Shown piece after piece: positions 1 through 33,304 of a stretch of DNA of 33,304 bases (the first letter of the stretch is position 1; every line of letters starts with the position of its first letter). Origin of the DNA: Opitutia bacterium. Lineage in GTDB: Bacteria > Verrucomicrobiota > Verrucomicrobiia > Opitutales > Opitutaceae. The stretch spans positions 1 to 33,304 of the forward strand of contig CANHAH010000018.1 of the NCBI GenBank assembly GCA_947458705.1, in the 5' to 3' direction. Under the pieces are notes generated by a model, which saw nothing but the letters and a program-made list of their open reading frames with translations, ran no database searches and had not been told where the DNA came from. The translations under genes were made by a program, and so were the position numbers.

Positions 1-134
1 CGATTCGAGATTTTATAGAACAACATGCGGTTTGATTGTTTTTCGGCCCAATCTCGTGCCAAGTAGCGGGCGCGAATAATTTCGGGGATCTTGGCTCATT
101 TGGGCATCGCCGCTGAGAATATTTCTTGGAGAGA

Positions 135-149
135 ATTGTTCTAAACAAT
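135..149. promoter_or_regulatory. Short perfect dyad upstream of cimA
   Basis: ATTGTT, a three-base spacer CTA, and AACAAT form a perfect inverted repeat about 90 bases before the cimA start. The half-site size and position would suit a dimeric repressor or activator. No regulator is identified, and a six-base arm can occur by chance. The rest of 1-238 holds no gene I can support. Confidence 0.2.
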
Positions 150-238
150 CGGTGCGGTGGTAGTCCGGATGCGATTGAGTTTGGAGGGAAAAGCTCCCTT
201 GCCTCCGCGGGGATATGCGGCAACTTTCAGCCTTTAGC

Positions 239-1801
239 ATGAGTACCTCAGTCAAAATTTACGATACGACTTTGCGTGATGGCACGCAGGGAGAGGGCAT
301 CAGTTTTTCTGTGGCCGACAAGCTACGGATTGCCGAGCGGTTGGATCAATTTGGCGTCGACTACATTGAGGGTGGGTTTCCTGGCTCTAATCCGAGGGAT
401 ATTACGTTTTTCGCGGAGGCGAAACACCTCAAGTTAAAGCACGCTCGGCTGGCGGCCTTTGGTTCCACGCGTCGCGCTGGAGCGCAAGCGGACCAAGATC
501 CACAATTGCGCACATTGATCGATAGCGGCATGCCCGTGATGACTATTGTGGGTAAAACGTGGACGCTCCACGTCACCGAAATTTTGCGCACGACGCTCGA
601 GGAAAATCTCGCAATGATTGAAGATTCCACGCGCTATTTGGTCGCGCAGGGGCGCGAGGTGGTCTATGACGCCGAGCATTTTTTCGACGGTTATAGGGCC
701 GATCCTGAGTACGCAATTCGCACCTTAGCAGCTGCTTTGCGCGGCGGCGCGAGCAACCTTACTCTCTGTGATACCAATGGTGGAACGCTCGTGGATGATT
801 TTAAGGGCATCGTCGCCCATGCCGTACGGGAATTTGGCGGAGATAAGATCGGCGTGCATTGTCATAACGACAGCGGATTGGGCGTCGCACTCACCCTCGC
901 GGGCGTGACGGCGGGTGCTCGACTCGTCCAAGGCACTGCTAACGGCTATGGTGAACGCGTCGGGAATGCTAATCTTACGACGGTTCTAGCAAATTTGTTT
1001 TTAAAGATGGATTGCACGGCGCGATGTGCATCGAACTTGGCGCAACTGCGCGATCTCTCGCTGTTTTTTGACGAGCTCGCAAATCTGCGGCCTGATCCAA
1101 AGGCGCCGTTTGTCGGTCAATCCGCTTTTGCGCACAAAGGTGGTTTGCACGCTAACGCTGCGCAAAAGGTTGCTCGTAGTTACGAGCATATCGACCCCGC
1201 GCTCGTAGGTAACCGCACCCGTGTGCTCGTGTCAGATATGGCGGGTCGTAGTAGCCTCGCGCTCAAGGCCAAAGAACTGGGCCTCGAGTTGGATGAAAAA
1301 CATCCCGAGATGAAAACATTGATTGAGCAACTTAAGGAGCGTGAGTTCCGGGGCTACGAATATGAAGCTGCCGATGCCTCATTTCGTCTCTTGATCGGTG
1401 CCGCGCTCGGTAAGCGAAAAACGTTTTTTGAAGTCGAGACCTATCGCGTAATCATCGAGCGTCACGGAGCTGATCTTTGGGCAGAGGCTACGGTTAAGAT
1501 TCGCGTCGAAGGGGAATCAGTTCACACCGTGGCCGAATGTACGGGCCCAGTCGGAGCACTGGATAAGGCGCTGCGTCTCGCGCTAGAAAAAACCTACCCT
1601 CAGCTGCGCGAATTGGTATTGCGCGACTACAAAGTACGCATCCTCGAAAGTGGCGCGGGTACTAATTCGCGCACCCGGGTTTTGATCGAAAGCGGCGACG
1701 GTCGCACCGTCTGGGGTACTGTTGGCGTGAGTGACAATATCATTGATGCTAGTTGGGAAGCGTTGCGAGACGCCGTGGACTACAAGTTGTCCTTGGGCTA
1801 A
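239..1801 (+). CDS. cimA: (R)-citramalate synthase, LeuA-family acyl transferase
   Basis: The family condenses pyruvate with acetyl-CoA to (R)-citramalate, the threonine-independent entry to isoleucine synthesis. The protein opens with VKIYDTTLRDGTQGEG, the signature of the HMGL-like TIM barrel, whose Asp and Arg bind metal and substrate. A GVHCHNDSGLG motif (metal-binding His pair) and GTANGYGERVGNANL follow. The last ~130 residues look like the LeuA dimerisation/regulatory domain, which in relatives gives isoleucine feedback. Length is about 520 residues, typical of the CimA type. An in-frame ATG at 215 would add eight residues; I prefer 239 because the conserved barrel begins almost at once after it. 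It could in principle be another member of the homocitrate/isopropylmalate synthase superfamily, but TLRDGTQGEG and the length favour CimA. It stands alone and converges on the CLC gene. Confidence 0.9.
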   Translation: MSTSVKIYDTTLRDGTQGEGISFSVADKLRIAERLDQFGVDYIEGGFPGSNPRDITFFAEAKHLKLKHARLAAFGSTRRAGAQADQDPQLRTLIDSGMPVMTIVGKTWTLHVTEILRTTLEENLAMIEDSTRYLVAQGREVVYDAEHFFDGYRADPEYAIRTLAAALRGGASNLTLCDTNGGTLVDDFKGIVAHAVREFGGDKIGVHCHNDSGLGVALTLAGVTAGARLVQGTANGYGERVGNANLTTVLANLFLKMDCTARCASNLAQLRDLSLFFDELANLRPDPKAPFVGQSAFAHKGGLHANAAQKVARSYEHIDPALVGNRTRVLVSDMAGRSSLALKAKELGLELDEKHPEMKTLIEQLKEREFRGYEYEAADASFRLLIGAALGKRKTFFEVETYRVIIERHGADLWAEATVKIRVEGESVHTVAECTGPVGALDKALRLALEKTYPQLRELVLRDYKVRILESGAGTNSRTRVLIESGDGRTVWGTVGVSDNIIDASWEALRDAVDYKLSLG

Positions 1802-1825
1802 GTAAACGCAGCGGCGCCACAGCTT

Positions 1826-3082
1826 TTATACTTGGGCTTTGCGCGTGTAGAGGCTGGCCGATCCGCTGCACCGCTGCGCCAACCAGCAAGCGAGCGCAAA
1901 ATACACTACGTGGTGCGCGCCAAAAAGTTCGACGCCCAAGATGGTGCAGGCGAGGCGAGTCTTCGTTGCACCTGCAAATACAGCGATCAGGCCTAGGCCT
2001 GCCAACAAATCCAAGGGAGCTCCGAGGAGTAGGGCCAGAGTGTGGCCGAGCGTGGCGCCTATGAAAAAAAGCGGTGTCACTTCGCCACCTTTAAAACCAC
2101 TGGCGATGGTCACGACGGTAAAAATCAATTTCCAGGCCCAACTCCAAGTGCTGGCTCCACCCGTTTGGAAAGCGGAAAGTATCGTTACAGCTGCGGGGTT
2201 GTTTGAACTTACCCCAAGGCCAAGATAATCGCGCGTGCCCACGAGATAGACGAGCGCGATCACCATTATGCCTCCGATCATGGGCCGCAGCGGCGCATAG
2301 GCCACGAGACGCTTAATGGCGTTATTTAAAAGATGAATGAGTGCTGTGAACACTCGACTCGCGTAGCCAAAAACCACGGCCGCGATCATAACTTTGATCA
2401 ATAACAAAGGCTCGATAAAATCGCTTAGTTTCGTGCCGGTCCTGCTGCTGATATGATAGATAGCATGCTGAATGCCCCAGGCTGAGCAGGTGAGGTGCCC
2501 AACCCAGCTCGCCAAAAGTACTGGCAGTAACATCCGGTACTGGGTGCGATCACGGGCAATAACCTCCAGCGCGAAGACTGCACCTGCCACCGGCGTGCCA
2601 AAAATAGAGCCGAAACCAGCCGCAACGCCTGTCATGAGCACGACGCGTAGCGTCACTGCCGGCAGTTGAAACCGCCGGCCCAAAGCGCTGGCGATACTAC
2701 CGCCCATTTGAACCGCTGTGCCTTCACGCCCAGCTGACCCACCGCACAGATGAGTGACTAGCGTGCCTATTAGGACTAGGGGAGTGAGTCGGGCCGGTAC
2801 ACCACCGCTCGGGCTATGAATCTGTTCGATGATTAAGTTTGTGCCACCTTCAGCTTTTTGACCGATACGCTGATAGATCCAGCCGACCCCAAAGCCCGCC
2901 ACTGGCAGTAACCAGATTAACCACGGGAAGGTTTCGCGGGTTTCTGTGGCGCGATCCAGCGACCATAAAAATAGCGCGCTCGCGCTGCCCGCTAGTAAAC
3001 CAACTGGGATCGCCCACTGGCACCACCCAGTCACCGCTCTCAGCGGAGTAGTGTATGAATAAGGCTTGGGCGGTTGAGTCAT
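1826..3082 (-). CDS. CLC-family anion transporter, candidate CLC-F fluoride/proton antiporter
   Basis: This is a 418-residue polytopic membrane protein of the CLC fold. GREGTAVQMGG at about residues 118-128 carries the gating glutamate E120, but with Thr where ordinary chloride CLCs have Pro (GREGP). The usual GSGIP anion-coordinating segment is not recognisable; GGTNLII lies in its place near residues 79-85. Near residue 332 GGEVTPLFFIGA replaces the usual GGxFxP segment. These departures, and the short length without CBS domains, match what is known of the CLC-F clade, which exports fluoride in exchange for protons; that assignment is inference. A chloride/proton antiporter is the alternative. 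The gene is divergent from tatC with an imperfect dyad between them, and I found no fluoride riboswitch upstream. Confidence 0.8.
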   Translation of the reverse strand: MTQPPKPYSYTTPLRAVTGWCQWAIPVGLLAGSASALFLWSLDRATETRETFPWLIWLLPVAGFGVGWIYQRIGQKAEGGTNLIIEQIHSPSGGVPARLTPLVLIGTLVTHLCGGSAGREGTAVQMGGSIASALGRRFQLPAVTLRVVLMTGVAAGFGSIFGTPVAGAVFALEVIARDRTQYRMLLPVLLASWVGHLTCSAWGIQHAIYHISSRTGTKLSDFIEPLLLIKVMIAAVVFGYASRVFTALIHLLNNAIKRLVAYAPLRPMIGGIMVIALVYLVGTRDYLGLGVSSNNPAAVTILSAFQTGGASTWSWAWKLIFTVVTIASGFKGGEVTPLFFIGATLGHTLALLLGAPLDLLAGLGLIAVFAGATKTRLACTILGVELFGAHHVVYFALACWLAQRCSGSASLYTRKAQV

Positions 3083-3131
3083 AGAGCGCAGGATGATCAG
3101 GTTAGGAATCGAGCGGCTTCAGCAGAGTCAA

Positions 3132-3161
3132 CCTGCTGGTGGTCACGGTGACCATAGCAGG
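3132..3161. promoter_or_regulatory. Nested inverted repeat between divergent clc and tatC
   Basis: Outer arms CCTGCT (3132-3137) and AGCAGG (3156-3161) enclose inner arms GGTCAC (3141-3146) and GTGACC (3148-3153) around one central base. The central base makes a tight RNA hairpin unlikely, so a protein-binding dyad is the better reading. It lies in the shared upstream region of two divergent genes, where an operator could act on either. A further AGCAG at 3121 adds a third half-site-like element. The binding protein is unknown. Confidence 0.4.
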
Positions 3162-3240
3162 ATTGAGCGGTGGAAAAGAGATCGCGCTTTTGTTTTGGAA
3201 AAAGTTTCCCACGGTGCATGTTTCACGTCTTTTCATCCTT

Positions 3241-4059
3241 GTGAGCGCACCTGAAGACTCCCCTTACGAACAGCCGAACCTCGAACCGGCTCCCGATCCC
3301 CGTGAAAAACCGATGGGTTTTTTTGATCATCTCGAAGAGATGCGTTGGACGATCATCAAATGTGCGGCGACTTTTTTGATTTTTGCGTGTTTGATCGGTA
3401 TTTTTCTAAAAGAGTTTAATGAAGTCCTGCTTTGGCCGTTGAATTCAGTCACTGCTTCCTACCCCGATCTTAAGTTGGAGCTTGGTACTACGACGATCAT
3501 GGAGGGGTTCAACGTTGTGATTCAGATGTGCTTGATGGGCGGTCTCATTCTATCAATGCCGTTTTTTCTGTTTTTTATTGGTCAATTTGTGGCGCCAGCG
3601 CTCACGGAAAAAGAATTGAAGGGGGTTTTGCCAATGTGTGTTTCGGCTACGATTCTTTTCATCATCGGAGCCAGTTTCGCTTTTTTGTTCCTGATGCCGA
3701 GTACGGTGCGGGTATCGATCGAGTTGAATCAATTTTTCGGTTACGCCACGCGGTGGACGCCTGGAGCCTATTACAGTTTGTTGACTTGGTTTGTGCTCGG
3801 GGTGGGGGCTTCTTTTGAATTCCCGCTTGTGATCGTGCTGCTCGTTTGGCTCGGCCTAATGACGACGGCGTTTCTTAAAAAATACCGCAGGCACGCGATC
3901 GTGATCATTTTCGTCATCGCCGCTGTGGTGACGCCGACGCCAGATCCCTTTGTGCAGACGATGTTCGCGCTACCGCTCTATTTGCTATTTGAAATTGCGA
4001 TTTTCGCTTCGTCTAGGGTGGAAAAGCGCAAAAATGGTTTTCGCCTTGGGAAGAGCTAA
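3241..4059 (+). CDS. tatC: Sec-independent protein translocase subunit TatC
   Basis: TatC is the multi-spanning receptor of the twin-arginine pathway, which exports folded, cofactor-bearing proteins across the inner membrane. The N-terminal signature MGFFDHLEEMRW (residues 25-36 from the chosen start) is the family's FxxHLxELR-like motif. About six hydrophobic segments follow, and a basic tail (VEKRKNGFRLGKS) ends the protein at 272 residues. A longer reading from GTG 3139 would overlap the palindromic intergenic dyad and adds no family-like sequence, so I place the start at GTG 3241; ATG 3313 would cut directly before the conserved motif. No tatA or tatB is adjacent. It converges on the flavoprotein gene across a terminator-like hairpin. 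Confidence 0.93.
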   Translation: MSAPEDSPYEQPNLEPAPDPREKPMGFFDHLEEMRWTIIKCAATFLIFACLIGIFLKEFNEVLLWPLNSVTASYPDLKLELGTTTIMEGFNVVIQMCLMGGLILSMPFFLFFIGQFVAPALTEKELKGVLPMCVSATILFIIGASFAFLFLMPSTVRVSIELNQFFGYATRWTPGAYYSLLTWFVLGVGASFEFPLVIVLLVWLGLMTTAFLKKYRRHAIVIIFVIAAVVTPTPDPFVQTMFALPLYLLFEIAIFASSRVEKRKNGFRLGKS

Positions 4060-4074
4060 TCCTCTTCGCAACCG

Positions 4075-4102
4075 ATCGGTCCGAGTTTGAGCTCGGGCCG
4101 GT
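4075..4102. terminator. Terminator-like hairpin between convergent tatC and flavoprotein genes
   Basis: An 11-pair stem (4075-4085 with 4092-4102, including two G-U type pairs) closes a six-base loop TTTGAG. It lies exactly in the 64-base gap between two genes that end towards each other. No clear T-run follows on either strand, so it may work weakly or mainly protect the 3' ends. Confidence 0.45.
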
Positions 4103-4123
4103 GAAGGCAGGTTCAGGCTGCGT

Positions 4124-5569
4124 TTAAATGCAATATTCGATAACGGCGGCTTCTGCTGCTAGAGAATTGGGGGCGGCGGCCAGTAAGGTCTGTGCCACGC
4201 GAAGTGCTTGGCCTCGTAGTTCAGGTACGGCGATGGTTTCCCATAGTGTGCCGCGGAGCAAAGGACCGAGCGCGAGTAGATACGGCGAGGGTTGGTCGTC
4301 TTTTTGAATCACCGTGAAATCAGGCGCGATTTTGAGGCCCATGTCTGCGGCATCTGCTTGAGCGAGACCGCGTTTGAGTAAAGCGCGCAACAACGGTGAA
4401 TGCGTGGCACTGAAGCGGGTTTGCGGCCCAGTGCCGTTAATCACAAGATCAGCTGTGAGGCTAGAAGCTGCTCCGCCTGAGGGTTGCAGATCTACGGTAA
4501 TTTTTTGACCAGCGGCGCGGAGACCGGTTATGTTGGCAGCGGTGGTCGTGATGCGCCCGCTCGTGACGGCGGCAGTGATGGTTTGATGGATTGAAGGGGC
4601 GATGCGGTGGCGGACGACGTTCCAGCGCGCGGCATAATGGGTGATGAATTTCTGTCGCTCCTTATCAGAAAATGCCTGCCAAATTCGTTGGGTGTGGGGC
4701 CGGAGCTTATCCACGATGATAGCGGGATTAGCCCCGAGGGTACGGAGTCGTTCGCAGTGGTGCTCCATTAGTGCGACCAACTCGGAGAGACCTAGGCTCG
4801 CCAGATCGACGTCGGACGGCGGAAAATCAGGGACATCGACGCCTTTGAAATGCGATTGAGGTAAAAATCCATGACGAGAAATCGCGTGGATGCGTCCGCG
4901 CCAATCCAACGCGAGTAAGGTAAGAATCGCGTCGACTGTCGTAAGGCCGGTGCCGAGAAGTACGATGGTACCGCCGGGGGCCGGAAGTTTTTTTCCCCAG
5001 TCGATCCAGGGGTTGGCGCACCAAGCGGGGTGGTCGCAGAGTGCTGCGCTTCCGTTGAGATCGGCCGGGGGTTCATTGCCTGTAGCAAGGACGACACGAT
5101 CCGCCAGCATAGCTGTTCCGTCGGCGAGAATGAGCCGAGCTCCTTGGGTTTCAGGAATTAGATCTACGACTTCGATTGATATATTTTTAATTTCGACGCT
5201 CGAGCGTGAGTTCAGTGGGCCGGAATAGTGCCACGCTAGGCTGCGTAGATAGTCTCCGTAAACGCGTCGCGGCATAAATGTTTCGCGTAATTCGGCTTCG
5301 GGTATGTTGGCGTACTCTGTGCGCGTGATCAGCCAATCGACAAAGTGGCTGGGGTATTCGGGAAACGCCGACATGTTGCGAGCGGCGACATTAAGTAAAT
5401 GCTCTGGACGTTGCGTACTGTACGCGATGCCGCGTCCGGCGGGATAGGTGCAATTAAGAACGCTGATCCGGAGCGGTACGGTGCTTAGGCGGGCAAGATT
5501 TATTGCCGTGAGTGTGCCGCTAAAGCCGCCACCAATTATGGCGATGCGTTGGAGGTGGGGCTGAATCAT
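4124..5569 (-). CDS. FAD/NAD(P)-binding protein (NAD_binding_9-like flavoprotein)
   Basis: A 481-residue soluble protein begins with the dinucleotide-binding Rossmann motif IAIIGGGFSGTLTAINLAR at residues 9-27. A second nucleotide-binding stretch, GTIVLLGTGLTTVDAILTLL, lies near residue 200, as in the YdhS-like or HcaR/PF13454-type flavoproteins that bind FAD and NAD(P). ATGNEPP and INGTGP are further FAD-side motifs. The substrate is not predictable. It is separated from the small membrane gene upstream by a rho-independent terminator, so it probably has its own promoter within 5570-5625. It is adjacent to but not clearly part of the oxidase locus. Confidence 0.75.
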   Translation of the reverse strand: MIQPHLQRIAIIGGGFSGTLTAINLARLSTVPLRISVLNCTYPAGRGIAYSTQRPEHLLNVAARNMSAFPEYPSHFVDWLITRTEYANIPEAELRETFMPRRVYGDYLRSLAWHYSGPLNSRSSVEIKNISIEVVDLIPETQGARLILADGTAMLADRVVLATGNEPPADLNGSAALCDHPAWCANPWIDWGKKLPAPGGTIVLLGTGLTTVDAILTLLALDWRGRIHAISRHGFLPQSHFKGVDVPDFPPSDVDLASLGLSELVALMEHHCERLRTLGANPAIIVDKLRPHTQRIWQAFSDKERQKFITHYAARWNVVRHRIAPSIHQTITAAVTSGRITTTAANITGLRAAGQKITVDLQPSGGAASSLTADLVINGTGPQTRFSATHSPLLRALLKRGLAQADAADMGLKIAPDFTVIQKDDQPSPYLLALGPLLRGTLWETIAVPELRGQALRVAQTLLAAAPNSLAAEAAVIEYCI

Positions 5570-5622
5570 AGGCCGTGATGCAGAAATAGACGCCGCAGAT
5601 GCTTAAGGGATGGGGAGGAAAT

Positions 5623-5652
5623 AAAAAAAGCGCGTTGATGATCAACGCGCTT
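5623..5652 (-). terminator. Rho-independent terminator of the small membrane protein gene
   Basis: Read on the minus strand, arms of 12 bases (5641-5652 and 5628-5639) pair perfectly around a central base, in practice a small loop, and run directly into a run of seven T. This is a textbook intrinsic terminator, 28 bases beyond the stop of the 79-residue gene. It separates that gene from the flavoprotein gene. Confidence 0.9.
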
Positions 5653-5679
5653 AAAGTCTGAGCCGCGGTGGTGGCGGTA

Positions 5680-5919
5680 TTATTTCTTTTTGGCCGCGAG
5701 TTGTGCCTTAAGGACTACGCGGAACATTTGGATGGCTAGCCAGAATACGCCCGACATACAGGCGGAGGTCAGGCCACCCCACAGCATCACCATCTTTGGA
5801 TCGTGCGTTGGGACATGCGAGGCCACCAGCGAGTAGATATAAAGAAAAAAGCCGATCACGAGCACGGCATCGACAACGAGGCTAAGTGGCGTGGTGAGTT
5901 TTCCAAGAGGCGTAGACAT
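5680..5919 (-). CDS. Small two-helix membrane protein of unknown function
   Basis: I do not recognise a family. The 79-residue product has two hydrophobic segments, roughly residues 11-29 (LSLVVDAVLVIGFFLYIYS) and 43-65, and a strongly basic C-terminus ending AAKKK, which suggests a cytoplasmic tail. A longer reading from 6030 exists, but it would add a basic stretch running through the divergent promoter region, so I start at ATG 5919. It is divergent from the PocR/AraC-type regulator gene with about 115 bases between starts, and a strong terminator closes it as a single-gene unit. Confidence 0.7.
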   Translation of the reverse strand: MSTPLGKLTTPLSLVVDAVLVIGFFLYIYSLVASHVPTHDPKMVMLWGGLTSACMSGVFWLAIQMFRVVLKAQLAAKKK

Positions 5920-6034
5920 ATCAAAATGAGAGATTGAGATAGTGGGCTTTGTCCACGGAAATTTTCTTGGTTTCAGGGGTGCGCGTAATTTGTTCAGCTT
6001 GCAGCCGACGGATCTCTTCTTAATCTCCAACCTA

Positions 6035-6946
6035 ATGGCTCCTGTCGATTCCGCCGCTCAACGTAGTCGCACGGTTGTGGAGCAGCTCCGGCGATCTGAC
6101 ATTTTTCGAGATTATGAGCAGGCTTTTCGGGAGACTACGGGCTTACCGATTAATCTGCGTCCGATCGAGGCTTTTGACCTGCCGCATCATAAAGATCCGA
6201 AGCAGGCGCCGTTTTGCGCGTTGCTAGCTCAGAGCAACAAATCTTGCGCGGCTTGCCTTCAGCTACAGAAAAAAGTCGAAGAGGAGGCGAAATTGGAGCC
6301 GAAAACACTCAAGTGCTTTGCCGGCCTGTGTGATTCGTCTGTGCCGGTGCGCGTGGGCGAAAACCTTGTGGCTTTTTTGCAAACCGGCCAGATTTTGTTG
6401 CATCAGCCCTCGAAGGCTGAATTCGCCAAAACGACGCGTCAGCTTGTCCAGTGGGGATCCGAAGTTGATCTTAAAAAATTAGAGGAAGCTTATTTTCAGA
6501 CCCGTGTCGTCTCCAAAAAACAATACGAATCCATACTGCGGTTACTAACAATTTTCGCGCAACATTTGGCCTCGGTGAGTAATCAACTCAGTGTGCGGCA
6601 AAGCACTAGCGAGGCACCCGCCGTGACGCGCGCTCGCATATACATTGCCGAGCATCAAACGGAGGAAATTGCCCTCAAGGACGTGGCCGGGGCTGTGAAC
6701 ATGAGCGCATTTTATTTCTGCAAAACCTTTAAAAAGGCCACGGGGATGACGTTTACCGATTATCTAGCCCGCGTTCGGGTGGAGAAAGTTAAGAATCTTC
6801 TGCTTAATCCGCACAAACGCGTGAGTGAAGCCGCTTATGAAGCAGGGTTTCAATCGTTGTCGCAGTTTAACCGGGTTTTCCTTCGGATAGCGGGACAATC
6901 ACCCTCGGTTTACCGCGATCACGTGCATAACATTTCGAGGTCCTGA
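6035..6946 (+). CDS. AraC-family transcriptional regulator with PocR-type sensory domain
   Basis: The C-terminal ~100 residues form an AraC double helix-turn-helix: ARIYIAEHQTEEIALKDVAG, then the FKKATGMTFTDYL linker region and VSEAAYEAGFQSLSQFNRVF as the second helix-turn-helix. The N-terminal ~170 residues match the PocR ligand-binding type, with cysteines in CALLAQSNKSCAACLQL and KCFAGLCDSSVPV. In PocR itself the domain senses a small molecule; here the cysteines could also bind metal or respond to redox state, which is inference. The start is ATG 6035, because codons upstream of it reach into the divergent promoter region without conserved sequence. The oxidase locus follows within 1.2 kb, so control of it is possible but unproven. 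Confidence 0.85.
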   Translation: MAPVDSAAQRSRTVVEQLRRSDIFRDYEQAFRETTGLPINLRPIEAFDLPHHKDPKQAPFCALLAQSNKSCAACLQLQKKVEEEAKLEPKTLKCFAGLCDSSVPVRVGENLVAFLQTGQILLHQPSKAEFAKTTRQLVQWGSEVDLKKLEEAYFQTRVVSKKQYESILRLLTIFAQHLASVSNQLSVRQSTSEAPAVTRARIYIAEHQTEEIALKDVAGAVNMSAFYFCKTFKKATGMTFTDYLARVRVEKVKNLLLNPHKRVSEAAYEAGFQSLSQFNRVFLRIAGQSPSVYRDHVHNISRS

Positions 6947-6952
6947 TAAGCC

Positions 6953-7417
6953 TCAAGAGCGCGCTGAAACCTTGGCGGCGCTCAGCGCGGCGTCCCGATA
7001 TTGGCAGACAGAGCAAAAAGCCTCTACCTCCGTGCGCCCTAAAATGCGGATTAAGTTTAATAATTCAATCACCGCTTGATCGCGTACCACGGATTCCAGT
7101 TTGGGTATTGAGACTTGGGTAAACACCATCGCTTCTAGCCACGCTTGTTCTCCGGCGATAAAAAAATAGAGGTACGGATTACGGCCGCAGGGACAATTCG
7201 GGCGTGCACAACTGGTCTGTAGCGGTCCGGGTGTCTTAAGTTTCGAAGCTATTTCCAGAGCTTGAATGATCGAGTCGAAGGTCCAATCCAGTAAATGGAT
7301 CAACATGTCTGGGTGAGCTAGGGCAGTATTCGCACGCTCAATATGCAGCAGTGTGGCCCACCGGGCGCAGATTTGCGTCCGTCGATTAAGCAGCGCTTGA
7401 ACCAATTCTCCCTGCAT
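6953..7417 (-). CDS. Unknown cysteine-motif protein
   Basis: I do not recognise the family. The 154-residue product appears soluble and mostly helical. Two cysteine clusters stand out: CARPNCPCG near residues 69-77 and CSVC near residues 136-139. The spacing C-x5-C-x-C and C-x2-C could hold zinc or an iron-sulfur cluster. The N-terminal region (LVQALLNRRTQICARW) loosely resembles the helical N-terminal domains of RsbR-type sensors, which is only suggestive. It converges on the regulator gene with six bases between stops and is divergent from the DUF2934 gene leading into the oxidase locus. Confidence 0.65.
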   Translation of the reverse strand: MQGELVQALLNRRTQICARWATLLHIERANTALAHPDMLIHLLDWTFDSIIQALEIASKLKTPGPLQTSCARPNCPCGRNPYLYFFIAGEQAWLEAMVFTQVSIPKLESVVRDQAVIELLNLIRILGRTEVEAFCSVCQYRDAALSAAKVSARS

Positions 7418-7595
7418 TACTAGAGAGTATCAATTTGGTCTAACGCTTACTCCGCGCGCCTTGCGAAAGTTTAGGCATTTTTTGCCTCAGTAAAAAATCA
7501 ACCTCGGACAAAATATGCACAGTCTCAGGCAAGGCCTGCACAGACTGATCGAGTTTAAACGGTTACATTCAGAGGCACACAACAACTCGCACCCA

Positions 7596-7805
7596 ATGAA
7601 AATTAACGCCTCTCACGCCATCGCATCAACAGAACCGACCGAAGCTCAAATTCAACATCAGGCTTATATGCTTTGGCAGGCTGCCGGATGCCAAGAGGGC
7701 CGAGAGCTCGATGACTGGCTTCAGGCCCGTGAACTGCTGCGCCATCTGCATGGGCACGCCAACCATAAGCCGCGGGCAAGAGTCCAGAAACGTCAGGCCC
7801 AATAA
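7596..7805 (+). CDS. DUF2934 domain protein
   Basis: The 69-residue product contains one DUF2934-like unit: IQHQAYMLWQAAGCQEGREL followed by DDWLQARELL. This matches the family pattern of I-x3-AY-x-LW-x2-G-x2-GR-x3-DWLxAE. The role of DUF2934 is unknown. The short tail is basic. A longer reading from ATG 7515 adds unlike sequence, so I start at ATG 7596. It precedes the CcoS-like gene by 23 bases and may be carried on the same transcript as the oxidase genes. Confidence 0.65.
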   Translation: MKINASHAIASTEPTEAQIQHQAYMLWQAAGCQEGRELDDWLQARELLRHLHGHANHKPRARVQKRQAQ

Positions 7806-7828
7806 TTCCGAAAATTTCTGCCTAGTTG

Positions 7829-8125
7829 ATGCTGTTTATGTCTGTCGTGCCACTCACGCTTACTATTAGTCTATTTTTAGTTTTCACGTTCATTATTTTT
7901 TTTCTGCGGGAGCATGCCCGCAGTGGCAATAGTAGTGTCGAGCGCGATTCGTTACTACCCTTGTTAGAAGAAACTCCGCACCTGGCTGACTCGAAGCATT
8001 TAATATCCGAGTTAGACCACGACCATGATGCTGAGTTAGCGGCCGGCGCGGCCGAATGCGTTTGTCGTAGTATTCCTCATGCCCGGTGTGCGGGGTGTCT
8101 CAAGCAACCGGCTGATCAAACCTGA
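7829..8125 (+). CDS. Small membrane protein, CcoS-like cbb3 oxidase assembly candidate
   Basis: This is a single-span membrane protein of about 98 residues: a hydrophobic helix at roughly residues 5-26, then REHARSGN, reminiscent of the (V/A)RSGQFDD segment after the helix in CcoS, which is needed to load heme and copper into cbb3 oxidase. The long tail is not typical of CcoS: it has an acidic His/Asp patch (DHDHD) and cysteines in CVC and CAGC. It ends 28 bases before the ccoNO start. No other ccoS is in the locus. The identity as CcoS is inference from topology, motif and place. ATG 7841 is an alternative start. Confidence 0.5.
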   Translation: MLFMSVVPLTLTISLFLVFTFIIFFLREHARSGNSSVERDSLLPLLEETPHLADSKHLISELDHDHDAELAAGAAECVCRSIPHARCAGCLKQPADQT

Positions 8126-8153
8126 ATTTCATTCAAACGATTAATTCTTAGCT

Positions 8154-10469
8154 ATGTCCGACCAAAAAATAACCATCGAATTCAACGACAAGGTCGTTCG
8201 CCAATTCTTGCTCGCCTCCGTGATTTGGGGCGCCGTAGGCATGGTGGTCGGAACGCTCGTGGCTGCTCAGCTCAATTACTGGCAGGTAAATTTTAATCTT
8301 CCTTGGCTTACGTTTGGCCGCCTGCGTCCGCTGCACACCAATGCTGTAATTTTTGCTTTTGTGGGCAACATGATGTTTGCCGGCATCTATTATTCGACCC
8401 AACGCCTCGTGAAGGCTCGTTTGGCCAGTGATTTTCTCTCCCAACTGCATTTCTGGGGTTGGCAGCTTATCATCGTGGCGGCTGCAATCACGCTCCCTTT
8501 AGGATTCTCGCGCGGTAAGGAGTACGCGGAGCTCATCTGGCCGATCAATATTGCGGTTACTTTGATTTGGGTGGTGTTTGCCGTTAACTTTTTTTGGACA
8601 CTCGCTAAACGTCGTGAACCGAGCCTCTACGTGGCGATCTGGTTTTACATCGCGACGATCATCACTGTGGCGATGCTCTACATTGTTAACCATCTCTCGA
8701 TTCCGACGGGTTTGCTTCACAGTTATCCGGTCTTTGGAGGGGTGCAGGATGCGCTCGTTCAGTGGTGGTACGGGCACAACGCCGTCGCATTTTTTCTAAC
8801 CACCCCGATTCTTGGCGTGATGTATTATTTTCTGCCAAAAGCGGCGGAGCGTCCGGTCTATTCTTATCGGTTGTCGGTCATTCATTTTTGGTCGCTTGTA
8901 TTTGTTTATATTTGGGCTGGCCCGCATCATCTGTTGAACAGCGCTTTGCCCGGTTGGTTGCAGAACCTCGGCATGACTTTTTCGCTGATGCTCTGGGCCC
9001 CATCGTGGGGCGGTATGCTTAATGGTCTTCTCACGCTACGCGGCGCATGGGACAAACTCCGGACTGATCCGGTGCTCAAGTTTTTCGCTGCGGCCGTCAC
9101 GTTTTACGGCATGTGTACCTTTGAAGGGCCGCTGCTTTCGATTAAATCGGTCAACGCCCTCGGCCATTACACCGATTGGATCATCGGCCATGTCCATGGC
9201 GGCACGCTCGGTTGGAATGGGTTTATGGCTGCCGGCATGATTTATTGGCTACTCCCGCGTCTTTGGAGTCGGCCTTTGCACTCGATTTCTCTAGCTAATC
9301 TCCACTTTTGGCTCGGGACGGTCGGCATCCTTCTCTACGTCGGCGCGATGTGGACGAGCGGGATCACTCAAGGGGTCATGCTCAACGCCACGACGGAGGG
9401 CGGCACACTTTTGGCCTATCCAAATTTTCTTGATACGCTCAATACGATCCGACCGATGATGTTAATGCGCGTGATCGGTGGATCACTGTATCTCGTCGGC
9501 TGGTTCCTTCTGATTTATAATCTCTGGAAAACCATCGCCACGGCTCATCCCGTTAACGGGACCATAGAAGTTTTTGCGGACGAAGGGACCGTCGTCCACG
9601 AAGACAAAATCACGCTGGTCGGTACGTTTCTTAATCCACCAGTGGCCTTCTCTATCTTCGGCGTGGGCTTCTCGTGCGCGTGGATGTTTGGCGGCGACTT
9701 TTTGAGTATCGCTGGAATGTTCGGTTTATTGCTCTGCGTCGTATTGGCCTACGCCCATTTCGAGTCGCGCGGTAAAAAATGGGCCACTTGGTACGATCGC
9801 CTCCTGGTTAACTCCGTGCCATTTACGATTCTCGTCGTGATTGCCGTCGCGGTCGGTGGACTTGTGCAAATTATTCCAACCGTTCTGGTGAATCGCGGTG
9901 CCAACCTCGAGGAGCGCCGTCAGCTACTATATACGCCGCTCGAGCTCGCTGGACGCGATATTTTCGTCAGCGAAGGCTGCTACAACTGTCACTCACAAAT
10001 GATCCGTACGCTTGTGCCTGATGTGCTCCGCTATGGTGATTACTCGCGTCTCGGTGAATCTATTTACGACCATCCGTTTCAATGGGGGTCTAAACGTACC
10101 GGTCCGGATTTGGCCCGCGTTGGATCAAAATATCCCAATATCTGGCATCTGCGCCACATGGAAGACCCGCGCTCAATTTCCGTTGGGTCTAACATGCCGA
10201 ACTATCCTTGGCTGTTCACCCTCACTACGGATTTGGCGGCTCTCCCCGGGAAAATCGCTGTGCAACGTCTGCTTGGCGTACCTTATCCCTCGTGGACCGA
10301 TGCGGCGATCGCCGCTGACTTTGTATACCAATCCAAAATAATCGCGAATGATCTACAAACGGCAGGCGCCGTGATCGCCCCTGACAAACAGATCGTCGCA
10401 CTCATTGCGTACCTACAAAAGCTCGGAAAATACGAGACCGTGGTGCCGCAATCCAGTACCGCTCGTTAA
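8154..10469 (+). CDS. ccoNO: cbb3-type cytochrome c oxidase, fused subunits I and II (CcoN-CcoO)
   Basis: This inner-membrane core of a high-affinity terminal oxidase reduces oxygen to water and pumps protons. Residues 1-~460 are CcoN. H61 (RPLHTN) and H348 are candidate low-spin heme b ligands, H208 (WWYGHN) with H258 and H259 (GPHH) the copper-B ligands, and H346 the heme b3 ligand; Y318 in FYGMCTFEGP is the expected cross-linked tyrosine. Residues ~485-545 add an extra hydrophobic linker, followed by one anchor helix and the CcoO cytochrome c domain with CYNCH at 609-613 and M681 in SNMPNYPW as axial ligand. In most proteobacteria these are two genes; fused CcoNO is known from other phyla. 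The first gene of a tightly packed cco operon. Confidence 0.97.
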   Translation: MSDQKITIEFNDKVVRQFLLASVIWGAVGMVVGTLVAAQLNYWQVNFNLPWLTFGRLRPLHTNAVIFAFVGNMMFAGIYYSTQRLVKARLASDFLSQLHFWGWQLIIVAAAITLPLGFSRGKEYAELIWPINIAVTLIWVVFAVNFFWTLAKRREPSLYVAIWFYIATIITVAMLYIVNHLSIPTGLLHSYPVFGGVQDALVQWWYGHNAVAFFLTTPILGVMYYFLPKAAERPVYSYRLSVIHFWSLVFVYIWAGPHHLLNSALPGWLQNLGMTFSLMLWAPSWGGMLNGLLTLRGAWDKLRTDPVLKFFAAAVTFYGMCTFEGPLLSIKSVNALGHYTDWIIGHVHGGTLGWNGFMAAGMIYWLLPRLWSRPLHSISLANLHFWLGTVGILLYVGAMWTSGITQGVMLNATTEGGTLLAYPNFLDTLNTIRPMMLMRVIGGSLYLVGWFLLIYNLWKTIATAHPVNGTIEVFADEGTVVHEDKITLVGTFLNPPVAFSIFGVGFSCAWMFGGDFLSIAGMFGLLLCVVLAYAHFESRGKKWATWYDRLLVNSVPFTILVVIAVAVGGLVQIIPTVLVNRGANLEERRQLLYTPLELAGRDIFVSEGCYNCHSQMIRTLVPDVLRYGDYSRLGESIYDHPFQWGSKRTGPDLARVGSKYPNIWHLRHMEDPRSISVGSNMPNYPWLFTLTTDLAALPGKIAVQRLLGVPYPSWTDAAIAADFVYQSKIIANDLQTAGAVIAPDKQIVALIAYLQKLGKYETVVPQSSTAR

Positions 10470-10507
10470 GAGCATCGTTCTATAACACTCACCTGCCTGA
10501 ATTTTTT

Positions 10508-10702
10508 ATGTTTCGCCGCCTTATCTTTGCTGACTCCTCAACCTTGTTCACCCTCGTGGCGTTCATCACCGCGGTATCCATTTTCGTCTCAATCAGTTGG
10601 CGCGCCTTGCGAATGAAACGCACCCAACTTGCCCATTTCGAAAATCTGCCCTTCAGCACACCCACTCCTTCTGCTCGCCATGACACCGATCCCACCGCCT
10701 GA
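10508..10702 (+). CDS. ccoQ: CcoQ-like small subunit of cbb3 oxidase
   Basis: A 64-residue single-span protein. The helix (LFTLVAFITAVSIFVSISW, about residues 13-31) is followed by basic residues and AHFENLPF, which matches the conserved (A/D)xxLPF end of the CcoQ core. CcoQ stabilises the assembled oxidase. It lies where expected between CcoO and CcoP. Its 3' end overlaps the ccoP start by 23 bases, implying translational coupling. Confidence 0.8.
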   Translation: MFRRLIFADSSTLFTLVAFITAVSIFVSISWRALRMKRTQLAHFENLPFSTPTPSARHDTDPTA

Positions 10703-11252
10703 AGACGATACCCTGCGTCAGCATTCTTTTGACGGCATCCAGGAATTCGACAAGCGCCTCCCTAATTGGTGGCTGATGACGCTCTACGGCGCGATTATTT
10801 TCTGGGTTGGTTATTGGGCTTATTTTCAGTGGTTTCACGTCGGTCTCGATGGCCCCCAAGAAGTGACCCGTGAGATGAGTAAAATCGAGGCCGCGCGTCT
10901 TGCGGCCGCGCCCACCACGGACAACACCAGCCTCTGGAAAATGAGTCGCAACCCCGTTTTTATTGAAGCTGGTCGCACTACATTCAACACGCTGTGCGCG
11001 AGTTGTCATACTGAGAAACTTACTGGAGCGATCGGTCCTAATCTCGTCGACCAACTGTGGATTCACGGTGGCACACCGATAGAAATTTACGCCACCATGG
11101 AGAAAGGTGTGCTCGCCAAAGGTATGCCCGCGTGGGTTCCGGTGATCGGCGCTAAGAAATCCGCTGAAGCAGTCGCCTATATACTGAGTTTTCACAAGGA
11201 AGGCGAACGTATCGAGATGCAGGCCGCTTGGATTCCACAAGCACCTAAATAA
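10680..11252 (+). CDS. ccoP: cbb3 oxidase subunit III (CcoP) with a single heme c site
   Basis: CcoP passes electrons from soluble cytochromes to the oxidase core. The N-terminus FDGIQEFDKRLPNWW and one membrane helix (about residues 32-50) are classical CcoP. Only one heme site follows, CASCH at 106-110, with M149 in KGMPAW as likely axial ligand. The protein is 190 residues, whereas the common diheme CcoP is around 290-320, so one cytochrome c domain is absent. The C-terminus is intact and the reading frame clean, so this is an architecture rather than a break. The start at 10680 lies within ccoQ; an in-frame start at 10629 has no family-like sequence. Confidence 0.92.
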   Translation: MTPIPPPEDDTLRQHSFDGIQEFDKRLPNWWLMTLYGAIIFWVGYWAYFQWFHVGLDGPQEVTREMSKIEAARLAAAPTTDNTSLWKMSRNPVFIEAGRTTFNTLCASCHTEKLTGAIGPNLVDQLWIHGGTPIEIYATMEKGVLAKGMPAWVPVIGAKKSAEAVAYILSFHKEGERIEMQAAWIPQAPK

Positions 11253-11255
11253 TTA

Positions 11256-12680
11256 ATGTCTTTGGCTCCGCCCCAACCCAACCGCGATTCTGTCACCACC
11301 ATCCGCGATGATGGCTCTCGCGCTTTTTTGTATCCCGCCGATACGCAGGGACCATTTGCGCGGGCACGGCGGTGGACGGCGGCGTTTTTGATCGTTTTCT
11401 ACCTTTCCTTGCCTTGGATCAAAATCAACGGATACCCGGCAGTTTTTCTAGATCTCAACGAACGACATTTTCATCTCTTTGGTCTTACTTTTGCAGCGCA
11501 AGATTTGTGGCTAATTTTTTTCCTTATCACAGGCGTTGGCTTTTCGTTGTTTTTTATCACTGCGCTGCTTGGGCGCATCTGGTGTGGTTGGGCGTGTCCA
11601 CACACAGTTTTTCTAGATCACGTTTATCGCCGAATTGAACGCTGGATTGATGGCGATGCGGTGCATCGACGCGCCTTGACTGATGCGCCGATGAACGCAG
11701 CGAAATTTTTAAAACGAATCCTGAAGCATACGCTCTACTTAATAGTTTCGGCAGTGATCACTCACTTGTTTTTCGCCTATTTTGTGTCGTTGAGCGAGGT
11801 CTGGGCCATGATGAAAGAAGCACCTGGGGAGCACTGGGCGTCGTTTGGGTTTATGGCGGTGTACACGGCTGGACTCTATTTTAATTTTGCCTGGTTCCGA
11901 GAGCAACTATGCATCGTCATCTGTCCCTATGGACGCATACAATCAGCGTTGATCGATACTCATTCGCTAGTGGTAGGCTACGATGCGCAACGCGGCGAGC
12001 CGCGTGGTAAACCCGGTGCACTAGGCGTGGGTGATTGCATATCTTGCAGTCGCTGCGTTCACGTCTGCCCCACGGGCATCGATATCCGACAAGGCCTTCA
12101 GATGGAATGCATTGGTTGTACCGCCTGTATCGATGCGTGCGACGCAGTTATGACTAAACTAAAACGCCCCGCCGGCCTCATTCGTTATGATTCACAAGCG
12201 GCGTTTGCCGGCAAAATTACGCGTTGGTTGCGCCCCCGCACTTTCCTATATGGCGCGCTCCTTGCGGCTGGCGCGAGTGCCGCACTTTGGGCTATTTCCA
12301 CGATTCGACCGGCCAATCTCGGCATCACGCGTATGATGGGTGCCCCCTACATCGTTAGTGATGGGTATGTGCGTAATCAATTCCTTGTGCGCGTCGTCAA
12401 TAAACGGAACCAAGCCGTGAACTTCGTTTTGCATTTAAATCGAGCTCCAATCGGTCTCCAGCAGACCGGCCTCACGACTGCCTTTGCGGTTCCTGCGTTG
12501 TCGGAAACGTTGCAACCGCTGGTGCTTCAGTTGCCAAAAAAAAATTACCACGGCCCTTTTATTTTTGAAATACGGGTTGAGGATGAAGCCGCTCGTTTCC
12601 ACCTCGAGCGCAATGTAGAGTTTCTTGGTCCCGACGCGAATGTATCGGTCGAAGAAAATTACGGCAAACGTGAGCACTAA
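11256..12680 (+). CDS. ccoG: cbb3 oxidase accessory protein CcoG, polyferredoxin-type cupric reductase
   Basis: CcoG reduces Cu(II) so that it can be used to assemble the copper centre of cbb3 oxidase. Membrane helices span about residues 40-200. CGWACPHTVFLDH at 110-122 and CIVICPYG carry the conserved membrane-proximal cysteines. Two [4Fe-4S] ferredoxin motifs follow: CISCSRCVHVCP and CIGCTACIDACD. The last ~120 residues form the periplasmic IG-like domain. The gene starts three bases after the ccoP stop and ends inside the next small gene. Confidence 0.94.
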   Translation: MSLAPPQPNRDSVTTIRDDGSRAFLYPADTQGPFARARRWTAAFLIVFYLSLPWIKINGYPAVFLDLNERHFHLFGLTFAAQDLWLIFFLITGVGFSLFFITALLGRIWCGWACPHTVFLDHVYRRIERWIDGDAVHRRALTDAPMNAAKFLKRILKHTLYLIVSAVITHLFFAYFVSLSEVWAMMKEAPGEHWASFGFMAVYTAGLYFNFAWFREQLCIVICPYGRIQSALIDTHSLVVGYDAQRGEPRGKPGALGVGDCISCSRCVHVCPTGIDIRQGLQMECIGCTACIDACDAVMTKLKRPAGLIRYDSQAAFAGKITRWLRPRTFLYGALLAAGASAALWAISTIRPANLGITRMMGAPYIVSDGYVRNQFLVRVVNKRNQAVNFVLHLNRAPIGLQQTGLTTAFAVPALSETLQPLVLQLPKKNYHGPFIFEIRVEDEAARFHLERNVEFLGPDANVSVEENYGKREH

Positions 12681-12828
12681 GCCCTCTAATACCTCAGGTG
12701 TTAAAAATTCACGACTAATCTGGATCGTAGTGGCTGTTTTTACTGTGCAGATTTCTCTCTGGGCTGCTTGGATCTCATTCGCCGCGAAGCATAAGGTAGC
12801 CGAACTGCCGCTCGTCAGATCCCGCTAA
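12670..12828 (+). CDS. Minimal CcoH/FixH-like single-span peptide
   Basis: A GTG at 12670, overlapping the ccoG stop by 11 bases, begins a 52-residue product with one helix, LIWIVVAVFTVQISLWAAWI, and a short basic/charged tail. It takes the place of ccoH in the usual ccoGHIS order. Full FixH/CcoH is about 150-170 residues with a periplasmic domain, which is missing here. An upstream ATG at 12625 would run through ccoG coding sequence. Reading it as a reduced CcoH is inference; it could be an unrelated assembly peptide. Confidence 0.55.
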   Translation: MSTKPSNTSGVKNSRLIWIVVAVFTVQISLWAAWISFAAKHKVAELPLVRSR

Positions 12829-12832
12829 TTAT

Positions 12833-13528
12833 ATGGAATTTGCTGCCATCGATTCGCCAACTGTGGCTCTTGTCGCCGGATTAGTGACGAGTCTGCACTG
12901 CACTGGCATGTGCGGACCGTTAGCCTGCTCGCTCATGCCCGTGCGTGGTGATCGCGCCGATGACCAGACGGTGAGCACGGTTTATCATATTTCACGCCTA
13001 ACCAGTTATGCGTTGGTCGGTGCATTAGCCGGCGGCCTTGGACGCGTGCCGATCACCTGGATCTCACACACTGCACTGCGCTGGATGCCCTGGGTCACGG
13101 TGTTTTTTTTTATTTCGCTGGCGCTGCGATGGGATCGGTTCGTGCCGCGAATTCCTGGGCTTGGCCCCTGGATTTTTCAGCTGCAAGGCTGGCTGCGGAC
13201 ACGGCCGCGGACTCAAGCCGCCGCTGTGCTCGGATTGGCGACACCTTTACTGCCTTGTGGGCCTCTTTATTTCCTCATGGCCCTTGCAACCTTGTCGGGT
13301 TCGACGTTGCGAGGGGTGGAGTTTATGATCGCATTTGGGCTAGGTACCGTACCGTTGCTATGGCTCGCGCAAAGTCAGTTTCAATGGTTGCGCGCAAATT
13401 TATCGCCGCATTGGCTTGCGCGCACGCGCACCGTGCTCGCGTTGACCACCGCTGCGGTAGTGGGGTGGCGTCTTCGAGCTACGCTTGGTTTCGCCGGACC
13501 TGATCCGTCTTTATTCATTTGTTTTTAA
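12833..13528 (+). CDS. Sulfite exporter TauE/SafE-like (DsbD_2-type) membrane protein of the cco locus
   Basis: A 231-residue polytopic protein with the paired motifs GLVTSLHCTGMCGPLA at about residues 17-32 and ATPLLPCGPLY near 140-150. These Cys/Pro-containing helices define the cytochrome c biogenesis transmembrane group (PF13386), often found beside copper ATPases of cbb3 loci and thought to take part in copper or reductant transfer. The spacing is four bases after the small gene before it and two bases before ccoI, so translation is likely coupled. Substrate is not proven. Confidence 0.85.
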   Translation: MEFAAIDSPTVALVAGLVTSLHCTGMCGPLACSLMPVRGDRADDQTVSTVYHISRLTSYALVGALAGGLGRVPITWISHTALRWMPWVTVFFFISLALRWDRFVPRIPGLGPWIFQLQGWLRTRPRTQAAAVLGLATPLLPCGPLYFLMALATLSGSTLRGVEFMIAFGLGTVPLLWLAQSQFQWLRANLSPHWLARTRTVLALTTAAVVGWRLRATLGFAGPDPSLFICF

Positions 13529-13530
13529 AC

Positions 13531-15939
13531 ATGAACGTAGATCTCCGTTCTGAGCCGATATTCCTCCCTTTGATTGACGAACTCGCTCCTGCACGATCGC
13601 GATTTAATAAGCCATTGTGCCGGCATTGTGGATCGCCGCTTTTGGATGCGCGGATGGCGGAGTCGGGCTTCTGCTGTGCGGGTTGCAGTTACGTCTTTCG
13701 AATCGTGCACGAACATGGTTTGGCAGGCTATTATCGTATTAAGGATCAAATTACGGTGCCGGCGGATGTGGCAGTGTTACAGGCCCGCAATTATGCTTGG
13801 TTGGAAACGGAACAACGCGTGGCGGAGTTAGCGGTGGCGGATTCAGGCCGTCCACCTGAGCTGGTCTTAGATTTACAAGGGGTTTCGTGTGCGGGCTGCG
13901 TATGGTTGATTGAACGCCTGTTCGCCCAGCAGGCCGGTGGGCGCGATATCGTGACTAACGCGCAATTCGGCACAGTGCGCTGGCGCTGGATCGTAGGCGT
14001 GTTCGATTGCGCGGCGTTTGCTCGGACGTTGCAGACCTTTGGATATTTGGTGGGACCGTTGGGCGAAGCGCGGGCGGAGCCAGAGAGCCGCGGCTTGGTC
14101 AAGCGCATCGGGTTGTGCACGGCCTTCGCGATGAACGTTATGTTATTCACGTTTCCGGTTTATTTCGGCATGGAGCCCTCTTTTGAATACGCGCGCTTGT
14201 TTGGTTTGTTGTCTCTGACGTTTTCGTCGCTGAGTTTTTTTGTGGGAGGTATTTATTTTCTAGGTCGTGCTCTACGTGCGTTGCGGGTAGGAGCGATGCA
14301 TATTGATCTGCCTATCGGGCTAGGGATTGTGGGGGCTTATGCGGGCTCACTTTACGGGTGGTTTTCAGGAGAAGAGCGTTTTTTGTACTTTGATTTTGTC
14401 AGCGGATTTATCCTGCTGATGCTAATCGGGCGTTGGGCTCAGGTTGCTGCCGTGGAGCGTAACCAGCGGCGTTTGCTGGCGTTGCAGCCTAAGCCGCCGC
14501 AGGTAGTGACGGAGGACGCGGGATTGGTCGCGCCGGAGTTATTGCGTGTCGGGCAGATTTACGCATTGAAATCGGGTCAGACCAATCCTGTAGAGGCGCA
14601 ACTCGGCGAGGAGGGCGCGACCGTTTCACTGGCGTCGATCAATGGTGAGGCAGAGCCGCGAGTTTTAGTGCCGGGTGCGCGAGTGCCGGCGGGCGCAGTC
14701 AATATTGGTCTCATGCCGCTACGGCTCAAGGCAAGTCAGAGGTGGCGAGAGTCCTTGCTTGCGCAGTTGTTGGAGACGCCGGAGCGCGCTGGGGTAAAAG
14801 ATCGTTGGATCCAGCAAATAGTGCGTGGTTATATTGGTGGAATTCTAGGAATCGCTCTGTTGTCCGGATTAGCCTGGTGGTGGGGGACGGGGGACGCGTT
14901 GCGCACGTGGGCGGTGGTGACGGCAGTTCTCGTCGTTTCGTGTCCGTGTGCGGTGGCTTTGGCATTTCCCTTATCCGATGAAATAGCGACGGTGGCGTTG
15001 CGGCGTCGTGGAGTTTTTGTGCGCGAGGAAGCTCTTTGGATGAAACTCAGTCGCGTGCGGCACATTGTATTCGATAAAACAGGGACGCTAACATTGGAGG
15101 CGCCGGTGTTGAAAAATCCCGACGCTTTGAAGGGGTTGGAACCATCGGCGAGAGCCGCGTTGCACACGTTGGTACGGGATAATCCGCATCCGGTGAGTCA
15201 GGCGCTTTTGGAGAATATTTTAGCTGCGGGTACGCCTGAAGTACTCGAGGGAGAGGTGACGGAAGTAGTTGGTTGTGGAGTTGAGATTGGCAACTGGTCG
15301 TTGGGTCGAGCGGGTTGGCGCGGGGTGTCTCAGCGGGAGGGCGCGACTGTATTGGTACGAGCAGGCTCAGTGGTGGCGGAATTTATTTTTTCAGACACGG
15401 TGCGGGCCGATGCCCGCTTGGAAGTGACCGCACTGCGGATGCGAGGGCTGACGGTACAGGTTTTGAGCGGAGATCGACGGGAGAAAGTGGCCACTTTAGT
15501 TGAGGAGTTGGGGCTACCGTCGAATTGTGGTTTTGGGGAGCTTTCGCCGCAGGAAAAGGCGGCCTGGTTTATCGGGAATCGTGCAACAGATACTCTGATG
15601 CTCGGGGATGGGGCCAATGACAGTTTGGCGTTTGATCGCGCGTGGTGTCGTGGCACGCCCGTGATTCACCGCGGATTGCTCGAGCAGAAGGCGGATTTTT
15701 ATTATCTCGGCCGTGGCATCGGCGGCATTCGGGCGCTCTTTGAAGTGGATACGATGCGGCGACGGACTCAGAGGGTGATTTTATTTTTTTCTATCTTTTA
15801 CAACCTGCTCGCAGTCGGGCTCGCGGTGGCCGGAAAAATGAATCCACTGATTGCGGCGATTTTGATGCCGGTAAATTCGCTTGCGACGCTTGCGATCGTG
15901 ATGGGCGGAATGCGCCGGGTTTTTCGTGTAGCGCGTTAA
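13531..15939 (+). CDS. ccoI: Copper-transporting P1B-type ATPase CcoI
   Basis: CcoI pumps copper across the inner membrane for assembly of the cbb3 copper centre. From the chosen ATG, an N-terminal cysteine-rich module has C30xxC33 and CCAGC at 48-52; a heavy-metal-binding domain follows with CAGC at 120-123. CPC at 471-473 is the intramembrane copper site, D515 in FDKTGTL the phosphorylated aspartate, NPHPVS the nucleotide-binding HP motif, and GDGANDS the hinge. The actuator loop reads NGE at 371-373 where TGE is usual; the catalytic glutamate is kept. TTG at 13519 would add four residues. The stop shares bases with the convergent peptidase gene. Confidence 0.95.
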   Translation: MNVDLRSEPIFLPLIDELAPARSRFNKPLCRHCGSPLLDARMAESGFCCAGCSYVFRIVHEHGLAGYYRIKDQITVPADVAVLQARNYAWLETEQRVAELAVADSGRPPELVLDLQGVSCAGCVWLIERLFAQQAGGRDIVTNAQFGTVRWRWIVGVFDCAAFARTLQTFGYLVGPLGEARAEPESRGLVKRIGLCTAFAMNVMLFTFPVYFGMEPSFEYARLFGLLSLTFSSLSFFVGGIYFLGRALRALRVGAMHIDLPIGLGIVGAYAGSLYGWFSGEERFLYFDFVSGFILLMLIGRWAQVAAVERNQRRLLALQPKPPQVVTEDAGLVAPELLRVGQIYALKSGQTNPVEAQLGEEGATVSLASINGEAEPRVLVPGARVPAGAVNIGLMPLRLKASQRWRESLLAQLLETPERAGVKDRWIQQIVRGYIGGILGIALLSGLAWWWGTGDALRTWAVVTAVLVVSCPCAVALAFPLSDEIATVALRRRGVFVREEALWMKLSRVRHIVFDKTGTLTLEAPVLKNPDALKGLEPSARAALHTLVRDNPHPVSQALLENILAAGTPEVLEGEVTEVVGCGVEIGNWSLGRAGWRGVSQREGATVLVRAGSVVAEFIFSDTVRADARLEVTALRMRGLTVQVLSGDRREKVATLVEELGLPSNCGFGELSPQEKAAWFIGNRATDTLMLGDGANDSLAFDRAWCRGTPVIHRGLLEQKADFYYLGRGIGGIRALFEVDTMRRRTQRVILFFSIFYNLLAVGLAVAGKMNPLIAAILMPVNSLATLAIVMGGMRRVFRVAR

Positions 15940-17204
15940 AGAGATTTTGGAATTTCGGCAGTGAGGTTCTCGGGGGCGCCCGTAGTGACTAGGATATTGT
16001 CTTCGATGCGCACGCCACCGAGGTGCAGGTAAGAGTCTATGAGCGACCAGTTGACGCAGTCGTGGTAGGTCGCGCGGCGTACGGGATCTTGAAGCAGTGG
16101 CGGAATAAAATAGAGGCCGGGTTCGATGGTGACGACGTAGCCGGGTTCAAGTGGAAGATCCATGCGTAACGTGCGCAGCGAAGGCCGGGGATTTTTTGTA
16201 CGACCGGGGAAAAGTCCGCTGCCGTCGCGCACGCCGAGACCGACCATGTGACCGATACCGTGGGGAAAAAATAGCGTGTGAGCCTCCTGTTCTACCAGAG
16301 AGGTTGGCGAGCCGCGCATGACGCCCATGGCGACGAGGCCTGCGACCATTTCGACGGCGCAAGCTAGATGGAGGTGGGTCCATTCGGCGCCAGCGATGCA
16401 GCGACTTATCGCGCGTTCTTGGGCGTGGAGGACGATTTGATAAAGATCGCGTTGAAATGGGTCAGGTTGATCGACGACGTAGGTGCGCGTGACATCGGCG
16501 GTATAGCGGCCAATTGCGGCGCCGGCGTCCACGAGGACAAAGTCGCCGCTGCGCGTACGGCGGGCTGAAGGAGAAAAATGCAGGACGGCTGAGTTAGAGC
16601 CTGTACCAACGATGGTGCTATAGCCAGGACGGGTCCCGCCGGCTCGAAAAAATTCGGCTTCGAGTTCGATTTGGATCGCTCGCTCAGAGACGTCTGGGCG
16701 GATCAATTGCGGTAGTTTGGCATAGCCTGAGGACGTGGCGGAACAGGCGGCGCGCAAAAGTTCGAGCTCATGGTCGTCTTTCGGGCGGCGGGCGTGATGA
16801 AAGTGGTCGCGCATGCGGGCGTTGAGTGCAGCGTCGATTTGGATATCGGGACGCGGCGCGCCAAGTTGTGCGACGGGGCGACCAGCACGAGCGGCAAGCC
16901 ACGGTACAAAATCGGCTAGCGGTAGACCTGGGAGTTGGACGCTGCCTTCCCAAACGCGTTCGGCTTCAGTCACGGCGGGTACGAAAGAAAGCCATTCGCC
17001 GTCTCGGGGATCGTAAGCTACGATGCCATCAATACATTCGAGTTCAGTGAGATAAAAATACTCAGCGTTACTCTGGAACGGGTAGGTTTGATCGCTGTTT
17101 TCGGGAAGTGGGACGGGGCGGCCTGCGCCGACGACGAGAAGGGCGTCATCCAGTGGTAGGCTGGCGGCGACGCGCTGGCGGCGAGAGGAAATGAAATCGC
17201 TCAT
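15936..17204 (-). CDS. pepP: Xaa-Pro aminopeptidase (aminopeptidase P, M24B)
   Basis: This 422-residue metallopeptidase removes an N-terminal residue preceding proline. The N-terminal AMP-N domain (NAEYFYLTELE) is followed by the pita-bread fold. The five metal ligands are visible in order: Asp in VLVDAGA, Asp in TADVTRTY, His in FFPHGIGHMVG, Glu in TIEPGLYF and Glu in VRIEDN. A second M24 enzyme lies at 22419-23570, with a shorter N-terminus and only distant similarity. The coding end overlaps the ccoI stop by four bases, tail to tail, with no room for a separate terminator. Confidence 0.93.
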   Translation of the reverse strand: MSDFISSRRQRVAASLPLDDALLVVGAGRPVPLPENSDQTYPFQSNAEYFYLTELECIDGIVAYDPRDGEWLSFVPAVTEAERVWEGSVQLPGLPLADFVPWLAARAGRPVAQLGAPRPDIQIDAALNARMRDHFHHARRPKDDHELELLRAACSATSSGYAKLPQLIRPDVSERAIQIELEAEFFRAGGTRPGYSTIVGTGSNSAVLHFSPSARRTRSGDFVLVDAGAAIGRYTADVTRTYVVDQPDPFQRDLYQIVLHAQERAISRCIAGAEWTHLHLACAVEMVAGLVAMGVMRGSPTSLVEQEAHTLFFPHGIGHMVGLGVRDGSGLFPGRTKNPRPSLRTLRMDLPLEPGYVVTIEPGLYFIPPLLQDPVRRATYHDCVNWSLIDSYLHLGGVRIEDNILVTTGAPENLTAEIPKSL

Positions 17205-17311
17205 GAGGCGTCATGTTGGTAACAAGGCGGGGCAGCGGCAAGACTGGGGCGGGCTTAGTCGCTTAATGTGAGCTCGCTTTTTTGGCTACATTTGTTCAGG
17301 TTACTTGTGCT

Positions 17312-17566
17312 ATGCAAAAAATTACCTCCAAAAAGCTGATTACCCTCGCCAGCGCTCTCGCAGTGCTCGCTACCTTTGCCGCTCCGGCCCTCCGCGCCGA
17401 AGACGCGCCCAAAAAGAAAGAGCCCTCCAAGAAGCAGCTCGAAATGTGGGACAAGAACCACGACGGTAAGCTCGACGAAGAAGAGACTGCCGCTATGCGC
17501 GCCGCCAAGAAGAAGAAGGACGGCGGTGAAGCGAAGAAAGAAGAGAAGGCCTCAGAGAAGAAGTAA
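17312..17566 (+). CDS. Small exported EF-hand protein
   Basis: The 84-residue product has a signal peptide (basic start, hydrophobic run LITLASALAVLATFAAPALRA, likely cut near ALRA-ED). One canonical EF-hand loop follows, DKNHDGKLDEEE, with Asp, Asn and Asp at positions 1, 3 and 5, Gly at 6, Asp at 9 and Glu at 12. The rest is extremely rich in Lys and Glu. This suggests a periplasmic calcium-binding or charge-rich protein; partner unknown. A TTG at 17282 would push ten unlike residues ahead of the signal peptide, so I use ATG 17312. It is a single-gene unit closed by a strong terminator. Confidence 0.8.
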   Translation: MQKITSKKLITLASALAVLATFAAPALRAEDAPKKKEPSKKQLEMWDKNHDGKLDEEETAAMRAAKKKKDGGEAKKEEKASEKK

Positions 17567-17598
17567 GCAATTCGCTCACTTTAAATCTTTTTGATTTT

Positions 17599-17626
17599 AA
17601 AGCCCCGATGTAAATCGGGGCTTTTT
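17599..17626 (+). terminator. Rho-independent terminator after the EF-hand gene
   Basis: An 11-pair perfect stem, AAAGCCCCGAT with ATCGGGGCTTT, closes a GTAA (GNRA-type) tetraloop and runs into a T-run on the plus strand. A-rich sequence on the other side may let it also stop the minus-strand transcript leaving nadK, which ends at 17642. Confidence 0.92.
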
Positions 17627-17641
17627 CGTAGCCGGAGGCGG

Positions 17642-18487
17642 CTAGGCCTTATTTTTTTCGACGAATCCTCCGCTCCAATGTAGTTTGGTACGGACTACAG
17701 CAAAGTGTTCGTAATCTAAGCTCTGCGCGAGGGGCAATTTGAGCGGTGAAATCGTGATCTCAATGGGAGAATCTGCGCAGGAGATGAGGTTGCGTTGGCC
17801 GTCCATAGCGACCAACAGAGTGGAATCGACATTGCGGCTGCGTACGCGGAGGCAAACGTCATCGCGGAAAATAATTGAGCGATTGCTGAGCGTATGCGGG
17901 CAGATGGGCGTCATCGCGATGACCCCGGCATCGGGCATGATGAGCGGGCCGCCGGCGGAGAGGTTATAGGCGGTGGAGCCGGTGGGCGTAGAAAAAATGA
18001 GGCCGTCGCAGGTGTATTCGGTGACGAGTTGGTCGTTGGCGTAGACTTCGAGGCGAGCGAGACGGGAGTTAAAAGGATCTTTGATGAGAACGTCGTTTAG
18101 GGCGATATCGTGATGATTTTTTCCAGTGGTGCAGGAAAGTAATGAGCGGTGTGCGATTTTGAATTGGCCGCGCAGAAGCGAGGCAAATTGGGTGCGGGCC
18201 TCGTCGGCGGAGAAGGTGGTGAGGAAGCCTAGACTGCCGCGGTTTATGCCGATAATTGGGACTTGGGCGCGGGCGGCCTCATGGGCGACACCGAGTAGGG
18301 TGCCATCACCGCCAATTACACAGCAAGCATCGTAGCCTTTCAGCCAACCGTGCGGGATGGCGCGGCGCGCGGTTTGTTTGGTGGCTAGACCTGCGGCCTT
18401 GGCGAGGGCGATAAGTTCGCGTGCGAGCTCGGGGGCGCCGAATTTATCGGCGTTGGTAACGAAGGCGAGCGAGCGGAGGGCTTTCAT
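17642..18487 (-). CDS. nadK: NAD kinase
   Basis: It phosphorylates NAD to NADP with ATP or polyphosphate. GGDGTLLG at about residues 59-66 is the catalytic Asp-containing motif, NDVLI the Asn-Asp motif, and TPTGSTAYNLSAGGP the conserved NAD kinase signature. The product is 281 residues, in the normal range. ATG 18508 would add seven residues; MKALRSLAFV reads as a natural start. It is the last gene of the minus-strand run. Confidence 0.95.
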   Translation of the reverse strand: MKALRSLAFVTNADKFGAPELARELIALAKAAGLATKQTARRAIPHGWLKGYDACCVIGGDGTLLGVAHEAARAQVPIIGINRGSLGFLTTFSADEARTQFASLLRGQFKIAHRSLLSCTTGKNHHDIALNDVLIKDPFNSRLARLEVYANDQLVTEYTCDGLIFSTPTGSTAYNLSAGGPLIMPDAGVIAMTPICPHTLSNRSIIFRDDVCLRVRSRNVDSTLLVAMDGQRNLISCADSPIEITISPLKLPLAQSLDYEHFAVVRTKLHWSGGFVEKNKA

Positions 18488-18534
18488 ACGCAAGAATAGG
18501 GGATACACGACGACGAAGCTGGGGGGAAACTTTT

Positions 18535-19293
18535 TTACGCAGTGCGGCTTAAGCCGAGGAGAAACTCGCGGTTGCCATCGGTACCCGTGATAGGTGAGTC
18601 GATGGTGCCGAGCAGTGTCGCGCCGCGCAGGAGGCCGAGGGAAAAGGTGCGGATGTCGTCGAGGACGGCTTGTTGCACGGCGGGGTCTCGGATGATTCCG
18701 CGACCTTTGTCGACTTCGGCTTTACCAGCTTCAAATTGAGGTTTCACCAGAGCTACCAGCACCCCGCCGGGGCGCACAAATGGCCAAATGGCTGGCAGGA
18801 CAACTTTGAGTGAAATGAAGGAGAGATCTGTGACGACCGCGTCGAACTCGTCGCGGGGCAGATCACCTACGGTGAGGTGGCGGGCGTTGATTTTTTCGAA
18901 ATTGGTGACGCGCGGATCAGCGAGTAATTTGGCGTGGAGTTGAGCGCGTCCGACGTCGACGCAGATGACATCGGCGGCGCCGGCTTGAAGGGCGCAGTCC
19001 GTGAAGCCACCGGTGGAGGCGCCGACGTCGAGGACGTGCGCGCCAGTGAGATCGAGTGCGAAGGCGCTCAGGGCCGCGGAAAGTTTTTCGCCGCCGCGGC
19101 TGACGAAGCGTGGGAGTTGCTCAACGGTGAGTTCGCAATCCATCGGAAAATCACGGCCGGGTTTGTCCAGTCGCTCGGTGCCGCTGCGCACGCGGCCGGC
19201 CATTACTAGGGCTTTGGCTTGGGCACGGGATGCGGCGAGGCCGCGGCCGACGAGGAGTTCGTCTAGGCGAATTTTTTTTGCAGGAGCGGACAT
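18535..19293 (-). CDS. tlyA: TlyA-family rRNA 2'-O-methyltransferase
   Basis: TlyA methylates ribose in rRNA and in some species also acts as a hemolysin. An S4 RNA-binding domain occupies about residues 8-65 ([20 protein letters not shown]). An FtsJ-type methyltransferase follows, with the SAM-binding motif [16 protein letters not shown] at 88-103, and VTDLSF and LVKPQFE from the same fold. The 252-residue length is typical. The reading frame continues upstream to 19440, but that sequence is unlike TlyA and overlaps the preceding gene, so I start at ATG 19293, nine bases past that gene's stop. Confidence 0.94.
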
Positions 19294-19301
19294 GCGTTGG
19301 C

Positions 19302-19952
19302 TTAGGCTCCGATAGCAGCTAGAAAGGCGCGAGCTAGAATCGTGTGACCGATGGCGTTGGGATGAATGCGGTCCCACGCGAGTGACATCGGATGCGTGTG
19401 GATAAGCACGGTATCGAAGGCCGCTTGCGTGTCTATGCAACGCGCGTCGTGTCTTGCAGCGATTTTTTTAACGATGGTGCCGTATTCGTCCATGCGGCGG
19501 CGCATGGGGTCGGTACGGTTAGGTTCGATGAAGTAGGGCGTCATCAGGATGAGGCCGTGGACTATGGGCCGAGTATGACGGACGAGGCGGTCCAAGGTGC
19601 TTTCGTACAGATCGGGCAGCACGTGGGCTTCAGGCACTAGCGGTTGGTCAAACTGGCGCCAGACGTCGTTAATGCCGATCATGACTGCTACCCAGTCGGG
19701 TTTGGCGGCGATTACGTCGTTGGTCCAGCGGGCCTCGAGGTCGCGTACGGTGTGCCCTGAAATGCCACGGTTGATGACGCGCAATGCGCGCGCCGGATGG
19801 ACGGCGCCAAAGTGACTTGCGACCTGCTCGACGTAGCCTCGTCCAAGGCCGGTATTGAGATTCCAAGGCGTGGGGTTGCCGGTTGGGTCGCGGCCGCAGT
19901 CGGTGATGGAGTCGCCGATGAAAAGCAGGGTAGAGCGGTCGGAAATAATCAT
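19302..19952 (-). CDS. SGNH/GDSL hydrolase
   Basis: The 216-residue product is an esterase/lipase-type hydrolase of the GDSL clan. [10 protein letters not shown] at residues 13-22 holds the nucleophile Ser15; VMIGINDVW is block III, and [10 protein letters not shown] near the C-terminus provides the catalytic Asp and His. No signal peptide is seen, so it is probably cytoplasmic; substrate unknown. The start is ATG 19952, five bases after the fpg stop, giving translational proximity. A start at 19994 lies inside fpg. Confidence 0.9.
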
Positions 19953-19957
19953 GGCTA

Positions 19958-20818
19958 TCAGGCGTGGATTTTTTGGCGGGCGGGGGACCAGCAAGTGGTG
20001 CGACCGCCGATTTCTGCGCGGGCGAGGGGCTTTTTGGTTTTGGGACAGTCCCCACCTTTTTCCCAGCGATGATTGAACAGCCAGTTATCGGGGATGGCGA
20101 TATTAAGATCGGACGGAAGCTCATCACCGCGGCCAGCGATGGTATTGAGTGCGAGGCGAGCGACAGCGCGACACTCGCGCCAGAGTTTCTTAACCTCGGT
20201 AGGCCGGAGTGTACCGGCCGGTTGCGCGGGATGTATGGCGGCGCGCCAGAGGATTTCGTCGGCCATCCAGTTACCGATTCCTGGGAAGCGTTCTTGCATG
20301 AGCAAGACGGCTTTAATCGGGGAGCGGGCGCGGCGTCGCAGAAACGCGGCAACGATCTTGGCGTCGAAGGCGGCTGAAAGCAGGGCAGGGGCGATCTGGG
20401 TCCACCACTTGGGGGCGGTGTGGCCGAGATGAAATTGGATGCGGCCGAACATGCGGGGATCAGAGAAGACTAGGGCGTGCGCTGCAGTGTAGAGAATTAG
20501 GTGGTCGTGTTTGCGCGGAGTGTGTGTGGGCTCTAAGACGCTGAGCTCACCAGTCATGCCAAGATGGACACCAAGCCAGGCATCGATGGCCGGAGCGTTA
20601 GTCGTAGCTGGGCTTAGAAAACGGAATAGAATCTGTTTCGCCGAGGCGGCGGAGGTGCTGTAAACGGACTGAGTGAGAGAGGCGCGAATGGCGGCGGCGG
20701 GCGCTGTGCGGAATAATTTTTTGGCGTCGTTCGTGTGGACGCGCAGAATCGTTGGTGAGCGGAGCGCGGCTTGGTGCCAGCGTTTACGGAAAAATTCAGC
20801 TTCAGCGAGTTCGGGCAT
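19958..20818 (-). CDS. Formamidopyrimidine-DNA glycosylase (Fpg/Nei family) with degenerate zinc finger
   Basis: This family excises oxidised bases and nicks at abasic sites. The N-terminal PE (MPELAE) supplies the catalytic proline and glutamate; K61 lies where the Fpg lysine is expected. The H2TH region FPGIGNWMADEILWRAAIHP is conserved. The C-terminal zinc finger is not: only C258 of the usual four cysteines remains, the second is K, and the last two positions read S and R (SPARQ), though the surrounding GGRTT and RQK framework persists. Zincless fingers occur in some Nei-like enzymes. I assign family, not the exact lesion. 67 bases separate it from the heptose phosphatase gene upstream. 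Confidence 0.85.
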   Translation of the reverse strand: MPELAEAEFFRKRWHQAALRSPTILRVHTNDAKKLFRTAPAAAIRASLTQSVYSTSAASAKQILFRFLSPATTNAPAIDAWLGVHLGMTGELSVLEPTHTPRKHDHLILYTAAHALVFSDPRMFGRIQFHLGHTAPKWWTQIAPALLSAAFDAKIVAAFLRRRARSPIKAVLLMQERFPGIGNWMADEILWRAAIHPAQPAGTLRPTEVKKLWRECRAVARLALNTIAGRGDELPSDLNIAIPDNWLFNHRWEKGGDCPKTKKPLARAEIGGRTTCWSPARQKIHA

Positions 20819-20885
20819 CGGGAGCCAAGGGACAAAAAAGTGACGACTAACGTGGAGAACGTTGCGAAAAGTGTTCGTCGAAAAA

Positions 20886-21416
20886 TTAAGTGAGCGTGGC
20901 GACGAAGGCGGCGAGGTCGGCGTGAATTTGAACGTTGGGCAGACTATGTTGAAGCCAGGTTTCCTCCGTGTGTTCTCCCGTGCAAATCGCTATCGAACGT
21001 ATGCCGGCGTTGAGGCCGGCTTGGACGTCGCTCGCTCTATCACCGATCATTACGCATTGGGCGGGATCGAGGTGGTGCGCTGCGATCATTTCCTGGATGA
21101 AGCGAGGGGATGGTTTGCGGTAAAGCGAAGGTTGGTCGGGCGCCTCGGGTGCGATGCAAAGGTCGGTGAAGAGCGGAGAAGCGAGGGCAAGTAACATCTC
21201 CATGCGAGCGTTGACGAGGAGGGTGTCCTCAAGCGTGTAAAGACCGCGACCGATGCCTGATTGGTTGGTGAAAAGGAATAATTTGTAGCCGAGCTCACGG
21301 GCGCGTTGGAGTGCGGAGCGAACACCTGGTATGAGTTCCACGCCGGCGGGGTCGGCCAGATAGTGTTTGTCGACGATGATCGTTCCGTCGCGGTCGAGAA
21401 AAAGGGCTTTGGACAT
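20886..21416 (-). CDS. gmhB: D-glycero-D-manno-heptose 1,7-bisphosphate 7-phosphatase, HAD family
   Basis: GmhB removes the 7-phosphate in ADP-heptose synthesis for the LPS core. FLDRDGTIIVD (residues 6-16) holds the nucleophile D8 and general acid D10; FTNQSGIGRG and IGDRASDVQAGLNAGI are the other HAD motifs. The 176-residue length fits. The structural zinc loop of E. coli GmhB (several Cys/His before RKP) is reduced to one Cys here, in FTDLCIAPEAPDQ. The adjacent heptose kinase, 15 bases upstream, supports the role. The reading frame from 21431 would overlap that kinase. Confidence 0.88.
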   Translation of the reverse strand: MSKALFLDRDGTIIVDKHYLADPAGVELIPGVRSALQRARELGYKLFLFTNQSGIGRGLYTLEDTLLVNARMEMLLALASPLFTDLCIAPEAPDQPSLYRKPSPRFIQEMIAAHHLDPAQCVMIGDRASDVQAGLNAGIRSIAICTGEHTEETWLQHSLPNVQIHADLAAFVATLT

Positions 21417-21431
21417 GAGGCGCGGTGGCAA

Positions 21432-22406
21432 TCAATGGCCAAGGACGTAGGCTTTGAGCTCGGCGGGGCTGACGGTGGCAGTGCCGAGTTTGCCGACTAC
21501 GACGCCTGCGGCGGCGTTGGCGAAGTGAGCGGCTGTTTCGAGTTTGGCGCCGGCGGCGAGCGCGAGTACAAGAGCGGCGAGGGCAGTATCACCGGCGCCG
21601 GATACATCGTAGACTTCGCGGGCGGCAGTGGGGATCGTTTTGAGAATTTTACCCCCGGTGCTCAATAGCATGCCCTCTTCTCCGAGGGTTATTACGAGGT
21701 GTTTGGTGGCGAATTTCTCGTGCAGGCGTGCACAGACAGCGGCGGAGGGAAAGGGCTCGTGCGGAGCGGGGTGGATGCCGGCCAGTTCAAGGGCTTCACG
21801 TTTGTTTGGCGTGATGAGATCGAGTCCGTGAAAGGTGAGTGCGTGGCGCGGCTTCGGGTCGAGGGCGATGAATTTGCCGGAGGCGCGAGCAAGGCTGGTA
21901 ATGCGGGCGACAAGTGCGTCCGAGAGGATGCCTTTGGCGTAGTCAGAGAAGATGACGGCGTCGTGGCGGGCGATGGCGGTTCGAAGAAGTTTTTCTGCCT
22001 CGTCGGCGGTGACGGCGTAGGCGGAGGGAGGGCCTTCGCGATCGAGGCGGCAGAGTTGTTGGCGTTGGACGACGACGCGGGTTTTGACGATAGTCTGGGC
22101 TCTGCCAGGAGTGGACAGGGTCGCGATCTTTTTATCGGCTAGGGTGGCGATAAGGGCTCGACCGGCTTCGTCGTCGCCGAAGTAGCCGACGACTGTAGAT
22201 TGGGCGCCGAGGGAGGCGAGGTTGAGGGCGACGTTAGCGGCGCCTCCCGCCGTGGCGGTTTCCCGTTGAATATCTACGACGGGGACGGGGGCTTCAGGAG
22301 AGATGCGGGTGGCGTCGCCCCAGAAATAGCGGTCTAGCATCACATCGCCGATGACGAGGATGCGCAGGGCAGAGATTTTTTTAAGTAGGGAGGGTAGGTT
22401 TTTCAT
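21432..22406 (-). CDS. hldA: D-beta-D-heptose 7-phosphate kinase (HldE kinase domain only)
   Basis: It phosphorylates D-glycero-D-manno-heptose 7-phosphate in ADP-heptose synthesis. The 324-residue ribokinase-fold protein has VIGDVMLDRYFWG at the start, TAGGAANVALNL for sugar binding, and VYDVSGAGDTALA with the catalytic aspartate. The C-terminal cytidylyltransferase domain of fused HldE is absent, so a separate HldC-type transferase is needed and is not in the window. It lies 12 bases after the Xaa-Pro peptidase gene and directly before gmhB. Confidence 0.92.
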   Translation of the reverse strand: MKNLPSLLKKISALRILVIGDVMLDRYFWGDATRISPEAPVPVVDIQRETATAGGAANVALNLASLGAQSTVVGYFGDDEAGRALIATLADKKIATLSTPGRAQTIVKTRVVVQRQQLCRLDREGPPSAYAVTADEAEKLLRTAIARHDAVIFSDYAKGILSDALVARITSLARASGKFIALDPKPRHALTFHGLDLITPNKREALELAGIHPAPHEPFPSAAVCARLHEKFATKHLVITLGEEGMLLSTGGKILKTIPTAAREVYDVSGAGDTALAALVLALAAGAKLETAAHFANAAAGVVVGKLGTATVSPAELKAYVLGH

Positions 22407-22418
22407 CGGAGCGGACGA

Positions 22419-23570
22419 TCAGCGAAGTTCCCAAGTGTAGGGGGATTTGGAAAGGAGGTTATGACCAGTGGCGGTGACTTGGACAACGTCTTCAATGCGA
22501 CAGGCACCAAGGCCGGGATAGTAGAGACCGGGTTCGATAGTGACGACGCTACCACGGCGTAGAATGTTGTCGTAGCGCGAGCTGACACTGGGGGATTCGT
22601 GGACAGCTAGGCCGAGGCCGTGACCGGTACCATGGAAGAAACCGGAGGAGCCTTTAGGTGTGTGACGGGTTTCGAAGCGACGGGCGGTGAAGGTCGCGAC
22701 GACGGCTTCATGAACGGCACGACCGGTGATGCCGGCTCGGACCGTATTAAGAGCGGCGATTTGGGCGGCGCGTACAGCGGTGACGAGGGCGCGTTGCGCA
22801 TCGGAGGCATGGCCGCGTAGGAACGTGCGAGTCATGTCGCCGTGATAGCCGCTGGCGGAGACACGAGGGAAGACGTCGACGATGATCAATTCGTGAGGGC
22901 GTAGCGGGCCGGACCCACGCTCGTGGGGATCACAAGCTTGGTCGCCACCGGCGGCAATGGTGTTGGCGGAGACGGCGCCAGCTTTGAGGCAGGCAGACTC
23001 TATGGCAAATTTCAGACGTTCGCTCGTGAGTGGTTTACCTTGGTAGATTAGGCTGTGGCCCCGGATCGTGCTAGCGCGTAGCACGCTCGCGGCAGCGGCG
23101 ATTCCAAGGGCACTGCACCGGTTGCCCTCGCGTAGGGCTGCGATCTCGGTGGATGTTTTGATCTCGCGGGCAGGAAACAGCGGGCCGTTGGCTACGGTTA
23201 GATCGAGGCCGAGCTCGAAAAGTTTTTCGTAAATACCAGCAGGAAAATCCTCGGGAATAGTAAACGAAAGTTGGCGCAACTCGCGTGCAAGAATGAAGAT
23301 GACCTCGGCTGCGCCGGGCTTGCGTTGGGGCCAGATCTCGCGGGCTTTGGCGAGGTAGGTTTCGAGCGGGAGGACACGATCGAAGGCAGATTCTCGGCGA
23401 ACGCGGCCAAACTCTAGCGCGCTAACGACGGCATATTTTTTTCCGTGCGCGGAGAGAGCCACAAAAGGATCAGGCACGGATACGCGGCCGAAGTAGAGTG
23501 CGTCCGCGCTGCGCTCGGTATCGGCGTAGAGCAAAGGCGGCGGGGCTGGCTGTAGCTTCGTAGAAGGCAC
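22419..23570 (-). CDS. M24 family Xaa-Pro peptidase
   Basis: The 383-residue protein has an N-terminal creatinase-like domain and a C-terminal pita-bread domain. Metal ligands are seen in IIVDVFPR, HGDMTRTF, FFHGTGHGLGL, TIEPGLYY and CRIEDVV, in the expected order. Substrate may be Xaa-Pro dipeptides or longer peptides. It is a different subgroup from the enzyme at 15936-17204, being shorter and with little similarity outside the ligands. It is the first gene of the minus-strand run ending at nadK, and is divergent from the DUF192 gene. Confidence 0.9.
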   Translation of the reverse strand: MPSTKLQPAPPPLLYADTERSADALYFGRVSVPDPFVALSAHGKKYAVVSALEFGRVRRESAFDRVLPLETYLAKAREIWPQRKPGAAEVIFILARELRQLSFTIPEDFPAGIYEKLFELGLDLTVANGPLFPAREIKTSTEIAALREGNRCSALGIAAAASVLRASTIRGHSLIYQGKPLTSERLKFAIESACLKAGAVSANTIAAGGDQACDPHERGSGPLRPHELIIVDVFPRVSASGYHGDMTRTFLRGHASDAQRALVTAVRAAQIAALNTVRAGITGRAVHEAVVATFTARRFETRHTPKGSSGFFHGTGHGLGLAVHESPSVSSRYDNILRRGSVVTIEPGLYYPGLGACRIEDVVQVTATGHNLLSKSPYTWELR

Positions 23571-23618
23571 GGAGAGAGGAGTTGAATAACAGTTCAGGCA
23601 TGATTAGCCACGGAGCTG

Positions 23619-24167
23619 ATGAAGAACGCAAATCCGGTTTCATGCACGTTTAAGGTGGCGGCGGTCGCCTCGGCGTTGCTGTTTTCTGCCTGTGGACAGG
23701 CTGAATTATCTGTTGAAAAATCCGTCGTCGGCCTAGAACCCAAAAGCGTCGCGGACTGGTTTGCGATCAAACTCGGCGAAAAAATGCTGCGGATGCAGTT
23801 GGCGGTGCGGCCTAAGGAGCTCGAGCGTGGTTTGATGGAACGTCGCGATTTGGGCGCGAATGAGGCCATGGTGTTTGTTTTTGAGCGTCCGCAGCCAATG
23901 AGTTTCTGGATGCGAAATACGCCGACGCCGCTAGATATCGCATATTTCAGTCCGGAGGGGGCGTTGGTGGAATATTACCCTGCGTATCCCTTTGATGAGA
24001 AATCGCTGCCGTCACGGAGTCAGCGATTGCAGTTTGTCGTTGAAACAAACCAAGGCTGGTTTCGCGCTAATGGGATCAAGCCGGGTGCACAGCTCGATCT
24101 GAAGGCCCTTGGTGCGGCGCTGAGGGCGCGAGGTTTTGATCCAAAAAAATTTGGGTTCGAACCCTGA
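23619..24167 (+). CDS. DUF192 lipoprotein
   Basis: The 182-residue product has a signal sequence with lipobox LFSAC at about residues 21-25, so it is probably membrane-anchored in the periplasm. The DUF192 core is clear: GLMERRDLGANEAMVFVF and MSFWMRNTPTPLDIAYF, ending in the family's NGIKPGAQL. The function of DUF192 is unknown. GGAG at 23612-23615 gives one of the few recognisable ribosome binding sites in the window and supports this start. Its end lies eight bases from the convergent peptide-binding gene. Confidence 0.9.
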   Translation: MKNANPVSCTFKVAAVASALLFSACGQAELSVEKSVVGLEPKSVADWFAIKLGEKMLRMQLAVRPKELERGLMERRDLGANEAMVFVFERPQPMSFWMRNTPTPLDIAYFSPEGALVEYYPAYPFDEKSLPSRSQRLQFVVETNQGWFRANGIKPGAQLDLKALGAALRARGFDPKKFGFEP

Positions 24168-24175
24168 TTGATGCC

Positions 24176-25819
24176 TCAACGCGACTCGAGCCAGACGTGT
24201 TTGTAGGGGTGGTGGTCGAGCACGGTCGAATTCCAGCCGCGCACGGACGGCTGAACTAAAAACACATGCGTATAGTGAAAAATCGGAATGATGGGAGCGG
24301 CCTCGAGAAGGATGCGTTCGGCTTGATTGAAGAGATCGTTGCGCGCGGCTAAATCGCTCGTGCGCGCCGCGGCGAAAAGCGCGGCATCGTAGGCAGAGTC
24401 AGCCCAGCCCGTGTAGTTGTTGCCGCTGGCTGTAGTAAAAATTGAAAGAAACGAAGTCGGGTCAGCGTAATCGGCCGTCCAGACGGAGCGAAGAATTTGG
24501 AAATCACCGGCGCGGCGGGCCGACAACGTGCTCTTGAGTTCTTGGTTTGTGAGGCTGACTTCGAGACCAAGTTCGCGACGCCACATTTCTTGCACGGCTT
24601 CGGCGATGGTGCGGTGGATTTCGGAAGTATTAAACAAAAGCTCGAGCGGCGGGAGACCGCGTCCGCCGGGATAACCAGCTTCGGCAAGCAGGGTAGCGGC
24701 GGCGCTTGGCGCAGGTGCGGAAAGCGCATCGATAGGCGACGCTAGCAGAGCCGGCGGGACAAGGCGCATGGCGGGCAGTTGGCCGCCACGGAGGATTTTA
24801 TCGACGATTGCTGTACGGTCTAGGGCGAGGCTCAGGGCGCGCCGGATGCGTGGATCCGTCAGCGGGGGGCGATTTACGTTAAGGCGAAAAAAATAAGTGC
24901 CCAGCAAGGGATCGATGCGGAGGAGTTCGGGTGAGGTCTTGCGGTAGCTGTCGATTTTTCCGGGAGGTACGGTCTCTGTAAGGTGCAGCTGACCGGCCCG
25001 AAAGGCGCGTTCCTCGGTGTCGACCGATTCGATTGCGTGGAAGTGGATAGCGTTTAGGCGAACCTTGGCCACGTCCCAATATGTGGGTGATTTTTCCGCG
25101 ATGATGACTTGCCCAGCGCGCCATGTTTTTAGGTTAAACGGTCCGTTGCCAACGAAAGTGCCGGGTCGGGCCCAAGGGTTGCCGCGGGCGCTGGCGGAGC
25201 CGCTTTTTTCAATGGCAGGTAAATACACAGGGAAGAAAGCAGTGTGGTTGAGTAGCGCGAGAAAGTGCGGAGCGGGATGCTCAAGGGTGACGATAAAAGT
25301 GCGCGCATCGGGCGCGGTGAGTCCGACGGCGGACCAAGGCGCGGTGGATTTGTGGAAGGCCTGGGCGCCTTGGATGATGTAAAGTAGATTCGCGGAATCG
25401 GCGCCAAGCGCGGGCGTCAACATGCGGCGCCATGAGGCGACGAAATCTTCGGCAGTGACTGGAGCTCCATTGGACCAACGGGCGTTGGCTCGCAGGTGAA
25501 AGGTGTACGTGCGGCCGTCAGGCGAGATCGTCCAGGATTGGGCTACGCCAGGTACTGGGTGGAGATCCGCGGGGTCTTCAGCGACGAGGCCCTCAAGAAG
25601 TGCGGAGAGGACATTGTAGTCGGCGGCTTGCGTGGCCAGATGGGGATCCAGATCGGCGAGGTCGTTACCGATGCCGCGATGGAGCGTCTGAGTGGTGTTG
25701 CCAGCTACGACCGGAGTTTCCCGGGGCGCGCACCCAGTGAGGCCAAAGGCGAGAAATAATAGAACTAAAAAAGGCGGGAGACTAAGAAGGGCGCGGTCGC
25801 GAGATAAAAAGGCGGACAT
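24176..25819 (-). CDS. Peptide ABC transporter substrate-binding lipoprotein (SBP_bac_5)
   Basis: This 547-residue extracytoplasmic protein resembles OppA/DppA. The lipobox LTGC places the lipidated Cys at residue 30. LADLDPHLATQAADYNVLSA and GLVAEDPADLHPVPGVAQSW are the conserved family N-terminal motifs, and YTFHLRANARWSNGAPVTA is the SBP_bac_5 signature region. No permease or ATPase genes are adjacent, so it serves a transporter encoded elsewhere or has an orphan role. It follows ispF by 30 bases on the minus strand and may share its transcript. Confidence 0.92.
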   Translation of the reverse strand: MSAFLSRDRALLSLPPFLVLLFLAFGLTGCAPRETPVVAGNTTQTLHRGIGNDLADLDPHLATQAADYNVLSALLEGLVAEDPADLHPVPGVAQSWTISPDGRTYTFHLRANARWSNGAPVTAEDFVASWRRMLTPALGADSANLLYIIQGAQAFHKSTAPWSAVGLTAPDARTFIVTLEHPAPHFLALLNHTAFFPVYLPAIEKSGSASARGNPWARPGTFVGNGPFNLKTWRAGQVIIAEKSPTYWDVAKVRLNAIHFHAIESVDTEERAFRAGQLHLTETVPPGKIDSYRKTSPELLRIDPLLGTYFFRLNVNRPPLTDPRIRRALSLALDRTAIVDKILRGGQLPAMRLVPPALLASPIDALSAPAPSAAATLLAEAGYPGGRGLPPLELLFNTSEIHRTIAEAVQEMWRRELGLEVSLTNQELKSTLSARRAGDFQILRSVWTADYADPTSFLSIFTTASGNNYTGWADSAYDAALFAAARTSDLAARNDLFNQAERILLEAAPIIPIFHYTHVFLVQPSVRGWNSTVLDHHPYKHVWLESR

Positions 25820-25849
25820 CAGGGAATAGCGAAATGTAGGATCTTCGTT

Positions 25850-26332
25850 TTAAGATTTTTTCTCGATCAGGCACACGGCATGGGCGGCTATCGCGAGTCC
25901 GCGGCCGAGGTCGCCGACGCCTTCATTAGTGGTGGCTTTAAGCCCTATGCAATCTACGGGCAGCCCGGTGGAAGCAGATAGGGCTGATTTCATAGCGGCG
26001 AGATGGGGCGCAATTTTGGGTTTCTCGGCTATTAGGGAGGCGTCGATGTTGACGATTGTGTAATGTCTGGCGGCGAGTTCGCCCACGACGCGCCGCAGAA
26101 GAAGTTGCGAGTCGATGTTTTTATAGGCCTCGTTGGTATTCGGGAAAAAGTGGCCTATGTCGGGTAGGGCTGCGGCTCCCAGAAGCGCGTCACAGATGGC
26201 GTGAGTGAGGCAATCGGCGTCGCTGTGGCCGTCGAGGCCGTAGTCGGTGGCGAAGCGGACGCCGCCGAGAATGAGTGGGCGGCCGGGGACTAAGCGGTGG
26301 ATGTCGTATCCGTGGCCAATGCGTAGGTTCAT
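25850..26332 (-). CDS. ispF: 2-C-methyl-D-erythritol 2,4-cyclodiphosphate synthase
   Basis: IspF closes the cyclodiphosphate in the MEP isoprenoid pathway. RIGHGYDIHRL gives metal ligands D10 and H12, and SDADCLTHAICDALLGA supplies H44; the TNEGVGDLGRG segment near the C-terminus is characteristic. The 160-residue length is standard. IspD is encoded 17 bases upstream, and IspE lies 1.5 kb away on the other strand. Confidence 0.97.
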   Translation of the reverse strand: MNLRIGHGYDIHRLVPGRPLILGGVRFATDYGLDGHSDADCLTHAICDALLGAAALPDIGHFFPNTNEAYKNIDSQLLLRRVVGELAARHYTIVNIDASLIAEKPKIAPHLAAMKSALSASTGLPVDCIGLKATTNEGVGDLGRGLAIAAHAVCLIEKKS

Positions 26333-26349
26333 GCAGTGATGCTGAAGGA

Positions 26350-27048
26350 TTACTCGGAGGCTGGGGCTGCCTCGGAAGCGCGAGCGAGCAGAAATTCGAG
26401 ATAGGCCAGATCGCCGGGCGTGGTGAGTTTGGGGTTAGGCGAGGTGTTTTCGAGCAGGGCTATCGGGTGATCGAGGGCTTCGACGGCTTGGGCATCGTCG
26501 GTGATGCGGAGTTTTTTCTTGGCGACGCGCTCGTAGGCGCGCTCGAGGAGGTCGCGTGAAAACACCTGCGGGGTCTCCATCGCCCATAGGCGTTCACGCT
26601 CGAGAGTGCGCAGGCGAGCATCACTACGGTGTTTTTTGATCGTATCGGTGACGCGGTGGGCGAGCACGACAGCGTGTTCGCGAACTACGATTTTATGGAG
26701 GGCTACAAGTTGCTCGGCGCTCACCAGCGGTCGGGCGCAGTCGTGGACAAAGACGTAAGCGATGTCCGGTGGAAGTGCGGCTAGGGCAGCAGCTACAGAG
26801 TCTTGGCGCCCGGCTCCGCCTTTGACCAGGACGCACGGCGTGGGTGCGTGCGCCGATAATGTAAGCATCTGGCGTTGGTCGCGGTAAACCACGACATAAA
26901 AATCGGCCACGCCGCTGGCTGCAAAGGCAGCGGCGGAATGAGCGAAGACGGGGCGGCCTGCCAGGGAGGCTAGTATTTTATCGGCGACTGCACCGGCCAT
27001 GCGCGTGCTACTGCCGGCGGCGAGGAGTATGGCGGCGGTACGTGGCAT
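26350..27048 (-). CDS. ispD: 2-C-methyl-D-erythritol 4-phosphate cytidylyltransferase
   Basis: IspD makes CDP-methylerythritol, the second committed step of the MEP pathway. ILLAAGSSTRMAG is the nucleotide-binding P-loop-like motif with its conserved Arg and a Lys (K in VADKILASL); VFVHDCARPLVS holds the CTP/magnesium-binding Asp and Arg. Thirteen codons from the end the family's EALDH-like element is seen earlier, near the ITDDAQAVE motif. The 232-residue length is standard. ATG 27099 would lie within pyrF, so ATG 27048 is preferred. Confidence 0.95.
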   Translation of the reverse strand: MPRTAAILLAAGSSTRMAGAVADKILASLAGRPVFAHSAAAFAASGVADFYVVVYRDQRQMLTLSAHAPTPCVLVKGGAGRQDSVAAALAALPPDIAYVFVHDCARPLVSAEQLVALHKIVVREHAVVLAHRVTDTIKKHRSDARLRTLERERLWAMETPQVFSRDLLERAYERVAKKKLRITDDAQAVEALDHPIALLENTSPNPKLTTPGDLAYLEFLLARASEAAPASE

Positions 27049-27076
27049 GTAAAAGAGTGGGGTTGATGGAGGCGGT

Positions 27077-27772
27077 TTAATTACCGTTGAGCTCCGCAAG
27101 GATGGCGCGGGCGGCGGCGACGGGATCTGGGGCTTTGAAAATCGGGCGGCCTACGACGATGTGGCTGGCGCCCGCGCGGGCGGCTTCGGCAGGCGTCATG
27201 ATACGCGATTGGTCGCCGGCATCGGCGCCGCGCGGACGAATGCCAGGCGTTACGAGGGCAACATTGGCGGGCAGTGCGGAGCGCAGCGGGGCGAGCTCAA
27301 GCGGAGAGCAAACGAGGCCGCGTATACCGGAATCGATGGCGAGACGACCAAGACGGACTACTTGATCGGCGGGGGCGGCGCTGACCCCAGTTTCGTTCAA
27401 GCCTGGGGCATCCATGGAAGTGAGTACAGTGACGCCGAGCAGCAATAAGTTGGGGGCGTGTTGTTGTTGGGCTTTCACGGCCCATTGCATCATCTCGCGG
27501 CCTCCGCAGGTATGCAGCGTGAGCATTTTGATTGGAAGTGGGGCGATCGATTCGACGGCCTTGGCGACGGTGTTGGGGATGTCGTGGAGCTTGAGGTCGA
27601 GAAATACGTCGAAGCCGAGCTCGGCAATTTCGCGGACGCAGTCGGGGCCGCAGGCGGTGAACATCTCGAGACCAACTTTAACCCAGCGGACGGTGCCTTG
27701 GAGTTGGCGCAAGGCGGGGGCGACGCTGCGCGGCGATTGGGCGTCGAGGACGAGGATGAGTTCGGTGGCCAT
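27077..27772 (-). CDS. pyrF: Orotidine 5'-phosphate decarboxylase
   Basis: PyrF performs the last step of de novo UMP synthesis. The catalytic tetrad region DLKLHDIPNT at residues 59-68 has D59, K61 and D64, and VTPGIRPRGADAGDQSR is the phosphate-binding loop with GRPIF near the end. At 231 residues it is of usual size. The frame runs open to 28102 upstream, but that part crosses ispE and is not family-like, so the start is ATG 27772. It is divergent from ispE. Confidence 0.96.
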   Translation of the reverse strand: MATELILVLDAQSPRSVAPALRQLQGTVRWVKVGLEMFTACGPDCVREIAELGFDVFLDLKLHDIPNTVAKAVESIAPLPIKMLTLHTCGGREMMQWAVKAQQQHAPNLLLLGVTVLTSMDAPGLNETGVSAAPADQVVRLGRLAIDSGIRGLVCSPLELAPLRSALPANVALVTPGIRPRGADAGDQSRIMTPAEAARAGASHIVVGRPIFKAPDPVAAARAILAELNGN

Positions 27773-27793
27773 CGGTGTTGAATGAGCATTAAA

Positions 27794-27806
27794 GGGCAGA
27801 CTGCCC
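27794..27806. promoter_or_regulatory. Perfect dyad in the pyrF-ispE divergent region
   Basis: GGGCAG and CTGCCC flank a single A. The one-base centre makes an RNA hairpin awkward, so a protein operator is a more natural reading. It lies 22-34 bases before the pyrF start and about 50 before ispE. No regulator is known. Confidence 0.25.
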
Positions 27807-27853
27807 AATAAATCAAAAACCAAAAATGCGGCTCGCGGGACGGCCGGCGAGCG

Positions 27854-28768
27854 GTGTTGGATGAATGGGTGAGCGCCATCGAGATACATGCCCCTGCGAA
27901 GTTGAACCTGTTTCTTGCCATTACGGGACGGCGGGCGGACGGGTTTCATGAGTTGGTGTCGGTTGCTACAACGTTGAGCTTTGGCGATACGTTGAGGGCG
28001 GAGACTATGCCGCGGGCGGAAGAAGCGGGGCGCTTTAAATTGGAGTGTGATGATCCGGCGGTGCCCGTGGATGCGAATAATTTGGTTTTGAAAGCCGCGC
28101 ATGCGTTTGCGACGTTGAGCGGTTGGCGAGGCGGGGTGGATTTTTATCTACAGAAACGCGTACCGATGGGTGCGGGTCTGGGTGGCGGGAGCAGCGATGC
28201 GGTGGCGGCATTGAGGGCTATGGCGGCGCTTTCGGGTGTGCGGTTGGGCGACGAAAAAATCTTCGAGATTGCGGCGGGTTTGGGCTCGGATTGTCCTTTG
28301 TTTTTGAATGATGGGCCCTTGGTGATGCGTGGTCGCGGGGAGCGGATTGCAGCGTTGCCGGAGGCGGCTCGCGCGCGCTTACGGGGCCGGCGGGTGTTGG
28401 TGTTCAAGCCGGCGTTTGGAATCGCTACAGCTTGGGCTTATGCGCGGATATCGAGCAAAGCACCGGGCAGCTATCTGGCTTTGGCTGAGGCGGAGGCGAA
28501 GGTGGCGGCTTGGTGCGACGACTCCGCGTTGCCGGCGGAAGCTTTGCTTTTTAATAACATGGAGCATCCGGCGTTTGAGAAGTTTGTAGCTTTGCCGGCG
28601 CTGGCGGGAGAGTTGCGGAAAAATTTTGGGTTAGCGCCAAGGATGAGCGGTAGTGGTAGCGCTTGTTTTGCGTTTTTGGCGGACGATGCGCCCGTCGCTG
28701 CAATTATCCAAGCGGTCCGCGCGGCGTGGGGGCCGACGTGTTTCGTGGTTGAGACGCGGATCGCGTGA
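27854..28768 (+). CDS. ispE: 4-diphosphocytidyl-2-C-methyl-D-erythritol kinase
   Basis: IspE is the GHMP kinase of the MEP pathway, joining IspD's product to IspF's substrate. APAKLNLFLAITGRR near the start, PMGAGLGGGSSDAVAAL (the ATP-binding loop) and RMSGSGSACFAF (GHMP motif 3) are all present. About 300 residues is normal. Two GTG starts are possible, 27854 and 27869; I report the longer, but the shorter has the family start at a more usual distance. It is divergent from pyrF. Confidence 0.94.
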   Translation: MLDEWVSAIEIHAPAKLNLFLAITGRRADGFHELVSVATTLSFGDTLRAETMPRAEEAGRFKLECDDPAVPVDANNLVLKAAHAFATLSGWRGGVDFYLQKRVPMGAGLGGGSSDAVAALRAMAALSGVRLGDEKIFEIAAGLGSDCPLFLNDGPLVMRGRGERIAALPEAARARLRGRRVLVFKPAFGIATAWAYARISSKAPGSYLALAEAEAKVAAWCDDSALPAEALLFNNMEHPAFEKFVALPALAGELRKNFGLAPRMSGSGSACFAFLADDAPVAAIIQAVRAAWGPTCFVVETRIA

Positions 28769-28846
28769 ATCAGCATTGACCCAGGCGTAAGGGCAAAGCG
28801 TTATCCTCGGCGCCGCCGGTGTTATTCGTACTGGTGTCGCATTAGC

Positions 28847-30616
28847 ATGTCATCGAACTCTCGCAATCAGCAAGAAATCGTCGTGCAAGGCATATCCGCC
28901 TCGCAAGGCATCGCCTATGGCACGGTTTTTGTTTATCTGCAGAGCGATGTGGAGGTGCCGAGTTATCAGGTGGACTTGGAAAAGCGGATCGAGGAGATCG
29001 CGCGTTTTGATCAGGCATTGCTCACGACACGGCAGCAGATCGCGAAAATTCAGGACGAGGTAGAGAAAAATCTAGGCAAAGCGGAGGCGTTAATTTTTGA
29101 CGCGCATCTACTGGTGCTCGAAGATCAGGCGTTGATCGGTGAGACGATCCGAGAATTTGAGAAGTCAGGGCGGAATATCGAAACGTGTTTTAACAATGTC
29201 GCTTCGCGCTACATTCAGGCGTTTTCCGAGATTGATGATGAATATTTGCGGGAACGGGCAGGCGATATTCGCGATGTCGCCCAGCGAGTGTTGCAAAATC
29301 TCCTTGGGCAGGCGGAAAACAGTCTGAGTAAGCTCGCTGAAAAACGCATCGTCGTGGCGAACGATCTCTCGCCCTCGGACTCGGCGAGCATCGACCGCAG
29401 TGCGGCGCTCGGCATCGTGATGGATTCCGGCAGCAAGACCAGCCACGCGGTGATCGTCGCGCGTTCGATGAAGGTGCCGGCAGTCGTGGGGGTACGCGAT
29501 CTCACTCAGCGCGTAAAAACGGGGGATTGGGTTCTAATTGATGGCTATGATGGTATCGTAATCGTCAATCCCTCGGAGCAGACATTGTTCCGTTACGGTA
29601 AAATTCAGTCGCAGAAAAAAACATTCGAGCACCGTTTGCTTGAGGCCAATCGCCAACCGGCGGTGACGCTAGACGGTGTGAGTATTAGTCTTCTGGCGAA
29701 TCTCGAAAAAGTGGAAGAGATTGCACTCGCGAAGGAATACTTTGCGCAAGGCGTAGGGCTATTTCGCACTGAATATCTTTATCTAAACTCGGCGCGTATT
29801 CCCACTGAGCAGGAGCAATTCGTCGCCTACAAGGCTCTTGCTGAAGGCATGGCGCCGCTGCCCGTGGTGATTCGCACGCTCGATCTCGGCGGAGATAAAC
29901 CGATGGCGGGAAATCCCGATCTTTTTCCCAAGGAAGCAAACCCTTTTATGGGCTTCCGGGCGATTCGGTTTTGCATGGAGCATACGGCGATTTTTAAAGA
30001 TCAGCTCCGAGCAATTTTGATGGCGAGTGCGCACGGTCGCGTGCGTCTAATGTATCCGATGATCAGTGGCGCGGAGGAATTAGCCCGAGCCAACTTGATC
30101 CTTGAGGAATGCAAGGTCGAGTTGCGGGCGCGTGGACTAGCGTTTGATACCGATATGGAGGTCGGAGCGATGATTGAGATTCCGAGTGCCGCGGTGACCA
30201 CGGATCTGTTAGCACGCAGTTGTGATTTTTTCAGCATCGGGACCAACGACTTGATCCAGTACTTATTGGCGATCGACCGCGGTAATGATCGTATCGCTCA
30301 CCTTTACGAGCCGACACATCCGGCGGTTATTCGCACCCTCAAGCACGTGGTCGATGAGGCGCATCGCGCGAAAGTTCCTGTTAGCGTGTGTGGTGAAATG
30401 GCTGGCGATCCTGTGTTGGTGCCTTTGTTGCTCGGGCTTGGCGTGGATGCTTTGAGTATGACGCCGCCGTTACTGCCCGCGGTGAAATATTTGCTGCGGG
30501 CGATGACGATGGCGGATGCTCGTGCCTTGGCGGCTGAGGCGTTGATGTTGTCTTCTGCGCAGGAGATTTATGCGAAGTGCGAGGCGTTCTGTCGTGCGCG
30601 AGTGAAATTGGATTGA
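28847..30616 (+). CDS. ptsI: PTS enzyme I, phosphoenolpyruvate-protein phosphotransferase
   Basis: Enzyme I takes phosphate from PEP and passes it to HPr. The 589-residue protein has the complete layout: phosphohistidine H200 in GSKTSHAVIVAR, R308 in LFRTEY, FMGFRAIRF, the SIGTNDLIQYLLAIDR signature and C515 in VCGEMAGD. No ptsH or sugar-specific subunit is in the window. The last ~80 codons recur as a decayed copy at 31358-31534. Its 3' neighbour is a toxin-antitoxin operon in the opposite direction. Confidence 0.96.
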   Translation: MSSNSRNQQEIVVQGISASQGIAYGTVFVYLQSDVEVPSYQVDLEKRIEEIARFDQALLTTRQQIAKIQDEVEKNLGKAEALIFDAHLLVLEDQALIGETIREFEKSGRNIETCFNNVASRYIQAFSEIDDEYLRERAGDIRDVAQRVLQNLLGQAENSLSKLAEKRIVVANDLSPSDSASIDRSAALGIVMDSGSKTSHAVIVARSMKVPAVVGVRDLTQRVKTGDWVLIDGYDGIVIVNPSEQTLFRYGKIQSQKKTFEHRLLEANRQPAVTLDGVSISLLANLEKVEEIALAKEYFAQGVGLFRTEYLYLNSARIPTEQEQFVAYKALAEGMAPLPVVIRTLDLGGDKPMAGNPDLFPKEANPFMGFRAIRFCMEHTAIFKDQLRAILMASAHGRVRLMYPMISGAEELARANLILEECKVELRARGLAFDTDMEVGAMIEIPSAAVTTDLLARSCDFFSIGTNDLIQYLLAIDRGNDRIAHLYEPTHPAVIRTLKHVVDEAHRAKVPVSVCGEMAGDPVLVPLLLGLGVDALSMTPPLLPAVKYLLRAMTMADARALAAEALMLSSAQEIYAKCEAFCRARVKLD

Positions 30617-30673
30617 ACACTCAACGCTTAGGCTACGGCGAGTTGCGTGCCGCCTTTTCGCTAGCGTGGGATT

Positions 30674-30735
30674 CATTCCCTAGGGACTACCAGCTGCACC
30701 TAAAGGCGAGTCGGACCTAAACCCCGTAGGGAATG
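30674..30735. repeat. Inverted repeat between ptsI and vapC
   Basis: CATTCCCTA (30674-30682) is repeated in inverse as TAGGGAATG (30727-30735); the adjacent GGG and CCC could lengthen the stem after one bulged base. The loop is about 40 bases. It overlaps the vapC stop codon and lies in the gap after ptsI, so it could end transcription from either side or be the scar of a mobile end. No T-run follows. Confidence 0.35.
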
Positions 30736-31082
30736 CGAATGTCCGGCTCTGACGCAGGAAAATCCTTAGTGTTTCTTGTCACCAACAAACAGCCTTGGCT
30801 CCGCGCCGTCGCCCACACAACGGCGTCGGGCAGCCGAATCCGGAATTCTTTTCGGATCTTAACGGCTTCGCTCGCGACCTCCATCGAAAGCTGATGAATG
30901 GTGAAACTATTCAAGAAGCCTTGGCAGGCTTTCGCTTCCTCCGGTGAATCTGCTCCCGCCATTATCTCCATCCACGAGACGATGCTCATCTCTCGCTTCG
31001 GATACCGATCCAACTCCAACTTTGCCGTGTTCAACCCCTGGAGATAATCAATCAGCACATCGCTATCGATGATCGCCCTCAT
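30717..31082 (-). CDS. vapC: VapC-type PIN-domain ribonuclease toxin
   Basis: This 121-residue toxin is an RNA-cutting PIN domain. Acidic residues in the expected places are D6 (IIDSDVLIDYL), E39 (SWMEIMAG), D86 (RLPDAVVWATA) and D107 (TRNTKDF), which would bind magnesium. The ATG at 31082 overlaps the antitoxin stop as ATGA, a hallmark of translational coupling. The antitoxin is encoded first, as usual in VapBC. Confidence 0.92.
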   Translation of the reverse strand: MRAIIDSDVLIDYLQGLNTAKLELDRYPKREMSIVSWMEIMAGADSPEEAKACQGFLNSFTIHQLSMEVASEAVKIRKEFRIRLPDAVVWATARSQGCLLVTRNTKDFPASEPDIRIPYGV

Positions 31083-31303
31083 CGGGTACCCCATTCAGTA
31101 CGAAGCCGGTCAACGTGTTTGCGGCTGTCGAGGCGCTTGTGCTTCCACAGTCCGAATCCAATCTCCTTCTGCGCTACAGCACTTTCGCTCGTCAAACGGT
31201 CTACGGCGCGGCGCACGGCTTCGGCGCGTGAAATATCTTGGTCCGCACACAAGCGAGCGAGGGATCGCACCTGCTCCTCGGTTAGGTCGACGATTGTTCT
31301 CAT
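31079..31303 (-). CDS. vapB: VapB-type ribbon-helix-helix antitoxin
   Basis: The 74-residue product starts MRTIVDLTEEQVRSLARLCA and continues DISRAEAVRRAVDRL, a ribbon-helix-helix pattern (one DNA-binding strand, two helices) like CopG. The remaining C-terminus would bind the toxin. A stop shared in the ATGA overlap links it to vapC. TGATAAC heptamers lie directly upstream and fit the DNA site expected for such an autorepressor. Confidence 0.88.
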   Translation of the reverse strand: MRTIVDLTEEQVRSLARLCADQDISRAEAVRRAVDRLTSESAVAQKEIGFGLWKHKRLDSRKHVDRLRTEWGTR

Positions 31304-31306
31304 TAA

Positions 31307-31338
31307 TGATAACTGATAACGTCATCATGATAACGTCA
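31307..31338. promoter_or_regulatory. Candidate VapB operator: three TGATAAC heptamers in 7-base register
   Basis: TGATAAC occurs at 31307-31313, 31314-31320 and 31328-31334. The first two are tandem; the third is 14 bases further, keeping the seven-base period. GATAACGTCA is duplicated at 31315-31324 and 31329-31338. The nearest copy is three bases from the antitoxin start, and a TTGACG (minus strand, 31339-31334) is a possible -35, implying a very short leader. Binding of VapB here is inference. Confidence 0.6.
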
Positions 31339-31357
31339 AGCTAGATGCTTTTGAATT

Positions 31358-31534
31358 GCAGCGCGAAAGTCCCCGTCAGTGTGTGTGGTCAATGGCCGGC
31401 GATCTGGTGTTGGTGTCTTTGCTGCTCTAGCTCGGCGTGTAGGCGTTGATGTTGTTGTCTTCCACTCAGGAGATTTATGTGAAGGGCGAGACTTTCTGTC
31501 GTGCGCGAGTGAAATTAGATCGAAAACTATGCGC
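31358..31534 (+). pseudogene. Decayed partial copy of the ptsI 3' end
   Basis: This segment matches the last part of ptsI (from about 30366) and continues slightly past its stop codon. Similar blocks include GCGCGAAAGT, GTGTGTGGT, GGAGATTTATG, CTGTCGTGCGCGAGTGAAATT. Compared with ptsI it lacks about 91 bases (ptsI 30446-30536), has a one-base loss near GGTCAATGG and a three-base gain, and contains stop codons TAG in the ptsI frames, so it encodes no enzyme. By eye the matching blocks are roughly 85-90% identical. It lies on the far side of the vapBC pair from intact ptsI. The interval 31304-31639 contains only this, the operator above and a small AT-rich hairpin near 31538-31556. Confidence 0.85.
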
Positions 31535-31639
31535 GCTAGTGAAGTAGGTTTTCACTCTGCATCATGGGCCTTATCTCGAGCCGCTGAACGTGGTCAGCGA
31601 AATGTCGGCAGCGTGTTGCGGGGTGGGGCGCTCTAGCGG

Positions 31640-33304
31640 TTATTTTGGCGCAATCCGCTCGTAGCCTCTCGGGCCGGTCGGGGTCGGGGCGCGGTAGCGT
31701 GCTCGGATGAGGGTAAGCGCTATTTCTTGAAAGGTAAGCCCGCGTTCGAAGATCGCGGACTCGCGTTGGAGTTGCTGCTGTAAGGCGGCCACGTTGGTGG
31801 CTTGCACGTCGATGTCCGCGCGAGCGGCCGCGGCGGCGGCGATGCCGGCGGCGTGACCTAAAATCATGTATTGGGGTTCCATCCGGAGGCTCGAATAGGC
31901 GATATGGCTGGCTGAAAAGCAGACTGGCACCAAGAGATTGGTGCTTTCTTTTATTTGGGGCACGAGAATGCGAAAGGGGATCTGATACGGCTGCACGGGT
32001 ACCTGGACGTCGCCTTCATTTTCGACGAAGCCTTGGTCGTTGATGAAGCGTTGGACGTTGTGCGAATCGGAGTTGTAGCTGCCCATACCGATGGCGTCGT
32101 CTTTGGTACGATCGGTCTGGAGATCTTTTTGGGTCGCTACGAAAACGCCGATCATGCGGCGACCTTCTCGGATGTAGAGTTGATCAGGCCAATGGTCGTT
32201 GTGAGGAAATTCATCTTTGGCTAGACCGTACTGGTTGATCTCGGCTTGGAGTGGGACGGGCACGCGCGGATCGGTTGCTAGGAAATAATAAAAACCTTGT
32301 TGGTAACCGGCGTGATCGGCCCAGATGCGCTCGCGTTCGGCGTAGGAGCCCTCGGGATAACCGTAGCTGCCACCAATATAGTCGGTGGAAAAGGCACCGC
32401 GGTTATTGAGGTCAACTTTACCGTTGGGGATGACGCGCAGCAGGCTGATTTCATTGAGTTGTAACGGGCGCCCTAAATAAGAGGTCATCGCCTGCAGGTA
32501 GCGGGCGAGTAGGGCGTAACGCTTAGGGTCATAACCGGCCGGTTTAGCCCACGGGAGGCGGTTGGCCGGATCTTGCGTGGCGATGACGCGGAAGTTGTAC
32601 GCTTGAATCCGGCGATCGCCGGATCCGGGTTGACCGCGCGGGGTCGTCGAAATTTCGGGATAAACGCGGCCGCTTTCATCGCGAGCGGGCAGGTCGATCG
32701 AGAATTGGTGGCTCGGCGTGAAGGCGCGGACGCCGGCCAAGGACTCGCCATACTGCGCCGAGCTCTCGCGGCCGTAGGTATAACTCACGCCGGCTTGGGC
32801 CATGAGGTCGCCTTCGTAGCTGGCATCGGCAAAGACTCGGCCTTTGATGGTGGCGCCATTTTCCATCACGAGTTCCGTGATGCGTGAACCGGTTTTTTGT
32901 ACGCCGGTTTTCTCCTGCAAGCGATGGTGTTCCAGCAAAGTCACGCCGGCTTCCTGTAACATCGACCGGAAAAGTGCGGCCGCCACTTTGGGCTCTGGCA
33001 TCCAGGCGATTTCTTGCTGATGACGTTCGAGCCCGTAAGCGCGTCCCGCTCGATAATAGAACTCCAACGCGAGACCCCCGATGACTTCGCGTTTACCCAC
33101 GTCAGTGCCGGAAAGTCCGCCCGCGACCATACCGCCGATTTGCGCGCGTGGCTCGAGTAAGGCGGTGCGTGCGCCGTTGCGAGCTGCGGCTATCGCCGTC
33201 ATTACCCCGCCCGCGGTGCCGCCGTAGACCACCACATCAAAGTCGGTCGCGGCACGCAGGTTCAGAAGTGAGCAAGTCATCACCAGTAGCCTTGAAAACA
33301 GAAG
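31640..33304 (-). CDS. FAD-dependent oxidoreductase (FAD_oxidored family), 5'-partial at the window edge
   Basis: A Rossmann FAD motif, VVVYGGTAGGVMTAIAAARNG, and IGGMVAGGLSGTDVG are typical of the PF12831 FAD_oxidored group common in Verrucomicrobiota and Planctomycetota; substrate unknown. VFADASYEGDLMAQAG and HAAGIAAAAAARA at the C-terminal FAD side support the family. The frame stays open to the window edge beyond the first ATG (33280), and the residues it adds (LLFSRLLVMTCSLLNL then RAATDFD) look like a signal peptide, so I consider the gene truncated by the window and the protein exported. It converges on the ptsI remnant, with an unusually clean coding frame throughout. Confidence 0.85.
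   Translation of the reverse strand, partial: LLFSRLLVMTCSLLNLRAATDFDVVVYGGTAGGVMTAIAAARNGARTALLEPRAQIGGMVAGGLSGTDVGKREVIGGLALEFYYRAGRAYGLERHQQEIAWMPEPKVAAALFRSMLQEAGVTLLEHHRLQEKTGVQKTGSRITELVMENGATIKGRVFADASYEGDLMAQAGVSYTYGRESSAQYGESLAGVRAFTPSHQFSIDLPARDESGRVYPEISTTPRGQPGSGDRRIQAYNFRVIATQDPANRLPWAKPAGYDPKRYALLARYLQAMTSYLGRPLQLNEISLLRVIPNGKVDLNNRGAFSTDYIGGSYGYPEGSYAERERIWADHAGYQQGFYYFLATDPRVPVPLQAEINQYGLAKDEFPHNDHWPDQLYIREGRRMIGVFVATQKDLQTDRTKDDAIGMGSYNSDSHNVQRFINDQGFVENEGDVQVPVQPYQIPFRILVPQIKESTNLLVPVCFSASHIAYSSLRMEPQYMILGHAAGIAAAAAARADIDVQATNVAALQQQLQRESAIFERGLTFQEIALTLIRARYRAPTPTGPRGYERIAPK

Follow-up and report, generated by a model that had tools for sequence, protein, structure and literature searches.

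The cbb3 cluster and its first gene

The stretch of Opitutia DNA analysed here (33,304 nt, referred to as the window) contains a cluster for a cbb3-type cytochrome oxidase in the order ccoNO-Q-P-G-H-DsbD2-I, headed by a small ccoS-like gene, with all genes in the same direction (Table 1). The gene following ccoI is on the opposite strand, so the cluster does not end in ccoS as it usually would. Copper ATPase models match ccoI below their cut-offs, and its N-terminal cysteines are conserved in relatives. A PocR-domain AraC-type regulator is encoded on the same strand at 5942–6946, some 0.9 kb upstream of the ccoS-like gene, and could control the cluster. No FNR-type box was found within the 800 bases before the ccoS-like gene. 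Sites like TTGATNNNNATCAA (up to two mismatches) number 22 in the window, twice as frequent as in shuffled sequence (10.5, with 0 of 100 shuffles having as many), and none of them is shortly upstream of the ccoS-like gene.

The frame at 7829–8125 (+) is open and holds one hydrophobic helix, ARSG, a DHDHD patch, CVC, and CAGC, all as described in the first-pass annotation. Because relatives begin at MSVVPL or MSVIPL, the ATG at 7838, giving 95 aa, is a more likely start than that at 7829 (98 aa). Among six close relatives, pN/pS is 0.13 for residues 1–48 versus 0.47 for the linker and 0.37 for the Cys box, which shows that both core and tail are translated, and that purifying selection acts on both but less strongly on the tail. 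Together with the recovery of the gene across the family described below, these ratios indicate that the peptide is a genuine gene and not a chance reading frame. An AlphaFold model has a single transmembrane helix at residues 4–33 and leaves the tail unfolded or disordered (pLDDT about 50); it is uninformative on any metal-bound fold, and the side on which the C-terminus lies is taken from charge only.

Table 1. Features of the ccoS-like gene and of the cbb3 cluster that it heads.
Feature	Position	Strand	Basis or remarks
ccoS-like gene, 95 aa	7838–8125	+	Starts of relatives; 7829 is an alternative start
Membrane helix, residues 4–33	7847–7936	+	AlphaFold model; conserved S11, L12, F18, F22
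Conserved, predicted cytoplasmic segment ERDSLLPLLEE, residues 35–45, aligned with VETPAQRILFEE of canonical CcoS	7940–7972	+	Alignment
DHDHD patch in linker, residues 60–64	8015–8029	+	Sequence; HxH in many four-Cys tails (see text)
Cys box C-x-C-x7-C-x2-C, residues 74–87 (C74, C76, C84, C87)	8057–8098	+	Sequence, relatives
ccoNO, fused catalytic and mono-haem subunits of cbb3 oxidase	8154–10469	+	COX1 and FixO
Small membrane ORF in ccoQ place	10508–10702	+	Position and sequence only; no informative family
ccoP (true start probably within frame)	10629–11252	+	FixP_N and Cytochrome_CBB3
ccoG	11256–12680	+	Fer4_18 and FixG_C
Small membrane ORF in ccoH place (true start probably within frame)	12625–12828	+	Position only; weak DUF3262 match below cut-off
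DsbD_2-type membrane protein	12833–13528	+	PF13386
ccoI, P1B-type copper ATPase, with N-terminal CxxC...CCxGC and HMA-like CxxC	13519–15939	+	PF12156, E1-E2_ATPase

A diverged CcoS-like peptide in the Opitutaceae

At a permissive threshold (E ≤ 10, where many matches are due to chance), the window protein matches in 44 of 57 genomes, its own included. Thirty loci from this search were used to build a profile (A1); a head of about 48 residues is common to all of them, and in all 30 a ccoN match lies just downstream. At E ≤ 0.01, profile A1 finds the ccoS-like gene in 189 of 252 Opitutaceae genomes. A scan of a contig collection, using patterns from the core of the Opitutaceae peptide, gave 115 relatives; the titles of the 80 that were kept all refer to Opitutaceae or its genera, to Opitutae/Opitutia, or to Verrucomicrobia. 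Named isolates with the peptide include Cephaloticoccus primus and C. capnophilus.

For a census, one protein was taken from each of 122 genomes, 119 of them Opitutaceae and three of the order. The ccoN gene comes next in 120 of these, at a distance of −26 to +215 bp, and where long loci were available, ccoNO, P, G, DsbD_2, and I follow in order in 85 of 92. The peptide had been described from the window as leading the cbb3 locus, and this position holds in nearly all of the genomes examined. Homologues lying away from cbb3 loci, which would have spoken against the original reading, did not turn up. The two exceptions come from related genomes (G132, locus L151, and G136, locus L148), in which the ccoS-like gene and a DsbD_2 gene stand side by side and no ccoNO, P, G, or I could be found in the stretches concerned; these look like remnants of a partly deleted cbb3 cluster.

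The resemblance to CcoS was originally seen in the helix and the ARSG segment after it. Here the two parts of the claim separate: ARSG itself occurs in only five of the 122 proteins and is one residue off the canonical RSG, while the homology is recovered at the profile level. When profile A1 was aligned by hhalign with 13 canonical CcoS sequences from other families of the phylum (alignment A2, GQFDD..TP), the probability was 95.7% (E = 9.1e-9) over 51 columns without a gap. The heads alone score 41.4, against a maximum of 27.0 among 100 controls made by permuting the canonical alignment's columns within the helix half and within the remaining half (0 of 100 as high). Among the 30 members of A1, no Pfam family other than FixS recurs (11 of 30, all below the cut-off, best E 0.0013), and the sub-threshold FixS matches in genomes G080 and G056 fall on the ccoS-like gene itself. 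Canonical CcoS genes in other families of the phylum are positioned similarly, with ccoN adjacent in 16 of 23 loci (L066–L088) and ccoI on the other side in 13; the other seven show neither within 1.5 kb flanks.

Other observations mark the distance from canonical CcoS. The window protein has no Pfam or NCBIfam match and does not reach the FixS (PF03597) cut-off of 23.1 bits. Its own genome, 80.6% complete, has no FixS match over the cut-off, the best (10.7 bits) being elsewhere in the genome. As for the CcoS signature following the helix, G-Q-[FY]-[DE]-D-x2-T-P, neither GQ[FY] nor TP occurs in any of the 122 proteins. With the signature absent and no Pfam match, the peptide is called CcoS-like here and not filed under FixS. 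These same absences would be expected if it were not CcoS at all, but some other small single-helix subunit or assembly factor of the oxidase, similar to CcoQ or CcoM, that stands before ccoN by chance. This is quite improbable, given that the profile match to canonical CcoS is well above the shuffled controls, that canonical CcoS occupies the same place in other families, and that a separate small ORF is found in the ccoQ place.

Homology and shared position thus indicate that the N-terminal 50 residues are a CcoS that has diverged strongly. The predicted single N-terminal helix, the short, presumably cytoplasmic, segment, the place before ccoN, and the gapless alignment are common to both; the window peptide differs in the missing signature, in falling below the Pfam cut-off, and in having an additional Cys/His tail, which the canonical members seen here do not have. 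A second small CcoS-like protein (NGQLKEFEKNA..IFDDEEPxGxxTDxFP) is found in Opitutales genomes (L089–L091, L093–L095, and L194–L197, where L094 and L194 are the same gene). It adjoins a distant ccoN relative (26–34% identity), so that some Opitutales genomes possess another cbb3-like oxidase, served by a more canonical CcoS of its own.

The orientation of the peptide can be predicted from its charges. The net charge of residues 23–33 is positive in 117 of the 122 proteins, and that of residues 1–6 is never positive. By the positive-inside rule, this pattern would put the tail on the cytoplasmic side, the same side as the N-terminal metal-binding region of CcoI. The first-pass annotation had proposed a metal carrier for the oxidase; from a cytoplasmic tail, any such transfer would have to run via CcoI.

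The cysteine tail and its possible ligands

Both CVC and CAGC are present as first noted, but they are the halves of one motif, C-x-C-x7-C-x2-C, and not two separate sites. The motif is found in 56 of the 122 proteins, typically in the form C-G-C-R/H-x-G-x-R-x-P-C-x-G-C-L-K. Some clades have three-Cys variants with a His-rich approach, for example C-x4-C-x2-C in genus g66. The linker before the Cys box is often rich in His and Asp, with His-rich runs of varying length (as in G065 and G183), and HxH is present in 35 of 59 four-Cys tails and in 18 of 21 other tails with at least three Cys, compared to two of the remaining 42 proteins. The suggestion that the tail resembles a metal site is borne out by this conserved Cys/His pattern, and the tail probably binds a metal such as copper at a putative site of this kind.

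The number of cysteines after residue 45 is none in 37 proteins, one in four, two in one, three in 15, four in 62, and five in three. Possession of them is therefore nearly all-or-none, with 0–1 in 41 proteins, two in one, and 3–5 in 80, although the last figure is not an estimate of prevalence, since the genomes of the census come from the top-scoring matches to queries that included tails and cover 119 of the 189 matching family genomes. In one sister pair (G139 and G144) the tail is still alignable, with all four Cys replaced by Gly in G144. Both this joint loss and the overall distribution fit a single metal site with ligands that are of use only as a set. The existence of homologues lacking the cysteines had been named beforehand as counting against the first-pass reading, and it does so in part: the 42 proteins of 122 with two or fewer imply that the tail is an accessory, outside the basic function of the peptide.

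A copper relay, considered in the last section, is the preferred reading of the tail, and its main rivals are a zinc knuckle and a metal buffer. A tetrathiolate set with Gly and Pro between the Cys pairs has the look of a zinc knuckle, and His/Asp runs are common in zinc proteins. Each tail has one such set, with Gly and Pro conserved between the pairs, and the linker has the His/Asp runs; the four thiolates could hold one structural Zn(II) and so fold a docking element for CcoI, CcoG, or CcoN. Frequent full loss of all four Cys from an intact core would be unexpected for a docking element, however, three-Cys variants occur, and the tail profile has no match (0) among Protein Data Bank sequences that could serve as a structural relative. 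The zinc knuckle is accordingly held to be a rather unlikely explanation.

At E ≤ 1e-4, all 57 matches of the tail profile in the 252 family genomes fall on the ccoS-like gene, never free-standing (matches were placed by eye against the A1 match positions, with G082 and G121, absent there, checked separately). Within the phylum, the tail was not found outside the Opitutaceae; among 288 genomes drawn from across it, only family members score below 1e-3. Pfam scans of three pieces of the tail gave nothing, including no HMA domain. An origin as a metagenome-bin artefact was ruled out, as the tail is present in the single-contig genomes G057, G172, and G188.

The history of the tail was followed on a CcoN tree with 110 rows; of the 120 for which ccoN could be read, eight were too short to use and two (G173 and G242) had broken reads. 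Tail state, taken as three or more Cys versus fewer, changed at least 19 times on this tree, which is from a quick search and has many weak branches; 200 label shuffles average 31 changes, none being as low. The tail is thus inherited yet labile, and tailed and tail-less species occur within single genera (e.g., g7, g16, g49, and g61). A DUF2934 gene is located just before the ccoS-like gene in the window (7515–7805), and a relative of it is found upstream in 48 of 116 genomes. The four-Cys tail is present in 36 of these 48 genomes vs. 18 of the 68 without (plain Fisher p = 2.5e-7); independent pairs on the tree give this association no support (median p = 0.5), and for now the co-occurrence is put down to shared ancestry.

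Repeated loss of this order, like the variable length of the His-rich runs, fits something dispensable, such as a metallothionein-like buffer that would protect cytosolic thiols, or the site where the oxidase is assembled, against too much copper or zinc and be kept where exposure to metal varies. The tail has just four Cys at fixed spacing, though, and its constant attachment to the ccoS-like gene points to a job specific to the cluster, so that a buffer seems unlikely. CxC and CxxC are also usual in thiol redox proteins and in Fe-S ligand sets. Since the tail has one of each, and the cluster also encodes CcoG and a DsbD_2 protein, the Cys pairs could act as a redox switch, or hold a small Fe-S site, in concert with one of these. 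Such a scheme has no place for the His-rich linker that accompanies the Cys box, some clades have three Cys, and the loop between the pairs is much shorter than that of BFD-type Fe-S domains; the scheme is considered extremely improbable.

A possible copper relay to CcoI

The reading preferred here, offered tentatively and at somewhat less than even confidence, is that the tail is a membrane-tethered cytosolic Cu(I)-binding appendage of the Opitutaceae CcoS, serving CcoI; that there is a metal, that it is copper, that it is delivered, and the side on which this happens are all our inferences. The CcoS core, one helix and a short cytoplasmic ER(D/E)SLLPLA(D/E)E segment, would have drifted far while keeping its place before ccoN, and many lineages would have added a flexible cytoplasmic tail ending in C-x-C-x7-C-x2-C, often after His/Asp runs. 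The four thiolates would hold a soft metal ion, most likely Cu(I). Tethered beside CcoI, the tail could collect or relay copper locally and load CcoI with it; CcoI would then pump Cu(I) outward for insertion into CcoN. The tail would in this way do the job of a soluble CopZ-type chaperone, a protein mostly missing from these genomes.

Copper chaperones were looked for in 60 genomes, of which 30 have a four-Cys tail and 30 have at most two tail Cys. Stand-alone small HMA frames (E ≤ 1e-5) were found in two, both tail-less; other HMA matches are in frames of at least 185 residues, many of them ccoI. The near absence of CopZ-type frames makes a tethered Cys tail beside CcoI a plausible copper donor. 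No complementary pattern of tail and CopZ is seen in the 60 genomes, since those lacking the tail mostly lack CopZ as well. Sco, sought as a partner of the tail, is present in 59 of the 60, and among the Cys, His, and Met columns of the cluster proteins none varies significantly with the tail once 224 tests are corrected for (best p = 6e-4). One complete genome has four HMA matches with identical scores in 199-residue frames (G015:C1, at 1515075, 3829040, 5656359, and 5677086), and similar frames of 199–200 residues occur in four other genomes; this looks like a repeated, perhaps mobile, gene. Weighing against a copper relay are the 42 relatives that work without a tail, the unfolded state of the tail in the AlphaFold model, and the failure of the core to reach the FixS cut-off or show the signature.

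Known systems offer partial parallels. CopZ-type chaperones (HMA, PF00403) share the proposed job of feeding Cu(I) to CcoI, but the window peptide has neither the HMA fold nor MxCxxC, and is membrane-tethered. CopY repressors and Ctr1 copper transporters have short Cys tails with CxC-type Cu(I) ligands, although these are unrelated proteins, with other spacing than in the window tail. Interaction of CcoI with CopZ in Rhodobacter capsulatus is reported in excerpts from PMC7558416, as is CupA of streptococci, a membrane-anchored cytosolic chaperone for CopA. In CupA and, as proposed here, in the window protein, a copper-binding part anchored to the membrane lies in the cytosol beside a P1B copper ATPase. 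In CupA (same excerpts) this part is a domain of the cupredoxin type, which has two copper sites and functions in export, whereas in the window peptide it is a short Cys tail on CcoS; the likeness is one of working only, with no relatedness in the tests run here.

Mutants connect CcoS itself to the activity of the oxidase. In excerpts from PMC8267372, Rhodobacter capsulatus CcoS mutants are reported to assemble an inactive oxidase, while Campylobacter jejuni ccoS and ccoI mutants lose oxidase activity, part of which is restored by extra copper. CcoS is described in the same excerpts as lacking both characteristic motifs and homology to any characterised protein. What appears to be new here is a Cys-tailed form of this known cbb3 maturation factor in many members of the Opitutaceae. 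The first-pass annotation knew of no CcoS with such a tail, and no description of one was found in the titles and abstract openings of papers listed by searches of the open-licence literature.

The existence of a natural CcoS version with a likely metal site of its own suggests that CcoS acts beside CcoI, on the cytoplasmic face of the membrane. A further-reaching reading, which we regard as doubtful, is that a membrane-tethered Cu(I) relay became joined to CcoS in the Opitutaceae, allowing a single peptide to mature the oxidase and also to feed CcoI, the dedicated pump, in cells that have no CopZ. On this view, the tail would be a module by which lineages adapt to copper supply, repeatedly discarded, and perhaps regained, in one piece. 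The tailed and tail-less species within single genera provide natural comparison pairs. If true, the fused relay would reveal CcoS as an organiser of copper entry into CcoI.
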